64,000 nt of DNA from Brucella sp. 21LCYQ03. GTDB lineage: Bacteria > Pseudomonadota > Alphaproteobacteria > Rhizobiales > Rhizobiaceae. The notes under the pieces were generated by a model. The model was given only the letters and a program-made list of their open reading frames with translations. It ran no database searches and had not been told where the DNA came from. The stretch lies in contig NZ_JAMJWE010000007.1 of assembly GCF_023554105.1 (NCBI RefSeq), positions 1-64,000 of the forward strand, given 5' to 3'. Positions 1 to 64,000 of this stretch are shown one piece after another; the first letter of the stretch is position 1, and each line of letters opens with the position of its first letter. Position numbers and translations under genes: made by a program.

Positions 1-164
1 TCCGCAGACAATGCCGCCCACGTTTCTCTTTCTTCTGTATAAAATTATCAAAGAACAGACAGTTCAAAACCGTCGAAAACTCACCCGCTTAACTCCGCTC
101 AACAATCTCAATCGTCAAACCATCCGGCCCAACTCTCAATCTCGTCTCGCTCCGTCTCAGCGGT
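1..164 (-). promoter_or_regulatory. rRNA operon leader (16S gene lies left of the window)
   Basis: Read on the minus strand this stretch has the look of the transcribed leader of an alphaproteobacterial rrn operon. It carries a boxA-like antitermination element (TGTTCTTTGATAA, minus strand of 45-57), then a purine-rich segment and a GTGGGCGGC motif near the window edge. It lies directly downstream of a strong TTGACA/TAGATA promoter. No 16S sequence is reached, so the rRNA gene itself is inferred. Confidence 0.6.
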
Positions 165-170
165 GCCGGG

Positions 171-199
171 TATCTAGTTCACTTCGTAAACCGTGTCAA
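171..199 (-). promoter_or_regulatory. Probable rrn promoter, proximal
   Basis: Minus strand: TTGACA (194-199), 17-nt spacer, TAGATA (171-176). This is close to the sigma-70 consensus with optimal spacing, and it faces left into the boxA-containing leader. The reading as an rRNA promoter follows from the leader motifs and the absence of any coding frame on this side. Confidence 0.6.
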
Positions 200-379
200 C
201 CCATTTTTTTCAAGAAATTCACAGGCTTACAAACCGTTCCTTCCTCATAACATCAACAAAGCTTCCACCCGTCAACGCCGCTCAACTCACCACTCTCAAC
301 ATCGCTGTCAATCGCCATTCGCTGAACTACAAGGACGAAGCAACCTGCCGCTAGCAGCGTCGCCGCCCTCGTTGAAAGC

Positions 380-409
380 CATATAGACCCCACAAACACA
401 AACTGTCAA
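380..409 (-). promoter_or_regulatory. Possible second (distal) rrn promoter
   Basis: Minus strand: TTGACA (404-409), 18-nt spacer, TATATG (380-385). It is oriented the same way as the promoter at 171-199 and lies about 210 bp upstream of it, so the operon may have tandem promoters. The rest of 200-557 is gene-free and carries scattered TTGA(C) words on the minus strand; I see no other feature there. Confidence 0.4.
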
Positions 410-557
410 CGAACTTTCATAAAAAAACGAAAAGTTTCTTTCCACAGCAAAACCAACGCAATTTTATCAAAAATTAACCAACACAAACAACCCGATTCTG
501 TCGTGAGAGCAATCAAAGCCCGCCCCAACGCCCCCCTCACCCAGCTTATATATGCAA

Positions 558-1358
558 TCAGCCGGCACGCGAACTCGACCAGCCCATGCGCTCCGCAACA
601 CTATCCGCCAAGGCACGAACTCGACGACCCATCGTCTCAACAATCTCCGGCCGCGCCTCCGCTGCCATCATCGATAACGCAATCCCAGCCGCAGGGTGAT
701 TTGGACGATCACAAATCGATGCACCTATGCAAAACATACCTTCGCGCAACTGACCATCATCCAGGGAATAGCCCTTCGTCTTGACTTCCGCCATTTCAGC
801 TTCGAGGTTCCTCAGAGATTGAACGCTTGAGGGCGTAATCGGCTTTGGCCAATCAGATGGAAGATGGCGCGTTCGGTCCTGTGGGATCATAGAAGACAAC
901 ATTGCCTTACCCGTCGCGGTGAAAACAGCCGGTACGCGCATACCAATGCGGAAGGTGATACCAAGCGGCGCCGAAGAATTACGGCAAGACAGATAGATGA
1001 CTTCCGGGCCTTCTAGGTGGGAAAGCGTCAATGTATAAGCTTCAAGACCATCCGCTTCTGCCACCGCTTCATGAAACGCATCAACAATATCACTCTTCGC
1101 CAAGAAGACATTGGCCCAGCGAACTGACTGCGGACCCATCGTAAAACATCCGTCGCCATTCAACTTCAACAGCCTGAGATGCGTTAGCGTCTGGCAAAGA
1201 CCGTGAACACTGCTTTTCGGCAATCCAGTCTTGCGGACGAGATCGGAAAGCTTAATGCCATCGCGGCTCTCGGCAACACAATCAAGGATCTGCGACGCCC
1301 GCATAACGGCAGGAACCAGCTTTAGGGAACTTTCATCGTCGAGTTCGGTTTTGTTCAT
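558..1358 (-). CDS. IclR-family transcriptional regulator
   Basis: This 266-residue protein has the IclR layout. An N-terminal winged helix-turn-helix covers about residues 15-80, with the recognition helix in the segment KTGLPKSSVHGLCQTL. An effector-binding GAF-like domain follows (about 90-255). The ATG is preceded by a GAGGG ribosome site. It is divergent from the succinate-semialdehyde dehydrogenase gene and shares a short intergenic region that holds a 20-bp palindrome, so it probably controls that gene and itself. The effector cannot be told from sequence; succinate semialdehyde, GABA or a related acid is a guess from context. Confidence 0.88.
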   Translation of the reverse strand: MNKTELDDESSLKLVPAVMRASQILDCVAESRDGIKLSDLVRKTGLPKSSVHGLCQTLTHLRLLKLNGDGCFTMGPQSVRWANVFLAKSDIVDAFHEAVAEADGLEAYTLTLSHLEGPEVIYLSCRNSSAPLGITFRIGMRVPAVFTATGKAMLSSMIPQDRTRHLPSDWPKPITPSSVQSLRNLEAEMAEVKTKGYSLDDGQLREGMFCIGASICDRPNHPAAGIALSMMAAEARPEIVETMGRRVRALADSVAERMGWSSSRAG

Positions 1359-1387
1359 ATGCCCTCTTTAACCATATGACAGACGAA

Positions 1388-1450
1388 TTGACTTTAGCGC
1401 CGTCGGCTGGTTTATTCAGTATACCGTATATCGTTCAATATAATGAACGA
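1388..1450 (+). promoter_or_regulatory. gabD promoter with IclR-type palindrome
   Basis: A candidate promoter TTGACT (1388-1393), 17-nt spacer, TTTATT (1411-1416) is followed by the palindrome TCGTTCAATATAATGAACGA at 1431-1450 (7-bp arms, 6-bp centre). The palindrome covers the predicted start of transcription, where a repressor would block it. The adjacent divergent IclR regulator is the obvious candidate to bind. It overlaps an in-frame ATG at 1443, which argues against that ATG being the true start of the dehydrogenase. Confidence 0.5.
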
Positions 1451-1484
1451 TCATCTAGCGCAACACCGGGATGGAATATCAGAT

Positions 1485-2936
1485 ATGCTCGCTTTAAAAG
1501 ACCCCTCACTGCTTAAATCGCAATGCCTTGTGGATGGAAACTGGATCGACGCAGCAGACGGCAAGACAATCGATGTAACCAATCCGGCAGACGGCTCCGT
1601 GATTGGCACCGTTCCATCCCTCTCCGTTGACAGTATTGAAGAGACAATCAACGCATCGAACAAGGCTCTTCCGGCGTGGGCTGCAAAGACCGCCAAAGAA
1701 CGCGCCGGAATCCTGCGCAAATGGTTTGATCTGATCGTTGCTAATGCGGACGATATTGCCCTTATCATGACATCGGAACAGGGCAAACCGCTCGCCGAGG
1801 CGCGTGGCGAAGTTCTTTATGCTGCATCTTTCATTGAATGGTTCGCAGAAGAAGCCAAGCGCGTCTATGGCGACACAATTCCGGCTACACAGCCCGGCCA
1901 GCGCTTGACCGTCATCCGTCAGCCAGTCGGTGTGACCGCTGCAATCACGCCATGGAACTTCCCGGCGGCCATGATCACCCGTAAAGCTGCACCCGCACTG
2001 GCTGCTGGCTGCACGATGATCGTCCGTCCTGCCGATCTCACCCCGCTAACCGCACTTGCGCTTGGTGTTCTGGCTGAAAAGGCTGGCATTCCTGCAGGCG
2101 TTCTGCAGATCGTGACCGGCAAGGCTCGCGAAATCGGTGCAGAACTCACCAGCAATGATATTGTCCGCAAGCTTTCCTTCACCGGCTCGACCGAAGTTGG
2201 CCGCCTGCTGATGGCGCAATGCGCGCCGACCATCAAACGCGTATCGCTTGAACTTGGTGGCAATGCACCTTTCATCGTGTTCGATGATGCAGACATTGAT
2301 GCAGCTGTCGAAGGCGCGATGCTTTCCAAGTACCGCAATGCCGGTCAGACCTGTGTTTGCGCCAACCGCATCTATGTTCAGCGCGGCGTTTACGACAAGT
2401 TCGCTGAAAAGCTGGCAGCGAAGGTGAAAGAACTGAAAGTCGGCAATGGCACCGAGCCGGGCGTCGTCATCGGCCCGATGATCGAAGAAAAAGCCATCAC
2501 TAAGGTTAAATCGCATATTGAAGATGCGGTTTCAAAAGGTGCAAAGCTCATTGCAGGCGGCAAGGAACTGGGTGGCCTGTTCTTTGAACCGGGCATTCTG
2601 ACCGGCGTTACCTCGGACATGCTTGTTGCCAAGGAAGAAACCTTCGGACCGCTCGCACCACTCTTTGCCTTCGACACCGAAGAAGAAGTGATTGCTGCTG
2701 CCAACGACACAATCTTCGGTCTGGCTGCTTACTTCTATACTGAGAACTTTAGCCGCGCTATCCGCGTCAGCGAAGGGCTGGAATATGGCATGGTCGGACA
2801 CAATACCGGCCTGATCTCCAACGAAGTTGCACCATTCGGCGGCGTGAAGCAGTCGGGCCTAGGTCGCGAAGGCTCTAAATATGGCGTCGAGGAATATCTC
2901 GAAACCAAATATATTTGCAGCGCCTACAAGCGTTAA
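1485..2936 (+). CDS. gabD: NAD(P)-dependent succinate-semialdehyde dehydrogenase
   Basis: Aldehyde dehydrogenase superfamily member that oxidises succinate semialdehyde to succinate, the last step of GABA degradation into the TCA cycle. The catalytic cysteine lies in the segment RNAGQTCVCANRIY, the general-base glutamate in SLELGGNAPFIV, and cofactor binding in SFTGSTEVGR. I chose ATG 1485 (483 residues) because it has a GGATGGA ribosome site and aligns with the N-terminus of E. coli GabD. An in-frame ATG at 1443 adds 14 residues but has no ribosome site and lies in the operator palindrome. A terminator follows at 2960-2990. Other semialdehyde substrates are possible. Confidence 0.9.
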   Translation: MLALKDPSLLKSQCLVDGNWIDAADGKTIDVTNPADGSVIGTVPSLSVDSIEETINASNKALPAWAAKTAKERAGILRKWFDLIVANADDIALIMTSEQGKPLAEARGEVLYAASFIEWFAEEAKRVYGDTIPATQPGQRLTVIRQPVGVTAAITPWNFPAAMITRKAAPALAAGCTMIVRPADLTPLTALALGVLAEKAGIPAGVLQIVTGKAREIGAELTSNDIVRKLSFTGSTEVGRLLMAQCAPTIKRVSLELGGNAPFIVFDDADIDAAVEGAMLSKYRNAGQTCVCANRIYVQRGVYDKFAEKLAAKVKELKVGNGTEPGVVIGPMIEEKAITKVKSHIEDAVSKGAKLIAGGKELGGLFFEPGILTGVTSDMLVAKEETFGPLAPLFAFDTEEEVIAAANDTIFGLAAYFYTENFSRAIRVSEGLEYGMVGHNTGLISNEVAPFGGVKQSGLGREGSKYGVEEYLETKYICSAYKR

Positions 2937-2959
2937 AATCGACTTCAACGACATTAAGA

Positions 2960-2990
2960 GGTGGCGCGCATTGTTCGTGCCACCTTTTTT
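2960..2990 (+). terminator. Rho-independent terminator after gabD
   Basis: Stem GGTGGCGCG / CGTGCCACC (9 bp, one G-U pair) with a 7-nt loop, followed by six T. It lies 24 bp after the dehydrogenase stop codon. Confidence 0.85.
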
Positions 2991-3049
2991 ATTTATAGAG
3001 AGTGCAAATAATCCCAGAATGTTTGCACCTATAAAAATCCGGAAAAATC

Positions 3050-3640
3050 ATGCTGCGCCGACTTTATGACTGGACGATCTCGCTTGCTGCCCGAAAGTCT
3101 GCCGAATATTGGCTCGCTTTCATCGCTTTTGTAGAAAGCTCAGTGTTTCTGGTGCCAGCTGATGTGCTCTTCCTTCCGATGGCGCTCGCACGTCCTGAAC
3201 GCGCCTATCGCTATGCGCTTGTGGCGACAATCTTTTCCGTTCTTGGTGGTATAGCCGGCTGGTATCTTGGCTATCATGCCTATGAACAGGTCGCGAAGCC
3301 TGTGCTTGAAATGTATGGAAAGCTCGACACATTCGAACAGATGCGCGGCACGACCAGCGCCGACATGATTTTGCTGATGCTCATCACATCCGGCCTATCG
3401 CATTTGCCGCCGATCAAAGTCGTGACAATTCTTTCAGGTGCAGCGGGCATCAATATCTGGCTGTTTATTGCATCAGCAATCATCGCACGTGGTGCACGCT
3501 TCTTCTTCCTCGCTTGGCTGTTGAAGCGTTATGGCGAGCCGATCCGCCACTTTATCGAAAAGCGCCTCGGCCTGCTGGCTGGCCTAGTAGCGGTCGTGCT
3601 AATTGCACTGTTCTTAGCGGTAAAATATCTTCACTTTTGA
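3050..3640 (+). CDS. YqaA/DedA-like (VTT domain) inner-membrane protein
   Basis: A 196-residue polytopic membrane protein with hydrophobic segments near residues 20-45, 50-75, 100-130, 130-155 and 170-195. The pattern FVESSVFLVPADVLFLPMALARP and the later RGARFFFLAWLLKRYG are typical of the YqaA branch of the SNARE-associated/VTT (DedA-related) family. Relatives are thought to move or scramble lipids, but the function of this branch is not established. A GGAA ribosome site precedes the ATG. It stands between the gabD terminator and dsbB and may be transcribed with dsbB. Confidence 0.78.
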   Translation: MLRRLYDWTISLAARKSAEYWLAFIAFVESSVFLVPADVLFLPMALARPERAYRYALVATIFSVLGGIAGWYLGYHAYEQVAKPVLEMYGKLDTFEQMRGTTSADMILLMLITSGLSHLPPIKVVTILSGAAGINIWLFIASAIIARGARFFFLAWLLKRYGEPIRHFIEKRLGLLAGLVAVVLIALFLAVKYLHF

Positions 3641-3730
3641 TTTTGCCTCAAGTCAGTCAAATTTAATTGCTTGGAAGCAAAGTAGCATTTTAGACTACTG
3701 ATAAAGCCAGTGTGGCGCAGGAAATTTCAT

Positions 3731-4255
3731 ATGGCATTTGCCCTTAATAGACCCGTTGGCAAAATTCAGGCTTGGACGGCAGGCATCATGACAGTCGGAC
3801 TGGCCGCGACGGTCGGTACGGCTCTGGGCTTCGAGCATCTGGCTGGCTTTATGCCTTGCAAACTCTGCCTTGAAGAGCGCACACCATATTATATCGGCGT
3901 CCCGGTTCTCGCGGCTGCGTTTATTTCCTATGTCTTGAAACTCCCTCCATTCCTGATACGCGGTCTTATTCTGATCGGCGCGCTGCTGATGACCTTTGGC
4001 CTGGCACTTGCGATCTATCACACCGGCGTTGAGCTTAAGTATTGGCCGGGTCCGGCTGATTGCAGTGCAGCCACCATGAAGGTCACCCTCGATGCAGGCA
4101 ATCTGCTCGGCGATCTCAACGCGACCCGCCCACCTGCATGTGACAGCGCACCGGGCTTCTTCCTCGGCCTGTCATTTGCCGGATGGAACGTCGTCGCAAG
4201 CCTGCTCTTTGCAGCTATTGGCTACTACGGCGCTTTTGCAAAAGGTGGGAAGTAA
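3731..4255 (+). CDS. dsbB: Disulfide bond formation protein B (DsbB family)
   Basis: Integral membrane quinone reductase that reoxidises periplasmic DsbA. The first periplasmic loop has the redox pair CxxC in GFMPCKLCLEER, and the second loop has cysteines in PADCSAATM and PPACDSAPG, matching the two disulfides of DsbB. Four hydrophobic segments fit the family. I start at ATG 3731, which has a CAGGAAA site just upstream and gives 174 residues. A GTG at 3710 is in frame but adds residues the family does not need. Confidence 0.85.
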   Translation: MAFALNRPVGKIQAWTAGIMTVGLAATVGTALGFEHLAGFMPCKLCLEERTPYYIGVPVLAAAFISYVLKLPPFLIRGLILIGALLMTFGLALAIYHTGVELKYWPGPADCSAATMKVTLDAGNLLGDLNATRPPACDSAPGFFLGLSFAGWNVVASLLFAAIGYYGAFAKGGK

Positions 4256-4341
4256 GAGCGAATTCTGAGGAGCTTTTTCTTTCTCCGCAACGCAGACAAA
4301 TTGCCATTTGCAGACCGGCATGGCGACTTTTGGAACAGAGA

Positions 4342-4914
4342 CTAAGGCTCCAGTTCGACATCCCAGTAAAGAAAATCGAGCCAGCTATCGTGGAGATGGT
4401 TGGGTGGGAAAAGACGTCCATTGTTATGCAGATCATGCATCGTGGGCTGAACCGGCTTCTGGCGTGGCCACATATGCGCGCGCGCTGGCATCAAGCCACC
4501 TTTGCGCAAATTGCATGGAGAACAGGCGGCAACCACATTTTCCCACGTCGTCGCACCACCATGGCAACGCGGGGTAACGTGATCAAAGGTCAGATCATGC
4601 GGCGAGCCGCAATACTGACACTCAAAACGATCACGCAAAAACAGATTGAAGCGGGTAAATGCCGGATGGCGCGGCGGCTGCACATAATCCTTAAGACAGA
4701 TCACGCTTGGCAAACGCATGGAAAATGTTGGCGAGGATACGACCTGATCATATTCCGCCACGATATGTACGCGTTCAAGAAACACGGCCTTGATCGCATC
4801 CTGCCATGACCAGAGTGACAAAGGATAATAGCTGAGCGGCCTATAATCCGCATTGAGAACCAGAGCAGGCAAACCACTGCTCGACACCGTTCGGGGAGAG
4901 ACGGCTACATTCAA
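4342..4914 (-). CDS. HNH endonuclease
   Basis: The C-terminal half carries a zinc-ribbon HNH nuclease fold: a CxxC in FECQYCGS, the catalytic HV in LTFDHVTPRCHGG, the asparagine in TTWENVVAACSPCNLRKGG, and a second CxxC. This is the family often placed near DNA repair genes in Rhizobiales; its cellular role is unknown. The start is uncertain. A strong AGGAGG site (minus strand) lies 7 nt before a TTG at 4914, giving about 190 residues beginning at NVAVSP. A longer frame from an ATG at 5007 is open but has no such site. It is convergent with dsbB and upstream of the DNA glycosylase on the same strand. Confidence 0.8.
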   Translation of the reverse strand: MNVAVSPRTVSSSGLPALVLNADYRPLSYYPLSLWSWQDAIKAVFLERVHIVAEYDQVVSSPTFSMRLPSVICLKDYVQPPRHPAFTRFNLFLRDRFECQYCGSPHDLTFDHVTPRCHGGATTWENVVAACSPCNLRKGGLMPARAHMWPRQKPVQPTMHDLHNNGRLFPPNHLHDSWLDFLYWDVELEP

Positions 4915-5176
4915 GGGCACACCTCCTTCAGAACAATTCCGAAAGAAAAGTGCGACGTCTTTCCATGCGGAATTGCGCTTCTGACGAGAGCGCCGCGCGT
5001 CCATCATGGGCGCAACCTACGACGCTCCAACCTCGTAAAAGGCGACAGCGCGATAGGCAGGATACCAAGTTTCTGCGAATCGAAATGCCGTCATTCACCT
5101 GATGCGAATAATGTAATCCCGACATGACAGCATTGTGAAGCAGAAACGCATTTATGTCCCCGTAAACACGCAAGAT

Positions 5177-5821
5177 TTACAGAAGCGGAGCCGCCTCCCG
5201 TCCCTTGATCGCAGCGTAATATGCCCAGAACAAACGTGCTGCCACACCGCGCCATGGCGACCAGTCTTCCGCAAGCAAGCGAAGCGCCTTTGTATCGGGT
5301 CTCGTTTCATGCGCAAAAGCGTGACCGACTGCCGTTTGCAACGCCACATCGCCAGCCGGAAACACGTCGGGATGACCAGCGGCAAACAGCAGATAGACTT
5401 CAGCCGTCCATGGGCCAATGCCCTTGATAGCGGTCAGCGCCTTGATCGCTTCGTCGGCAGGCAGATCGCACAGCCCATGCAGATCGATTGCCTCTTCTGC
5501 CAAAGCTTCACTCAAAGCAAACAGCGTTCTCTGTTTTGGTCGCGAAAGTCCGGCAAAACGCCATGCCTCTTCCCCGCCTGCAATATAAGCCTCGGGTGTC
5601 ATCGGATCGATCACCTGCTTGAACCGCGCCCATATTGCTGCTGCGCTTGCAGTTGAAACCTGTTGCGCAACGATAATCGAGGCAAGACTTTCAAAGCCCG
5701 GCTGAGACCTGCGAAGCGGAACAGCGTGGGACCGACTGCGGATATCAAGCAACCGTGCGTCGGCTAACCCCAGTGCTTCAAGCCCGGCTTCAATATCGTC
5801 CAATGTATCGATCCGCCGCAT
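5177..5821 (-). CDS. DNA-3-methyladenine glycosylase II, AlkA type
   Basis: A helix-hairpin-helix base-excision glycosylase of about 214 residues that removes alkylated bases. The hairpin and the catalytic aspartate region are visible in AIKGIGPWTAEVYLLFAAGHPDVFPAGD, and the upstream SIIVAQQVSTASAAAIW segment is typical of AlkA/Mag proteins. It lacks the N-terminal domain of E. coli AlkA, as is common for the compact alphaproteobacterial form. The start at 5821 has an AAAGG site; ATG 5836 is an alternative. It is divergent from gluQRS with about 60 bp between them. Confidence 0.85.
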   Translation of the reverse strand: MRRIDTLDDIEAGLEALGLADARLLDIRSRSHAVPLRRSQPGFESLASIIVAQQVSTASAAAIWARFKQVIDPMTPEAYIAGGEEAWRFAGLSRPKQRTLFALSEALAEEAIDLHGLCDLPADEAIKALTAIKGIGPWTAEVYLLFAAGHPDVFPAGDVALQTAVGHAFAHETRPDTKALRLLAEDWSPWRGVAARLFWAYYAAIKGREAAPLL

Positions 5822-5884
5822 CGTCAGGCCTTTCATTTCAGTGTGGCACAACGTACCAATGCAGTCAGATGACAATCAACTGAC

Positions 5885-6748
5885 ATGATCATGACCCAGC
5901 CTGTATATCGCTTCGCTCCAAGCCCCAATGGTCAATTGCATCTTGGCCACGCCTATTCCGCACTTCTCAATGCACAAATGGCACATACCAGCGGTGGCCG
6001 CTTTCTGCTTCGCATGGAAGACATCGACACCACCCGCTGCACGCCCGAACTCGAACAGGGTATCTACGATGACCTCCACTGGTTTGGGCTTGAATGGGAA
6101 CAGCCGGTACGCCGCCAGTCGGAGCATTTCAGCGAATATCGCAATGCACTGACCAAGCTTGCCGACAAGGGGCTCGTCTATCCCGCCTTTCTGAGCCGAA
6201 CGGAAGTGCGCGAGATCATCGGCGAAGCGCATGCGAAAGGCGAAGACTGGCCTTGCGACCCCGACGGCACACCGCTTTATCCGCAGGGCGAACGAGGTTT
6301 GAGCGAAAAAGAGCAGACGAAGCGCATTGTCTCCGGTGCGCCCTATGCATGGCGGCTCAATATGGAGAAAGCGCTCGAGTTGGCTGGCGAAACGCTGTTC
6401 TGGAATGAAAGCGACACCGGACTTATCAAGGCAAATCCTGCGCAATGGGGTGACGTGGTGATCGCGCGCAAAGACACCCCCACCAGCTATCACCTTTCCG
6501 TCGTGGTGGATGATGCGCTGCAAGGCATCACGCATATTGTCCGCGGACGCGATCTGTTTCATGCAACATCCGTGCATCGGCTTCTGCAAAAGCTTCTGGG
6601 CCTGCCAGAACCGCTTTATCATCATCACGATCTGGTGCTGGGCGACGATGGTTTGAAACTATCCAAAAGCCGTAAGGATACGGCACTCAGCAGCTTGCGC
6701 GAACAGGGCTTTACGCCTGACGATATCCGCGCAAGACTGTCGCTGTAA
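5885..6748 (+). CDS. gluQ: Glutamyl-Q tRNA(Asp) synthetase
   Basis: A 287-residue truncated paralogue of glutamyl-tRNA synthetase that charges glutamate onto the queuosine at position 34 of tRNA-Asp. It has the class I signature in FAPSPNGQLHLGHAYSALLNA and the KMSKS-like loop in LKLSKSRKDTALSSL. There is no anticodon-binding domain, which separates it from full-length GltX. The usual zinc-site cysteines are not obvious, a known variation in this family. It is transcribed away from the AlkA-type gene. Confidence 0.88.
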   Translation: MIMTQPVYRFAPSPNGQLHLGHAYSALLNAQMAHTSGGRFLLRMEDIDTTRCTPELEQGIYDDLHWFGLEWEQPVRRQSEHFSEYRNALTKLADKGLVYPAFLSRTEVREIIGEAHAKGEDWPCDPDGTPLYPQGERGLSEKEQTKRIVSGAPYAWRLNMEKALELAGETLFWNESDTGLIKANPAQWGDVVIARKDTPTSYHLSVVVDDALQGITHIVRGRDLFHATSVHRLLQKLLGLPEPLYHHHDLVLGDDGLKLSKSRKDTALSSLREQGFTPDDIRARLSL

Positions 6749-6890
6749 AAACTATTTTCGCCGCAGCGTCACAGATGATGTGCCCGCACGCTGATTGACG
6801 AAAGCGCGCTAAAGCGGTTCAAAGACAGCATGATAGCTGGCACTGAAGAGTGCTGGCGGTGATTTTGTTTATTTTGAAGGAGGCAGAGCC

Positions 6891-9077
6891 ATGGTTTCTC
6901 AGAAAGCCGGTAACTACGTTGAGATAGAAGGCTTGCGCGTTGCCCCTGAACTGGTGGAGTTTCTGGAAAGCGAAGCTGCACCCGGCACTGGCGTTGAACC
7001 AGACGCCTTCTGGAAAGGCTTCGCCGCCATCATCCGCGATCTCGCACCGAAGAATCGCGCCCTCCTCAAAAAGCGCGACGACCTACAGGCCAAGATCGAT
7101 GCCTGGTACAAGGAAAATCGCGACAAAGGCTATTCGCAGGCTGATTACCAGCAATTCCTGAAAGATATCGGCTATCTCCTGCCCGAAGGCGGAGAGTTCA
7201 AGGTCTCGACCGCCAATGTCGATCCGGAAATCATGCATATTGCAGGACCGCAGCTTGTCGTTCCGGTCATGAATGCCCGCTACGCGCTCAACGCCGCCAA
7301 TGCGCGCTGGGGTTCGCTCTATGACGCGCTTTACGGCACCGATGCTATCTCCGACGATGATGGCGCGGAAAAAGGCAAAGGCTACAACCCGAAGCGCGGC
7401 GAAAAAGTCATCGCATGGGCCAAGAATTTCCTCGACGAAAGCGCACCGCTCAATGCGGGCAAGTGGGCCGACGTCACCGGCCTTTCCGTCACGGACGGCA
7501 AACTCGCTGTAACGCTTGCCGACGGTTCGAGCACCGCCTTGAAGGACGGCAGCCAGTTCAAGGGCTATAATGGCGATGCAGCGGCACCTACCAATGTGCT
7601 GCTGGCCAAGAACAACATGCATGTAGACATCGTCATCAATGCAGACAGTCCAATCGGCAAGACTGACCCGGCGCATATCGCAGACATGGTTCTAGAATCG
7701 GCTGTCAGCACGATCCAGGATTGCGAAGATTCGATTGCAGCAGTGGATGCGGAAGACAAGGTTGCCGTCTACCGCAACTGGCTCGGCCTGATGAATGGCA
7801 AGCTCGAAGACACCTTCGAGAAGGGCGGCAAGCAGATGACGCGCCGCCTTAATGGCGACCGCAGCTATAAGGCTGCCGATGGCTCGGAACTCAGCCTCAA
7901 GGGCCGTTCGCTGATGCTGGTGCGCAATGTCGGCCACCTCATGACCAATCCGGCGATCATTGATGCCGAAGGTCACGAAGTGCCGGAAGGCATCATGGAT
8001 GCCGCCTTCACCAGCCTGATCGCACTGCATGATATTGGCGCGAATGGTCGCCACATGAATTCGCGCGAAGGCTCGGTCTATATCGTCAAGCCAAAGATGC
8101 ACGGGCCGGAAGAAGTGGCATTTGCCAATGAAATCTTCACCCGCACCGAAGAGCTGCTTGGTATGAAGCCGAACACGCTGAAAATCGGCATCATGGATGA
8201 GGAACGCCGCACCACGGTTAACCTCAAGGAAGCGATCCGCGCCGCCAAAGAACGCGTCGTCTTCATCAATACCGGCTTCCTTGACCGCACTGGCGACGAA
8301 ATCCATACCTCGATGGAAGCTGGCCCAATGATCCGCAAGGGCGATATGAAGCAGGCTGCCTGGATCGGCGCTTATGAGCAGTGGAATGTCGATATCGGTC
8401 TTGAATGCGGCCTTTCCGGCCATGCGCAGATCGGTAAGGGCATGTGGGCCATGCCGGACCTGATGGCTGCGATGCTGGAACAGAAAATCGCCCATCCGAA
8501 GGCTGGTGCGAACACCGCCTGGGTGCCATCGCCAACCGCTGCAACGCTCCACGCAACTCATTATCATCAGATTGATGTCGCAAGCGTTCAGGAAAAGTTG
8601 AAGAGCCGCCCGCGCGCCAAACTCGACGATATTCTGTCGGTGCCGGTCGCCCCGCGTCCAAACTGGACGCCGGAAGACATCCAGCACGAAATCGACAACA
8701 ACGCACAGGGCATCCTCGGCTATGTCGTGCGCTGGGTTGATCAGGGCGTTGGCTGCTCGAAAGTGCCGGACATCAACAATGTCGGCCTGATGGAAGATCG
8801 CGCAACGCTGCGCATCTCGGCACAGCACATCGCCAACTGGCTCTATCATGGCGTAGTTTCGGATCGCCAAGTCATGGAAACGCTTAAGCGCATGGCAGCC
8901 GTTGTGGACAAGCAGAATGAAGGCGATCCGCTTTATCGCCCGATGGCCGCAAACTTCGACAAATCGATTGCTTTTCAGGCCGCTTGCGATCTGGTTTTCA
9001 AGGGCCGCGAACAGCCGAATGGTTACACCGAGCCAGTCCTGCATCGCCGCCGGTTAGAGCTAAAAGCTCAGGGTTAA
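6891..9077 (+). CDS. glcB: Malate synthase G
   Basis: Condenses glyoxylate and acetyl-CoA to malate in the cytoplasm, the second step of the glyoxylate bypass. The length of 728 residues matches the single-chain G isoform, and the sequence is recognisable throughout, with conserved segments such as GTNRGS-like [35 protein letters not shown] and [17 protein letters not shown] strong AAGGAGG site lies 7 nt before the ATG. It is monocistronic, with a terminator at 9104-9123. No aceA (isocitrate lyase) is in the window. Confidence 0.95.
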
Positions 9078-9103
9078 TCAGGATTATTCAGACAGAAAGA
9101 ATG

Positions 9104-9130
9104 CGGCGGGAGAAATCCCGCCGTTTCTGT
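9104..9130 (+). terminator. Terminator after glcB
   Basis: Stem CGGCGGGA / TCCCGCCG with a GAAA tetraloop (9104-9123), followed by a T-rich run. It sits between glcB and the XRE-cupin regulator gene. Confidence 0.75.
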
Positions 9131-9177
9131 TTTCGAAATCGCTTGACTCCATTATAATAGATATTAATTCTAAGATA

Positions 9178-9759
9178 ATGGAAAACATAAATGAGCATCT
9201 CGACAACGCCATTGGCGAAAATCTGCGCCGCCTGCGCCTTGCGCAAGGTATGACGCTGGATGCGCTTGGTGATGCGTCAAGTGTCAGCCGCGCCATGATC
9301 TCGCGGATCGAACGTGGCGAGACCAGCCCGACCGCACAGCTTCTGGCGCGCATTTGTGCAGCGCTCGGCACATCGCTCTCAGCTTTCTTTGCCGATGCGG
9401 AAGCCCCAGCCTCTCCCTTGCTCACGCATGATCGCCAACCAGTCTGGCGTGATCCGGATACGGGCTATATCCGGCGGTCTGTTTCACCACCGGCAACGGG
9501 GTCGAATGTCGACATGATCGAGGTCGAATTTCCCGCAGGTGCAAAGGTCACTTTTGCACCACAGGCGGCCAATGCAGGCATCACACAGCATTTGTGGCTC
9601 CTGAATGGGCAGATGGAAATCACCGTTGGAGCAACTGCCTATCAGCTCCATACCGGTGACTGTCTTTATATGCCGCTCGTCGAAGGCATTGCCTTTCATA
9701 ATCCCGGCACCTCGACCGCACGTTATGCAATCGTGCTCGAACGCCGCAACAATTCCTGA
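9178..9759 (+). CDS. XRE-family regulator with C-terminal cupin domain
   Basis: The 193-residue protein joins an N-terminal helix-turn-helix (about residues 12-66; segment MTLDALGDASSVSRAMISRIERGETSP) to a small beta-barrel cupin (about 110-185; segment GDCLYMPLVEGIAFHNPG). This HTH_3/cupin_2 layout is found in many small-molecule responsive regulators. It is followed at 9 bp by an acetyltransferase gene, and a second acetyltransferase starts 1 bp after that. The three probably form one operon in which the regulator controls the enzymes; the inducer is unknown. Confidence 0.87.
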   Translation: MENINEHLDNAIGENLRRLRLAQGMTLDALGDASSVSRAMISRIERGETSPTAQLLARICAALGTSLSAFFADAEAPASPLLTHDRQPVWRDPDTGYIRRSVSPPATGSNVDMIEVEFPAGAKVTFAPQAANAGITQHLWLLNGQMEITVGATAYQLHTGDCLYMPLVEGIAFHNPGTSTARYAIVLERRNNS

Positions 9760-9768
9760 AAGCACAAT

Positions 9769-10278
9769 ATGATTCGCGTTCTTAGTTACGAAGATGCAGG
9801 CCCCTCCCTTCTCCCACTTGCAGAAATCATTACGGATTGCGTCAACGACGGCGCGTCGGTTGGCTTCATGGCACCATGCGAATGGCAGGGTTTTATTCCT
9901 TACTGGAACCGCGTTTTCAATGAAGTAGAGCGAGGCGACACAGCGCTTCTGGTTGCAGAACATAACGGCGAAATCGTCGGCACGGTTCAGCTTGGTCTGT
10001 CACAAATGCCCAATCAGCCGCATCGTGCTGATCTTAAAAAACTGCTGATCCATCGTAAAGCGCGCGGCCTTGGCCTAGGGCGCAAGCTGATGGAAGCCGT
10101 TGAAGAAGAAGCACGTAACCGACGCAAGACACTTCTCTGCCTGGACACCGCAACCGGCAGTCCGGCGGAAGCAATTTACACCCATCTCGGCTGGGAGCGG
10201 GTGGGCGTTATCCCGAATTACGCGCTTTATCCCGACGGAAGCCCCTGCGCGACGACACTTTTCTATAAAGGCCTGTGA
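9769..10278 (+). CDS. GNAT-family N-acetyltransferase
   Basis: A 169-residue acetyltransferase. The acetyl-CoA loop is seen in KARGLGLGRKLMEAVEEEARNR (fits R/Q-x-x-G-x-G/A), preceded by the beta-strand segment LLVAEHNGEIVGTVQLGL. The ending LCLDTATGSPAEAIYTHLGWERVGVIPNYA resembles amino-acid or antibiotic N-acetyltransferases. It is nearly contiguous with its neighbours on both sides (9 bp and 1 bp). The substrate is not predictable. Confidence 0.85.
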   Translation: MIRVLSYEDAGPSLLPLAEIITDCVNDGASVGFMAPCEWQGFIPYWNRVFNEVERGDTALLVAEHNGEIVGTVQLGLSQMPNQPHRADLKKLLIHRKARGLGLGRKLMEAVEEEARNRRKTLLCLDTATGSPAEAIYTHLGWERVGVIPNYALYPDGSPCATTLFYKGL

Positions 10279-10279
10279 A

Positions 10280-10774
10280 ATGACCCTCACCATTCGCTTT
10301 GCCAACGAAGCCGACCTCCCTGCTCTGCTTGCGATCTATAATGATGCAGTCGAGAACACGCTTGCCATCTGGAACGAAACGCTCGTCGATCTGGAGAATC
10401 GTCACGAATGGCTCAAAGCCCGCAACCGAGATGGATTTCCGGTTCTGGTGGCCGAACGCGAAGGACGCGTCGTCGGCTATGCGAGTTATGGCCCATTCCG
10501 CCCGTTTGAAGGTTTCCGCCACTCATCGGAACTCTCTGTTTATGTGGCAAGCGATGCTCGCGGTGGCGGTATCGGACGCGCACTTCTGGCAGAGCTTGTG
10601 CAAGAAGCACGCGAGCGTAAAGTCCATGTACTGGTGGCGGGTATTGAAGCAGGCAATGCCGCATCCATTGCGTTGCACAAATCTCAGGGTTTTTCAGATT
10701 GCGGCACGCTGAAACAGGTCGGCCAGAAATTCGAACGCTGGCTTGATCTGACCTTCATGCAAAAGATACTCTGA
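10280..10774 (+). CDS. GNAT acetyltransferase, phosphinothricin/methionine-sulfoximine type
   Basis: 164 residues from the ATG at 10280, which begins one base after the stop of the previous gene (translational coupling). The features VASDARGGGIGRALLAELVQEA (acetyl-CoA loop) and ASIALHKSQGFSDCGTLKQVGQKFERWLDLTFMQ are characteristic of the Pat/MddA group that acetylates phosphinothricin and methionine sulfoximine or sulfone. An open frame extends further upstream but overlaps the preceding gene. A terminator follows at 10794-10829. Confidence 0.87.
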   Translation: MTLTIRFANEADLPALLAIYNDAVENTLAIWNETLVDLENRHEWLKARNRDGFPVLVAEREGRVVGYASYGPFRPFEGFRHSSELSVYVASDARGGGIGRALLAELVQEARERKVHVLVAGIEAGNAASIALHKSQGFSDCGTLKQVGQKFERWLDLTFMQKIL

Positions 10775-10793
10775 TCAGCACCGTGCAATAGAA

Positions 10794-10829
10794 AGCGCAG
10801 CGGGCCATTGCCCTGCTGCGCTTTTTTTG
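10794..10829 (+). terminator. Terminator after the regulator-GNAT-GNAT operon
   Basis: Stem AGCGCAGC-GGG / CCC-T-GCTGCGCT with one bulge, followed by seven T. Confidence 0.85.
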
Positions 10830-10984
10830 TTTATACAAGCGTATTCGCAAGGACCCGGTGAAAGCCCGGGTGGCTCTTCTGGCCGCCTATCCGCCAGACA
10901 ACGCAACAACATCCCCCATTTTTACAATCGGCCATGTTGAATCGGACGGCTCTCAACGCCCGTCTTCTATTTGCGGAAAATTCA

Positions 10985-12469
10985 ATGACAAGTCTTGCTG
11001 CCTACCGCCGCGAGTGGTTCTCCAATATTCGCGGCGATATTCTTTCCGGCATCGTCGTAGCACTTGCCCTTATCCCGGAAGCCATCGGCTTTTCGGTCAT
11101 CGCTGGCGTCGACCCTAAGGTCGGCCTCTTCGCCTCTTTCGCCATTGCCTGCGTTTCCGCCTTCACTGGTGGACGTCCTGGCATGATCTCTGCTGCAACC
11201 GCTGCAACTGCTGTGGTGATGGTCTCGCTCGTCAAGGAACACGGGTTGCAATATCTCTTTGCAGCCACGATCCTGATGGGCATTCTGCAAATCTTTGCGG
11301 GCTTCCTCAAACTCGGGTGCCTGATGCGGTTTGTATCGCGCTCGGTCATCACCGGCTTCGTCAATGCGCTTGCTATCCTCATTTTCATGGCGCAGTTGCC
11401 TGAACTCATTCATGTTCCAGGTGAGACCTACTGGATGATCGCAGGCGGTCTCGCCATCATCTATCTCTTCCCGCGCTTAACCAAAGCCATCCCATCGCCG
11501 CTCGTTGCCATTGCCGTGCTCACCACGCTGGCATGGACGACTGGCATGGACTTACGCACGGTTGGCGATCTCGGCGAATTGCCATCCGCCTTGCCGATCT
11601 TCGCACTGCCGCAAGTACCGCTAACGCTTGAAACATTGCAGATCATCCTGCCTTATTCGATCACGCTGGCGGCTGTCGGCCTGCTTGAATCGCTGCTGAC
11701 TGCCCAGATTGTCGATGACATGACGGATACGAGCAGCAATAAAAGTCAGGAATGCATCGGTCAGGGCACCAGCAATATCGCATCCGCCATGATTGGCGGC
11801 ATGGGTGGCTGCGCGATGATCGGCCAGTCCGTGATCAATGTTTCGTCCGGCGGTCGCGGCAGACTTTCAACCTTTGTGGCTGGCTCATTCCTGCTGTTTC
11901 TGATTCTGGTGCTTGATGATCTGGTGCGGATCATTCCAATGGCCGCACTGGTGGCCGTGATGATCATGGTCTCTATCGGTACCTTCTCATGGCGCTCGAT
12001 CCTCGATCTGCGCCGCAACCCGCCATCCTCGTCCATTGTCATGCTGGCAACCGTCATAACGGTGGTTTCAACCCATGATCTTGCCAAGGGTGTTCTGGTT
12101 GGCGTGCTGCTTTCCGGCGTGTTCTTCGCAGGAAAGGTCGCAAAGATGTTCCGCGTGAGCGAAACAACGAGCGAAGATGGAACCGAACGCACCTATACCG
12201 TTCAGGGCCAGATCTTCTTTGCCTCGGCACAAAACTTCATTGCAGCTTTTGATTTCGCAACGCCTGCAAGAAAAGTGACAATTGATGTCAGCCATGCCCA
12301 TCTGTGGGACATCACCTCGGTCGGTGCGCTCGACAAGGTGGTGCTGAAATATCGTGCCAGCGGTACGGATGTTTCGATAATCGGCTTTAATGAAGCAAGC
12401 GCCGATATGATCGACCGCTTTGGCGTTCATGATAAAGAAATTGGTGCCACGAACGTTGCACCGCACTAA
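10985..12469 (+). CDS. SulP-family anion transporter with STAS domain
   Basis: About 494 residues. An N-terminal sulfate-transporter/xanthine-permease fold with 10-12 hydrophobic segments (about residues 15-375) includes the family motif region [23 protein letters not shown] cytoplasmic STAS domain follows (about 395-485; segment [25 protein letters not shown]). The substrate could be sulfate, bicarbonate, or another oxyanion or dicarboxylate. The start at 10985 gives the usual N-terminus; an upstream ATG at 10934 is open but lacks a good ribosome site. It ends at a shared bidirectional terminator. Confidence 0.85.
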
Positions 12470-12474
12470 ATCAA

Positions 12475-12502
12475 AAAGGGCCGCATTCGCGGCCCTTTTT
12501 AT
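12475..12502. terminator. Bidirectional terminator between SulP and MFS genes
   Basis: Stem AAAGGGCCGC / GCGGCCCTTT around a short loop, with A and T runs on both sides. It lies between convergent genes and can serve both. Confidence 0.8.
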
Positions 12503-13854
12503 TAGTTCGTCTGCAGCACAGGATTGGGCGCCGGCAAGTCGGTCAAGCCGATCGCACCTTCAACCTGATCACTGCGAGCCATGAGATAAAGGCCGAGTGC
12601 TGAGGTCAGAACAGCGATAAACACCAGATACCAGGCATGCGCCATCGGGTTGACCGCCAGAAGCGAAGTGACAATCACTGGCGTCAGACCACCAAAAATC
12701 GCATAGGAAACATTGTAGGAAAACGACAGTCCGGAGAAGCGAACTGGTGCCGGGAATGCGCGCACCATCACATAAGGGACCGCGCCAACCATGCCCACCG
12801 AAAGACCCATCACCGCATAAAGCGCGAACAGAACAGGCAGGGAAACCGCCGCATAGGTGTAGAACACGAAAGTCGCAACACCGAAGAAAATGCCTGCAAC
12901 CGCAAAGAAGCGGCCGCTGCCAATGCGATCAACAATCGCGCCTGCGCTTACCGTTCCGAACATCAGAAACAGCGTGCCGAAGCTTGTGGCGGCAAGCGAC
13001 TGCAAAGGCGTGTAGCCATAAAGCTTCTGCAGGAAGGTCGCAGTCATCAATGTGGTGACGACGATGCCAGCCGACAGAATCCATGTCAGCAGCACGGAAA
13101 TGATAACGCCATGCATGTGGTTGCGCAGAACAGTGCCGAGCGGCAGCTTATCTTTCAGAAGATGACTGTTCTTCATCTCGGTGAAGATCGGCGTTTCAGC
13201 CAACCAGCGGCGCAAGTAAACGGCGAACAGGCCGAAAATACCGCCGATGAAGAACGGAATGCGCCATGCGTAACCGGCAAGCTCTTCCGGCGTGAAGATC
13301 CAGTTGATGGCGGTAGCAATCAGCGACCCAAGCATGATGCCGAGTGTCAGGCCTGAACAAAGGAAACCGCATGCCATGCCAACACGATTGGCAGGCACGT
13401 GTTCGGCTACAAAGGTCCACGCACCTGGAACTTCGCCGCCAATAGCAGCGCCCTGCAACATGCGGAAAATGACCAGCAGGATCGGCGCACCGACGCCCAG
13501 CGTTGCATAGGTTGGCAAACAGGCCATCGCCAGTGTCGAAATCGACATGAGGAAAACCGAGAAAGCGAAGACACGCTTGCGGCCAAATTTATCACCAAAA
13601 TGCGCCAACACCACGCCCCCAACCGGACGCACCAGATAACCGGCTGCGAAAATTCCAAACGTCTGGATCAGCACCAGCCAGTCCGGCATGTCGGGTGGAA
13701 AAAACAGATGGCCGATAACACTCGCAAAAAATACGAAGATGATAAAATCATAAAACTCCAGCGCGCCGCCCAATGCCGAAAGGCCAAGGGTACGGAAATC
13801 CTGCCGGTTTAGCGGTCGCGGATAGTTGCTTGTAGGGGAGTTTGTTGACGCCAT
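12502..13854 (-). CDS. MFS transporter, metabolite:H+ symporter (MHS) family
   Basis: A 450-residue protein with 12 hydrophobic segments. The loop 2-3 motif appears as HFGDKFGRKRVF, and the MHS-typical segment RMLQGAAIGGEVPGAWTFVAEHVP is present. MHS members carry osmolytes or organic acids (proline/betaine, 2-oxoglutarate, citrate, shikimate) with protons; the sequence does not say which. It stands alone and is divergent from mbfA with about 125 bp between, so the Irr box there could influence both. Confidence 0.85.
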   Translation of the reverse strand: MASTNSPTSNYPRPLNRQDFRTLGLSALGGALEFYDFIIFVFFASVIGHLFFPPDMPDWLVLIQTFGIFAAGYLVRPVGGVVLAHFGDKFGRKRVFAFSVFLMSISTLAMACLPTYATLGVGAPILLVIFRMLQGAAIGGEVPGAWTFVAEHVPANRVGMACGFLCSGLTLGIMLGSLIATAINWIFTPEELAGYAWRIPFFIGGIFGLFAVYLRRWLAETPIFTEMKNSHLLKDKLPLGTVLRNHMHGVIISVLLTWILSAGIVVTTLMTATFLQKLYGYTPLQSLAATSFGTLFLMFGTVSAGAIVDRIGSGRFFAVAGIFFGVATFVFYTYAAVSLPVLFALYAVMGLSVGMVGAVPYVMVRAFPAPVRFSGLSFSYNVSYAIFGGLTPVIVTSLLAVNPMAHAWYLVFIAVLTSALGLYLMARSDQVEGAIGLTDLPAPNPVLQTN

Positions 13855-13949
13855 CGATTCTATCTCTTCTGATCGGGTATCCGGATATGGACCCTAATGC
13901 GCCAATTGCAGGCGCACTGCAAGCTTGACTTTTTGCAAGTTCGGCGTAT

Positions 13950-13966
13950 TTTAGAATTATTCTAAA
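13950..13966. promoter_or_regulatory. ICE/Irr box upstream of mbfA
   Basis: TTTAGAATTATTCTAAA is a perfect palindrome (7-bp arms TTTAGAA/TTCTAAA, 3-bp centre). It is identical in form to the iron control element bound by the haem-responsive regulator Irr in Rhizobiales. It lies 16 bp upstream of the mbfA start codon. Irr-dependent repression of mbfA at low iron is established in Bradyrhizobium and Agrobacterium, so this is a well-supported inference. No irr gene is seen in the window. Confidence 0.85.
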
Positions 13967-13981
13967 CTATGGATTTTAACA

Positions 13982-14965
13982 ATGCTCAGCCGATTTTTTA
14001 GAAATAGCCGTCGTCCTTTTAAGTCCCTATCCGAACAAGAAATTATCGCCCTCGCCATCTCCTCGGAGGAAGACGACGCACGCATCTATCTGGCCTATGC
14101 CGATGGTTTGCGAGAAGAATTCCCTCAATCTGCGAAAATCTTCGAGCAAATGGCGGCGGAAGAACATGAACATCGCGATGCATTAATAGAGCGGCACCGC
14201 GCACGCTTTGGCGACCGGATTCCACTTATTCGCCGCGAGCATGTCAGCGGCTATTATGAGCGCAAACCCGACTGGCTGGTGCGTCCGCTTGGGATTGACA
14301 AGGTGCGCGATGCAGCAGCGCAAATGGAAGATCAGGCCTACCGCTTTTACATCGAGGCTTCCAGGCACGTGACAGACGCGCAGACGCGTAAACTTTTGGG
14401 TGATCTGGCGCAGCAGGAAAAGCAGCACGAAGCGACAGCCGAGTCGCTTGAAGGCGAGCTCACTCCTCACGATGTTAAAGACGACGAACGGGCATCGGAA
14501 CGCAAGCAGTTTATCCTGACCTATGTGCAGCCGGGCCTCGCCGGATTGATGGATGGTTCTGTCTCCACCCTCGCACCAATCTTCGCGGCAGCTTTCGCCA
14601 CGCAGGATACATGGCAGACTTTTCTTGTCGGTCTTTCAGCCTCGGTCGGCGCAGGTATTTCGATGGGTTTCACGGAAGCCGTGCATGATGATGGCAAGCT
14701 TTCAGGCCGTGGTTCGCCGATCAAGCGCGGCATTTCCTGTGGTCTGATGACAACGCTCGGTGGCCTTGGCCACACCCTGCCCTATTTGATCAAGGACTTC
14801 TGGACCGCGACAAGCATCGCAGCCATTCTGGTTTTCTTCGAGCTCTGGGCCATCGCTTTCATCCAGAACCGCTATATGGAAACGCCGTTCTTCCGCGCAG
14901 CCCTTCAAGTGGTGTTCGGCGGCGCGCTTGTTCTGGCAGTCGGCATATTGATCGGCAGCGCTTAA
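13982..14965 (+). CDS. mbfA: Membrane-bound ferritin / iron exporter MbfA (erythrin-VIT1)
   Basis: A 327-residue fusion. The N-terminal ferritin-like (rubrerythrin) domain at about 25-165 carries four-helix di-iron ligands in AISSEEDDARIYLAYAD, MAAEEHEHRDAL, MEDQAYRFYIEAS and LAQQEKQHEAT. A VIT1/CCC1-type membrane domain with about five helices follows (180-325, starting at YVQPGLAGLMDGSVSTLAP). Family members export iron across the inner membrane and protect against iron and peroxide stress. A perfect Irr box precedes the gene. It overlaps the convergent amidotransferase gene by 4 bp. Confidence 0.93.
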   Translation: MLSRFFRNSRRPFKSLSEQEIIALAISSEEDDARIYLAYADGLREEFPQSAKIFEQMAAEEHEHRDALIERHRARFGDRIPLIRREHVSGYYERKPDWLVRPLGIDKVRDAAAQMEDQAYRFYIEASRHVTDAQTRKLLGDLAQQEKQHEATAESLEGELTPHDVKDDERASERKQFILTYVQPGLAGLMDGSVSTLAPIFAAAFATQDTWQTFLVGLSASVGAGISMGFTEAVHDDGKLSGRGSPIKRGISCGLMTTLGGLGHTLPYLIKDFWTATSIAAILVFFELWAIAFIQNRYMETPFFRAALQVVFGGALVLAVGILIGSA

Positions 14966-15771
14966 ACCCGCACTTCGTCACGAGGCTGGGAAACCGGCTC
15001 TTCAAAGACATCAATCGCGATGCGGCCTTGCCGGGAGACAGTGACAAAACTGTTTGCCGGCACCGCCATCCAGTTTGCAACTTCACCGTCAAGCGGCTCA
15101 GACACCACACATATTCCCGAAGCACTACCGAGCGTCGCCGTATACAGCGTCGGTGCGAATGCATCAGTCGCATAGCGGATCGCATAAAGCTGACTGCCAT
15201 CCGAAAAAGCAGCAGTCAGTCGCAAGAATGGCGGGACGCCTGCAATTACGGCTTCTTCAACAATCGTTGCGACCATGCGCTTCATAGCCAACACCGGATC
15301 ACTTTCGAGACCAAACTCCAGCATCAGCAGAAAGATCAGCTCAGAGTCAGTGGCACCATGCTTCTGAACATAAATATCATCGCTCAGATGACCTTCAAGC
15401 CTGCGCCGCAAACGATCAAAATTTCCAATCTGGCCGTTATGCATAAAACTCCAGCGACCCGAAACAAACGGATGGCAGTTGGAACGGCTGGTTAACCCGC
15501 CTGTCGAAGCACGCACATGCGCGAGAAAAAGGCGCGACCGGATCTGCCGCGCAAGACTGTTTAAATTCTGGTCGGACCATGCGGGCAGAATATCCCGATA
15601 AAGCCCCGGTTCAGCACGATCACCATACCAGGCGACGCCGAAGCCATCGCCATTGGTACGCGTTTTCGCTTCATGCGCGTCGTGACTTTGCGCCACGAGC
15701 GAATGGCAGGGAGACGATATAATGTCTTCCAGATAGGTTTCAGGTCCGAGATAGGCGGCCCAACGACACAT
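14962..15771 (-). CDS. Class II glutamine amidotransferase (YafJ-like)
   Basis: A 269-residue N-terminal nucleophile enzyme: Cys2 follows the initiator in MCRWAAYLGPE. Family signatures include TNGDGFGVAWYGDR, FLAHVRASTGG and HPFVSGRWSFMHNGQIGNF, all typical of the stand-alone GATase_4/EgtC-like family. Such proteins hydrolyse a gamma-glutamyl amide; the physiological substrate of YafJ-type enzymes is unknown. A small membrane protein gene lies 14 bp upstream on the same strand and is probably cotranscribed. Confidence 0.87.
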   Translation of the reverse strand: MCRWAAYLGPETYLEDIISSPCHSLVAQSHDAHEAKTRTNGDGFGVAWYGDRAEPGLYRDILPAWSDQNLNSLARQIRSRLFLAHVRASTGGLTSRSNCHPFVSGRWSFMHNGQIGNFDRLRRRLEGHLSDDIYVQKHGATDSELIFLLMLEFGLESDPVLAMKRMVATIVEEAVIAGVPPFLRLTAAFSDGSQLYAIRYATDAFAPTLYTATLGSASGICVVSEPLDGEVANWMAVPANSFVTVSRQGRIAIDVFEEPVSQPRDEVRV

Positions 15772-15785
15772 GTTTGATCCCGAAA

Positions 15786-16001
15786 TTACCTGCTTCGGTT
15801 ATGCGTCCGCTCATAAAGCTGGCGAACGATTGAGCTCGCAGTTTTCTCGAACAAAAATGGCAAAATTGCATGGATCAATGCTGCAAAAGCTGCACAAAAA
15901 AGCTTGAACGAAAAACGTCCGGCAAAAGCCATATGCTGAAAATAGGTTTCGTCAACTGACTCAGGATGTTCAGTAAAGAGACGTGTGATGCGAGTGGTCA
16001 T
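15786..16001 (-). CDS. Small membrane protein, DUF6356-like
   Basis: About 71 residues with one hydrophobic segment (residues 25-50: FKLFCAAFAALIHAILPFLF). The pattern EHPESVDETYFQHM followed by a His-Ala-Ile-Leu-Pro-Phe helix and a basic tail matches short proteins annotated as DUF6356 in Alphaproteobacteria. The function is unknown. The start at 16001 has a GGGAG site with 8-nt spacing. It precedes the amidotransferase gene. Confidence 0.7.
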   Translation of the reverse strand: MTTRITRLFTEHPESVDETYFQHMAFAGRFSFKLFCAAFAALIHAILPFLFEKTASSIVRQLYERTHNRSR

Positions 16002-16146
16002 TGGAAATACTCCCGTCAATGAGCAATTTGTTCCCGTTTATCCAGCGCAATCGCGCTTTTCTAGAAAATCATTTTAGCAAATGCAGACGAGATGAAATCT
16101 CAATTTATCCTTGATAATTGACATTTTATGAGACAATCATCCCAAG

Positions 16147-16617
16147 ATGAAGCTATCTTTAGACGAAATTGACCGAAAAATATTGGATGAACTGCAAATC
16201 GACGGCACCTTGTCCGTTGATTCTCTCTCCGAGCGTGTGCATCTTTCCCGCAATGCCTGCTGGCGGCGGGTCAAGCGTATGGAAGATGAAGGGATCATAA
16301 AAGCCCGCGTCGCGTTAATTGATGCCGAAATGGCCGGTTGCGGCTTGTCCGTCTTTATTTTGGTGCGCACATCCAGCCACGACCCCGATTGGCTCGGCAA
16401 GTTTCGCTCGGCCATGGGCCGTTTTCCTGAGATCGTTGGCGTCTACCGCATGACCGGCGATCTCGATTATGTGCTGAAGGCACGCGTTTCTGACGTTAAA
16501 GCATATGACCGGCTTTATCAGCGATTGATTGCAAGTGTGCCCTTATCGGATGTATCAGCGTCTTTCGTCATGGAGGAAATCAAGGAAACGACAGCCGTAC
16601 CATTAGAGCGGGATTGA
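16147..16617 (+). CDS. Lrp/AsnC-family transcriptional regulator
   Basis: A 156-residue feast/famine regulator. The N-terminal helix-turn-helix (about 5-60) is seen in LDEIDRKILDELQIDGTLSVD and VHLSRNACWRRVKRMEDEG. A C-terminal RAM/ligand-binding domain follows (about 68-145; segment FPEIVGVYRMTGDLDYVLKA). The group with SxNACWRRV in the recognition helix includes many regulators of amino-acid metabolism. No obvious target is adjacent: dut follows after about 145 bp with its own start region. Confidence 0.87.
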   Translation: MKLSLDEIDRKILDELQIDGTLSVDSLSERVHLSRNACWRRVKRMEDEGIIKARVALIDAEMAGCGLSVFILVRTSSHDPDWLGKFRSAMGRFPEIVGVYRMTGDLDYVLKARVSDVKAYDRLYQRLIASVPLSDVSASFVMEEIKETTAVPLERD

Positions 16618-16761
16618 TCGACCGAAAAATGGTATCTCATCGTGTAAAAGCATGACCCTGTGCCGGACAATCATTGCAAAACATCAAATAGGCGGTACAC
16701 CTTTGTTGTAATTTCACGTATGAGCGTCGCCAATTTAACTTCACGTAGGAAAGGCCCCCTC

Positions 16762-17220
16762 ATGACTGCACCAACGCTTGGCATTATCCGCCTCGAACAT
16801 GCTGAAGGCCTTGAACTCCCCGCGTACGAAACGTCCGGCTCCGCTGGCATGGATCTTCGCGCTGCCGTTGCAGAAGACCGCCAGATCGTGCTCCTGCCGG
16901 GTCGCCGCACTCTGGTGCCAACCGGTCTCATCTTTGAAATCCCGGAAGGCTACGAAGTGCAGATCCGCCCTCGTTCGGGCCTGGCCTTTAAGAACGGCAT
17001 CACCTGCCTCAACACGCCGGGAACCATTGATTCGGATTATCGCGGCGAAGTGAAAGTGCTGCTCGTTAATCTTGGCGATGAAGATTTCCGCATCGAACGC
17101 GGCATGCGTATTGCGCAGGCTGTGTTCTCTCCGGTGGTTCAGCCGAAGATCGAAGAGCGCACTGAAGTCAGCGAAACCAAACGCGGCGCTGGCGGTTTCG
17201 GTTCAACTGGCACCGCCTGA
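16762..17220 (+). CDS. dut: dUTP diphosphatase
   Basis: Hydrolyses dUTP to dUMP and pyrophosphate, limiting uracil in DNA and supplying dTMP synthesis. All five trimeric-dUTPase motifs are present in order: [40 protein letters not shown] and the flexible C-terminal [10 protein letters not shown]. The ATG at 16762 gives 152 residues, the usual size, with an AGGAAAGG site in front. A longer open frame begins at 16660 but adds residues not found in the family. A terminator follows. Confidence 0.95.
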
Positions 17221-17237
17221 TTAAAGAAATAGCTATG

Positions 17238-17273
17238 TTCAAAGGCCGGAACTTCGTTCCGGCTTTTTTTTAT
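17238..17273 (+). terminator. Terminator after dut
   Basis: AAAGGCCGGAACTTCGTTCCGGCTTTTTTTT-type hairpin (stem GCCGGAA/TTCCGGC) with a run of eight T. The rest of the gap up to 17530 holds no gene I can support. Confidence 0.85.
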
Positions 17274-17530
17274 TTAGGCTCGATAACGCACCCCCTCAGC
17301 GGCATTGAACAAAGTGATCCACTAGGACCATTGCGCGCATGACAAATAATTAAGATGAATTCCCGAGTGGCTGCGCATAGATATCCGATCATAGCGTTAT
17401 CCCTTAAAGTTGTTCGCCAGCATGATGGATAGCAATGCGCAAATATTAGCCAAAGCGGTTCCAACCATTCTATTTCAGCTGGAAGCGCCTCAAGACTGTT
17501 AATCAGCATTGATTTCTCAGGGGGTACCGG

Positions 17531-18739
17531 GTGCTTAAATCCACTACTTCACTTGCCACTCGTCGAAAAAAGACTGTTAAACGCAATCGTATGTGGGTCG
17601 TTCTGTCTGTTGCAGCCATTGGCTTGGGCCTTGGCTGGTATTTCCTAAGCGGCAAAGAAGCAAGCGGCCAGAAAAGCACCTATCTTGCGGAGACAGTCGA
17701 ACGCGGAAATATCGAGAACTCCATCACTGCTGTTGGAACATTGAGCGCGCTACGCAGCGTCAATGTTGGTGCTCAGGTTTCAGGACAGCTTAAAAGCGTC
17801 AAAGTTGACATCGGCGACACTGTGAAACAGGGTGATCTTCTGGCTGAAATCGACCCCTCGCCGTTTGAAAAAAAGATGGAAATCGCCAGCGCGCAGCTCG
17901 ATAATCTGAAGGCGCAGCTTTTAAGCAAGCAGGCACAGCTTAAACTCAAAAAGTCCAATGCTGCTCGCCAGCGCTCACTGCTCGCGACCAAAAATGCATC
18001 GCAATCAACCATTGATCAGGCCGATGCTGATCTCGCTGTAGCCGATGCCGATGTAAAAGCACTAAGCGCACAGATTCGACAGCAGGAAGCCCAACTTGCC
18101 AGCGACAAAGTAGATCTCGGCTACACCACCATATACAGCCCGATGGCAGGCACAGTTGTCGACCAAACTTCCAAAGAAGGCGAAACACTGAACGCAGTGC
18201 AAAGCGCTCCCACAATTGTAACCGTGGCAGACCTCACGGTGATGACCGTCGAAGCACAGGTTTCAGAAGCAGATATCAGCCAGCTAAAGGCCGGCATGCC
18301 AGTGTATTTCACACTGCTTGGTCAGCCTGAGAAACGTTTTACGGGTAAACTTCGCCAAGTCAAACCAACACCCGAAACTGACAATAATGTTGTTCTATAT
18401 TATGCGTTGTTCGATGTGCCCAACCCAACCGGCGAACTTATGATAAATATGAGCGCTCAGGTTTATTTCGTTCTCGACAATGCCGAGAATGTACTCGTTA
18501 TTCCAACAGCTGCATTGAATACGAAGGCTGACAAAGACGGTAAGCCGCAAACCACTGTGCAGGTCGTTGATAAAAGTGGCGCGACCACCGAACGTACTGT
18601 TGAAGTTGGCGTGCGCAACCGCGTTCAGGCGGAAATCAAAAGCGGCCTTGAAGAAGGCGATAAGGTTGTTGTCACTTCAGCATCAGGAACGGCGGGCTCC
18701 AGCCAGCGTGGTCGCAGGCCTGGCGGTATGTTCTTCTGA
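17531..18739 (+). CDS. macA: Efflux periplasmic adaptor subunit, MacA-like (HlyD/RND-MFP family)
   Basis: About 402 residues starting at GTG 17531, which is preceded by a GGGGG ribosome site. A basic N-terminus and one membrane anchor (about 22-40) are followed by the biotinyl-lipoyl-like halves ([32 protein letters not shown] and the later [14 protein letters not shown]), a coiled-coil hairpin (about 115-190), a beta-barrel domain, and a C-terminal membrane-proximal domain. It ends in a Gly/Arg-rich tail. Its stop overlaps the next ATG (TGATG), so MacA and MacB are translationally coupled. No outer-membrane TolC partner is encoded here. Confidence 0.87.
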
Positions 18740-20694
18740 TGGAGCACGCCATGACCGATGCTCCGCTCATAAGATTGCAGGATATTCGCAAAACCTATCA
18801 CAATGGCGATCTCGCGGTTGAGGTTCTGCACGGGATCACGCTTGATATTCACGCCGGTGAGTTCGTTGCCATTAAAGGTGCGTCGGGTTCAGGAAAATCA
18901 ACACTGATGAATATTCTGGGCTGCCTCGACAGCCCCAGCGGCGGCCAATATCTGCTTGATGGCGAGGATGTCTCCACACTGGATGCCGATGAGCTGGCAG
19001 GTCTGCGCCGGCGCACGTTTGGCTTCGTGTTTCAGAGCTATAATCTCATTGCGACCTCAACCGCACTTGAGAATGTCGAAGTTCCTGCGATTTATGCAGG
19101 CGTGCCAGCTGCTGAGCGTCACGAACGGGCTGCAGCACTTCTTGATACGCTTAAACTCGGCGACCGTCTGGACCACCGCCCCAACCAGCTTTCCGGTGGT
19201 CAGCAGCAGCGTGTTTCAATCGCGCGCGCATTGATGAATGGTGGCCGGGTCATCCTTGCGGACGAACCGACGGGTGCGCTCGATAGCCAGAGCGGCGAAG
19301 ATGTCATGGCGCTTTTGCGCTCGATGCATGAGCAAGGCCATACGATCATCGTCATCACCCACGCTCGCGAAGTCGCGGAGCGTGCGGACCGGCTGATCGA
19401 AATTCGCGACGGCCGGATTTTGTCCGATACGACCAAGCATGAAATCCCGGACACAGAGGCACCCAAAACCCTCCAGCAAGTCACGCAAAGCGGTGCAGCG
19501 CATATCGCCGATATTTCCGAAGCGGTCAAAATGGCAATGCGCGCACTGCGCGCCAATATCTTCCGCACGGTTTTGACTTTGCTCGGGATCATCATCGGCG
19601 TGAGTTCTGTTGTGACAATGCTCGCAATCGGTACCGGCGCGCAAAATTCGATTCTTGATCGCATTAATGCGATGGGAACCGATTTGGTGCTGATTCGTCC
19701 GTCAATGCCCGGTTTCCGTGGCTCAGGTTCCGTGGCAACGCTTGTCCCTGAAGATGCCGATGCAATCCTTCAATTGCCCAATGTGAAAACCGCCGTGCCC
19801 GAAGTCACTGGTAGCGTTACGCTAAGGCGGGGTAATGTCGATTATCAATCACAAGCAAATGGCACGGTTGCAGCCTTCTCTGAAGCCAAATCATGGAAGA
19901 TAGCCACCGGCGACTTCATTACATCACATGACATGGAATCTTATGCGCCGGTTGCAGTGCTTGGTTCAACAGTTGTCAAAACTCTGTTCCCGGACGGCTC
20001 TAACCCCATCGGACAATATATTCTAATCCAGAAGATTCCGTTTCAAGTGATTGGAACGCTTGAATCCAAGGGTGCAGGCTTCGGTGGCTCCGATCAGGAC
20101 GATGTGGTGGTCGTGCCGCTCTCGACGGGAAACCTACGGCTCTTTGGTCAGAAATATGTCCGCACAATCACAGTGCAAGTGAAGGATGCTGATCTGATCG
20201 ATACGACGCAGGATCAGATTCAGGAACTTTTAGATCAACGCCACAAACAGCGTGACACGATGATCACCAATATGTCGTCTATTCGTGACGATGCCGCTGC
20301 CATGGGATCGACACTCACGCTGTTTCTGGGATCAGTCGCCGCAATCTCGCTTCTGGTCGGTGGCATTGGCGTAATGAATATCATGCTTGTCAGCGTGACC
20401 GAGCGCACGCGTGAAATCGGCGTTCGTATGGCAACGGGAGCAAGAAGACGTGATATTCTCCTCCAGTTCATTACCGAAGCTCTGACCGTATCTGCAATTG
20501 GTGGTGCTTTTGGTGTGATACTTGGTGTGGGAGCAGCGACGCTTATATCCTTTGCAGGCGTGGCCGTGGCCTTCAGCGCCGGTCCAGTTCTGCTTGCCTT
20601 TACATGCGCATTCGCAACCGGCCTCGTTTTTGGCTTTCTACCGGCCCGCAAAGCATCGCGTCTGTTACCAGCCGTAGCGCTTTCATCAGAATAG
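18739..20694 (+). CDS. macB: MacB-type ABC transporter, fused ATPase and permease
   Basis: 651 residues. The N-terminal ATPase (about 5-235) has Walker [10 protein letters not shown], signature LSGGQQQR and Walker [10 protein letters not shown]. The C-terminal FtsX/MacB permease has a first helix near 280, a large periplasmic domain (about 310-520) and three helices near 530-640. With the coupled adaptor gene it should form a tripartite pump for macrolides, lipopeptides or siderophore-type compounds; the substrate is unknown. The start overlaps the macA stop. A second ATG at 18751 is a possible start. Confidence 0.92.
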
Positions 20695-20710
20695 CTGCTG
20701 ACCGCAGAAT

Positions 20711-20746
20711 AAAAAAAGCTGGCCTGTAAAAACAGACCAGCTTTTT
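20711..20746. terminator. Bidirectional terminator between macB and tonB
   Basis: Long stem AAAAAGCTGG(C)CTG / CAG(A)CCAGCTTTTT around TAAAAA. It serves convergent macB (+) and tonB (-). Confidence 0.85.
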
Positions 20747-20764
20747 AAAACTGCTTGGTAGAAA

Positions 20765-21700
20765 TTACTTAAACTGAATAGGCACCGTAATAGGCATACG
20801 CGGTTTAGCAATTGCCGCGGGAGGTGCTGGCACTGGCGATGAGTTGCGTGTGGCCTGAACTGCCAATTGATCAACAAGCGGATTACCCGATGAACGCGCC
20901 AGACTGACAGAAAGAATGTTGCCTGACGGGTCAACAACGAATGCAACCTGCGCTGTACCCTTGATGCCTTTTCCTGCCTGACGCTGCAAAGAACGTGTTC
21001 GACGCAACAAATGTGAGTAAAGTTTGGATTGCCACTTATTCGAACTCACACCCGCAGAGGCATTGTTGTCACCACGGCGATTGGCAATTGGCTTTGCACC
21101 CGAATCGACATCCATACGGGGTGCACTCGCCTCACGGGTTTCTTTAGCCTTCTCAGCCTTTTTAGGCTTGGGCTTTTCAACCTGCTTGACGGGCTTTGGC
21201 TTTTCAACCCTGGGCTTCTCGACCTTAGGTTTTTCAACCTTTGGCTTTTCGACCTTCGGTTCGGGCTTCTCGACAGGAGCGGGCACAGCTACTTCTGGCT
21301 TTGGAGCTTCTACAACATCTGGAATGACCTCTTCCGGCTCCTCAACCACCTCTGGCTCAGGCTCCGGTTCTGGCTCCTTTAATTCTTCCACAACGGGTTC
21401 AGGCTCAGCTTCCTCAACAGGCTCGACCGCTGTTTCTTGCTGCGCGACTTCAGAAACCACCTCTTCCATCGGCGCTTCCGGCTCAGGCGCAAATTCCACC
21501 ACCATGGCTGCAACCTGCGCACCATCAGGCTGATCATCGTCCTGATTCATACTGACAGCATAAGCACCCGCCGCATGTACAGTTAGGACGATAACTCCCG
21601 CACCAATCCAACGCCCTGCATCATGCCAGAAGGAATGATGATGGCTATCGGTAGACGCCACATTTTTAATAGGGGGATGTTCGGGCGGTAGTCTGTCCAT
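20765..21700 (-). CDS. tonB: Energy transducer TonB
   Basis: A 311-residue inner-membrane-anchored transducer. An N-terminal cytoplasmic stub and single helix (about 28-50) is followed by a long Pro/Glu/Lys-rich spacer (about 75-195) with repeated VEKPK units that span the periplasm. The C-terminal TonB domain (about 225-311) includes AGKGIKGTAQVAFVVDPSGNI. It powers outer-membrane receptors using the ExbB-ExbD motor encoded just upstream. It is the third gene of the exbB-exbD-tonB operon and its start overlaps the exbD stop by one base. Confidence 0.93.
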   Translation of the reverse strand: MDRLPPEHPPIKNVASTDSHHHSFWHDAGRWIGAGVIVLTVHAAGAYAVSMNQDDDQPDGAQVAAMVVEFAPEPEAPMEEVVSEVAQQETAVEPVEEAEPEPVVEELKEPEPEPEPEVVEEPEEVIPDVVEAPKPEVAVPAPVEKPEPKVEKPKVEKPKVEKPRVEKPKPVKQVEKPKPKKAEKAKETREASAPRMDVDSGAKPIANRRGDNNASAGVSSNKWQSKLYSHLLRRTRSLQRQAGKGIKGTAQVAFVVDPSGNILSVSLARSSGNPLVDQLAVQATRNSSPVPAPPAAIAKPRMPITVPIQFK

Positions 21701-22188
21701 TATTGTGCTCCCTGCTCAACAGGTGCAGATGCGGGTGAAGGTGTGGAACCATCAGCCTCAGGAGTAACGCCAACGGTCTCAAGACCAACGAGCGCTATTT
21801 TGAGATAACCAGCCTCACGCAGCAGATTCATCACACGCATCAGCTCGCCATAGCCAACGGTCTTGTCAGCCCGAAGAAACACGCGTGCTTCTTTGTTCTT
21901 TTCAGAAATAACGTCGAGCTTTTGACCAAGGCCTTCACGCATGACGGTATCGTTACCAACGCTGACGCTCAAATCTTCCTTCAGCGTTACATAGATAGGC
22001 TTGTCCGGTCGCGGTGCAGGCGTGGCCGTTGATGCAGGCAGATCAACGTTAATGTCGACCGTTGCCAAAGGTGCTGCAACCATGAAAATAATCAGCAAAA
22101 CCAGCATGACGTCGATAAACGGCGTCACGTTAATTTCGTGATTAAGCTCGAGATCATCCCCACCGCCTTCGCGAATTTTGCCAGCCAT
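21700..22188 (-). CDS. exbD: Biopolymer transport protein ExbD
   Basis: 162 residues. A short cytoplasmic N-terminus leads into a single helix (about 22-45) with the proton-pathway aspartate in NVTPFIDVMLVLLIIFMV. A periplasmic domain follows (about 60-145). The Pro/Ala-rich C-terminal tail is longer than usual. It works with ExbB to harness the proton gradient for TonB. It lies 5 bp after exbB and overlaps tonB. Confidence 0.94.
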   Translation of the reverse strand: MAGKIREGGGDDLELNHEINVTPFIDVMLVLLIIFMVAAPLATVDINVDLPASTATPAPRPDKPIYVTLKEDLSVSVGNDTVMREGLGQKLDVISEKNKEARVFLRADKTVGYGELMRVMNLLREAGYLKIALVGLETVGVTPEADGSTPSPASAPVEQGAQ

Positions 22189-22193
22189 TTTGC

Positions 22194-23150
22194 TTACTCC
22201 GCTGCGTGTAGCTTGCCTTCAGATACACCAGCGGTTCTGAAGTCGAAATCACGGCTCACAAGGCGTTCAACACCAGCGCCAGCATCTGCAAGCAATGAAC
22301 GATAGCCAGTAATCGACCGAGCGAATACGTTATAGATCACCACCGCCGGGATAGCTGCAACAAGACCAATAGCCGTCGCGAGCAGCGCTTCTGCGATACC
22401 GGGAGCCACAACTGCCAGATTGGTTGTCTGCGCCTGACTGATACCGATAAAGGAGTTCATAATACCCCAAACGGTGCCGAACAGACCAACGAATGGTGCA
22501 ACTGAACCGATGGTTGCCAGAATGCCAGTGCCCTTTGAAAGGCGGCGCCCAGCTTTTGCTTCGATGCGCGACAGACGCGATGAAACACGTTCTTTAAGAC
22601 CATCACCACCAGCGCGCGATAATGCCGGTCCAGAAAGACGAACTTCGTCTTCTGCCGCGCGCACAAGAATTGCGGCTGGGCCCTTCATATTGTCAAGCGA
22701 ACGGACTGCTTCTGAAAGCGTTGCCGAATGCCCAATAATCTTCAGAGCTCGCTTGGCGCGGCTTCGTGCACCGGCAAGTTCGAGCGACTTCGCGATCCAG
22801 ATCGTCCAGGTTAAAAGCGAAGCTACAGCAAGGCCAATCATGACCGACTTAACCACCCAGTCAGCAGCCATGAACATGCCCCAGGGTGAGAGGTCATGGG
22901 GTAGCACAAATGCGGGTGAGGCTTGCTCGGTTGTTACCGGCTCATTAACAGGTGTGGCGGCTGGCGTCGCAGACGGTGGCACTGTAGCGGGCTGTTGAAC
23001 AGGCGGAACCGAAGACGGTGCAGGGCTTGATGCAGCAGGATTATTAGCTGCAGGCTCTTGCGCCTCCTGTGCAAGTGCAGAACCTGCAAATGCCAGTAGC
23101 CCCATGCCCATCACTGCAGCCATGAAGCCTTTTCGCCAGAAACCAGTCAT
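22194..23150 (-). CDS. exbB: TonB-system biopolymer transport protein ExbB
   Basis: About 318 residues from ATG 23150. A signal peptide (about 1-28, ending ...AGSALAQEA) is followed by an Ala/Pro-rich linker, then the MotA/TolQ/ExbB core with three helices. Conserved segments are GTGILATIGSVAPFVGLFGTVWGIM and GIAEALLATAIGLVAAIPAVVIYN. The N-terminal extension with a signal sequence is typical of the rhizobial/pseudomonad ExbB form. It leads the exbB-exbD-tonB operon. An iron-type box lies about 96 bp upstream. Confidence 0.93.
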   Translation of the reverse strand: MTGFWRKGFMAAVMGMGLLAFAGSALAQEAQEPAANNPAASSPAPSSVPPVQQPATVPPSATPAATPVNEPVTTEQASPAFVLPHDLSPWGMFMAADWVVKSVMIGLAVASLLTWTIWIAKSLELAGARSRAKRALKIIGHSATLSEAVRSLDNMKGPAAILVRAAEDEVRLSGPALSRAGGDGLKERVSSRLSRIEAKAGRRLSKGTGILATIGSVAPFVGLFGTVWGIMNSFIGISQAQTTNLAVVAPGIAEALLATAIGLVAAIPAVVIYNVFARSITGYRSLLADAGAGVERLVSRDFDFRTAGVSEGKLHAAE

Positions 23151-23245
23151 TGTAATCGCCTTATGATTGTTCTCGTCTGAGCGCGCGCAACAGATCAACC
23201 GTGCAAGCTGCCAAGCCGCTTAAGGCCTTTTCTTAACTCTCATTA

Positions 23246-23266
23246 ACATGATGATGCAAGTCATGT
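23246..23266. promoter_or_regulatory. Candidate RirA iron-responsive operator upstream of exbB
   Basis: ACATGA-N9-TCATGT is a palindrome containing TGA-N9-TCA, the pattern reported for the RirA-binding IRO motif in rhizobia. It lies about 96 bp upstream of the exbB start. Iron-limited induction of exbBD-tonB would fit. The match is short and could occur by chance; the extended 6-bp arms improve it. Confidence 0.4.
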
Positions 23267-23438
23267 TTTGAAATTAAAAGCAATTTTCCAATCAATACGC
23301 GTCAAAATGCACCACCCTCCCCGAGCCGAAACAGCTATTGCATAAAACCTTCAAATCAGTCGTGATATGATGAAGCGAACAGCCCTGATTTGAATAGCAT
23401 TCTACCGGGGGCTGCATGGGATGCTGGAGGATATGCCT

Positions 23439-23597
23439 ATGATGCTCAAAGACATTCAGGCGCTTGAAAACGCTGCCCGCATGGCAATGGCAGGTAATGA
23501 TGATCCATTACCTGTACGCTCTCGCATGGTGAAGCCATCGCATTATGGTGTGGCTTTGATAACGCTAATCGGTGCAGCATACATTCTGTTTGCTTAA
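23439..23597 (+). CDS. Small membrane protein of unknown function (52 aa)
   Basis: A short gene with a clear GGAGG site (23426-23430) 8 nt before ATG 23439; further ATGs at 23433 and 23442 are in frame. The product is about 52 residues: a basic/polar N-terminal half and one C-terminal hydrophobic helix in VALITLIGAAYILFA. I do not recognise the family. It lies alone between the divergent exbB and the YqjD-like gene. Confidence 0.6.
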   Translation: MMLKDIQALENAARMAMAGNDDPLPVRSRMVKPSHYGVALITLIGAAYILFA

Positions 23598-23687
23598 AAT
23601 CAGTCTTGTTGGCCGCAACCAATACACTCGCATTTACCATGACTTGCAGTCGGCGATGGATTGAGTTGCCGACTTGCTGTCTGGCAT

Positions 23688-23712
23688 GCAACCATTAGGC
23701 TTCAACAACGTT
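23688..23712 (+). promoter_or_regulatory. Possible EcfG-type promoter (weak)
   Basis: GCAAC (23688-23692), 16-nt spacer, CGTT (23709-23712), upstream of the DUF883-like gene. The -35 element differs by one base from GGAAC. Stress control of YqjD-like proteins is common, so it is worth testing, but the mismatch keeps confidence low. Confidence 0.3.
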
Positions 23713-23765
23713 ATCCCGATCGAGCAACACATGTTGCAAACAAATGACCGCACAGGAGACCTGAC

Positions 23766-24119
23766 ATGGCGCGCGCAGCAAGCAATACGTCGAAGATCGA
23801 GAAAAACATCGAAGAAGCATTGACGGATTCGACAACGGACGATCTTCAGTCACAGGTCGAACAACTCAAAGAAGATATTGCCGCAATCGCTGCAACGCTT
23901 ACTAATCTTGGTTCGCAGACAGTACGCGACGCAAAACGTACAGCCAAAGAAACTTACAAAAGCGCTTATATTCACGGTGAAGATGCCGTTGACGACCTTA
24001 AAAACAAGGCGCAGGATATTGAAGCACAACTGACTGAAACTGTTCGGGCAAGACCCATTGCATCGCTTGCCACGGCAGTCGGCGTTGGTTATCTTCTCGC
24101 CATGCTTTCGCGCCGCTGA
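23766..24119 (+). CDS. DUF883/ElaB-YqjD-like membrane-anchored protein
   Basis: 117 residues: an amphipathic, heptad-rich N-terminal region (about 20-90), then a C-terminal glycine-containing anchor in IASLATAVGVGYLLAMLSRR. This matches the ElaB/YqjD/DUF883 group. E. coli members are stationary-phase inner-membrane proteins that bind ribosomes. A CAGGAG site lies 8 nt before the ATG. The next gene follows after 8 bp and is probably cotranscribed. Confidence 0.8.
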   Translation: MARAASNTSKIEKNIEEALTDSTTDDLQSQVEQLKEDIAAIAATLTNLGSQTVRDAKRTAKETYKSAYIHGEDAVDDLKNKAQDIEAQLTETVRARPIASLATAVGVGYLLAMLSRR

Positions 24120-24127
24120 TCCGCGCC

Positions 24128-24556
24128 ATGCTGAAACTTTTGGCTCCAGTCGTAGCATCCCTTGCAGGTGATGAATTAAAGCTCCTTTCGGGGCGTGCAA
24201 AGCGTGCTGCAATTTTTGGTGTGGCAATCGCCGTCTTTGGACTGATTACAATCGTGTTTCTTAGCGTTGCTGCTTTTCTTGCTCTCGCCGAAAATTATGG
24301 CGGACCTATTGCAGCGCTCATTCTCGCGGGGCTATCGCTGATTATCGCAATGCTCATTCTGGCGATCCTGAAAATTCAAGCGGCGGCTGAAGAAAAGAAA
24401 CGCAAAGAGCGTATAGCCGCCGATAAGTCGGCATTGATGGCGACAGCGGCCATTGCGACCGTTCCATCGATTTTAAAACGCCCAATTCTCGCCGTTGCAC
24501 TGCCTCTGGCGGGAATTGCTCTTGTTAGCCTGCTGTCGGATAAGAAAAAGCGCTAA
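24128..24556 (+). CDS. Phage-holin-superfamily (DUF1469-like) membrane protein
   Basis: 142 residues with two adjacent helices near 25-55 and 60-82, a charged segment rich in Lys/Glu/Ala (KIQAAAEEKKRKER), and a third weaker hydrophobic stretch near the end. The layout resembles the putative actinobacterial holin-X/DUF1469 family that accompanies YqjD-type genes (yqjD-yqjE in E. coli). Despite the name, no lytic role is implied. It lies 8 bp after the YqjD-like gene. Confidence 0.72.
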   Translation: MLKLLAPVVASLAGDELKLLSGRAKRAAIFGVAIAVFGLITIVFLSVAAFLALAENYGGPIAALILAGLSLIIAMLILAILKIQAAAEEKKRKERIAADKSALMATAAIATVPSILKRPILAVALPLAGIALVSLLSDKKKR

Positions 24557-24597
24557 ACAGCACGAATTCTAAAAGTGAAATACTCTTACAGATTTTA

Positions 24598-24633
24598 AAA
24601 GTGGCTCCTATGAATGATCATGGGGGCCACTTT
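24598..24633. terminator. Terminator overlapping the 3' end of the CHASE3 kinase gene
   Basis: Stem AAAGTGGC / GCCACTTT around a 20-nt loop between convergent genes. The stop codon of the kinase gene falls inside the hairpin. Confidence 0.65.
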
Positions 24634-26047
24634 CGTGATCAATCGAGGTTGTAGCAAGTGAAGACAAGCGAATGATGACGCGCGTACCAGAGCCATTTTC
24701 CGATACCGTATAAATAGGCTTTTCCCCAAATTGCATGCAGAGCTGTTCAACAACAAGCGTCCCAAGGCCGTTTTGTTCTCGCGCACTATCCGTAGCGCTT
24801 GCTTGCCAGCCAATACCATTGTCTTCAACGATCAGTGCTGGCTTTCCACATTCATCATCATATTTAAAACTGACTGAGATTTGCCCACTCTCACGACCTT
24901 TGAAAGCATGCTTTACGGCATTTGTTATCAGCTCACCTAAAATAATGCCAATTGTCGTGACATCCCGAGATTTAAGATCGAGCGGAGCGAAATCAGTTTT
25001 GAACTTAATCCGACGATCACCGATGATTCCTTCCTGGATATCTTCAATCACTGTTTCAAGAAATTCGTCGATGCGCGTCGATTCCATATCCTCACCAAGT
25101 CGAAGTCGCCGATGAGCGGTGGAAACAGTTTGTACACGATCACGCGCGGCAACGAGTGCTGCACGCGCCTCTTCGCTGCGCGTCTGTCGCAATTGTAAAC
25201 CAAGCAGCGAAGATACTGTTGCCAATGAATTCCCGATACGATGGTTGGAATCCTGCAGAAGTATTTCAACGCGATTACGCTCCCTCTCTGCAATCGCTCG
25301 TTCTTGTTCCAGTTCAGCCGTTCTCTCAAGCACACGCTGCTCGAGCAGCTCCTTCTCAGACAGGAGTGCCGATTGGCCTTCGAAGAGAATGCGGGCCGCA
25401 CGTTGCACGCGCGACAAAAGCAGAAATCCGAGCATAGCGGCAGACGCGAGAGCCACGATAGACGTCACGGTCAACATGAAACGCATATGGTCGATATAGG
25501 CATTGCGCTGCGCGAGCTCTTCGCCTTCAGTCGCAACAAATTGCGCTACTGTTGCAGCCAGCTGGTCACGCAGAATTTTACCTTCGTTATTGCGAAGCTG
25601 GGCTGTTGCTTCACCAACTTTGCCATCTTTGGCAAGATTGATCGTTTCACGAACATCATTTTGCCCCCGCTTCACCAGCGACTGTATCTCAACAACACGT
25701 GCATGCTGCTGCGGATTTTCCTCTGTCATTAAAGCCAGGGCAGAAAGCGTCTCATCAATATTAATGATCGAACGCTGATAACGATCAAGATAATCCTGAT
25801 CCAGCGTGAGAAGAAACCCGCGACGGCTCATTTCGATATTATAGGCAATGCGCGTCACTCGGTTGACCTGCTCACGCAGCTCAAAGTTTCTCGAAATATC
25901 AACGACTTGCTTGTTAACACCATAAGACAGAAAAAGGGTTATCAAAGCCGACAACAGAACCAGACTAAGCGACACGATAAAAGCAATCGGACGCATCGAA
26001 GGTTTAAACAAGCGGTTTGAAAAGGCTGATGACAACGTTAAACCCAT
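24608..26047 (-). CDS. CHASE3-domain sensor histidine kinase (HisKA_2/HWE type)
   Basis: 479 residues. An N-terminal helix (about 18-40) and a second near 190-212 bracket a periplasmic CHASE3 sensor (about 45-185). A coiled-coil linker (about 225-262) leads to a HisKA_2 dimerisation domain with phospho-accepting His in LQDSNHRIGNSLATVSSLLGLQ. A HATPase follows (N-box ELITNAVKHAFKG; G1 VEDNGIGW). This kinase class feeds the PhyR-NepR-EcfG stress pathway in Alphaproteobacteria. Its position just downstream of ecfG supports that role. The stimulus is unknown. Confidence 0.88.
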   Translation of the reverse strand: MGLTLSSAFSNRLFKPSMRPIAFIVSLSLVLLSALITLFLSYGVNKQVVDISRNFELREQVNRVTRIAYNIEMSRRGFLLTLDQDYLDRYQRSIINIDETLSALALMTEENPQQHARVVEIQSLVKRGQNDVRETINLAKDGKVGEATAQLRNNEGKILRDQLAATVAQFVATEGEELAQRNAYIDHMRFMLTVTSIVALASAAMLGFLLLSRVQRAARILFEGQSALLSEKELLEQRVLERTAELEQERAIAERERNRVEILLQDSNHRIGNSLATVSSLLGLQLRQTRSEEARAALVAARDRVQTVSTAHRRLRLGEDMESTRIDEFLETVIEDIQEGIIGDRRIKFKTDFAPLDLKSRDVTTIGIILGELITNAVKHAFKGRESGQISVSFKYDDECGKPALIVEDNGIGWQASATDSAREQNGLGTLVVEQLCMQFGEKPIYTVSENGSGTRVIIRLSSLATTSIDHESGPHDHS

Positions 26048-26228
26048 ATATAGAACGACTAAGTCACGTCTTTGAAGACGTATTTAATCAACAAAGCTGA
26101 TTCGAGGATAAACCAGCTTACCGCCAGTAAGCAAACCTCACCACGCTGGTTCGGCCGACAAACATTAGAACTCACTCCGTAATGCGCGAAGCAATTGTAA
26201 GAATAAGATATTGACCTTAAGAAAGCAG

Positions 26229-26269
26229 TGAGCGCGCCGATCTGATTTTGATCAGATCAAAACGCGCCC
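26229..26269. repeat. Intergenic hairpin repeat, Rhizobiales type (copy 1)
   Basis: GAGCGCGCCGATCTGAT ... ATCAGATCAAAACGCG forms a hairpin built around GATCTGAT/ATCAGATC. The second arm of the element at 38857-38893 has the same core and order. It lies between ecfG and the CHASE3 kinase gene, with no gene in 26048-26316. Confidence 0.6.
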
Positions 26270-26316
26270 TACTTAGGCAAGATTCAAGCTTAAGACGGGA
26301 ACACTATTCAAAAGCT

Positions 26317-26889
26317 TCAGGCGAAGCTTCGCAGCGTTGCGCGTGATGAATTAGCGTCCGGTCCGTAGTCTGCATCGCCATCTATTTGTAATATTTCCTG
26401 AAGACGGGCGCGCGCGCGACTCACCCGACTTTTGATGGTTCCAACGGCGCAGCCACAAATCTCAGCAGCCTCTTCATAGGCGAAGCCAGATGCACCAATC
26501 AAAATAATGGCTTCACGCTGATCATCCGGCAATTGTTCGAGCGCAGCTTTAAAATCCTGCAGATCAAGCGTGCCATATTGAGACGGATGCACGGCGAGTT
26601 GTTCGCTGAAAACGCCGTCAGTATCCTGAACTTCACGACCACGCTTGCGCATCTGTGTATAAAACTCGTTACGGAGAATCGTGAACAGCCAGGCCTTTAT
26701 GTTGGTTCCTAACTCAAAAGAGTCTTGTTTCGCCCACGCCTTCATAATCGTATCCTGAACAAGATCGTCAGCCCGATCATGCTTACCTATCAATGATATC
26801 GCAAATGCGCGCAAACTTGGCAGGGATGCCAAAAGCTCGCGCTTGAATTGGGCCATAGCCTCAACCGACGGAACTGGTGCTGTGCTCAC
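26317..26889 (-). CDS. ecfG: ECF sigma factor EcfG (general stress response)
   Basis: The GSR sigma factor (also called RpoE2/SigT). Region 2 is seen in GKHDRADDLVQDTIMKAWAKQDSFELGTNIKAWLFTILRNEFY and region 4 in LPDDQREAIILIGASGFAYEEAAEICGCAVGTIKSRVSRARARLQE. It directs polymerase to GGAAC-N16/17-CGTT promoters, several of which lie in this window. The start is ambiguous: GTG 26889 (190 residues, overlapping nepR by 29 bp) or ATG 26856 (179 residues, 4 bp after the nepR stop). Both imply tight coupling to the anti-sigma gene. Confidence 0.92.
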   Translation of the reverse strand: MSTAPVPSVEAMAQFKRELLASLPSLRAFAISLIGKHDRADDLVQDTIMKAWAKQDSFELGTNIKAWLFTILRNEFYTQMRKRGREVQDTDGVFSEQLAVHPSQYGTLDLQDFKAALEQLPDDQREAIILIGASGFAYEEAAEICGCAVGTIKSRVSRARARLQEILQIDGDADYGPDANSSRATLRSFA

Positions 26890-27088
26890 GCGCACTCTCC
26901 TGTTCAGCCTGATCAAGTTTTTCCAACAAGTCGAGAAAGCGATCTGGAATATTCTCATCCTGAATTGTTGTGTAAAGTGCCTTAAGTTTAAGTCCGACTT
27001 CGCAATTCGGTCCTAAAATATCCTTGCGGGCACCTCCACCGGGCCGAACACCGATCCCGTTGGCATGAAGATTTTTCTTTTCTGTCAT
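26861..27088 (-). CDS. nepR: Anti-sigma factor NepR
   Basis: 75 residues; holds EcfG inactive until phosphorylated PhyR sequesters NepR. The conserved two-helix core is visible in LKALYTTIQDENIPDRFLDLLEKLDQ, flanked by disordered ends, as in known NepR proteins. It is the first gene of the nepR-ecfG unit and is divergent from phyR. It sits behind a canonical EcfG promoter at 27111-27136, so the locus is autoregulated. Confidence 0.93.
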   Translation of the reverse strand: MTEKKNLHANGIGVRPGGGARKDILGPNCEVGLKLKALYTTIQDENIPDRFLDLLEKLDQAEQESAREHSTSSVG

Positions 27089-27110
27089 CTCTTAATCAAT
27101 CCAGGCTTTT

Positions 27111-27136
27111 AAACAGCTTTCAACACACTCTGTTCC
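27111..27136 (-). promoter_or_regulatory. EcfG-dependent promoter of nepR-ecfG
   Basis: Minus strand GGAAC (27132-27136), 17-nt spacer, GTTT (27111-27114). Transcription would start about 15 bp before the nepR ATG at 27088. A further minus-strand GGAAC at 27170-27174 has only a poor -10 (CATT) and may be a weaker second site. Confidence 0.8.
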
Positions 27137-27194
27137 TATTGAGTGGAAGAATGCATCCAGGCCTAAAAAGTTCCACGACTTTTCATTTTATAAT

Positions 27195-27220
27195 GGAACT
27201 TTTTCCAAGCTCATGTGTTT
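27195..27220 (+). promoter_or_regulatory. EcfG-dependent promoter of phyR
   Basis: GGAAC (27195-27199), 17-nt spacer, GTTT (27217-27220), about 100 bp upstream of the phyR start. It is back to back with the nepR promoter, giving positive feedback on both arms of the switch. Confidence 0.8.
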
Positions 27221-27320
27221 AGAACCATTATGCCGTGCTTTAAAACACGAGCTGAGAACGTTTTAGACGTCTACGCTTATGTTAAAAACAAGAAATGCGG
27301 CTACGAGGAGTCCAAAAACC

Positions 27321-28115
27321 ATGACGTTATCGACGCGTATTGCGCCGCATCTTCCTTATCTTCGCCGTTTTTCGCGGGCTTTAACAGGTTCTCAGGCATC
27401 AGGCGACGCCTATGTCGCCGCGACTTTGGAAGCCTTGATTGCGGATGTTAGCATTTTTCCCCATGGCTCGGGTGATCGAATTGCGCTCTACCGACTGTTT
27501 TGCAATCTCTATAAAACAGCATCGGTTGAAGTCCCTGCCCCGGCTTCTGAATTTGCATGGGAAAAGCAAGCTGCGCGTAACCTTTCAAACATTTCCCCCC
27601 TGCCCCGCCAGGCATTCCTGCTGGTCGCAGTGGAAGGTTTTAATGATCACGAAGCCGCGGAAGTTCTCGAGGTGAGCGAAAGCGAATTTGGTCGCATCCT
27701 AACATCTGCTTCTACCGAAATATCGAAGCAGGTGGCAACGCGAGTTATGATTATCGAAGACGAGCCGCTCATCGCGATGGACATTGAGCAGATGGTCGAA
27801 AGTCTTGGTCATGAAGTGGTGGGTATCGCGCGCACCAAGGATGAAGCGCTCTCGCTTTACAATCGGGAAAAGCCCAGAATGGTACTCGCCGACATCCAAT
27901 TGGCTGACGGCAGCTCGGGCATCGATGCAGTGAACGAGATTTTGCAGGATGGCACAATCCCGGTAATCTTCATCACGGCATTTCCAGAGCGGCTTTTGAC
28001 AGGAGAGCGTCCAGAGCCTACCTTCCTTGTGACAAAACCATTTAACCCGGACATGGTAAAGGCGCTCATCAGTCAGGCACTTTTCTTCGAAGAAGCAGCT
28101 CAAGTGGCAGCGTGA
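27321..28115 (+). CDS. phyR: Anti-anti-sigma response regulator PhyR
   Basis: 264 residues from ATG 27321 (GAGGAG site). The N-terminal sigma-like domain (about 1-135) mimics EcfG regions 2 and 4 and captures NepR. The C-terminal receiver domain (about 140-264) has acidic residues in IIEDEPL, the phospho-acceptor Asp near 191 (MVLADIQLADGSSG), the Thr switch in VIFITAFP, and the conserved Lys in FLVTKPFNPDMV. Phosphorylation by HWE/HisKA_2 kinases, two of which flank it, frees EcfG. Confidence 0.95.
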   Translation: MTLSTRIAPHLPYLRRFSRALTGSQASGDAYVAATLEALIADVSIFPHGSGDRIALYRLFCNLYKTASVEVPAPASEFAWEKQAARNLSNISPLPRQAFLLVAVEGFNDHEAAEVLEVSESEFGRILTSASTEISKQVATRVMIIEDEPLIAMDIEQMVESLGHEVVGIARTKDEALSLYNREKPRMVLADIQLADGSSGIDAVNEILQDGTIPVIFITAFPERLLTGERPEPTFLVTKPFNPDMVKALISQALFFEEAAQVAA

Positions 28116-28141
28116 AGCCTTAAGTCCTTGTTCGAAATCTG

Positions 28142-28173
28142 GCCTCCTGAAAAGACACATCTTTTCAGGAGGC
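28142..28173 (+). terminator. Hairpin terminator after phyR
   Basis: Perfect 13-bp stem GCCTCCTGAAAAG / CTTTTCAGGAGGC with a 6-nt loop, 27 bp after the phyR stop. The T tract is short. Confidence 0.65.
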
Positions 28174-28248
28174 TTAAGTTTCAAACACACTCTATTTTTT
28201 ACAAGTAATATTTATTTTAAGGTTGGACCTTCAAATTGCCCATTTTGA

Positions 28249-28275
28249 GGAACCAAAAGCAACAATTGAGCGTTT
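28249..28275 (+). promoter_or_regulatory. EcfG-dependent promoter of the DUF1328 gene
   Basis: GGAAC (28249-28253), 17-nt spacer, CGTTT (28271-28275), 31 bp before the ATG at 28306. A full match to the GSR promoter pattern, inside the GSR locus. Confidence 0.8.
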
Positions 28276-28305
28276 CTTCTTCAATAAGTAAAAAGGAGAA
28301 ACAAA

Positions 28306-28470
28306 ATGCTTTATTATGCTCTCGTATTTCTTGTGGTCGCTCTCGTCGCTGGCGCTCTTGGTTTTGGCGGGATAGCTGGTGCATCAGCGGGTATAGCACA
28401 AATTCTGTTCTTCGTATTTCTGGCGCTACTTGTCATTTCGCTCATCGCATCGGTAATCAGGAAGGCTTAA
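28306..28470 (+). CDS. DUF1328 small membrane protein
   Basis: 54 residues with two hydrophobic helices joined by a Gly/Ala turn ([21 protein letters not shown]). This matches the DUF1328/YtjA-type family of tiny membrane proteins found across Proteobacteria. An AAAGGAG site precedes the ATG. A canonical EcfG promoter lies just upstream, so this is very probably a general stress response effector. The family's molecular function is unknown. A terminator follows at 28555-28586. Confidence 0.82.
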
Positions 28471-28554
28471 ACAGCAAAGCCGGAATAAATTTACCTGATT
28501 CAGAGAGACGCAAGGTTTCTTTGCGAAGAACTGCTGGCAAATCGCGTTATAAAT

Positions 28555-28586
28555 CGCGCCGTTGTGTCATCTCGGGCAACGGCGCG
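28555..28586 (+). terminator. Terminator after the DUF1328 gene
   Basis: Perfect 10-bp GC-rich stem CGCGCCGTTG / CAACGGCGCG with a 12-nt loop, then TTTATGATTTT. Confidence 0.7.
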
Positions 28587-28705
28587 TTTATGATTTTGCG
28601 GTATGTTTGGAAATCAGTTCACTTAAAGTTGGGCGGTAATCATTTTTATGGTCATTGTTTATCTCCCGCCCATACTTTTTATAAAGCATCGCAGTTGAGG
28701 CTTTC

Positions 28706-29713
28706 ATGACAGCATCAATCCCATCATCGCTTACGGAAACAGAGCAAAATGCTTCTCGTTTGCGCGTCTTATTGGGAGCTGTGCGCAATAACAACATTTG
28801 TGTCCTCTACCAGAAACTCGATCTTCGTTATGCCTGGGGGGAAAATATTCCACCTTATTGGCAAGAAAACTGGAACACCGACGCAAAAGATTGTGATTTC
28901 ATTTTTTCAGCTTCTTCACACAAGCTGGCATCAGCCAAAAAAGCAGCACTCGAAAGCGGAAACGCGCAAAATATTGAGCTCGCAATCAATGACCGTGAAA
29001 AACTTCGCTGGGTAGGATTTCATATCGATTGCGATCGCGATGACGATGGCAAAATCGTGGGCCTGATAACCACCGCTGTCGAGATAAGTGAATTAAAACG
29101 CCGGGAACAGGTGCTAAAAACGCTTTTGCGCGAAGTCAGTCATCGCTCGAAAAATCTGCTCGCCATTGTCCAAAGCATTGCTACTCAAACGGCACGGTTC
29201 ACAGATTCTGTCGACGATTTTCTGCTCAAATTTCGCGGGCGAATCCAATCGCTTTCGTATTCGCAGGACCTTGTCACTGATTCAAACTGGCATGGCGCGC
29301 TATTTCAGGATCTGGTTCGCTCACAAATAGAGAAATATATCGACATCAATGACGAACGCCTGACTATCGACAGTGATAATCCGTATCTGTTTCCAGGCGC
29401 CGCCTTGCATGTTGGACTCGCCCTCCATGAACTCATTATCAACGCAACATCCTTTGGCGCTTTATCAATTCCCTATGGTCGCGTGGTGATCTCGGCCAAA
29501 ATTCAATATAGCGAAACTGGCGCGACGGAATTGGTTTTCCATTGGGAAGAAACCAATCCCTCCATGCCTGAAGTCATCCACGACCCGCGCTTCGGAAGCG
29601 CCGTTTTACAGCGCATTGTGCCTGCATCCGTTGGCGGCAAGGCTGAATATCGTGTTGATGGCACGGGTGCCATTTACTTACTGAAAGTCCCAGCAGAGCA
29701 ATTTGATGCATGA
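28706..29713 (+). CDS. Soluble HWE-family sensor histidine kinase with PAS-like input
   Basis: 335 residues without membrane segments. A PAS-like N-terminal region (about 20-125) ends in the typical GLITTAVEISELKRREQ linker. The HWE/HisKA_2 dimerisation domain carries the phospho-His in LREVSHRSKNLLAIVQSIA. The ATPase has N-box LHELIINATSFGAL, the family's HWE signature (VFHWEETNP) and a degenerate G region. It lies between the phyR/DUF1328 genes and mur, so it is probably a cytoplasmic input to PhyR. The signal (light, redox or ligand) is unknown; no LOV cysteine motif is seen. Confidence 0.88.
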   Translation: MTASIPSSLTETEQNASRLRVLLGAVRNNNICVLYQKLDLRYAWGENIPPYWQENWNTDAKDCDFIFSASSHKLASAKKAALESGNAQNIELAINDREKLRWVGFHIDCDRDDDGKIVGLITTAVEISELKRREQVLKTLLREVSHRSKNLLAIVQSIATQTARFTDSVDDFLLKFRGRIQSLSYSQDLVTDSNWHGALFQDLVRSQIEKYIDINDERLTIDSDNPYLFPGAALHVGLALHELIINATSFGALSIPYGRVVISAKIQYSETGATELVFHWEETNPSMPEVIHDPRFGSAVLQRIVPASVGGKAEYRVDGTGAIYLLKVPAEQFDA

Positions 29714-29762
29714 AGGCATTATTGCGGATAGGCTGAGCAGCAATATTATTCAATCATACTCG

Positions 29763-29940
29763 CGATAACAAAATTAAAGCCGTCATGATTTGAACCATGA
29801 CGGCTTTAATTTGAAAACGCGGAATGTCAGCTGCATAGCGGGGGCACGAGCGCGACATTCTCGCATCCAACTTCAAACGGGGAGATTGAAGTTGGTGATG
29901 AAGACCGCCTGCGGGGGACATATACGATCCTCATCATAAC
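29763..29940 (-). ncRNA. Candidate GsrN-like general stress response sRNA
   Basis: A predicted minus-strand RNA of about 170 nt in the gap between convergent kinase and mur genes. It begins a few bases after an EcfG promoter (29941-29965). Three hairpins follow. The first pairs about 29931-29937 with 29895-29901 and has CCCCC in its loop. The second is a 10-bp stem (29867-29876/29886-29895) with loop TCTCCCCGT. The third is a 7-bp stem (29822-29828/29854-29860) with CCCCC in its loop. The RNA ends in a 15-bp terminator stem (29773-29810). GsrN of Caulobacter is an EcfG-controlled sRNA with a C-rich loop. Homology is inferred from architecture and location only. Confidence 0.65.
29773..29810 (-). 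terminator. Terminator of the candidate GSR sRNA
   Basis: Perfect 15-bp stem ATTAAAGCCGTCATG / CATGACGGCTTTAAT with an 8-nt loop. The minus-strand continuation TTTTGTTAT is a better T tract than the plus-strand one. It may also terminate the convergent kinase transcript. Confidence 0.8.
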
Positions 29941-29965
29941 AACGAAGATTCGCAGCTTTCGTTCC
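29941..29965 (-). promoter_or_regulatory. EcfG-dependent promoter of the candidate sRNA
   Basis: Minus strand GGAAC (29961-29965), 16-nt spacer, CGTT (29941-29944). The -35 element begins 2 bp after the mur stop codon. It points away from mur into a gene-free gap, so it has no protein-coding target before the convergent kinase. Confidence 0.78.
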
Positions 29966-29966
29966 G

Positions 29967-30392
29967 TTAGGATTTTATTTTTTTACAATAAAGTTCGAGA
30001 CGATGATGCACAATCTCGTATCCAAGCGCGCGCGCTATCTCTTCCTGAAGCTTTTCGATTTTTTCGGAACTGAATTCGACCACATCACCCGAATCCATAT
30101 CAATGATATGATCGTGATGCGTGCCACTTGCCTGTTCAAAGCGTGATGGCCCACCCGCAAAAGCATGGCGATGAATGGCGCCGAGCTCTTCCAGAAGCTT
30201 CATCGTGCGATAAACAGTCGATAAAGAAATACTATTGTCGATCTCTACCGCGCGCCGGAATATCTCAAGCGCATCCGGGTGATCTTCCGTTTCGGTCAAT
30301 ATGGTCAGAATAATGCGCCGCGGGCGCGTGATACGCACACCAGCCTGCCTTAGTTCCTGCTCATAATCTGGTTTTTTGTGCGATTCACTCAT
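29967..30392 (-). CDS. mur: Fur-family metalloregulator, Mur-like (manganese)
   Basis: About 141 residues. The N-terminal winged helix (about 10-85; segment [23 protein letters not shown]) is followed by the metal/dimer domain with [16 protein letters not shown] and a C-terminal [10 protein letters not shown]. The intact HHDHI metal site and the ending HRLELY fit rhizobial Mur/Fur rather than Irr. In Rhizobiales this protein mostly controls manganese uptake. I start at 30392 because the longer frame runs into the 28-bp palindrome at 30416-30443, which is probably its own operator. Confidence 0.85.
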
Positions 30393-30415
30393 ACGCTGAT
30401 TATGCACCTGGAAAG

Positions 30416-30443
30416 CTCCAGTTGCAAATTTTTGCAACTGGAG
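30416..30443. promoter_or_regulatory. Perfect 28-bp palindrome, candidate Mur/Fur operator
   Basis: Two 13-bp arms, CTCCAGTTGCAAA and its exact complement, flank TT. The TTGCAA-AT-rich-TTGCAA core resembles Fur/Mur boxes of rhizobia. It lies 24-51 bp upstream of the mur ATG, the place for autoregulation. It is not followed by a T tract on the minus strand in a position to terminate any gene. Confidence 0.6.
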
Positions 30444-30560
30444 TCAGCGAAATCTCCCCAAGCCTTTTCAAAGCGAATGCGCAAAGAGGACATAACCCCT
30501 TGTTTGCTTCAAACCTTGTCTTGAACATCATTCAAATTGAGCGACCAGCTAACAATACTA

Positions 30561-30785
30561 TTAATATTGCTCAATTGCATCATCTCCAGCCAAGTTAGGC
30601 ATCATTCCATTTTTGCCAATAATTCCGTAATGGCCGCCAGTGTTAATGAACCAGACGGTAAAAAGCGTGCAAAGCACTACGAATACACCAATGGCAACTC
30701 TAAGCCGAATCTTTACTGATTGGCGCCTTAATGCGAGATAAATTCCAAAGCCAATAGCCGCAGATCCAATATAAGCGGCGATCAT
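30561..30785 (-). CDS. Small membrane protein of unknown function (74 aa)
   Basis: 74 residues with two hydrophobic helices (about 2-19 and 27-48) separated by a basic loop (LRRQSVKIRLRV), then a Gly/Asn-rich tail (GGHYGIIGKNGMMP). A GGGAGA site lies upstream of the ATG. No family is recognised. It is the most downstream of a run of tiny minus-strand membrane-protein genes. Confidence 0.6.
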   Translation of the reverse strand: MIAAYIGSAAIGFGIYLALRRQSVKIRLRVAIGVFVVLCTLFTVWFINTGGHYGIIGKNGMMPNLAGDDAIEQY

Positions 30786-30821
30786 GCTCGTCTCCCGAAT
30801 GGAAAGTAAAATGCGACGAGG

Positions 30822-30911
30822 CTAAGCGGGGAACACGAGCGTTTTTGAAACCACAGCCCACATTGTGTAGCTAACAGCCAAAAGCGAAAAAGTAATGATC
30901 GCGGTGTTCAT
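30822..30911 (-). CDS. Tiny membrane protein (29 aa)
   Basis: ATG 30911 is preceded by GGACAGGA; an in-frame ATG at 30923 would add four residues. The product is one hydrophobic helix, MNTAIITFSLLAVSYTMWAV, then VSKTLVFPA. The stop lies 37 bp before the 74-residue gene. Size and composition match the tiny proteins at 31506 and 31835. Coding is supported only by ribosome site, composition and context. Confidence 0.45.
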   Translation of the reverse strand: MNTAIITFSLLAVSYTMWAVVSKTLVFPA

Positions 30912-31007
30912 GATCCTGTCCATGACGTGCATGTAATATGGATGTCATAAAACTGCAATATTTTACAGTGTTAACAATTTTTAACATAAAGAAATTCGTC
31001 TTCGTTT

Positions 31008-31128
31008 TTGACTGAACATTCACCTAAAGTAGAGTTTATTTATAGGATACTGTCAGACTATATGCGCCTACCCTTTAGAGGGTTTTCCATGACTTGCCCG
31101 CTCTTCCATGTGGCTGAGCGGGTTTTTT
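31008..31128 (+). ncRNA. Candidate small RNA with own promoter and terminator
   Basis: A possible promoter TTGACT (31008-31013)-N16-TAGAGT (31030-31035) is followed by a gene-free stretch with a small hairpin (ACCCT TTAG AGGGT) and a rho-independent terminator (CCCGCTC/GAGCGGG, 31097-31122, then six T). No plus-strand gene ends here: all neighbours are on the minus strand. The terminator therefore implies a short transcript of about 90 nt. Confidence 0.5.
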
Positions 31129-31143
31129 ATGGGTGAAAAATTT

Positions 31144-31383
31144 TCAAATCACGTCTTCTGGAAGTTCAGCACCGTCTAATAAATGAATAATAATTCGATG
31201 ATACTTATGCGCTTCATCGACCAGAATTTTTTCAGCAGTTTGAATTGAGTCGCCAAGCGATGTCCGCTTGTGGCTTATATATCCAGCCTTATTACGAGGA
31301 CAGGCCGTGCCATCACTGAACATTGTCACTATGATGTCCCTATCTGTCCAATCTTCCTGATCTGAAGTTATTCCGTATTTCAT
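31144..31383 (-). CDS. Hypothetical protein (79 aa)
   Basis: 79 residues from ATG 31383 (GGAGAG site). It is soluble, with a mixed charge pattern: MKYGITSDQEDWTDRDIIVT, then a basic middle and a His/Ile-rich end (KYHRIIIHLLDGAELPEDVI). I recognise no domain. The frame extends upstream to 31425 but without a ribosome site. It sits among the tiny membrane-protein genes on the same strand. Confidence 0.5.
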   Translation of the reverse strand: MKYGITSDQEDWTDRDIIVTMFSDGTACPRNKAGYISHKRTSLGDSIQTAEKILVDEAHKYHRIIIHLLDGAELPEDVI

Positions 31384-31505
31384 CGCGGCTCTCCGACAAT
31401 TGCCTGATACGAATAAATCGTGCATTTCGCATCAATGCAAGCAGACTGCGATCAGCCATGCCGTGTAATTAGTAGCAGCAACAGAACAAAAAGCGAAAGC
31501 CGGAA

Positions 31506-31589
31506 CTATTTTCCATTGCGTTCGCTCCATACGGTGAACGCAATCAGAACACACCATGCAGTTGTCGTTACAGTAAGAAACATGCCCAT
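31506..31589 (-). CDS. Tiny membrane protein (27 aa), paralogue of the gene at 31835
   Basis: ATG 31589 with an AGAGGA site. The product has one helix, MGMFLTVTTTAWCVLIAFTV, then WSERNGK. It has the same length as the protein at 31835-31918 and matches it position by position in the pattern MG-[ML]-F-x2-VTTTA-x3-LI-x-F-x2-W-x-E, so the two are paralogues. Conservation between the copies is the best evidence that both are translated. Confidence 0.6.
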   Translation of the reverse strand: MGMFLTVTTTAWCVLIAFTVWSERNGK

Positions 31590-31733
31590 GAACGATCCTC
31601 TTCGCCTGATAACTGCCAAAGAAGAAAAAGGTTCATCGCAATTACCAACAACTAAAACATGGGTTTAATTTCTTAGAGCCCGGGCTATGAAGGCCATTCG
31701 TGGCGTTGATAATCTGACCCGCATCGTCGTGAA

Positions 31734-31838
31734 TCAGTGAGGCAGCCACCATAACAAAAAGCAACCTAGGCTAATCGCCAGAACAGATGCCGCACCCAAG
31801 AAAATTTCATCTGAGATTAAATGATTTAAAGCCGTCAT
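31734..31838 (-). CDS. Tiny membrane protein (34 aa), coupled to the upstream tiny gene
   Basis: ATG 31838 overlaps the stop of the preceding tiny gene (ATGA), a classic sign of translational coupling. The product, MTALNHLISDEIFLGAASVL followed by AISLGCFLLWWLPH, is one hydrophobic helix with a Trp-Trp end. The family is unknown. Confidence 0.5.
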   Translation of the reverse strand: MTALNHLISDEIFLGAASVLAISLGCFLLWWLPH

Positions 31839-31918
31839 TTTCGCCTGCTCTCTGCCCATGTCATGAACCCAATAAGGCCCAGCAAGGCTGTCGTCGTCAC
31901 GCCAATAAATAATCCCAT
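31835..31918 (-). CDS. Tiny membrane protein (27 aa)
   Basis: ATG 31918 is preceded by a strong GAGGAGG site. The product, MGLFIGVTTTALLGLIGFMT then WAESRRK, is one helix with a basic tail. It is a paralogue of the protein at 31506-31589. Its stop overlaps the start of the 34-residue gene. It resembles KdpF-like or other one-helix subunits only in size; no partner is evident. Confidence 0.62.
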   Translation of the reverse strand: MGLFIGVTTTALLGLIGFMTWAESRRK

Positions 31919-32032
31919 CGCACGTCCTCCTCATTATAAAACGCGTTATACGGGAAAAGTTTCAAGTCATTCAACTCAATGGAACGCTTCCGAAAAAGAA
32001 ACTTCTAAGGGGCCAAACGTCATCAATGTCCT

Positions 32033-32359
32033 CTAACGCACCTCTAAAACTTCGCCACTAAGGCGATCAACAACGACGCGCATATCGTTATCACGGCGAT
32101 CTATACCGCGAATGATGTATGCGTTTCGCCGACGTGATACACTCTCAACCTCGTCCATTCCTTCATCTCTCGCAATTCTTGCAGCCTGACGCTCGCTAAT
32201 TTCTCCACGAACGGCCCGTCGATCACGATTGATTCGATTGTTTCCGTCTGGATTGACCTGAATTCCATTCGGGCCAATTTCAATGCTTTGCGCATGTACT
32301 GACGTGTTAAAGGTAAGCGCGGACAAAAATACCACTGCAATTGCCGAATACTTGTACAT
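32033..32359 (-). CDS. PepSY-domain periplasmic protein
   Basis: About 108 residues with a signal peptide (YSAIAVVFLSALTFNTSVHA, cleavage before QS). The C-terminal PepSY-like region (about 60-108) is seen in RQAARIARDEGMDEVESVSRRRNAYIIRG and DMRVVVDRLSGEVLEVR. PepSY proteins are exported and often inhibit or modulate peptidases or sensor kinases; the target is unknown. ATG 32371 is an alternative start four codons upstream. A longer open frame exists but would place the signal sequence internally. Confidence 0.75.
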   Translation of the reverse strand: MYKYSAIAVVFLSALTFNTSVHAQSIEIGPNGIQVNPDGNNRINRDRRAVRGEISERQAARIARDEGMDEVESVSRRRNAYIIRGIDRRDNDMRVVVDRLSGEVLEVR

Positions 32360-32676
32360 GGCAATATCCATTCCTGTTTTAGCGCCCGCCACAGCAATCA
32401 ACGCAGCCAACCCATCGTAGTTCCGGCGACTGCCTTCAACTCTCCTAACGTCCCGAATATACCGTGAACGCCCCAACTTGGAGTAAGACTATATTTCAAT
32501 AAGGACGAGCTTCAACAGAATAGCAGGATAATGCGTCCCGGACTGCTTTTGATACAAAACACTAAGAAGAAAAAGTAATTTTGATTTTGAAGTTTAACAA
32601 TCAATGCCTAAACTTGAATTTAAGGCATCATCCTTATTAAAGATTTGATATAAAGTATTGGCATTTTGGGGGCAGA

Positions 32677-33114
32677 ATGATTTTAGATTTCATCATCGGA
32701 TCGGCGGTCGGCATCACTGTGATGCTCGTTCATTTGTTAGCCACCCTCACCGTATATTCATTCGTCCATGCAATTGGTAGCAGGATCAACGAGAACAAGG
32801 TTGCATTTCTTATCGTATCTCTAATCAGCCTCTATATCATCCTGTTCATTTGTCTGTGCTGTAGCGTGACGATATGGGCGCTGACATATTATCATATGGG
32901 TCTGGTCGATAATTTTGGTGATGCATTTTATACAGCGATGCTGAACTATACGACGCTCGGGTCAGGCGACCTCAACCAGGTCGCTAAAACACGCCTGTTC
33001 GGACCGATGGCAGCGGCCAGCGGCATACTTATGTTTGGATGGGCAGCTGCATTGTTGGTTTACATCATCCAGCTTCACCTGCCCGTTATTCTGAAAAAGA
33101 AATGGGAAAGCTGA
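32677..33114 (+). CDS. Two-TM potassium-channel-like protein (Ion_trans_2)
   Basis: 145 residues. Hydrophobic segments near 2-28, 42-72 and 110-138 bracket a pore loop with the filter-like sequence NYTTLGSGDL, a variant of TVGYGD. It resembles the short ion-channel-domain proteins of Rhizobiales. The altered filter makes K+ selectivity uncertain. It stands alone, with a strong terminator at 33117-33146. Confidence 0.8.
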   Translation: MILDFIIGSAVGITVMLVHLLATLTVYSFVHAIGSRINENKVAFLIVSLISLYIILFICLCCSVTIWALTYYHMGLVDNFGDAFYTAMLNYTTLGSGDLNQVAKTRLFGPMAAASGILMFGWAAALLVYIIQLHLPVILKKKWES

Positions 33115-33116
33115 TT

Positions 33117-33146
33117 AAGCAAACCCCGCCGCGGCGGGGTTTGCTT
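33117..33146 (+). terminator. Terminator after the ion-channel gene
   Basis: Perfect 13-bp stem AAGCAAACCCCGC / GCGGGGTTTGCTT with a CGCG loop, 2 bp after the stop codon. Confidence 0.8.
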
Positions 33147-33178
33147 TGGACGAAAACTAAGTGCGAAAAGCTTGGCGA

Positions 33179-33307
33179 TTATTGCCCGCTTTCACGGTGC
33201 TTCTTAGCCTCTTTATCTTTATCGTAATGCCACTTGATGGCAAAAAACATCGCTACGCCTAACACGACTAATTTAAACGTACCCGCGACTATAGGGAACC
33301 ATTCCAT
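33179..33307 (-). CDS. Small membrane protein (42 aa)
   Basis: From ATG 33307: a one-helix N-terminus (MEWFPIVAGTFKLVVLGVAM FFAIKWH) and a strongly charged cytoplasmic tail (YDKDKEAKKHRESGQ). The ribosome site is weak. The one-helix-plus-charged-tail composition is typical of real small membrane proteins. No family is recognised. The stretch 33308-33581 holds no gene I can support. Confidence 0.5.
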   Translation of the reverse strand: MEWFPIVAGTFKLVVLGVAMFFAIKWHYDKDKEAKKHRESGQ

Positions 33308-33581
33308 TTTATGAATATTTCCATGCTTTTATCTATCGCCGATGCCCTAGCACAATAGTCCTGATCGGACAGCTCATATTTTTGTGTGATGGCAGCTATT
33401 GATCAGATCGCAACAACTGCGGAAAGATTATTCCGGTTTTGGAGCAAAGTTGAAGTCGCGCTTCAACCTGCGCCGACCTCATCATTTGGACTCAGTGAAG
33501 GTATCCGATAATCAAAGCCAGCATGATAGCGCCATATGTTGACTCGTAATTCTGACAGCCAAAATTATCGGGACTGCCTTT

Positions 33582-33656
33582 TGGTACGCCCAAGGGGAAT
33601 CGAACCCCTGTTTGCGCCGTGAGAGGGCGCCGTCCTAACCGCTAGACGATGGGCGC
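33582..33656 (-). tRNA. tRNA-Glu (anticodon CTC)
   Basis: 75 nt with encoded CCA. The acceptor stem GCGCCCA pairs with TGGGCGT, with a G-U first pair. The anticodon arm CGCC-CTCTCAC-GGCG gives CTC. The T arm has the GTTCGATTC loop and the D arm TCTAGCGGTTAGGA is typical of tRNA-Glu. This isoacceptor reads GAG. Confidence 0.95.
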
Positions 33657-33730
33657 AAGCAGTGCTTGCTAATATAAGACGCGTAGCACGCAATGAAAAG
33701 GGCGGCAAAATCTGCCGCCCGCACCCAAAA

Positions 33731-34210
33731 CTATTCGACGTTACCGAGCTTGATACGTCCAAGAATGCGCGATTCACGGTAATCATAAATGATAAGTTCC
33801 GTGCCGCCATCTGGCAGAAGCGTTTCAAGCGAAAGCTGATCACCAGACAGGCTCTGCGATAAAAGACGCGTGCCCGGCGTCAAATCGATCTGCGATTCGA
33901 TCAGCTTCGGCGGTTCCGGCTTAATAGGCGTCGCTACCTGTCCCGGAATGTCTGAACGCGCAACTTCTGTCTCGGAAGTATCCGGTGCGCGATTGATCTT
34001 GTAGACAACGGCGACAAGCACAGCCATAAGACCAATCAACATAACACCGATGGAAACTGCAAGCAGCCGCACCATCTTACGACGGACTTTCTCCATCGCT
34101 GGATCAAGCGGGGGTTCCGGTTGTTGTTGGTCCGGGTAATAGCCCTGCTGATAGTCCTGATATCCAGAATCCTGATGGTTCTGATATTTCGGATAGTGTG
34201 GATCCTGCAT
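33731..34210 (-). CDS. Membrane-anchored protein of unknown function
   Basis: 159 residues from ATG 34210. The N-terminal 40 residues are rich in Gln, Tyr and Pro (DYQQGYYPDQQQPEPP). One helix follows (about 49-72; LAVSIGVMLIGLMAVLVAVVY). The periplasmic C-terminal domain (about 95-159) ends in GGTELIIYDYRESRILGRIKL. Close homologues in Brucella carry uninformative names. It is divergent from the pseudouridine synthase gene with only 3 bp between start codons, so the two 5' regions overlap. Confidence 0.7.
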   Translation of the reverse strand: MQDPHYPKYQNHQDSGYQDYQQGYYPDQQQPEPPLDPAMEKVRRKMVRLLAVSIGVMLIGLMAVLVAVVYKINRAPDTSETEVARSDIPGQVATPIKPEPPKLIESQIDLTPGTRLLSQSLSGDQLSLETLLPDGGTELIIYDYRESRILGRIKLGNVE

Positions 34211-34213
34211 TAA

Positions 34214-35272
34214 ATGACTCCGGTTCATGCACCCGCGTGGGCGCGTGATAACGAAGGGAAGAGACAATTGAAAGAACTAATTGCCGACCTAGACGCTGCG
34301 GGCAAAAGATTAGACCAGTGGCTGGCCGCAGCATTGGGGCCGGAACTCTCCCGCAGTCGCGTCCAGTCCCTGATTGCTGATGGTCATGTGACCATCGATG
34401 ATGTTCCTGCCAGTGGCGCAAAGCAAAAGCTGCGCGAAGGCATGAAGATTACCGTCGTGCTGCCAGAGCCTGAACCTGCCGACCCGCAAGGCGAGAACAT
34501 CCCGCTGGATATTCTCTATGAAGACGATGATCTCATCGTCATCAACAAGCCCGCAGGCCTGGTTGTCCATCCGGGCAACGGCAACTGGACGGGAACGCTT
34601 GTAAATGCTCTCATCTATCATTGTGGCGATAGCTTGTCGGGCATCGGCGGCGTGCGTCGTCCGGGCATCGTTCATCGTCTCGATAAAGACACCAGCGGCG
34701 TCATGGTTGTGGCCAAGAATGACCATTCACATCGCCATCTTAGCGACCAGTTCGCCGATCATGGCCGCACCGGCGATCTCGAACGCGCTTACAAGGCACT
34801 CGTTTGGGGCATGACCGAGCGTCCGCAAGGTTATATCGACGCCTATCTTGGCCGCTCACATCGCGACCGCACCAAGCAAGCCGTTGTCAAAGAAGACCGC
34901 GAAGACGCACGCCACGCCATCACGCATTATTCGACAATCGAAAAATTCGCGCCGCAGGAAGACGCCACATCACTTGCGTCTCTGGTCGAATGCCGCCTTG
35001 AAACAGGTCGCACGCATCAAATTCGCGTTCACATGGCCCATATCGGTCATCCACTTGTCGGCGACATGGATTACGGCGGCGCCTACAAAACCAAAGCAAA
35101 TAAGCTGCCCGAGCCATTGAAAAACGCGGTGAACGGTTTTCAGCGTCAGGCGCTGCACGCTTGGCTTCTGGCATTCACGCATCCAACGACCGACGAAATC
35201 ATGCGCTTTGAAGCCGATCTGCCTGAAGACATGGAGACGCTTCTGGAAAATTTCCGTAAGCACTCTACATAA
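34214..35272 (+). CDS. rluD: 23S rRNA pseudouridine synthase, RluA/RluD family
   Basis: About 334-352 residues. An N-terminal S4 RNA-binding domain (about 20-85; segment LSRSRVQSLIADGHVTIDD) is followed by the catalytic domain with the invariant HRLDKDTSG motif containing the nucleophilic aspartate. Late signatures ECRLETGRTHQIRVHMAHIGHPLVGD are present. It modifies uridines in 23S rRNA helix 69 if it is a true RluD; RluC cannot be fully excluded. Start uncertain: ATG 34214, or TTG 34268 with a GGGAAGAGA site giving the family's usual N-terminus. Confidence 0.87.
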   Translation: MTPVHAPAWARDNEGKRQLKELIADLDAAGKRLDQWLAAALGPELSRSRVQSLIADGHVTIDDVPASGAKQKLREGMKITVVLPEPEPADPQGENIPLDILYEDDDLIVINKPAGLVVHPGNGNWTGTLVNALIYHCGDSLSGIGGVRRPGIVHRLDKDTSGVMVVAKNDHSHRHLSDQFADHGRTGDLERAYKALVWGMTERPQGYIDAYLGRSHRDRTKQAVVKEDREDARHAITHYSTIEKFAPQEDATSLASLVECRLETGRTHQIRVHMAHIGHPLVGDMDYGGAYKTKANKLPEPLKNAVNGFQRQALHAWLLAFTHPTTDEIMRFEADLPEDMETLLENFRKHST

Positions 35273-35552
35273 AGCTGTAAGTTCTCACAGTTTCAGAACA
35301 CCCGATTAAGTCTGTAAAGATCATGCTTTGACGGCGAAAACGGGATCTCAAACAAGGCTTCACCCAAAATGGTTGTAGCCTCTCAAGAGTGACAAGTGTT
35401 CACATTCTAGTGACACATTGTTTCATGAGGTTAGAGATCGTGTTTTCGCCAAAATCATGCCTATATATGTAAGTTCGCGAGGGAAGTGCAGGAGGCAGCC
35501 AGCGCGACAGGTTTGCCAGACGGGAACCTGAAACTATAAAGGAGGGTGCTCA

Positions 35553-36464
35553 ATGGCCCGTACTAGTCTTCCAAGCATTACATCCGGTGACGGTGGCCTA
35601 ACCCGTTATATGGAAGAAATTCGCCGCTTTCCGATGCTTCAGCCGCAGGAAGAATATATGCTGGCGAAGCGTTATCATGAACATAGCGATCCGAAAGCCG
35701 CACATAAGCTGGTGACAAGCCACCTTCGTCTCGTGGCAAAGATCGCTATGGGCTATCGCGGCTATGGCTTGCCGATTGGTGAAGTCATCTCCGAAGGCAA
35801 TGTCGGCCTGATGCAGGCGGTCAAGCGCTTTGAACCAGAACGCGGCTTCCGCCTTGCCACATATGCAATGTGGTGGATCAAGGCCTCTATCCAGGAATAT
35901 ATCCTGCGTTCGTGGAGCCTTGTGAAGATGGGCACGACTGCCAACCAGAAGCGTTTGTTCTTCAATCTGCGTAAGATGAAGAGCAAGATTCAGGCGCTTG
36001 ATGATGGTGATCTCAACCCCGATCAGGTGAAGCAGATCGCAACCAAGCTGAAGGTGAGCGAAGACGAAGTGGTTTCCATGAACCGCCGTCTGTCAGGCGA
36101 TGCTTCGCTGAATGCGCCACTGCGTGCAGCCGAAGGTGAATCAGGCGAATGGCAGGACTGGCTTGTCGACGACAGCAGCAGTCAGGAACAGGTTCTGATT
36201 GAACAGGATGAGCTGGAAAGCCGCCGCTCGCTGCTCGAACAGGCGATGGATTCGCTTAATGAACGCGAACGCCGCATCTTTGAAGCACGCCGTCTGTCGG
36301 AAGACCCAATGACACTGGAAGATCTTTCCGGTGAGTTCGGTATCAGCCGTGAACGTGTACGCCAGATTGAAGTCCGTGCCTTTGAAAAGGTACAGGCTGC
36401 AGTCAAGGCAGCAGCTTTCAAACAGCATAAGGCATTAACCCATGTCGAGGACGCCAACGCATAA
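35553..36464 (+). CDS. rpoH: Heat-shock sigma factor RpoH
   Basis: 303 residues. Region 2 includes YGLPIGEVISEGNVGLMQAV and YAMWWIKASIQEYILRSWSLVKMGTT. The RpoH box diagnostic of sigma-32 is in NQKRLFFNLRKMK. Region 4 is in SLNERERRIFEARRLS and GISRERVRQIEVRAFEKVQ. It controls heat-shock and protease genes. The ftsH gene in this window carries a candidate RpoH promoter. An AAAGGAGG site precedes the ATG. The 280-bp upstream gap holds no gene and may contain several promoters. Confidence 0.95.
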   Translation: MARTSLPSITSGDGGLTRYMEEIRRFPMLQPQEEYMLAKRYHEHSDPKAAHKLVTSHLRLVAKIAMGYRGYGLPIGEVISEGNVGLMQAVKRFEPERGFRLATYAMWWIKASIQEYILRSWSLVKMGTTANQKRLFFNLRKMKSKIQALDDGDLNPDQVKQIATKLKVSEDEVVSMNRRLSGDASLNAPLRAAEGESGEWQDWLVDDSSSQEQVLIEQDELESRRSLLEQAMDSLNERERRIFEARRLSEDPMTLEDLSGEFGISRERVRQIEVRAFEKVQAAVKAAAFKQHKALTHVEDANA

Positions 36465-36488
36465 TCCTGCTCGTTTAGATTCCATTCT

Positions 36489-36520
36489 ACTGCCGCGATT
36501 GGGGAACCATTTGCGGCAGT
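36489..36520 (+). terminator. Terminator after rpoH
   Basis: 8-bp stem ACTGCCGC / GCGGCAGT with a 16-nt loop and a short T-rich tail. Confidence 0.6.
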
Positions 36521-36621
36521 TTCGTTATGTGTCATCCAACTGATAAAAAACCGTCAAATATCTGTAATGCAATGTCTTTAGGCAACAGGTCGTATTTCAC
36601 CGAAGCCTCAAAGGTCATGCT

Positions 36622-37224
36622 ATGAAAAAGCTCCTGCTTGCTGCAACGCTCGCTCTTACTGCTGCCACTGCTGTATCTGCGTCTGAATATGTCTCTTATC
36701 TCGACTATCCACAGAAAGAGCAGGACGGAAAAGAATTCTTCACTGCCATTGAAATTCCACAGGGCAGCTTCACCAAATACGAAATCAACGACAAGACCGG
36801 CCACATCATCGTTGATCGCTATCAGTCGATGCCGGTCGTCTACCCAGCCAATTACGGCTCGATCACCAGCACGCTCGCAGGCGATGGCGATCCACTTGAT
36901 GCGCTCGTTTACACCCGTGAGCCAATCGTTCCAGGTGCGATCATCAAGGTTCGTCCAATCGGCGTTTTGAAGATGATCGATGGTGGCGAGCAGGACGACA
37001 AGATCGTTGCTGTACCGACCTCGAAGATCGACCCAACCTATGATAACATCAAAGAACTGTCTGACCTGCCGAAGATTGAGCAGCAGCGTCTGGAAGCCTT
37101 CTTCCGCGTCTACAAGCAGCTTCCAGAAGGCCGCAAAACTGTAGAGCTCAACGGCTTTGATACTGCCGAAACTGCAGCTTCTGAAGTTGCGAAGGCCATC
37201 AAGGCTTTCTCAGAAAAGAAGTAA
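36622..37224 (+). CDS. ppa: Inorganic pyrophosphatase with signal peptide (periplasmic)
   Basis: 200 residues. Residues 1-20 (MKKLLLAATLALTAATAVSA) are a typical Sec signal peptide. The rest is a family I soluble pyrophosphatase: metal and catalytic residues in YPANYGSI, the signature DGDPLDALV, and GGEQDDKIVAVP. It hydrolyses PPi. Export is unusual because the housekeeping enzyme is cytoplasmic. A separate cytoplasmic copy would be expected elsewhere in the genome. A strong terminator follows. Confidence 0.88.
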   Translation: MKKLLLAATLALTAATAVSASEYVSYLDYPQKEQDGKEFFTAIEIPQGSFTKYEINDKTGHIIVDRYQSMPVVYPANYGSITSTLAGDGDPLDALVYTREPIVPGAIIKVRPIGVLKMIDGGEQDDKIVAVPTSKIDPTYDNIKELSDLPKIEQQRLEAFFRVYKQLPEGRKTVELNGFDTAETAASEVAKAIKAFSEKK

Positions 37225-37246
37225 TCAGAGTGATCGCCGGTAATAG

Positions 37247-37275
37247 AAAGGCCGCTTAAAGCGGCCTTTTTTTTA
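37247..37275. terminator. Terminator between ppa and the convergent gene
   Basis: 9-bp stem AAAGGCCGC / GCGGCCTTT with loop TTAAA, then a long T run. Confidence 0.85.
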
Positions 37276-37290
37276 TTTATTCTCTGATAC

Positions 37291-38700
37291 TTAACCGGCA
37301 CCCAACACGTCGTTAAACACCTTCTCTCCTGGCACGCCTTTTTCAAGACTGATCAGAGCACGACGACCATTGCGGTATGAGATCGGAATATCGATCCACT
37401 GCAAACGGCGCATCAGTGACAAATTGGTGTCCTGCGCCGTCGTCGCATCATTGAGCCAGATAATAAAGAAATTATCGGCAATCTTTGATGGCACAGCGAT
37501 CAACGGATTGCCCGCTGCCTGTTCCGTGTCTTTGAACGTGATACGCTGAACATTATCGATCGCGCCGCCAGCAAAATCATCCGGTACAGTAAACACCATC
37601 TCGATCAGATGACTGGCAGGAATGGACTGATCCGTGTTCTTGCGAATGGTCAGCTTAAGTTCAGCTTTGGTGTCGGGCATCGTGATCGTGCCACGAATTG
37701 CCGGAGCCGCAGGTTCACCTTCGCTCGGGCTTTCCTGTATTTCTGACCAGACAACCGTTCCACGCTCAACCGAGCCAGTTTCTGTACCACCGCGCTCTTC
37801 ATAAAGAAGTGCTTGCTGGCCAACGGCAACGGCTTGCTGGGCTTGCGGCTGGTTTTGCGTATTGGTCTGTTCAGCACCCGGTGTTGAAGCCGCCGTCGAC
37901 TTGCCTTCGCCAAGACCTGCCTGACCGCCCGCTGGACCTTCGTCTTTCTCGCTGCCATCTTCCATCAGACGCTGCGTCATTTTCTGTTCTTCAGACGGCG
38001 TCGCTGGCTGGCCAGTCTGCGGCTGTTCGGAACCTGCGGTCTGTCCAGCCTCTGGCTGCGTTGTTCCTGCATCACCACTTGTCGGCGCATCGCTGCGACC
38101 AAGACTTGATGCCAGTTCCTGTAGCTTGTCTTTGTTAGCCCAGACACCGTAACCGGCGCCGCCAAGAGCGAGCACAGCAATCAAGCCTATGATAAGGCCC
38201 TTGTAAGAGCGCTTTTCTTTAAAGCGTACCGGGTCAGTATATTCACCGCGGCGCGCATAAGCTGGCTTATCTTCCGTGCGATCCTGTTCGCGGTCTGCTG
38301 ACCATTCATCCTGACGACGCGCATGCACGGGAGCTGCATCTTCATCAGTATCAACGTCATGATCGGAATAGGACCGATTGCCAGCAGCAAAAGGCGCATC
38401 ATCATAGGATGAGGACACAGATGCTTGCGTTGATTCGGCAAGAAAATCTTCAAGCGGATCATGCAACGGCTGCTCTGCAACAGGTGCGGCAGCTGGCGGC
38501 GCATAAAAGGCTTCGACTTCTTCGATAGCATCTTCAAGTATTTTGCGTTGGCGAACTGCCACAACTTGCGAAGCATTTGCTGTCACAAGCTTCTGTTCAA
38601 TCGTCGCACGTGCCTTTGCATAGACACGCTCGCGCAGTTCAGGCGATTTATCCGCCTGAGCATCGATTGTCTTTTTCAGAACCGCTACAAAATCAGCCAT
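37291..38700 (-). CDS. Large membrane-anchored protein of unknown function
   Basis: About 469 residues from ATG 38700; an earlier ATG at 38844 is in frame but gives an unlikely N-terminus. An N-terminal helical region (about 1-60, ADFVAVLKKTIDAQADKSPELRERVYAKAR) is followed by an acidic disordered stretch, one helix (about 165-185, GLIIGLIAVLALGGAGYGVWA) and a low-complexity Gln/Ala/Gly/Glu linker (about 190-300). A folded periplasmic C-terminal domain follows (about 305-469; includes VVWSEIQESPSEGEPAAPAI). Homologues occur in Brucella and other Rhizobiales without known function. Confidence 0.72.
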   Translation of the reverse strand: MADFVAVLKKTIDAQADKSPELRERVYAKARATIEQKLVTANASQVVAVRQRKILEDAIEEVEAFYAPPAAAPVAEQPLHDPLEDFLAESTQASVSSSYDDAPFAAGNRSYSDHDVDTDEDAAPVHARRQDEWSADREQDRTEDKPAYARRGEYTDPVRFKEKRSYKGLIIGLIAVLALGGAGYGVWANKDKLQELASSLGRSDAPTSGDAGTTQPEAGQTAGSEQPQTGQPATPSEEQKMTQRLMEDGSEKDEGPAGGQAGLGEGKSTAASTPGAEQTNTQNQPQAQQAVAVGQQALLYEERGGTETGSVERGTVVWSEIQESPSEGEPAAPAIRGTITMPDTKAELKLTIRKNTDQSIPASHLIEMVFTVPDDFAGGAIDNVQRITFKDTEQAAGNPLIAVPSKIADNFFIIWLNDATTAQDTNLSLMRRLQWIDIPISYRNGRRALISLEKGVPGEKVFNDVLGAG

Positions 38701-38797
38701 ACGTCTTACCCAGTTTCCGCGCGTTCGAAATGCAGTAAATACCTCAATAATCACAATAATCGTTAGAAAGCAAAGGTTGCGGCAACGATTAAGTGAA

Positions 38798-38893
38798 CGC
38801 ATCCCGAAAAGTGTGAAGCGGTTTTCGGAAAAGATGCGGTCCAAAATACAAAATTTGAGCGCCGATCTGATGCAATCAGATCGAAATGCGCTC
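38798..38893. repeat. RIME-like intergenic repeat, two hairpins
   Basis: Hairpin 1 (38798-38838) pairs CGCATC with GATGCG and CCGAAAA with TTTTCGG around GTGTGAAGCGG. Hairpin 2 (38857-38893) pairs GAGCGC with GCGCTC and CGATCTGAT with ATCAGATCG. The composition strongly resembles the Rhizobium-specific intergenic mosaic elements (RIME) dispersed in Rhizobiales genomes. It lies between purA and the large membrane-protein gene. Confidence 0.7.
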
Positions 38894-38933
38894 TAACGCT
38901 TTCAAAATGATCGCGAAAAAACCTTAAAAAATA

Positions 38934-38960
38934 CCCGGTCAGCCATAAAGGCAAACCGGG
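38934..38960 (-). terminator. Terminator after purA
   Basis: Minus strand: CCCGGT ... ACCGGG stem with inner CC/GG pairs, followed by TATTTTTT. Confidence 0.75.
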
Positions 38961-38993
38961 CTTGTTCTTTACAGGAAGCAAAGTCCCGAACGA

Positions 38994-40283
38994 CTAATCC
39001 TGGAATGGATCAGTCACGAGGATGGTGTCTTCGCGTTCCGGGCTGGTCGAGAGCATTGATACCGGTGCACCAATCAGTTCTTCAATATGGCGAACATATT
39101 TGACAGCCTGTGCTGGAAGATCGTTCCACGAACGTGCACCAGCAGTCGTTTCCGACCAGCCCGGCAGCGTTTCATAGATCGGCTTCACACGAGCCTGCGC
39201 ACCCATCGAAGATGGCAGATAGTCAATACGCTTGCCATCAAGTTCGTAAGCCACGCAGATCTTGATTTCATCAAGACCGTCGAGAACATCGAGCTTGGTC
39301 AGCGCGATACCAGTGATACCCGATGTGCGAACTGTCTGGCGGACGATAACCGCATCGAACCAGCCACAACGACGCTTGCGACCTGTCACCACGCCAAATT
39401 CATGACCCTTGGTGCCGAGGAATTCGCCGATTTCATCGTTGAGTTCAGTCGGGAATGGACCTTCACCAACACGGGTGGTGTAAGCCTTGGTGATGCCGAG
39501 AACATAACCGATTGCTGTTGGACCAAGGCCCGAACCGGCAGCTGCCTGACCGGCAACAGTGTTCGACGAAGTCACAAACGGATAGGTGCCATGATCATTA
39601 TCAAGAAGTGCGCCTTGCGCACCTTCGAACAGAATACGGTCGCCAGACTTGCGACGTTCGTCGAGAACGCGCCAGACCTGATCGATATAAGGGAGAATCT
39701 TGTCTGCAACCGAGGTCAGCTCTTCAAGAATGGTCGCAACCGCGATTTCCTCAAGGCCCATGCCACGACGCAGCAAGTTGTGATGCGCAAGCAGGCGCTC
39801 AACCTTTGGCTCTAACGTGTCTGGCTCGGTCAGATCGATCACGCGGATCGCGCGACGGCCAACCTTATCTTCATAAGCAGGGCCGATTCCGCGCTTGGTG
39901 GTACCGATCTTGAGACCTTCGGTAGCCCCTTCGCGCATCGCATCGAGTTCACGGTGAACCGAGAGAATCAACGGAGCATTTTCAGCAATACGGAGAACAT
40001 CCGGATTAATATCGATGCCCTGCCCGCGCAGCTTTTCGACTTCCATGACGAAATGATGTGGGTCAACCACAACACCATTACCGATCACGCTCAGTTTGCC
40101 ACGCACCAGACCGGATGGAAGAAGCGAAAGCTTGTAGCTGACGCCATCGATAACAAGTGTATGACCGGCATTATGGCCGCCCTGATAGCGCACGATCACA
40201 TCGGCGCGTTCGGACAACCAGTCCACGATCTTTCCCTTGCCCTCGTCGCCCCATTGCGACCCGACGACAACCACATTAGCCAT
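38994..40283 (-). CDS. purA: Adenylosuccinate synthetase
   Basis: Joins IMP and aspartate with GTP to make adenylosuccinate, the first committed step to AMP. 429 residues from ATG 40283. The GTP P-loop and catalytic Asp/His are in [16 protein letters not shown] and [12 protein letters not shown]. Further signatures are [15 protein letters not shown] and [25 protein letters not shown]. It stands alone with its own terminator. The upstream gap 40309-40601 contains an imperfect inverted element but no gene. Confidence 0.96.
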
Positions 40284-40601
40284 TGAGAAAACTCCTCGGT
40301 CCGGCATCTCAGCCGTAAATATAACCCAAGGATCGCAAGCAGCCCCGACAGTTTGACGCGAGGTGCTGATCCCTCGTCTCTATACAGACTGAATCGTGCT
40401 TACGCGACTCTTTCATGCAAAAAATACGAATATTTTCACGATAACGTGGAAAGGTAGCGTCAGATCGTCTGAGATTCTGGATATGGTGAGGCGAAAATGG
40501 TGTTCTTCGAGAACCGGAGCGGAGTGTACTTTTGGGTACATGAGCACCGGAAGCGAAGAAAAACGCCATTTGCAGACCGCCAGATCCGGAATATCTACGA
40601 T
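40284..40601. other. Gene-free region between purA and the GNAT gene
   Basis: About 318 bp that should contain the purA promoter. It holds a palindromic element: CCGG (40514-40517), TGTAC (40525-40529), GTACA (40536-40540) and CCGG (40547-40550) arranged symmetrically. It also holds TTTTCACG-N4-CGTGGAAA at about 40433-40452. I see no credible coding frame. Confidence 0.5.
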
Positions 40602-41111
40602 CTAGCCGGCGCGGACCATATACAGTGCCTCGTCCGAATAACCTTTCAGCTTGTCTTCGAGTGCTGGCACATCGCGGGTAACGAAGCCCTTTTTCTCCCA
40701 AAAACCGTGCGAGCCATTCACCGCGACAAGTGCCATGGTCGCAAAGCCATCACGCTCTGCCTGCGCGCCCATCAGCTCGACAACACGCGACGCTTGCCCG
40801 CCTGAACGCACTTCCGGCAAAAGTGCAATATCGTGAATATAATAGGTGCTGATATCTTTTGGCAGTTCGACAAGAACCGAATTCAGTGCGGGAACCGAAT
40901 CGAGTTTCCATGGATGACTGATGCCGTAGCCAACGATTTCACTGCCCTTTGCCAGCACAAAACAACCGGCAGGGTAGATGTTGAAGCGATCCCGAAAGAC
41001 CGCCTCATCCTCGAAGAAGTCTGGATGAACAATGTTGGCGACAGTCGTAACGCCTGCAAAATCCTGCGCCTGCATCCGCCGCCATTCTGCCTGTTCAATC
41101 CCGTCATTCAT
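40602..41111 (-). CDS. GNAT-family N-acetyltransferase
   Basis: 169 residues. The core GNAT elements are FVLAKGSEIVGYGISHPWKL, DIALLPEVRSGGQASRVVELMGAQAERDG (acetyl-CoA loop, slightly divergent) and MALVAVNGSHGFWEKKGFVTRDV. It starts 5 bp after the serA stop and so belongs to the serC-serA operon. The substrate is unknown; its position suggests an amino-acid-related molecule, but this is only inference. Confidence 0.85.
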   Translation of the reverse strand: MNDGIEQAEWRRMQAQDFAGVTTVANIVHPDFFEDEAVFRDRFNIYPAGCFVLAKGSEIVGYGISHPWKLDSVPALNSVLVELPKDISTYYIHDIALLPEVRSGGQASRVVELMGAQAERDGFATMALVAVNGSHGFWEKKGFVTRDVPALEDKLKGYSDEALYMVRAG

Positions 41112-41116
41112 ATCGT

Positions 41117-42718
41117 TTAAGCTTCCTCGACGTTAAATTCCAAAGGTCTTGCCGCCTTGATTGCCTCTTGTGCAATCAGTTCGTCAAGTGCTGCCTGTGG
41201 AATTCTGTCGTCGACGTAGAGCATCGCAATGGCATCACCGCCCGGATGATCACGCCCGAGAGCGAAGTTTGCGATGTTGATATCATGCTTGCCGCAGATC
41301 GTTCCAAGCAGACCAATCATGCCCGGAATATCGACATTGGTGACATAAAGCATGTGCGGGCCAACTTCCGCATCAAGGTTGATTCCCTTGATCTGGATGA
41401 AACGCGCCTTGCCATCCGAGAAGCATGTACCAGCGACCGAGCGTTCGCGTTCAGTCGTCTTGACGGTCAGCTTGATATAGCCGTCAAAAATACCGGACTT
41501 GTCGCGCTTGATTTCAGAAACGATGATTCCACGCTCTTTCACCATGATCGGTGCCGAAACCATGTTCACATCGGCAACCTGCGGGCGGATCAGACCAGCA
41601 AGTGCTGCACTGATCAAAGCACGAGTGTTCATCGCAGCAGTCGCACCATCAAAAAGCACTTCGACTTCCTGAATAGGCTCGTCTGTTACCTGACCAACAA
41701 AAGCGCCGAGAACCTCTGCAAGCTTCACGAAAGGCCTCAGACGCGGCGCTTCTTCTGCCGTGATCGACGGCATGTTGATCGCGTTAGAAACAGCACCCTT
41801 GACCAGATAATCCGACATTTGCTCGGCCACCTGAATGGCAACATTTTCCTGCGCTTCAGAAGTCGAAGCACCGAGATGCGGTGTGCATACCACGTTGGGC
41901 AGATTGAACAGCTCGTTCTCTGTTGCAGGCTCAGTTTCGAAAACATCGATACCAGCGCCAGCAACGTGACCCGATTTCAACGCATCAACCAGATCCTTTT
42001 CAACGATCAGGCCACCGCGTGCGCAGTTGATAATGCGAACACCCGGCTTGGTCTTAGCCAATGCGTCGGCATTGATGATGCCGCGTGTCTTGTCGGTCAA
42101 TGGCGTGTGCAGCGTGATGAAATCGGCACGCGCCAGAAGTTCATCAAGCTCCAGCTTTTCGACGCCAAGCTCCTGCGCGCGCGCTTCCGAAAGAAACGGA
42201 TCGAACGCAACAACGTGCATCTTGAGGCCAATACCGCGCGCAGCAACTACCGCACCGATATTGCCACAACCAACTACACCCAGCGTCTTGCCGGTAATTT
42301 CCACGCCCATGAAGCGGTTCTTTTCCCACTTGCCAGCGCGCGTGGAAACATCCGCTTCGGGCAACTGGCGCGCAACTGCAAACATCAGTGCAATGGCATG
42401 TTCAGCCGTGGTGATCGAATTGCCAAAAGGCGTATTCATCACAATGATACCGCGGCGCGATGCTGCCGGAATATCGACATTGTCCACGCCAATACCGGCG
42501 CGACCAATAACCTTGAGTTTCGTTGCTGCTGCGATCAGCTTTTCCGTTGCCTTGGTGGCAGAACGGATAGCAAGACCATCATACTGGCCAATGACTTCGA
42601 GCAGTTTTTCTTTGTCCTTGCCAAGATCTGGCAGGTAATCAACTTCAACGCCGCGGTCTTTGAAAATCTGAACAGCGGTCGGCGACAATTTATCGGATAC
42701 GAGTACGCGAGGTGCCAT
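41117..42718 (-). CDS. serA: D-3-phosphoglycerate dehydrogenase
   Basis: First step of serine synthesis: 3-phosphoglycerate to 3-phosphohydroxypyruvate with NAD. 533 residues from ATG 42718 (GGAGG site), the long form. The Rossmann domain has VVGCGNIGAVVAARGIG. Catalytic Arg, Glu and His are in INCARGGLIVEKDLVDAL, DVFETEPATE and VCTPHLGASTSEAQ. The intervening domain is followed by a C-terminal ACT domain (about 460-533; VTNVDIPGMIGLLGTICGKHDINIANFALGRD), the serine sensor. It lies between serC and a GNAT gene. Confidence 0.96.
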   Translation of the reverse strand: MAPRVLVSDKLSPTAVQIFKDRGVEVDYLPDLGKDKEKLLEVIGQYDGLAIRSATKATEKLIAAATKLKVIGRAGIGVDNVDIPAASRRGIIVMNTPFGNSITTAEHAIALMFAVARQLPEADVSTRAGKWEKNRFMGVEITGKTLGVVGCGNIGAVVAARGIGLKMHVVAFDPFLSEARAQELGVEKLELDELLARADFITLHTPLTDKTRGIINADALAKTKPGVRIINCARGGLIVEKDLVDALKSGHVAGAGIDVFETEPATENELFNLPNVVCTPHLGASTSEAQENVAIQVAEQMSDYLVKGAVSNAINMPSITAEEAPRLRPFVKLAEVLGAFVGQVTDEPIQEVEVLFDGATAAMNTRALISAALAGLIRPQVADVNMVSAPIMVKERGIIVSEIKRDKSGIFDGYIKLTVKTTERERSVAGTCFSDGKARFIQIKGINLDAEVGPHMLYVTNVDIPGMIGLLGTICGKHDINIANFALGRDHPGGDAIAMLYVDDRIPQAALDELIAQEAIKAARPLEFNVEEA

Positions 42719-42806
42719 AAGGGCCTCCTTCGAATTGTACGATAATGAAAGGCAAGCAGGCTGCGGCCGTCCCAACTCCGGCCACAGCTATCTGCATCGC
42801 TTGCGA

Positions 42807-43982
42807 TTATGCAGCGGCCTTAAGTGCTGCTTTCTGTGCAGCAAAGGCCCAGTCGAGCCATGAAGTCAGGGCTTCAAGATCAGAAGCTTCAACCGTAGCA
42901 CCCGCCCAGATACGCAAACCGGCAGGCGCATCGCGATATGCACCGATGTCGAAGGCAACGCCTTCTTTTTCGAGCGCCGAGACGATGCCCTTTGCGAAAG
43001 CTGCCTGCTGATCCGCAGTCAACGCAGTCACTTCCGGGTCAACAATCGTTACACAAACAGATGTGTTCGAACGCGTTTCAGGCTTTTGCGCCAGATTGGC
43101 AATCCAAGGCGTCTTCTCGATGAAAGCATCAAGCACAGCGAAATTTGCATCCGCACGCCCGACAAGACCGTCGAGACCGCCGACAGAACGCGCCCAGCTC
43201 AGTGCATCGAGATAATCTTCAACGCAGAGCATCGAAGGGGTGTTGATGGTTTCGCCAACGAAGATGCCTTCGATCAGCTTGCCGCCAGAAGTCAGGCGGA
43301 AAATCTTTGGCAGCGGCCATGCTGGCTTATAGCTTTCAAGACGCGCAACAGCGCGTGGGGAAAGAATGAGAATACCGTGCGCGCCCTCACCGCCTAGAAC
43401 TTTCTGCCATGAGAACGTGACAACATCGAGCTTTGCAAAATCAAGACGCTGCGCAAATGCAGCGGATGTTGCATCGCAAATGGTCAGGCCTTCACGATTT
43501 GCAGGAATGAAATCGGCATTAGGCACGCGAACGCCGGACGTGGTGCCGTTCCAGGTGAAAACGACATCACGGTTGAAATCGACTTCAGAAAAATCAACCA
43601 GTTCGCCGTAAGGCGCAATAAAAGTGCGGGTGTCTTCGAGCTTAAGCTGCTTGATCACATCCGTGACCCAACCGGAGCCGAAGCTTTCCCACGCAACCAT
43701 ATCCACGCCGCGCTCACCGAGCAGCGACCACAGGGCCATTTCGACCGCACCCGTGTCGGATGCAGGCACAATGCCAATGCGGTAATCAGCCGGAACGCCG
43801 AGAATTTCGCGGGTAAGGTCAATGGCTTCTTTCAGCTTGTTTTTGCCGATCTTCGCGCGGTGCGAACGGCCAAGCGGCGCATCGGCGAGCGCTTGAAGCG
43901 ACCAACCGGGGCGTTTTGCACAGGGACCTGAAGAAAAATTAGGGTTAGCCGGGCGAACTACCGGCTTCGCAATCGTCGTCAT
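42807..43982 (-). CDS. serC: Phosphoserine aminotransferase
   Basis: Second step of serine synthesis; transfers the glutamate amino group to phosphohydroxypyruvate. 391 residues from ATG 43982 ([20 protein letters not shown]). The PLP lysine is in [16 protein letters not shown], with cofactor contacts in [18 protein letters not shown] and CDATSAAFA. It is the rhizobial/archaeal-like long branch of class V aminotransferases. It is followed by serA after 88 bp and has a structured leader upstream (43985-44030). Confidence 0.94.
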
Positions 43983-43984
43983 TT

Positions 43985-44060
43985 TGTTTCCTATCCTCAC
44001 AGATAGCACGCGCCTCGTTGGGGAGGCGTGGCCCACTGATGAAAATATCGGAAACCAGAA
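43985..44060 (-). promoter_or_regulatory. serC leader RNA motif (candidate)
   Basis: Minus strand: a hairpin CCACGCCTC-CCCAAC-GAGGCGCGTG lies about 25-50 bp before the serC start, with unpaired flanks. A conserved structured serC 5' leader has been described computationally in Rhizobiales (the serC RNA motif). Location and GC-rich hairpin fit. The ligand or factor it responds to is unknown. Confidence 0.5.
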
Positions 44061-44093
44061 AAAGCACAATATGCCTGAAGAGATATTTTGCAA

Positions 44094-44121
44094 AACCCGC
44101 CGGGGTAAAACCCGGCAGGTT
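44094..44121 (-). terminator. Terminator after the BASS transporter gene
   Basis: Minus strand stem AACCTGCCGGG / CCCGGCGGGTT with one G-U pair, followed by TTTT. It separates the transporter gene from the serC leader. Confidence 0.75.
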
Positions 44122-44138
44122 AAAATGTATTGCCAATG

Positions 44139-45077
44139 TTATTTTGAAGCGTCGTCTTTCATGCGTGCATAATAGCTCGCAATCAGTGCGCCGGAAACAT
44201 TATGCCACACGCTGAATACCGCACTTGGTACGGCTGCCAGCGGTGAAAAATGCGCGTTGGCAAGTGCCGCACCAAGTCCGCTGTTCTGCATACCGACTTC
44301 GATACTAATCGCTTTGCGTTTGGCCAGCGACAGCCCTGCAAATCGCGCTGCAAAATAACCGAGCAGCAATCCAAACCCATTATGCAGCACAACGACCGCA
44401 AATATTAGCAGGCCAGACTGAGCAATAGCTACCTTGTTCACAGCCACAACAGCTGCAACGATCAATACAATGCCAATAACGGAAACGAGCGGAAGCATCG
44501 GAACCGCAGCCTTTACGAGACCCGGCATCAGCTTTTGCAAGATAAAGCCAAGGGCAAGCGGCACGAGGATTACCTTAATGATGCTGATGAACATGCTCAT
44601 CGCATCGACCGGCAAATACTGGCTCGCGAAAAACCAAACTAAAAACGGCGTGACCAACGGCGCAAGCAAGGTCGTTACGCTTGTGCAGGCAACACTCAGA
44701 GCGACATCGCCCTTGCTGAGATAAGTCATTACGTTGCTTGCAGTGCCGCCTGGACAGCAGCCAACCAGAATAACACCGGCGGCGACTTCCGGCGACATTG
44801 GAACCACACGCGTCAGCAAAACAGCCAGAAGTGGCATGATAATGAACTGCGCCAATACGCCAATCAATACTTCAAAAGGACGGCGCGCAACTTCGGCAAA
44901 ATCCTTGGTCGAAATTGTCAGGCCCATGCCGAACATGATGATGCCGAGCAGCACAACGATCCACGGCGCAAAAATACTGAATGCCGATGGCAACAGGAAA
45001 CCCAGCACAGCGAAAACGATAACCCAGACGGCAAATGACCGCCCGACAAAATCTGAAAAAGCTGCAATGGCTTTCAT
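44139..45077 (-). CDS. Bile acid:sodium symporter (BASS) family protein
   Basis: 312 residues from ATG 45077, with about nine hydrophobic segments. The family signatures GMGLTISTKDFAEVARRP, GVILVGCCPGGTASNVMTYLSKGDVALSV and EVGMQNSGLGAALANAHFSP are present, the last two lining the sodium and substrate sites. Bacterial members take up organic anions such as pantoate or 2-keto acids; the substrate here is unknown. It is followed by a terminator and then serC. Confidence 0.88.
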   Translation of the reverse strand: MKAIAAFSDFVGRSFAVWVIVFAVLGFLLPSAFSIFAPWIVVLLGIIMFGMGLTISTKDFAEVARRPFEVLIGVLAQFIIMPLLAVLLTRVVPMSPEVAAGVILVGCCPGGTASNVMTYLSKGDVALSVACTSVTTLLAPLVTPFLVWFFASQYLPVDAMSMFISIIKVILVPLALGFILQKLMPGLVKAAVPMLPLVSVIGIVLIVAAVVAVNKVAIAQSGLLIFAVVVLHNGFGLLLGYFAARFAGLSLAKRKAISIEVGMQNSGLGAALANAHFSPLAAVPSAVFSVWHNVSGALIASYYARMKDDASK

Positions 45078-45274
45078 TTCAATTCCTTTCAAGCAAAGCG
45101 GAGTTCAGAAAACACAGGCCAAGCCTGTTTCATGCGGCCTTCTATGCGCTATTTGAAATATATGATACAAAAAATAGAGTTTTTGCTAACTTATGCACTT
45201 TCAGTGCGATGTTTTAGGACACAAAACAAAAAAGGCCCGGAAAACCGAGCCTTTGAATTCAATAGATTACACTA

Positions 45275-45970
45275 TTAGCCGCCAAACATATAACGAAGGC
45301 CGACGCGAACATCGTGGATATTCATGCCCTTATCGCGGACTGCACCAATATCCGTATCACCCTCAAACATTTTGCCACCATTAACATGGCGGAAGCGATA
45401 GCCCGCATCCAACTTAAGATTATGTGTGAGATCGACCGATGCACCGGCCATCAATGCATAGGTAAAGCGCCAATCGGCTTGGCCTGATAATTCGTTACCA
45501 TTGGCTGTAAGGGCCATATCGTCCCACTTCACACGCGTGCCACCAAGCCCTGCGCCAACATACGGTGTCACACCGCCAAAATTGGCCAGATCAACATAGG
45601 CATTTGCCAGAGCCGACAAGCCGGACATCTTGCTGTTATCGTAATCGGTGGTGAATTTTGAGCGCGTTGAATAGTCAAGCGTCAGATCAGTGCGGAAATA
45701 ATCCGTAATCTGATAGCCAACACCACCGCCAAAGACAAACGAATTTTTCAGATCACCATCAAACCGGGTGCCATCAAAATCTGCTCTATTGAAGCGATTG
45801 AAGGAATAACCAATATCACCACGCAGATACCAGCCACCTGTAGCTGAAGGCGTAACAATGACTTCCGGCACTGATTCCATGTCATCGGCGGCAAATGCCA
45901 CAGACGAAAAGCCAGTCAGTGCAGCGGATAAAACAAGGCCGGCACAAAAAGTCTTAATCAGACCATTCAT
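45275..45970 (-). CDS. Outer-membrane beta-barrel protein (Omp25/31-like)
   Basis: 231 residues with a signal peptide (about 1-28, ending SSVAFAADD). Eight predicted beta-strands follow, with alternating hydrophobic patterns such as GGWYLRGDIGYSFNRF, VFGGGVGYQITDYFRTDLTLDY, VTPYVGAGLGGTRVKW and KLDAGYRFRHVNGG. It fits the OmpA-like/porin-family small barrels of Brucellaceae. It ends in YMFGG rather than in an aromatic residue. It is monocistronic; a terminator-like hairpin follows near 45230-45250. Confidence 0.85.
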   Translation of the reverse strand: MNGLIKTFCAGLVLSAALTGFSSVAFAADDMESVPEVIVTPSATGGWYLRGDIGYSFNRFNRADFDGTRFDGDLKNSFVFGGGVGYQITDYFRTDLTLDYSTRSKFTTDYDNSKMSGLSALANAYVDLANFGGVTPYVGAGLGGTRVKWDDMALTANGNELSGQADWRFTYALMAGASVDLTHNLKLDAGYRFRHVNGGKMFEGDTDIGAVRDKGMNIHDVRVGLRYMFGG

Positions 45971-46121
45971 TTATTTGTCCCATCAATCAGTGACGCAGCA
46001 AACACGCCGAAACCAGAAACTTGGGATCAAAATAGGGATCAAAAATTAAATACTAATTAACCTTATTTTTTAATCGTTTTTTATCATACATTTTCAAAGT
46101 GAAAGCCTTTCAGAACAAACA

Positions 46122-46148
46122 AAAAAGCGCGGGAAACCCGCGCTTTTT
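46122..46148. terminator. Terminator after glmM
   Basis: Perfect 12-bp stem AAAAAGCGCGGG / CCCGCGCTTTTT with loop AAA. It is strong on the minus strand as the glmM terminator. Confidence 0.85.
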
Positions 46149-46169
46149 ATTAATCCGTTATCCGCCTGA

Positions 46170-47522
46170 TCAGGCAGCAGCGCTTTCCGACGAGATCACA
46201 TTGATAATGTCATTGACGACCTTTTCAACAAGGGCGCGGTCATCGCCTTCTGCCATCACACGGATCAGCGGCTCAGTTCCCGATGGGCGAATAACCAGAC
46301 GCCCCTGTGCGCCCAAACGATCAGTCGCCTCATCAATCGCGCTCTTGACCTTCTTGTTTTCAAGAGGCTTGCCGCCAGCGGTGCGCACGTTCTTGAGAAG
46401 CTGCGGCACTGGCTCAAACTTACGGCACAGCTCGCTCAACGGTTTGTTTTCTTCCTGGGCAACGGCAAGAATCTGCAAGGCTGATACCAGCCCATCACCT
46501 GTCGTTGCAAAATCTGACAGAACAATGTGACCCGATTGTTCACCACCAACATTGAAGCCATGCTCACGCATATGTTCAACAACATACCGATCACCAACCT
46601 TGGTACGAGCCAGAGTCATATTATGGTCGTGCAGATAGCGCTCAAGGCCGAGATTGGACATGATCGTCGCGACGATCCCACCGCCTTGCAGACGATCTGA
46701 TTTGGCCCATGATTCGGCAATAACCGCGAGAAGCTGGTCGCCGTCGATCACGGTGCCGTTCTCATCAACCAGCAGAACGCGGTCCGCATCACCATCAAGC
46801 GCGATGCCGACATCGGCGCGTACTTCATGCACCTTCTTCATCAGACCAATCGGATGGGTCGAGCCGCAATCCTCATTGATATTGATGCCGTTTGGCTCGT
46901 CATTAATGGTAATGACTTCTGCACCGAGTTCCCAAAGTGCGGCAGGCGCTACCTTGTAGCCCGCACCATTGGCACAATCGACAACAACGCGCAGACCATT
47001 GAGCGAAATATTGCGCGGCAGTGTGCGCTTCGCAAATTCGATATAGCGATAAATATCACCATCAACGCGCTTGGCCTTGCCCACTTCACCATGGGTCGCA
47101 AGATGTGCGGAGAGATCGCTGTCGATGAGGCTTTCAATCTTCAATTCGATTTCGTCTGATAGCTTGAAGCCGTCAGGACCAAACAGCTTGATGCCGTTGT
47201 CATAGAATGGATTGTGCGAGGCCGAGATCATCACACCAATATCGGCACGAAGCGAACGGCAAAGCATAGCGACAGCAGGCGTTGGGATTGGGCCGAGAAG
47301 AAACACGTCCATGCCCGCTGCTGTGAAACCGGCCACAAGCGCGTTTTCCAGCATATAACCAGAGCGGCGCGTATCCTTGCCGATCACAACGCGCGAAGCT
47401 TGACCCTTGCGGCGAAAAATATGCCCAACCGCCATGCCGACTTTCATGGCAATATCTGGTGTCATCGGAAAGCTGTTTGCCTTACCGCGAATACCATCAG
47501 TTCCAAAATATTTACGTGTCAT
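46170..47522 (-). CDS. glmM: Phosphoglucosamine mutase
   Basis: Converts glucosamine-6-phosphate to glucosamine-1-phosphate for UDP-GlcNAc, peptidoglycan and LPS. 450 residues from ATG 47522 ([13 protein letters not shown]). The phospho-serine loop is [20 protein letters not shown], the metal loop [13 protein letters not shown], the sugar loop [12 protein letters not shown] and the phosphate-binding loop [17 protein letters not shown]. It lies downstream of ftsH with a terminator-like hairpin between (47781-47809). Confidence 0.96.
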
Positions 47523-47780
47523 ATTCTTAGCCTTGCGTTGCGCCATAAAGCTGTCTCGAAGCAATTAAAAATCTGTCGCGGTTAATTCATGAGACGGCAA
47601 TGACATCCAGGATCGTTAGCCCGGCAATCGATTGTCTGCGTTAATAGCGCAAAACCACCCGTCATTGCAATTTCACCTTTCGACGAAACAGATCGTATCA
47701 AAGCATCAATTTCCAAACTTGACCCATGATGCGCCGAAATACTTAACCGGACCTTTCTAACAAAAGGCGCTTCAGAAGCA

Positions 47781-47809
47781 GAAAAGCCGGACAAAATGCC
47801 CGGCTTTTC
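47781..47809 (-). terminator. Terminator after ftsH
   Basis: Perfect 10-bp stem GAAAAGCCGG / CCGGCTTTTC around a 9-nt loop, 18 bp beyond the ftsH stop. The remaining 47523-47780 has no gene I can support and should contain the glmM promoter. Confidence 0.7.
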
Positions 47810-47826
47810 ATAATTCTTACAGATGC

Positions 47827-49761
47827 TTACTGCGGCTGTGGGTTTGGCTCAATACCAGGTTCACCGCCAGGTTCTTCACCCTTGCGCTTGCGTGGGCTAC
47901 CCGCTTTCGGTACGCCCGAACCACGCGAAGGCGTATCATTACCCTGATCACGCGATGGCTTATTGCCCGCGATCAGTTCCTTGATTTCATCGCCACTGAG
48001 CGTTTCATATTCAAGCAGACCTTCGGCCAGCGCAATCCAATCCTCACGCTTTTCAGTCAGAATACGGGTTGCTTCTGCGTATGCTTCATCCACGAGACGG
48101 CGCACTTCAGCATCGATGATCTGCGCAGTTGCTTCCGAAATATTCTGCGTGCGCGAAACCGAATGACCGAGGAACACTTCTTCCTGATTGTCACCGTAAG
48201 CCACGCGACCAAGCTTATCGGAATAACCCCACTGCGTCACCATCGAACGCGCCAGCTTGGTTGCCTGCTGAATATCGGAAGACGCACCAGATGTGATGTT
48301 TTCCTTACCGAATTTCAGCTCTTCCGCAACACGACCACCCATCAGGATCGCAAGACGCGAAACCATCCAGGTATAGGTCGCAGAATAACGATCACCTTCC
48401 GGCAACTGCATCACCATACCCAGCGCACGACCACGTGGAATGATTGTCGCCTTATGGACTGGATCAGACTTTGGCACATTGATCGCCAGAATAGCATGGC
48501 CAGCTTCATGATAAGCCGTATTCGCCTTTTCTTCCGGCGTCATGGCGGAGCGGCGTTCCGCACCCATCATGATCTTGTCCTTGGCGTCTTCAAATTCCTG
48601 CATAGTTACGAGACGCTTGTTGCGACGCGCTGCCATCAAAGCAGATTCGTTGACGAGGTTGGCAAGGTCAGCACCAGAGAAGCCCGGTGTACCGCGTGCC
48701 ACAACTTTAAGATCGACATTTGGAGCAAGCGGCACATTGCGCACATGCACTTTGAGGATCTGTTCACGACCAACGATATCCGGGTTCGGAACCACGACCT
48801 GACGGTCAAAACGGCCCGGACGCAGGAGCGCTGGATCAAGAACGTCAGGACGGTTGGTTGCAGCAATCAGAATGATCGATTCGTTTGCTTCAAAACCATC
48901 CATCTCGACCAGAAGCTGGTTGAGCGTCTGTTCACGTTCGTCGTTACCGCCGCCAAGACCTGCGCCACGATGACGACCAACAGCATCGATTTCGTCGATG
49001 AAGATAATGCAAGGTGCATTCTTCTTCGCCTGTTCGAACATATCGCGGACGCGGCTTGCACCCACACCAACAAACATTTCAACGAAGTCAGAACCGGAGA
49101 TCGTGAAGAACGGCACATTGGCTTCGCCTGCAACAGAACGCGCGAGCAAAGTCTTACCAGTTCCGGGAGGGCCAACGAGCAGCACACCGCGCGGAATCTT
49201 ACCGCCGAGACGCTGGAATTTCTGCGGATCACGCAGGAATTCTACGATTTCTTCAAGATCCTGCTTGGCTTCTTCAACGCCCGCAACATCCTGAAAGGTG
49301 ATACGGCCATGCGCTTCGGTCAAAAGCTTCGCTTTCGACTTGCCAAAGCCCATCGCACCGCGTGAACCACCCTGCATCTGGCGCATGAAGAAAATCCACA
49401 CACCCAGAATAAGGATCATCGGCAGCCATGAAAGCAGGATACCAAGAAGCGAACCGGAACCGTCGTTTTCAGGACGGGCAGTGATGGTCACGCCCTTCTC
49501 TTCAAGACGGGAAACCAGTCCTGTATCGCCGGGCGAATAGGTCTGGAAGGTCGATCCATTATCGGCAAATGTACCGCTGATCTTCTCACCAGTAATTGTA
49601 ACCGACTTCACGCGTCCATTGGAAACGTCATCGATAAACTGGGAGTAGGAAACTTCACGGGAATTCGAGCGCTGGCCAGGACTCTGGAACAGGTTGAACA
49701 ACGCTATCAAAAGTAGAGCAATGATCGCCCAGAGGGCGAAGTTGCGATAGTTCGGATTCAT
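47827..49761 (-). CDS. ftsH: ATP-dependent zinc metalloprotease FtsH
   Basis: Membrane AAA+ protease that degrades misfolded membrane proteins and, in many bacteria, RpoH and LpxC. 644 residues from ATG 49761. Two N-terminal helices (about 7-25 and 105-125) flank a periplasmic domain. The AAA domain has Walker [14 protein letters not shown], Walker [17 protein letters not shown] and the SRH region. The protease has the zinc site in [12 protein letters not shown]. The C-terminal tail is Pro/Gly-rich and disordered. A candidate RpoH-type promoter lies at 49819-49847. Confidence 0.97.
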
Positions 49762-49818
49762 ATCGGGTCCTATCGATACCACAGCCACCCGACAAGGGCG
49801 GTACGATGTTTCGACTTA

Positions 49819-49847
49819 ACATAGGATCGAAGAACGGCCTTGCCAAG
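49819..49847 (-). promoter_or_regulatory. Candidate RpoH-dependent promoter of ftsH
   Basis: Minus strand CTTG (49844-49847), 18-nt spacer, CCTATGT (49819-49825). This resembles the alphaproteobacterial RpoH pattern CTTG-N15/18-CYTATNT. It lies about 60 bp before the ftsH ATG. Heat-shock control of ftsH is established in related bacteria. Confidence 0.4.
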
Positions 49848-49877
49848 GCGCGAGAGCCGCCTCATCCTCGATTCTTA

Positions 49878-51233
49878 TCAAACTGGTTTATAAAAATTAG
49901 GACATTCGCGCCCAAATTGCGTTTCAATGGCCTTTGCCAGCGCAAAATCATAGCCCGGAAGCACATGATCAAAGATTGCGAAGTGCTTTTCGACAGTGAT
50001 TCCTGAAGGCAACTGTTGGCCCTTAACTGCCGGAACTTGCAGCAATTTGCCGTTTTCATAGATTGCGGGTAGCACTAGCAAAGCTTCACGTTGTGCAAAA
50101 TCGACGTCAATCTGATGCACTTCAATGAAATCAGTCAGTTCCTGCCGATCAGGTGCCGCCACTTCGAACGATGTTTGAGCATCATTTTTCAGGCGATAGC
50201 GCCCATCCCAGATGATCGTTTGCCCGGGATGAAGCTCCATCTCTGGAAGATTGCGGCGTTCGCGACGAAACTTATGCGGCTCACCATTTTTACCAAGCTC
50301 AACAAGTGCACCAAACACCGTGAGACGGCCGACTTTCTCCTGACCGGACAAGAGCTTTTCGATCCGTGCACGCTCAGCATCACCGGGCAGAAAACGCCGC
50401 CCACCCGCAATCGATGCGAGAAGGCCGGAAAACAAGCGTCGAACACTTTCTGGCAGCGCTGCATAAATAGAGGCATCGACCAAAATCGTACAGAACGCGT
50501 TCATTTGCAGGCACCGAGGATCATTCAATACTGAAACAAGCGCCGCATTATCGCGTTTGCGTGCCGCAGATGCCAGTGCAACTTGCGCCATCACGCGGTC
50601 TGGATCGACTTCTGTAGCCGATGTCAGCCGCACACGCGGACGCTCATAATTGGTGTTCACGTTGCTGGGATCATCAATCCAGACGACCGATTTCTCAGTG
50701 AGTTCTTGCCGCAGGCTTGAACGGGACGTTTCCAGCAGCGGCCTCACCAAGATAACTGAATTTTCAAGCCATGACTGGGGTGCCATAGCAGCGAGTCCGC
50801 GTGCTTCCGAATGAGAGCTTCGCTCTTTGCGCATTAAGAATGTTTCGATCTGATCATCGCGCGTATGCCCCGTCGCAATAAAATCAGCCCCCGCCTCATG
50901 CGCGGCCTGAACCAGCAACCGATAACGCGCAGAACGGGCGGCAGCGGCTAAACCAGTTTTTGGTTTGGTGTCGTCCCATGCAAGAACACGGTGCGCTATG
51001 CAATGTTGATGGCAAAGCGCGCCTACATTGTCAGCCTCTTGCGCCGATTCCGCACGCAAACGATGATCAATAGTAACAGCTGTCAGCGGCGGCGGATTAT
51101 CCAGCGTCGCGAGATAGTCTTTCAAGAGAAAAAGAAGAGCCAGAGAATCGCTCCCGCCTGACACGGCAGCAATGATTCCTTTTGCACGATCTAATCTGAA
51201 AGGCTCAAAAATATCGGTCGGGGAAAGCCCCAC
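49878..51233 (-). CDS. tilS: tRNA(Ile)-lysidine synthetase
   Basis: Modifies C34 of tRNA-Ile(CAU) to lysidine so that it reads AUA. 451 residues. The N-type ATP-pyrophosphatase P-loop is [16 protein letters not shown], with the family segments TVDHRLR-like [16 protein letters not shown] and [19 protein letters not shown] substrate-binding C-terminal region follows. It lies between ybgF and ftsH, an order common in Alphaproteobacteria (ybgF-tilS-ftsH), 15 bp after ybgF. Confidence 0.94.
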
Positions 51234-51248
51234 AAATGTTCTCCAAAA

Positions 51249-52715
51249 TCAACACTTGATACGCGTGCGCTCATCACTCACCCGCTTCAAAACAGCAGGC
51301 GCAGCCTTTGGATAGCGCTCCGGAATCTGCTTGAATGTTGCACAAGCGACGTCGTGATTATCCATCTTTTCAAGCGTCATACCCAGCTTGAACATATTCT
51401 CCGCTGCGCGTTTGGAATCCGGGTAATCACGCTGCGTATCAATGAAAACAGTCGCGGCTTCAGGATAACGTGCCTGACCATACAGCGATTCACCCAGCCA
51501 ATAGCGTGCTTCAGCCGTGGTTGGATCAGCCGGATAGCGCTTAATATGCTCGCGGAAACCAGTCTCCGCTGCTTTATAATCGCCCGACATCACATATTGA
51601 TACGCGGCCTGATAGAGTGAATTCGGATTATCATCAGTCGGTAGCGATGCGACCGCCTGCCCCGCAGCCTGACCAGCTGGCAATGCAGCGCCCTGCTCAA
51701 CCGGGCGAGGCTGCACATCAATGGTTTCGCCGATTACATTGCCATTGTTGTCAAAGCGGATGGAGCCGAGCGACCGCGGCGGCTCTCCACGCTGTGGACC
51801 ACCCTGCGGGGCGGCGCCTGAACCAATAGCCACGGAATCGGCGCCCGATGTATCATTGGTCGCCAATTGTGTGTCTGAACCAAAATCACCGCCCTGCGCC
51901 GTGTTGCCAGAAACCCCATCATCGGGGTTTCCAGCAGGTGTCGCATCAGCAAGCGAAGTCTCGTCCGGTGCATTGCCCGCATCGGCGCGGCCACCTTCCA
52001 GCTTCTGGAAGCGGCGTTCATTGTCTTCCTGCATTTTCTGCATCTGGTCCTGCAATTCGAGGACCTGGAAGTTCATGGCTTCGGCACGATTACCGAGTGT
52101 ATCGGCGGTGCTTACCGGATTGCCCATGCCCTGCGCACAAAGATCGCTGCCGGGAGGCGCGCTCACTTGAGCGTTCTGAGATAGATCAGACTTTGCCGGA
52201 GCGGTTACACCCTGCTTCTTTTCCAGCTCTTCAAAGCGGAAATCATTGTCGTCCTGTGTCTTCTGCAGCAACTCATTCGTAAACGAAATCTGCGCATCAA
52301 CATCCTCAACCTTACCGGTGAGGTTACGGATCAGCTCTTGCTGCAAGCCGGGGCTCTGCTGATAGCCGCCCTGACCGCCCCCGCTGCCATTGTCGCGCAT
52401 GGCATCGTCGAGAATCGCGGTCGAGCCGATATTCGCGTGATTCTGTCCACCGCCATTGCCCTTTTCCAGCGCACGAAAACGGGTTTCATTATCACGCTGA
52501 ATTTTCAGCATATTGTCGCGCAGTTGCATGATGCGGGCATAGGACTGTGCGTTCTGATGCGCCAGATTACAAACCTGCTGCGAAAACTGATCGCCACCCG
52601 GACTCCCAGCTTGCGCGAGTTGAATGTTTCCTTGCTGCGAAAATCCAGATGCTGCCAGAACCGGCGCACTCGCCAAAAGCGGCAGCATGGCAATTGCCAG
52701 CGTCACTTTCCTCAT
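51249..52715 (-). CDS. cpoB: Tol-Pal cell envelope protein YbgF/CpoB
   Basis: About 488 residues from ATG 52715. A signal peptide (about 1-22, ending ASAPVLAAS) is followed by three coiled-coil repeats with the pattern LRDNMLKIQRDNETRFRALE, LLQKTQDDNDFRFEELE and LQDQMQKMQEDNERRFQKLE. A low-complexity linker comes next. C-terminal TPR repeats (about 365-480; SLYQAAYQYVMSGDYKAAETGF, YWLGESLYGQARYPEAATVF) complete the protein. In E. coli CpoB links the Tol system to peptidoglycan synthesis. The tripled N-terminal motif makes it much longer than E. coli CpoB. Confidence 0.9.
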   Translation of the reverse strand: MRKVTLAIAMLPLLASAPVLAASGFSQQGNIQLAQAGSPGGDQFSQQVCNLAHQNAQSYARIMQLRDNMLKIQRDNETRFRALEKGNGGGQNHANIGSTAILDDAMRDNGSGGGQGGYQQSPGLQQELIRNLTGKVEDVDAQISFTNELLQKTQDDNDFRFEELEKKQGVTAPAKSDLSQNAQVSAPPGSDLCAQGMGNPVSTADTLGNRAEAMNFQVLELQDQMQKMQEDNERRFQKLEGGRADAGNAPDETSLADATPAGNPDDGVSGNTAQGGDFGSDTQLATNDTSGADSVAIGSGAAPQGGPQRGEPPRSLGSIRFDNNGNVIGETIDVQPRPVEQGAALPAGQAAGQAVASLPTDDNPNSLYQAAYQYVMSGDYKAAETGFREHIKRYPADPTTAEARYWLGESLYGQARYPEAATVFIDTQRDYPDSKRAAENMFKLGMTLEKMDNHDVACATFKQIPERYPKAAPAVLKRVSDERTRIKC

Positions 52716-52969
52716 TGGTTTCCTCATTCCCTTTTGCCCCTATCGCTCATTGTCGAAAAATGATGGTGCCCTGAAACTATAAACCGCGACCACCAAGGTC
52801 TGGATAAACAATCAAACACGATGCCTGAACATTTTCTGAACACCTGATTTTCCGCGGTTCTTTTCAGTTATTAGAGAAAAACCTTAAAAAGCATAGATGC
52901 TTTCCCTATGACACAGGTTACTTCGGCCAAAATTTGTCGAAATTACCAATAGTTGTCTTTCAGCACAAA

Positions 52970-52993
52970 AAAAGCGGCCCGAAGACCGCTTTT
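52970..52993 (-). terminator. Terminator after pal
   Basis: Minus strand stem AAAAGCGG / CCGCTTTT with a run of T beyond it. It separates pal from ybgF, whose start region has about 250 bp of its own. Confidence 0.7.
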
Positions 52994-53023
52994 CTCTGAT
53001 TAGGTCAGGCTATTTTCTGAAAC

Positions 53024-53530
53024 TTAGCTGCCAGCACCGTTAAGAACGGTAACGGCACGACGGTTCTGCGACCAGCAAGAGTTGTTATCGCAAACAGCGA
53101 TTGGACGCTCATTGCCGTAAGAAACGGTGCGCATACGGCTGGTTGGAACGCCACGGGCTGCAAGGAAGTCACGGGTTGCAGCAGCACGACGCTGACCGAG
53201 TGCAAGGTTGTACTCACGTGTACCACGTTCGTCGGCATGGCCTTCGACCGTGATCGAGTACTGTGGGTAACGCTGCAACCACTGAGCCTGCTTCGACAAT
53301 GTCTGCTGTGCGTCCGAACGGATCAGCGACGAATCGAGGTCAAACAGAATGCGGTCACCGACGTTTACAGTGAAATCCTGAGCGGAGCCGGGCGTCGCAG
53401 CGCCACCAGCCAAGCCAAGATCACCGGCATTGTTCGGGAGATTCTTCTTGGACGCACAACCGACAACGGCGAGCGACATGAAAAGGGCAATAGCGATCGG
53501 GCTACGTGCAATCGACTGGATACGGCGCAT
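53024..53530 (-). CDS. pal: Peptidoglycan-associated lipoprotein Pal (Omp16-like)
   Basis: 168 residues from ATG 53530. The lipoprotein signal ends at a lipobox, LAVVGC, with lipidated Cys near residue 25. The C-terminal OmpA domain (about 60-165) binds peptidoglycan: segments RILFDLDSSLIRSDAQ, YSITVEGHADERGTREYNLALGQRRAAATRDFL and YGNERPIAVC. It closely resembles Brucella Omp16, an essential surface-associated antigen. It lies downstream of tolB as the outer-membrane partner of the Tol motor. Confidence 0.96.
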   Translation of the reverse strand: MRRIQSIARSPIAIALFMSLAVVGCASKKNLPNNAGDLGLAGGAATPGSAQDFTVNVGDRILFDLDSSLIRSDAQQTLSKQAQWLQRYPQYSITVEGHADERGTREYNLALGQRRAAATRDFLAARGVPTSRMRTVSYGNERPIAVCDNNSCWSQNRRAVTVLNGAGS

Positions 53531-53741
53531 GGGCCGGAGCTCCTTAAGATTTGATGTTCCTGCGTAACCAACCAATAATCATATTTAGGTTAAAACAGGC
53601 TCAAGAAGTATGGTTAATAATTTCTTGCGACCATCTGCAAACCGTTTTTATCCGGCAGCAATTCTGCTTTTAGCCCTTGAGGGCTAAATGAGGCAGAAAC
53701 ACGGCTCCAAGGCTATAATTGTGGCATTTTGCCATGAAAAA

Positions 53742-53765
53742 GGCGCGAAACCTATGCTTCGCGCC
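53742..53765 (-). terminator. Terminator after tolB
   Basis: Stem GGCGCGAA / TTCGCGCC with T-rich continuation on the minus strand. It separates tolB from pal. Confidence 0.75.
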
Positions 53766-53792
53766 CCAAACTCATTCGAGCTCATACCAAAA

Positions 53793-55109
53793 CTACTCGA
53801 GCAATGGCGACCATGCCGGATCAGAACCAAAGTTCGGTGTCTGAATCTGACGTTCATTGCGACCGGTCAAATCAATACTGAAGAGCTTCGGACCACCGGC
53901 ACCTGATGCCTTGCGGAAAAACATCAGCACGCGACCATTTGGTGCCCAGGTCGGACCTTCGTTATGGAAGCCCGAAGTCAGCAGTCGCTCACCCGTACCA
54001 TCAGTCTTCATAACACCAATCGAGAACTGGCCCTGTGACTGCTTGGTGAAGGCGATGAGATCGCCGCGTGGAGACCACACAGGTGTCGAGTAGCTACCGT
54101 CACCCGACGAGATACGGCGTGGGTTGGAACCATCAGCGCCCATCACGTAGAGCTGCGGACGTCCGCCACGATCAGACGAGAACACAATCTGTGAACCATC
54201 AGGCGAGTAAGACGCACTGGTATCGATAGCCTGGCTACTGGTCAGACGGGTGGTGGTGCGGTTACGCAGATCCATCGTGTAGATGTTCGCGCTGCCGTCA
54301 TCCTGCAGAAGGCTCATCACAACCTTCTGGCCGTCTGGTGAGAAGCGGGGAGCAATCGACATACCAGGGAAGTTGCCAACCAGCTCACGCTGGCCAGTTT
54401 CAAGCTGCAACAGGTACACGCGCGGCTGGCCACCAGCAAAGGACATATACGTCACTTCCTGACGGTTTGGCGAAAAGCGCGGGGTCAGTGCAATATCGCG
54501 ACCATCGGAGAGATAACGAATATTGGCGCCATCCTGATCCATGATCGCCAGACGCTTGACGCGCTTCTGAGCTGGACCGGATTCATCCACGAAAACAACG
54601 CGGGTATCGAAATAGCCCTTTTCACCGGTCAGGCGCTCATAGATCGCATCGGCGATAATATGTGCAACGCGACGCCAGTTATCAGGCGTGGTGAAGAACT
54701 GCTGGCCAATCAGCTGCTGGCCACCAAATGTATCCCAGAGACGGAATTCAGCCTTCAGGCGACCGTCTGGCTGCTTAGTAATGCGACCTGTGACCAATGC
54801 CTGCGCATTGATGACCTTCCAGTCTTCAAAACGCGGCGATGCATCAGGATTGGAAATCTTTTCGATGAATGCGCCCTTGCTGATCGGCGCAAACAAGCCG
54901 GACCGTTCAAGATCGGCGGCAATAACCGACGTGATATTGGCACCAAGCTGATCGCCTGAAAGGAAATCGGTAATCGCAATCGGCAATGGTTCGACAACAC
55001 CCTTGTTAATGTTGATTTCGACCACGGCATGCGCGGGAGCGGTTGCAACAAGGCTTGCGGCAATCACACAGGCCAAAGCCGAAAGGGCCGCCCGGATTTT
55101 CGTTTTCAT
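53793..55109 (-). CDS. tolB: Tol-Pal system beta-propeller protein TolB
   Basis: About 438 residues. The signal peptide ends at PAHAVVEI. The N-terminal domain (about 30-165) is followed by a six-bladed propeller (about 170-438) with repeated blade motifs such as [42 protein letters not shown] and [14 protein letters not shown]. Periplasmic; it binds Pal and TolA. Start: ATG 55109 ([14 protein letters not shown]) or ATG 55124. It is separated from tolA by two large hairpins. Confidence 0.95.
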
Positions 55110-55163
55110 AATGCCCATTTTCATGTCTTTGGGGACCTCTTTTGTCCTTGGCATGGAACTTAA

Positions 55164-55209
55164 CTGCATAATTCCTTAAACTTGAAACAGTTTAAGGAAA
55201 ATTATGCAG
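55164..55209. repeat. Long imperfect palindrome upstream of tolB
   Basis: CTGCATAATT-CCTTAAACT pairs with AGTTTAAGG-AA-AATTATGCAG around TGAAAC (19 bp with a 2-nt bulge). It resembles dispersed AT-rich palindromes of Rhizobiales. It lies in the tolA-tolB gap. Confidence 0.6.
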
Positions 55210-55221
55210 CAAATATAAACT

Positions 55222-55267
55222 GTTAGAGCGACCTTTGTGCGCCCAATTGGGCGCACGGCGCTCTAAC
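55222..55267. repeat. Nested palindrome between tolA and tolB
   Basis: Outer arms GTTAGAGCG / CGCTCTAAC (9 bp) enclose a perfect 20-bp palindrome, GTGCGCCCAATTGGGCGCAC (55237-55256). The outer GCGCTCTAAC also borders the element near 38885-38896, so the two belong to one family of intergenic repeats. Confidence 0.6.
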
Positions 55268-55281
55268 TGACCGGAACCCGG

Positions 55282-56352
55282 TCAGAACATTTCGCTTGGG
55301 TCGAAGTTAACAATCACTTCCGACCAATTCTCATATTTGTCTGCTGGCAGATTATACGGTGCGCAACGTGCCACAGCGCGACGGGCGCTTTCTGCAGCCG
55401 CTCTGCCCACACCATCACTGCCACCACCGGATGTCACCTCAGGCGAACCCTGAATGGAACCATCCTGATTGAGATGCATCTTCACCGTCACAACGAGACC
55501 AGGCGCATCTGCAACCCCAGCAGGCACATTCCAGCACTTCGAGATCGCGCCACGAAGCGCATCCATTTCATTCTGGCTCAGCTTTGAGCCGCCAGTATTC
55601 TTCTTGCCGCCCAGCGATACCTGATCGGTCGAACGCTTTGCACCGCCGCCAGAAGCCTTCTGCTTATTAAGAAGTGCTGCCACTTCATCCGCAATGGCAT
55701 CATTCTTTGACTGCGACGTCTGCGAAGCTGACTGCGTCGGCTTCTTCTCTTCAACAGGCTTACGATCCGGTGTCTTGGCGGTCTGCGCCTGCGGAGGCTT
55801 TGGCTTTTCCTGCGGTGCCGGAACATTATCCGGCAATTTCGGTGCTGCCTGATCAGGCGCTTCTGCCTGTTTCTCAATCGCTTCCGCGACCGGGTCAGGC
55901 TTCACTTCCTGCTTTTCTTCCGGCTTGGTCTGAACTTCCGTGGCAGGGACCGGCGTAGGCTTATCCTGCGGTTTGGGTTCAGGCTTTGGATCGGGCTTCG
56001 GCTCCGGCTTTTTGACTGGCTCCGGCTGCGCTTTTGGCTCCTGAGCAGCTTCAAGCGGCTTAGCTGTGGTGTCAGGCGTCGGCGGTGTCTGGCTATCAAC
56101 GCTCTGATCACCAAACTCCTGCGCATCCGGCACCGTCTGCGGTTTTGTTGTCGGAATAGGTGCCGACTTTTCCTTCATAGGCGCTTTTTTATCGCCCTGC
56201 TGAATTTGCGTAATGGATTCAATCGGAACGATGTCAACCGGAAACGATTCCGAATCCTGCACGTCGAAAGCCTTCGGCGAGGAAAACGAAACCACTGCCA
56301 GCGCAAGTGCCGCGGCATGCAGTGCAACAGAAGATGTCAGGCCAGCCTTCAT
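55282..56352 (-). CDS. tolA: Cell envelope integrity protein TolA
   Basis: 356 residues. An N-terminal helix (about 6-25) anchors it to the inner membrane and TolQR. A long Pro/Lys/Glu-rich middle (about 45-225) has many KPEPKP-type units. The C-terminal domain (about 255-356) includes SKCWNVPAGVADAPGLVVTVKMHLNQDGSI and reaches TolB and Pal. It lies 7 bp after tolR in the tolQ-tolR-tolA unit. Confidence 0.93.
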   Translation of the reverse strand: MKAGLTSSVALHAAALALAVVSFSSPKAFDVQDSESFPVDIVPIESITQIQQGDKKAPMKEKSAPIPTTKPQTVPDAQEFGDQSVDSQTPPTPDTTAKPLEAAQEPKAQPEPVKKPEPKPDPKPEPKPQDKPTPVPATEVQTKPEEKQEVKPDPVAEAIEKQAEAPDQAAPKLPDNVPAPQEKPKPPQAQTAKTPDRKPVEEKKPTQSASQTSQSKNDAIADEVAALLNKQKASGGGAKRSTDQVSLGGKKNTGGSKLSQNEMDALRGAISKCWNVPAGVADAPGLVVTVKMHLNQDGSIQGSPEVTSGGGSDGVGRAAAESARRAVARCAPYNLPADKYENWSEVIVNFDPSEMF

Positions 56353-56359
56353 GATGCCG

Positions 56360-56812
56360 TCAGCTATCCTGCTCCTGGAGTGTCACAAGGCCGATATTCT
56401 TGAAACCGGCGGCGGAAATGCGAGCCATGACCTTCATGACAGTGCCGTAATCGGCAGCTTTGTCACCACGCACGAAGATGCGCTCTTCGTAGCCGGTCTT
56501 GGCAATCGCCTGAAGTTTAGCAACAACTTCATCAATCGGAATTTCTGTTTCCTGAAGATAGATTTTACCTTCACTGTTCACCGATACGGTGATTGGCTGC
56601 GTGTCGGCATTCATCGATTTTGCCTGCGTATCAGGCAGATCGATCGGCACACCAACGGTCAGAAGCGGTGCGGAAACCATGAAGATGATCAGCAGAACCA
56701 GCATCACGTCCACGAATGGCGTAACGTTGATTTCGCTCATCAATGCTTTCTTGCGGCCGCGCCTGCGGCGACCACCTGACTGCATTCCCTGATTTCCAAC
56801 TGACATGCCCAT
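56360..56812 (-). CDS. tolR: Tol system protein TolR (ExbD family)
   Basis: 150 residues. A Gly/Arg-rich cytoplasmic N-terminus leads to one helix (about 28-50) with the proton-pathway Asp in INVTPFVDVMLVLLIIFMVS. A periplasmic domain follows (about 60-145). It forms the proton-driven motor with TolQ. It overlaps no gene; tolA follows after 7 bp. Confidence 0.94.
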   Translation of the reverse strand: MGMSVGNQGMQSGGRRRRGRKKALMSEINVTPFVDVMLVLLIIFMVSAPLLTVGVPIDLPDTQAKSMNADTQPITVSVNSEGKIYLQETEIPIDEVVAKLQAIAKTGYEERIFVRGDKAADYGTVMKVMARISAAGFKNIGLVTLQEQDS

Positions 56813-56920
56813 TTCAATATTCCCGAAGGCTCGATTTCGCTTTGAGGTTGGAACGCTTTATTTTTTGCTTTCACGCATGACGTTATCGGAAAGCCGGTTC
56901 CCACTTTTCCGCGACATGCT

Positions 56921-57631
56921 TTAGTTACGCGGCGTCAACTTCTCATCAATTTGGCGCGACAGTATGGCGGAGAACTCATCGGCAAAGCCTTCGAGGCGTC
57001 CGCTAATCTTGCCCGCATCGGCAGAAAGCTTGTTGTAAGCGATAACAGCAGGAATAGCAGCGAGCAGACCAATCGCTGTTGCAAGCAGCGCTTCCGCGAT
57101 ACCCGGTGCCACAACTGCAAGACTTGTGTTCTTGGAAGCAGCAATCGCCTGGAAGGATGTCATAATACCAACAACCGTTCCGAACAGACCAACGAATGGT
57201 GCTGCCGAACCCGTCGTTGCAAGGAAGCCTAGGCGGGAATCGAGCTTTTCACCCTCACGCGCCAGTGCCACATCCATTGCCTTATCGATACGCATCTGCA
57301 AACCAATCGGCGAGCGCGCACCTTTCTCAAACGACTTTTTCCATTCACGCATTGCGGCGATGAAAATGGAGGCCATGCCAGTGGTACGGCGTTCATTGAG
57401 CGTGCGATAGAGTTCTTCCAGTGACTGCCCCGACCAGAAGGCCTGCTCAAAACGCTCCATCGCGCCGCGAGCGCGACGATAAGAAACAATCTTGTCGACG
57501 ATGATTGCCCAGGTCCAGACCGATGCGCCTATCAGGCCGAGCATCACAAGCTTGACCACCCAGCCCGCATGCATAAACAAGCCCCAGAGGGTAATATCGG
57601 CGGCAGGGGCCGCGAGCGCAATATTTTCCAT
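56921..57631 (-). CDS. tolQ: Tol system protein TolQ (MotA/ExbB family)
   Basis: 236 residues from ATG 57631. Three helices near 15-38, 135-160 and 170-195, with the conserved LATTGSAAPFVGLFGTVVGIMTSF and GIAEALLATAIGLLAAIPAVIAYN. It is the stator of the Tol motor needed for outer-membrane constriction at division. A longer open frame starts at 57721 but adds residues that do not fit. About 108 bp separate it from tolR. Confidence 0.94.
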   Translation of the reverse strand: MENIALAAPAADITLWGLFMHAGWVVKLVMLGLIGASVWTWAIIVDKIVSYRRARGAMERFEQAFWSGQSLEELYRTLNERRTTGMASIFIAAMREWKKSFEKGARSPIGLQMRIDKAMDVALAREGEKLDSRLGFLATTGSAAPFVGLFGTVVGIMTSFQAIAASKNTSLAVVAPGIAEALLATAIGLLAAIPAVIAYNKLSADAGKISGRLEGFADEFSAILSRQIDEKLTPRN

Positions 57632-57904
57632 CGATCTACCGTCCTCGAATCCAAACGCCCGGCATTGTGACCGGGCGGCATCGCAAATTACTCGAAAAAC
57701 GTCCGCTGCCGAACGCCCCAACCGCCATAACCGGATTTTAACTTTAAATCCTCAAGCGCTTGTCATGGTTAATTTTGGTGAAAGGAAGGCGTTACACCGT
57801 AACGAGCCTCTCAACCGAATCCGTCAGTGTGATTAATCCGATATTATGGTTAAAGATCAGTTACTCTTAATGTGCGAATAGTATCTTATAACAAAGAAGC
57901 CCAA

Positions 57905-58528
57905 TTAATTGCCGATGCGACGCGCAATTGCCTTTTGCGTGGCCGCAACAAATTGAGACTTCAGTGTCACTGAATTGGCAAATGCATGGCGAAGGGACAG
58001 CGGCAGCTCCATCTGCGCACCTTTGCCTGACTGACAGCGATTGCACAGATTGTCCTGATTGCCAGCAAGAAATGCATGGCCCGACAATCGAGTGGCAAAA
58101 CCGGACTTTCTCAATTCGTCGTCAAGAAACTCGATAAACTGCGCATCCAATCCACCGAGATAAATCGCGTCCTTATCGTCCAGCTCTCCGAGGTTCACCA
58201 GCTTTTGCATGTCTTTGCGACCATGAATGGCGAGTGCATATCTGGAGTGGGAAAGAAGATCATCCATCCTCACTTCAAAAAAGCGATGGGATGTTATGTG
58301 AAGATCTCGCGCATGCTTACGATCCATGAGCCCGACAAAAGAATAAAAACTATAATGCTCAACAGCAATTTCGTAAGCAAGTTCAGTCGTGAAATATTCG
58401 ATTGTACCGCCGTGCGGCGCTATAATGACAATTTTCGAGCCCGGAACAAAGCGGGTTACGACCTCAAAATCGGTCCCTTCCGCAAAAACATCGCAAAGTT
58501 CTTCAAACGAGTGGAAACGATCACTCAT
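57905..58528 (-). CDS. Poly-gamma-glutamate hydrolase family protein
   Basis: About 207 residues from ATG 58528, overlapping the ybgC stop by 8 bp. The metallopeptidase-like core shows IIAPHGGTIEYFTTELA, a His in ALAIHGRKD and NRCQSGKGAQMELPLSLR, as in the YmaC/PghP family (phage-derived enzymes that cleave poly-gamma-glutamate capsules). No signal peptide is seen. Its substrate in a non-capsulated alphaproteobacterium is unclear. It is cotranscribed with ybgC and ruvB upstream of the tol genes. Confidence 0.8.
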   Translation of the reverse strand: MSDRFHSFEELCDVFAEGTDFEVVTRFVPGSKIVIIAPHGGTIEYFTTELAYEIAVEHYSFYSFVGLMDRKHARDLHITSHRFFEVRMDDLLSHSRYALAIHGRKDMQKLVNLGELDDKDAIYLGGLDAQFIEFLDDELRKSGFATRLSGHAFLAGNQDNLCNRCQSGKGAQMELPLSLRHAFANSVTLKSQFVAATQKAIARRIGN

Positions 58529-58970
58529 TACCGACCTTCGTGAAAGCGTCACGCCATTCATCGGGTATCCGGCGCGGCTGGCCTTCCTTGGTGATCATCA
58601 CGGCCTCAACCTTCGCTTCCGAAAGCAGCCGCTCACCGGAGGTAATCTTCTGCGCCATGATGACCCGTGCGCCACGAATTTCGCTGACCCGGGTTTCAAT
58701 CAGAATGAGATCATCCATTTTCGCAGGTGATTTATAGTCGATCTCCATACGGCGGACGACCCAAACCATTTCTTCGCCTAGCGAACCTTCGGCAAGCTCG
58801 ATATGATGGACATCCTGAAGCCGCAGGAAATCCGTGCGGCCACGCTCGTAAAATTCGAGATAGCGACCGTGATAGACGAAGCCTGAAAAATCGGTGTCAG
58901 CATAATAAATGCGGGCATAGAGGAGATGCGTGCCGTCTTTCAGTTCGCCCGCAACCTGTGCATGTTCCAT
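58521..58970 (-). CDS. ybgC: Tol-Pal-associated acyl-CoA thioesterase YbgC
   Basis: A 149-residue hot-dog thioesterase. The active-site region is ARIYYADTDFSGFVYHGRYLEFYERGRTDFL, with the catalytic Asp and the YHxRYL segment of the 4-hydroxybenzoyl-CoA thioesterase family. It hydrolyses acyl-CoAs and is thought to act in phospholipid metabolism near the Tol complex. It starts 2 bp after the ruvB stop and overlaps the next gene. Confidence 0.93.
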   Translation of the reverse strand: MEHAQVAGELKDGTHLLYARIYYADTDFSGFVYHGRYLEFYERGRTDFLRLQDVHHIELAEGSLGEEMVWVVRRMEIDYKSPAKMDDLILIETRVSEIRGARVIMAQKITSGERLLSEAKVEAVMITKEGQPRRIPDEWRDAFTKVGNE

Positions 58971-58972
58971 AT

Positions 58973-60016
58973 CTATTCGTCTTCCATGAAAAGGCCGAAC
59001 TGCGACTGCTGCGCGACTTCAGCGGGCGCGGCAAGTCCCAGATGTTGCCAGGCAAGATTGGTCAGAACGCGCCCACGCGGAGTGCGCTGCAAAAAGCCCT
59101 GCTGGATCATATAAGGTTCAATAATGTCTTCAATCGCATCACGCGGTTCTGACAGACCCGCTGCAATGGTTTCGATACCGACTGGTCCGCCACCAAAATT
59201 GCGCGCAATCATATCAAGATAACGCCGGTCCAACTGATCAAACCCACGATTATCGACTTCAAGCCGTGAGAGCGCTTCATCAGCAATCTTGCTGTCGATC
59301 ACATCGACGCCTGCGACCAGCGCGAAATCACGAACGCGGCGCAACAGACGCCCCGCGATACGGGGAGTGCCGCGTGAACGGCGCGCGACTTCCAGTGCAC
59401 CATCCGGCGAAATACCCATCTGCATGATGCGTGCGCCACGGCGGACAATATATTCGAGTTCTTCGACGGTATAAAAATTGAGCCGTGTCGGAATACCAAA
59501 ACGATCACGCAACGGCGTGGTCAAAAGCCCAAGACGCGTGGTTGCAGCCACCAGCGTAAATTTCGCCAGATCGATTTTGACCGAACGCGCTGCTGGGCCT
59601 TCACCGATAATCAGATCAAGCTGAAAATCTTCCATCGCCGGATAGAGAATTTCTTCAACAGCCGGGCTGAGACGATGGATTTCATCGATAAACAGTACAT
59701 CGCGATCTTCAAGATTGGTCAAAAGCGCTGCAAGATCGCCCGCCTTGGCAATGACCGGACCAGAGGTCGAGCGGAAATTGACACCAAGCTCCTTGGCCAT
59801 AATCTGCGCGAGCGTCGTCTTGCCTAATCCCGGAGGACCGACAAACAACACATGATCGAGTGCTTCACCACGCACTTTTGCAGCTTCAATAAACACTTTG
59901 AGATTGGCGCGCGCAGCAGCCTGCCCGACAAAATCGTCCAGCGTTTGCGGGCGCAATGTCGTGTCGGCATCTTCGCCACGCAGATCAGCGTCAATCAGGG
60001 GGTTGCGGTCGCTCAT
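58973..60016 (-). CDS. ruvB: Holliday junction branch migration ATPase RuvB
   Basis: 347 residues. AAA+ motor: Walker A in [17 protein letters not shown], Walker B in [17 protein letters not shown], sensor 1 [23 protein letters not shown]-terminal winged helix ends the protein ([21 protein letters not shown]). It works with RuvA and RuvC to process Holliday junctions. It follows ruvA by 40 bp in the ruvCAB order and is coupled to ybgC. Confidence 0.97.
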
Positions 60017-60056
60017 GCAAGTCCTCTCGCATGAACATTCAATTGAGACAAGTCAC

Positions 60057-60674
60057 TCAACGCGACAGTTCCTTCAAACCAAGACGAATAAGCTTGGCCG
60101 AATCGGCATCTTCACCGGCTGCTCTGAGTGCTGCAGCCACAGCATTTGCGGCCTGATCACGCGAATAGCCGAGATTGGAGAGAGCTGAGACGGCATCGCT
60201 AACCGGAGCAGATGCAGCACCCGCGCCGATTTCCTGCTTAAGCCCGATGGTGCCGCTGGCTTCCCCCGCAAAGGCCGGTGCCTTGTTCTTCAATTCAGTG
60301 ACAATACGTTCGGCAACTTTTTTACCAACGCCCGGCGCACGCGAAACCATCGTAAGGTCACGAAGCGCGATTGCGTTTGCGAGTTCAGGCGGTGTCAAAG
60401 TGCCGAGCACGGCGAGTGCCACCTTGGCTCCCACGCCTTGCACGTTTTGCAACAGGCGGAACCATTCGCGCTCAAGCTGTGATCCGAAACCATAAAGGCG
60501 GATCATGTCCTCACGCACATAGGTCTCAATAAGCAGCACCGCCGCCTCACCTTCACCGCCCAGATTACCGAGCGTGCGGGAAGAACAAAACACAACATAG
60601 CCAACGCCATGCACGTCGATGACGGCATGATCATCAGCAATTTCATCGATCACGCCTTTAATCTTGCCGATCAT
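60057..60674 (-). CDS. ruvA: Holliday junction DNA helicase subunit RuvA
   Basis: 205 residues. N-terminal OB fold ([28 protein letters not shown]), tandem helix-hairpin-helix motifs ([18 protein letters not shown] and [19 protein letters not shown]), an acidic linker, and a C-terminal UBA-like domain that contacts RuvB ([21 protein letters not shown]). It recognises the four-way junction. It lies 7 bp after ruvC. Confidence 0.96.
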
Positions 60675-60681
60675 TTTATAT

Positions 60682-61203
60682 CTATCCTGCTAATAACGCT
60701 TGCATACGACGTGCGCTGACAATGCTCTGACGATGATGCGCATGGCAAATGGCAATAGCAAGCGCATCGGCAGCATCGCTCGTATCGAACGTTGCGCGTG
60801 GCATCAAAACCTTAACCATCATATGAATTTGCTGCTTTTCGCCATGGCCCACGCCAATGACCGCCTTCTTAACGGCATTTGGCGCATATTCCGCAACCGG
60901 CAGCCCAGCCTGTGCGGGCGCTAAAAGCGCAATACCGCGTGCCTGACCAAGCTTCAGCGTCGCCGTCGCATCCTTATTGACGAATGTATGCTCAACGGCT
61001 GCTTCATGCGGCATGAATTCATACAGGACTTTAGACAGTCCCTCATGCAACTGGCACAGCCTCGAAGCGAGATCCATCTCAGCATTCGAGGTCACAGTGC
61101 CAGAGCCAATAAAATGCAGGGAATTTCCAAGCGATTCCACCACGCCCCAGCCGGTACGGCGGAGCCCCGGATCAATACCAATGATGCGAATCGTTTCTTT
61201 CAT
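60682..61203 (-). CDS. ruvC: Holliday junction resolvase RuvC
   Basis: 173 residues with an RNase H-like fold. The catalytic acidic residues are visible in [17 protein letters not shown] (Asp), the [23 protein letters not shown] helix (Glu) and [18 protein letters not shown] (two Asp). It cuts Holliday junctions symmetrically. It is first of ruvC-ruvA-ruvB-ybgC. Confidence 0.97.
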
Positions 61204-61302
61204 AAGTGAACCCTATCCTCAGACAGGTTCACTTGACAGCATAAATGTGAACAAAAGAGAAACATTGCGCGCAGTCATTAGATTAGACTGCGCAAATTTT
61301 AC

Positions 61303-61830
61303 TTAAGACGCGCCAAAGGCAGTCTTCAAAAGAACAATCTGATCGGAAACCGGATTGCCACGCGGCGCACTCTGCAAAGCTACAACTTCACCATAGACGT
61401 TGCGATCCATGCGGCGAACGCGTGCCTGTAGGCGGATCGAGCGCTCAACCAGCTCAGTGAAAGCAAAAGGCAACTCATTCCAGCCCTGCGCAACATCACC
61501 TGCCGAAGGTGTATCAAGACGAACTTTGGCCTTTTCAGCTTCAACCTGCTTGCGGGACATTTCGCCATTACGCGCTGCACGCTGCAACAAGAGCCAGGAA
61601 GCAACCTGCATGAGACGTGTCGTCAGGCGCATCGATTCGGCAGCATAAAGAGTTGCGGCAACACGTGAGAGATTGCGCGCTTCCTCGCGGCCTTCGCCGT
61701 CGAGATAGCTGGCGGCTTCCTCAACCATGTCCATGCCTTCGCTGTAAATCGGCTTGAACGAATCTGAGAAAACCATGCGCTCAGCGAGGCTGATCATATT
61801 GCCCGGCATCTGTCCCTGTTCGCTAATCAC
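61303..61830 (-). CDS. rcdA: DUF1465 protein, RcdA (regulator of CtrA degradation) homologue
   Basis: 175 residues, all helical. The segment LAERMVFSDSFKPIYSEGMDMVEEAASYLDGEGREEAR and the later YAAESMRLTTRLMQVASWLLLQRA match DUF1465, whose Caulobacter member RcdA is a ClpXP adaptor that helps deliver CtrA for proteolysis. It therefore probably links to the cell cycle. The start is GTG 61830; ATG 61809 is an alternative with an AGGGA site. It is upstream of ruvC by about 100 bp. Confidence 0.82.
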   Translation of the reverse strand: MISEQGQMPGNMISLAERMVFSDSFKPIYSEGMDMVEEAASYLDGEGREEARNLSRVAATLYAAESMRLTTRLMQVASWLLLQRAARNGEMSRKQVEAEKAKVRLDTPSAGDVAQGWNELPFAFTELVERSIRLQARVRRMDRNVYGEVVALQSAPRGNPVSDQIVLLKTAFGAS

Positions 61831-62106
61831 TGCTCTGCCACCTTACATAAACGCATCTGCGATTATTTTGTTGCTCGCGCACCGTCAAAATGTGCGTGAA
61901 ATAATAGAATGAACTGTCGTTCGATCATGGGGAGAGCTGGGACGGAACAGCTTGATCGGGCGAGTCCACGATAAACTGCACCTTCATGCACCGTCGCGCA
62001 AGTTTATGTTTAACATTCAGTTAATTTTTTAAAATGCTTTTGAATAAACTGTGAAAGGCATTGACGCCAGTTTTGCCAGAAAAGCAGGCGATTCCCTCGA
62101 AACATT

Positions 62107-62202
62107 AAAAAAAAGAGCCGCAAAGGCGGCTCTCAGGAGTTTAACAGGGAGGCGTCAAACAAAGTGGCTTCACCACTCGGTAAGAATCCAGCCGAACTGG
62201 AT
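62107..62202 (-). ncRNA. Candidate sRNA with CCUCCC anti-SD motif
   Basis: Minus strand, in the 470-bp gap between rcdA and opgC. Hairpin ATCCAG/CTGGAT (62186-62202) and hairpin AGTGG/CCACT (62163-62177) are followed by an unpaired stretch with CCTCCC (62147-62152) and CTCCT (about 62135-62139). A rho-independent terminator (GAGCCGC/GCGGCTC, 62115-62132) with eight T ends it. opgC already has its own terminator at 62277-62302, so this second one implies a separate transcript. The promoter is not clear. Confidence 0.5.
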
Positions 62203-62276
62203 GTAAACCATTAAACGCCGTTAAGATTAATGATTGGTTAATTCTGAGTGCAAGCTGTGGAATAATCCGCAAACAA

Positions 62277-62302
62277 AAAAGCTGCCCGAAGGCGGCTTTT
62301 AA
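62277..62302 (-). terminator. Terminator after opgC
   Basis: Minus strand hairpin AAAAGCCGCC ... GGGCAGCTTTTTT with a T run, immediately after the opgC stop. Confidence 0.75.
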
Positions 62303-63493
62303 TTACATTTGCTGAAGTGCCGGTTTTGGATTGGCTCCAAGCGAGGCCTTTGAACCTTCCGCAGCGGGTTTTGCGGCAGGCTTCTTGCCCCAGCCAATGG
62401 TTGGGAGCCATTCGAGATAATAAGCCAGCGCAAACTGCATCACCACACCCGTTGCAATAAGCAGAGCGTCGTATGGCAGACCGCCCGGATTAACGAGCTT
62501 CATGACCTGCGCAACCATCGCCAACAACGTACCGGCAATGAAGACCGGCAGCGAATGCTTGCCGAGAATTGCGAGCGGATTGTCCGGCGAAGTACGCGCA
62601 ATGCTGTTGAGCGTTGGAACAACCGCAATCAAATAAGCCGTGGCCAATACATGCAGAAGACGTGGCGCCGACAAAAACGTCTTGTCAAAACCGGTCAGCA
62701 CTGCAGGCATGCCCATTGAAACATCTATGCCCCAAAGCGGAATACGGACCCAAGCCAGCGAAAGAACCAGATAGCCAACAGCCGCTGCAATTAATGCAGG
62801 ATTGGTCGGCAGTTTGCCGCCACGACGCACATGGATGGTGCCAGCAATACCGATAGCAAACAGGAACTGCCACGATAGCGGGTTGAGGAACCAGACGCCT
62901 GCAGTTGGATAATTTACCGGAGCAACATGATAGATACCGGCAAGCAACCACACCATGCCCGACACGCCAAGCATCAACGACAGGCTGATACGCGCGAGCA
63001 AAAGCAGCAGTGGTGTGATTAGCAGCACGACCGCATACATGGAGAGAATATTGTTATAGCCAAGCTGATGACCGAGCGTAACCAGACCGAGAAGCGCCTC
63101 AACCGGCTGCTTGACCAGCGGGCCAATATTGATCTGCGTCAGAAGCTCACGATGCTTGAGGAAAATCGCGGCGGAGGCAAAAATACCGATGGTCGCGAGC
63201 GTCGTCATAATGTGCGCGGTATACAGCACACAGGCGCGGCGCCACATTTTCAAAGTCAGCATCAGACGATTGCCCGGCGCGAACTTCGATCCATAAGCCA
63301 GCGCAACCGCCATGCCTGAAATCAGGACAAAAGCTTCTGCCGAATCCGAAAAGCCGAGATTCTTATGCGTGAAATGCTCGAAAAAGGTTCCGGGCACATG
63401 ATTGATGAAAATCGTAAGCAGTGCCAGCGCGCGGAACACATCAATGCGTGTGTCGCGGACTTTTGGCACTATTTTCGCCGTTTCATTCGTCAT
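62303..63493 (-). CDS. opgC: OpgC-type membrane acyltransferase (glucan modification)
   Basis: 396 residues from ATG 63493, with about ten hydrophobic segments. The N-terminus DTRIDVFRALALLTIFINHVPG followed by FGFSDSAEAFVLISGMAVAL-like sequence is the OpgC/acyltransferase-3 signature with the conserved Arg and His. OpgC-type enzymes add succinyl groups to periplasmic glucans. In Brucella and Rhizobium relatives modify cyclic beta-1,2-glucans. A C-terminal Lys/Ala-rich tail is cytoplasmic. It is divergent from the ThiE-like gene. Confidence 0.87.
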   Translation of the reverse strand: MTNETAKIVPKVRDTRIDVFRALALLTIFINHVPGTFFEHFTHKNLGFSDSAEAFVLISGMAVALAYGSKFAPGNRLMLTLKMWRRACVLYTAHIMTTLATIGIFASAAIFLKHRELLTQINIGPLVKQPVEALLGLVTLGHQLGYNNILSMYAVVLLITPLLLLLARISLSLMLGVSGMVWLLAGIYHVAPVNYPTAGVWFLNPLSWQFLFAIGIAGTIHVRRGGKLPTNPALIAAAVGYLVLSLAWVRIPLWGIDVSMGMPAVLTGFDKTFLSAPRLLHVLATAYLIAVVPTLNSIARTSPDNPLAILGKHSLPVFIAGTLLAMVAQVMKLVNPGGLPYDALLIATGVVMQFALAYYLEWLPTIGWGKKPAAKPAAEGSKASLGANPKPALQQM

Positions 63494-63736
63494 TTCGCCT
63501 GCCTGCCGTTTATATTTCAGTCTGCGATAGCGCAGCACTCATTGCCGCCTATATAACTGGTAATTCGGTTAGAACACGGTTGGTTCCAATCAACTTTCGT
63601 TCCAGTGGATAACATTATGCCAACACAGCTGTTTCCCGCCCCCGCAACAAAAGCGTTAAAATGCAAAGGGGCTATTCAAGCAACGCCTCTTACTTTATGC
63701 CCGAATTCCATCAACATTTTTCGCTAGGTTTGGTTT

Positions 63737-64000
63737 ATGAACGCGCCAACTGCTAAACAAAACAATGATCGCTGCCGCCTTTTGCTGGTTGCACCACCCA
63801 TCGCAAATGGGGATGCACTTGCAAAACTGTTGTCGGCAGCCTTGTCAGGTGGCGACGTTGCAAGTGTGATTCTCGACGGAACCGATCTGGATGAAGCCAC
63901 ATTTCAGGCATCAGCCCAGAAGGCCGTTGCTGTCATTCAGGAAAAAGGTGCCGCCGCGATCATTTTGAATGATACGCGCATTGCGGGCCGCGTTGGTGCC
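63737..64000 (+). CDS. Thiamine phosphate synthase (ThiE)-like protein, 5' part
   Basis: An open frame from ATG 63737 running off the window (88 codons visible). It begins MNAPTAKQNNDRCRLLLVAP, and continues with ALSGGDVASVILDG and KAVAVIQEKGAAAIILNDTRIAGRVGA. This resembles the first strands of the ThiE/TenI beta-alpha barrel, which couples pyrimidine and thiazole moieties of thiamine. Several Rhizobiales carry a second, divergent ThiE-like protein of unclear activity. The active-site half is not in the window. Confidence 0.7.
   Translation, partial: MNAPTAKQNNDRCRLLLVAPPIANGDALAKLLSAALSGGDVASVILDGTDLDEATFQASAQKAVAVIQEKGAAAIILNDTRIAGRVGA

What the first reader, a model, noticed from the sequence alone, without database searches (positions are those of the whole stretch)
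29763..29965. EcfG-driven sRNA with C-rich loops next to the GSR locus (GsrN-like)
A full EcfG promoter (minus strand GGAAC at 29961-29965, 16-nt spacer, CGTT) starts 2 bp after the mur stop and points into a gene-free gap. The predicted transcript folds into three successive hairpins exposing CCCCC, TCTCCCCGT and CCCCC, then a 15-bp terminator stem with a T tract. Caulobacter GsrN is an EcfG-controlled stress sRNA with an essential C-rich loop. Here the promoter, loops, terminator and location beside phyR/nepR/ecfG all agree. Three C-rich loops instead of one would allow several G-rich targets, including ribosome binding sites. Promoter and hairpins are read from sequence; homology is inferred.
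Basis: partly seen in the sequence, partly recalled or inferred. Interest (0 to 1): 0.85.

Follow-up and report, generated by a model that had tools for sequence, protein, structure and literature searches.

The report
Stress-promoter small RNA with C-loops
Beside the general-stress genes of a bacterium of the wider Brucella group lies a stretch with a stress-type promoter motif and a conserved base-pairing pattern that is predicted to make a small RNA, which would likely adjust other genes by pairing its C-rich loops to G-rich messages; RNAs of this kind have been described before.

Summary
GGAAC-N16-CGTT stands one base after the mur stop on the minus strand, and the 174 nt after it fold at -80 kcal/mol (z -10.7) with three open C tracts (0 of 1000 shuffles have three). 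In 31 of 35 genomes of the genus the promoter sits at the same place. Of 43 base pairs, 17 show pair-keeping changes on both sides (27 of the 31 RNAs aligned; 0 of 500 shuffles). Loops 1 and 2 carry CCCC in 27 of 27, loop 3 in 10 of 27. Three genomes lack promoter and RNA together. I read it as an EcfG-driven small RNA of the GsrN-like kind, close to print: Tien 2018 predicts one at the B. abortus stress locus, R. etli has ReC64, B. abortus Bsr6 needs RpoE1. Homology to Caulobacter GsrN is not shown; the GsrN target katG is absent here. Two-C-loop RNAs occur at stress loci of some other genera, but a held-out set did not confirm a shared position. Targets are unknown. New member of a known kind.

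The parts
29941..29965 (-). EcfG-type promoter GGAAC-N16-CGTT, one base after the mur stop codon
   Evidence: same place and spacing in 31 of 35 genus genomes
29763..29936 (-). predicted small RNA (start site inferred, a few nt after CGTT; 3' end inferred from the terminator-like stem)
   Evidence: fold z -10.7; covariation
29896..29936 (-). hairpin 1; loop holds CCCCC at 29913-29917
   Evidence: 6 of 9 alignment pairs with changes on both sides
29867..29895 (-). hairpin 2; loop UCUCCCCGU, CCCC at 29879-29882
   Evidence: 6 of 8 alignment pairs with changes on both sides
29817..29866 (-). hairpin 3; loop holds CCCCC at 29840-29844 (C tract in 10 of 27 aligned RNAs)
29771..29812 (.). long inverted repeat, terminator-like for the small RNA (minus) and possibly also for the kinase gene that runs towards it (plus)
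   Evidence: not called by the pattern scan
   Evidence: PF01475
28706..29713 (+). HWE histidine kinase gene, runs towards the small RNA
   Evidence: PF07536
27321..28115 (+). phyR
   Evidence: PF22029, PF22233, PF00072
26861..27088 (-). nepR
   Evidence: PF18557
26317..26958 (-). ecfG-type sigma factor gene
   Evidence: PF04542, PF08281

Best explanation
This is likely a small-RNA gene, read on the minus strand from a predicted EcfG (general-stress) promoter one base after the mur stop, whose RNA is predicted to fold into three hairpins plus a terminator and would act by pairing its C-rich loops with G-rich leader or ribosome-binding sequences of mRNAs. Shown by sequence: the promoter motif and its fixed place in 31 of 35 genomes, compensatory changes in the stems, C tracts kept in loops 1 and 2 while the stems around them change, and absence of promoter and RNA as one unit in three genomes. 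Inferred: that EcfG transcribes it when PhyR releases EcfG from NepR under stress, that it ends at the inverted repeat, that loops 1 and 2 are redundant seeds with loop 3 a lineage-specific extra, and that it changes translation or stability of its targets. In 14 of 27 aligned RNAs loop 2 holds ACCUCC, which I recall as the anti-Shine-Dalgarno core of 16S rRNA, so ribosome-binding sites are the likeliest targets. Which mRNAs are hit is unknown.
For: Fold z -10.7, 0 of 200 shuffles. Covariation: 98.9% of cells paired; 17 of 43 pairs with changes on both sides against a mean of 7.3 in shuffles (0 of 500 reach 17) and at most 6 in slid versions (27 of 31 RNAs aligned; the shuffles do not keep relatedness, the slid versions do). 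C tract mean unpaired probability 0.95 (loop 1, n 27), 0.94 (loop 2, n 27), 0.83 (loop 3, n 10) against 0.40 for all C. Promoter conserved with varied spacer. One strong copy per carrier genome, so not a dispersed repeat. Clean absence: mur and kinase stops 30-32 nt apart in G031, G013, G012 against 213-253 nt in the three carriers measured. No conserved reading frame. No Rfam family reaches its gathering score at the locus. In print: R. etli ReC64 beside phyR-tcrY needs EcfG1, B. abortus Bsr6 needs RpoE1, GsrN uses a C loop, and either of two C loops of mycobacterial B11 suffices to repress a G-tract leader.
Against: No transcript was seen here; all expression evidence is from print and other species, and I could not see the map position of Bsr6. 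The strict promoter motif occurs 6 times in the window with 1.89 expected. No target was found: katG has no match in the genome; the catalase leader has AGGAGGGA but no long match to a loop; a loop-3 match before the gene at 32677 is not kept in the 5 relatives that I read correctly; a loop-2 match upstream of mur is kept also where the RNA is missing. Four of 35 genomes have no copy that the model finds. Published deletion of bsr6 had no effect on spleen colonisation in mice.
Confidence: 0.8

Rival explanations
1. The conserved structure is only a shared transcription terminator and 3' region for the two genes that run towards each other (mur and the kinase), with no regulatory RNA.
For: The 3' inverted repeat is symmetrical and lies between convergent genes; three genomes manage with 30-32 nt between the two stops.
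Against: A terminator needs no EcfG promoter, no two further covarying hairpins (12 of the 17 pairs with both-side changes are in helices 1 and 2) and no conserved C loops; promoter and RNA are absent together.
Confidence: 0.07
2. The transcript codes for a small protein from the ATG near its start.
For: 27 of 31 sequences have an ATG in the first 16 nt, with frames of 21-61 codons.
Against: Peptide and length differ between clades, 4 of 31 lack the ATG, the alignment has indels that are not multiples of three in the loops, and base changes follow pairing.
Confidence: 0.03
3. The RNA works on a protein rather than on mRNAs, for example as a sponge that binds a translation regulator through repeated C loops.
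For: Repeated similar loops whose stems change freely look like repeated binding sites; no mRNA target could be found.
Against: The C-loop RNAs whose papers I saw pair with G-rich mRNAs (GsrN; B11). The sponge proteins I recall bind GGA, not CCCC.
Confidence: 0.08

Closest known systems
GsrN of Caulobacter crescentus and the predicted GsrN-like RNAs of Brucella abortus, Rhizobium etli, Sinorhizobium meliloti (Tien 2018, PMC5869019; abstract, passages and sections 14 and 17 seen)
   Same: EcfG/sigma-T promoter, place beside ecfG-nepR-phyR (in most), exposed C-rich loop near the 5' end. The window is in the Brucella group, so this is probably the ortholog of the published B. abortus prediction (its figure is not held).
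   Different: GsrN has one C-rich 5' loop and activates katG; here two conserved C loops plus a lineage-specific third, and no katG. No sequence homology shown.
ReC64 of Rhizobium etli (PMC3892343, PMC2881028; passages seen)
   Same: Beside phyR and its kinase gene tcrY, EcfG1-dependent, start site mapped next to an EcfG motif.
   Different: 88 nt against about 165 here; its sequence was not compared; my model finds no relative outside the genus in 199 family genomes (strict filters).
Bsr6 of Brucella abortus (PMC12772402; abstract, passages and introduction seen)
   Same: Small RNA that needs RpoE1 (the EcfG-type factor of Brucella) and has an RpoE1 box in its promoter.
   Different: Map position not seen, so identity with this RNA is an inference; its function is unknown and its deletion did not change mouse colonisation.
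Actinobacterial 6C RNA / mycobacterial B11 (PMC10470900; passages seen; the 6C family is otherwise recalled)
   Same: Two C-rich hairpin loops; either loop of B11 suffices to repress a leader with a G tract.
   Different: Other phylum, other promoter, not among the Rfam matches here; works alike, not a member.

Membership tests
GsrN-like small RNAs of the general stress response (criteria of Tien 2018) | near-consensus EcfG promoter | tested here: met
   31 of 35 genomes, fixed place and spacing
GsrN-like small RNAs of the general stress response (criteria of Tien 2018) | proximity to ecfG-nepR-phyR | tested here: met
   Pfam identities; phyR ends 1.8 kb from the promoter in the window
[quoted passage not shown]
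GsrN-like small RNAs of the general stress response (criteria of Tien 2018) | intergenic transcription that depends on EcfG | not testable with these tools
   no expression data; published for ReC64 and Bsr6
GsrN proper (Caulobacteraceae) | sequence homology to Caulobacter GsrN | tested here: inconclusive
   model R1 finds only the own genome among 289 class genomes (strict filters); GsrN itself was not compared; Tien 2018 reports BLASTn hits in Caulobacteraceae only
GsrN proper (Caulobacteraceae) | katG mRNA as target | tested here: not met
   no katG match in the own genome; 7 of 35 genomes over cut-off
GsrN proper (Caulobacteraceae) | processing to a stable 5' isoform, Hfq effect | not testable with these tools
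   needs RNA
ReC64 | homologous sequence at the stress locus | tested here: inconclusive
   no model hit in other genera of the family (strict filters); ReC64 sequence not in hand
Bsr6 | same map position in B. abortus | not tested
   position not in the passages seen; no classical Brucella record among the 80 named loci
6C RNA (Rfam) | match to the Rfam model | tested here: not met
   not among the 4 gathering matches of the window nor the 8 sub-threshold matches at the locus

The most novel reading that the evidence does not exclude
The RNA is one case of a shape-defined class in the Rhizobiaceae: stress-sigma-driven RNAs whose stems change beyond recognition while two or more C loops are kept, so that several loops on one molecule mimic the ribosome's anti-Shine-Dalgarno sequence and shut or open many G-rich ribosome-binding sites at once under stress. 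Support: 15 of 332 strict EcfG motifs near phyR in 79 loci are followed by at least two unpaired C tracts, against 0 of 117 scrambled motifs and 19 of 6000 random stretches. The preferred position on the kinase side held in the first 39 loci (11 of 18 against 0 of 164, rule formed after looking) but not in 40 held-out loci (1 of 7 against 3 of 143, p 0.18).
Probability: 0.3. Interest if true: 0.62.

Novelty: new member of a known kind. Interest (0 to 1): 0.42.

Why it matters
The general stress response of Alphaproteobacteria is known mainly at the level of transcription. A conserved RNA with redundant C loops, tied to the EcfG promoter, would give the response a post-transcriptional arm outside Caulobacter. 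The alignment, the model and the conserved loops make a target hunt and loop-change tests possible, and may explain the published RpoE1-dependent Bsr6, whose role is unknown.

Tried and rejected
Dispersed repeat: rejected, one strong copy per carrier genome. Known Rfam family: none reaches gathering at the locus; the relaxed scan lists 8 sub-threshold matches, the best being microRNA families on the terminator stem (mir-5727, E 0.0041, 26.4 bits against a gathering score of 100) and, weaker, Pseudomon-1/ErsA on hairpins 1-2 (E 2.1, 14.3 bits), taken as chance. Coding transcript: disfavoured. katG as target: no match in the genome. Catalase leader: no long match to a loop; of the 25 catalase loci that the script ran over, only those whose match lay on the plus strand were read in the right orientation. 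Mur leader: TGGGGAGA complements loop 2 but is kept in genomes without the RNA and lies upstream of the likely start site. Channel-like gene at 32677: GGGGGC before the ATG complements loop 3 but is not kept in 5 of 6 relatives read; the sixth, L197, was read in the wrong orientation and not repeated. Window-wide duplex scan: strong scores spread over many starts, no candidate kept. Primary-sequence alignment of 13 RNAs from other genera: 41% mean column identity, mainly C tracts shared, so no homology claim from sequence. Model R1 on 40 stress loci: best hit L151, E 0.023, at the expected place; the other 12 weak and at mixed places. A weak hit in G187 (E 0.0077) was not followed up. Papers: the S. 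meliloti start-site paper PMC3616915 (passages), PMC2573895 and PMC5596092 (term searches with no occurrence) and the Brucella RNA review PMC9751625 (passages, part 1 of 3 of section 6, section 7) did not let me place this RNA; PMC4438053 (one passage) names two kinases at the Brucella locus. A search for gsrN1/gsrN2 found nothing relevant.

Full report
What was checked. The window lies in an assembly of 4.59 Mb. Mur-like proteins of the Brucella, Ochrobactrum and Falsochrobactrum records among 80 named loci are 84-96% identical to that of the window, so the window belongs to the Brucella group in the wide sense; none of those named loci is a classical Brucella species.

Promoter. GGAAC-N16-CGTT is at 29941-29965 on the minus strand. 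As a motif alone it is weak evidence (6 in the window, 1.89 expected). I therefore found the mur gene in all 35 genomes of the genus that were searched and read the DNA behind its stop. In 31 of 35 the promoter starts one base after the stop, always with 16 nt between the boxes; 30 have CGTT, one has CATT; 29 spacers are distinct, and apart from its first three and last columns (84-100% identical) the spacer varies. Four genomes lack it there: G031, G012, G013 and G027. In the first three the mur and kinase stops are only 30-32 nt apart, against 253, 225 and 213 nt in three carriers measured, and the model finds no copy elsewhere, so promoter and RNA are absent as one unit; G012 is a 72% complete assembly. 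In G027 mur is followed by nepR. Among the 80 named mur loci, 23 have the motif one base after the stop; none of the records from Oryzicola, Phyllobacterium, Paenochrobactrum and more distant groups do.

RNA. The 174 nt behind the promoter fold at -80 kcal/mol against a mean of -40.9 for shuffles (z -10.7). Three hairpins expose C tracts; of 1000 dinucleotide shuffles 17 have two unpaired C tracts and none has three. I aligned 27 of the 31 carriers; G033 (nearly equal to G007) and G004, G032 and G025 (about 50-95 nt longer, in hairpin 3) were left out before counting. The consensus fold has 43 pairs; 98.9% of cells pair; 17 pairs have changes on both sides; 0 of 500 shuffles reach that and slid versions give at most 6. 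Helices 1 and 2 carry 12 of these 17 pairs. The sequences are related, so cells are not independent events. Loop 1 and loop 2 keep CCCC in 27 of 27; loop 3 in 10 of 27. The C tracts are open: mean unpaired probability 0.95, 0.94 and 0.83 against 0.40 for all C. The transcript shows no conserved reading frame.

Spread. A covariance model of hairpins 1-3 (R1) finds 31 of 35 genus genomes, one strong copy each (E 7.5e-9 or better); 27 of these match by construction, G033, G004, G032 and G025 do not; two further weak hits have E 0.25 and 0.92. Beyond the genus it finds nothing in 199 genomes of the family (4 hits, all in the genus), one weak hit (E 0.0077) in 297 genomes of the order and only the own genome in 289 of the class. 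These three wide searches used stricter filters and scored only 12-18 candidates per genome in the rows shown, so diverged copies can be missed. As far as the model reaches, the RNA is a genus-level family.

Other genera. At the phyR loci of other genera I saw minus-strand EcfG motifs behind the kinase followed by hairpins with C loops. Counting in 39 loci (40 fetched, L183 dropped because it has no phyR): 11 of 18 strict motifs at that place are followed by at least two unpaired C tracts, 0 of 164 elsewhere. The rule was formed after looking, so I fetched 40 further loci, mostly less similar in PhyR. There it was 1 of 7 at the place and 3 of 143 elsewhere, p 0.18: the shared position is not confirmed. 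Taking all 79 loci, 15 of 332 strict motifs are followed by such RNAs, against 0 of 117 scrambled motifs and 19 of 6000 random stretches; the first 39 loci, on which the idea was formed, give 11 of the 15. The link between the stress promoter and C-loop RNAs near phyR is therefore likely; how far they are one family does not follow, since a plain alignment of 13 shares mainly the C tracts. By eye, L148, L151, L158, L152, L156, L166 and L229 look like further cases that the strict rule missed.

Mechanism. Established knowledge: PhyR frees EcfG from NepR under stress. Inferred: EcfG then makes this RNA. GsrN acts through a C-rich loop on G-rich sites, and either of two C loops of B11 suffices to repress a G-tract leader. 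Two conserved open C loops on changing stems fit redundant seeds; in 14 of 27 aligned RNAs loop 2 contains ACCUCC. Targets: katG has no match; matches at mur and at the gene at 32677 fail on conservation; catalase gives no clear site. The targets remain open.

What is known. Tien 2018 predicts GsrN-like RNAs at the stress loci of B. abortus, R. etli and S. meliloti from expression, promoter and position. R. etli ReC64 is EcfG1-dependent. Bsr6 of B. abortus requires RpoE1, with a clear promoter box, and its deletion does not change mouse colonisation. Whether Bsr6 is this RNA I could not see; I think it likely. In the listings and passages that I saw from ten literature searches there was no report of a covariation-supported structure or of several C loops for this RNA; most subscription papers are not in that library, and figures and supplements were not open to me.

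Verdict. Observation confirmed, interpretation largely right but with two conserved C loops rather than three, and without shown homology to GsrN. A new member, with added comparative evidence, of a known kind of stress small RNA.

Noticed in passing
window 30453-30460 (minus strand), upstream of mur: TGGGGAGA stands 66-68 nt before the mur ATG in 32 of 35 genus genomes, including three without the small RNA, upstream of a palindrome such as CCAGTTGCAAAAATTTGCAACTGG (likely a Fur/Mur-type operator) and of a GTGCATAAT-like box. Mur mRNA looks nearly leaderless.
   Followed up: partly
window 28249-28274 (+): Another strict EcfG motif lies before a small DUF1328 protein gene at 28306-28470; many loci of other genera also show a plus-strand motif about 0.8-0.9 kb after the phyR start.
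   Followed up: no
window 32400-32424 (-): Strict EcfG motif inside the long form of the ORF at 32033-32476 and upstream of its later ATG starts.
   Followed up: no
   Followed up: no
L161, L172, L174, L180 about 2.3-2.5 kb after the phyR start (+): In other genera an EcfG motif precedes a small ORF that begins MEHIAALL; in L174 and L180 it stands back to back with the C-loop RNA.
   Followed up: no
window 62108-62249 (-), 43986-44038 (-), 10848-10903 (+): Rfam matches: BjrC1505 small RNA, serC leader, sul1 RNA.
   Followed up: no
L241, plus strand, about -1.1 kb from the phyR start: A two-C-loop RNA with a terminator-like end behind a strict EcfG motif on the other side of the stress locus, so such RNAs may move around it.
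   Followed up: no
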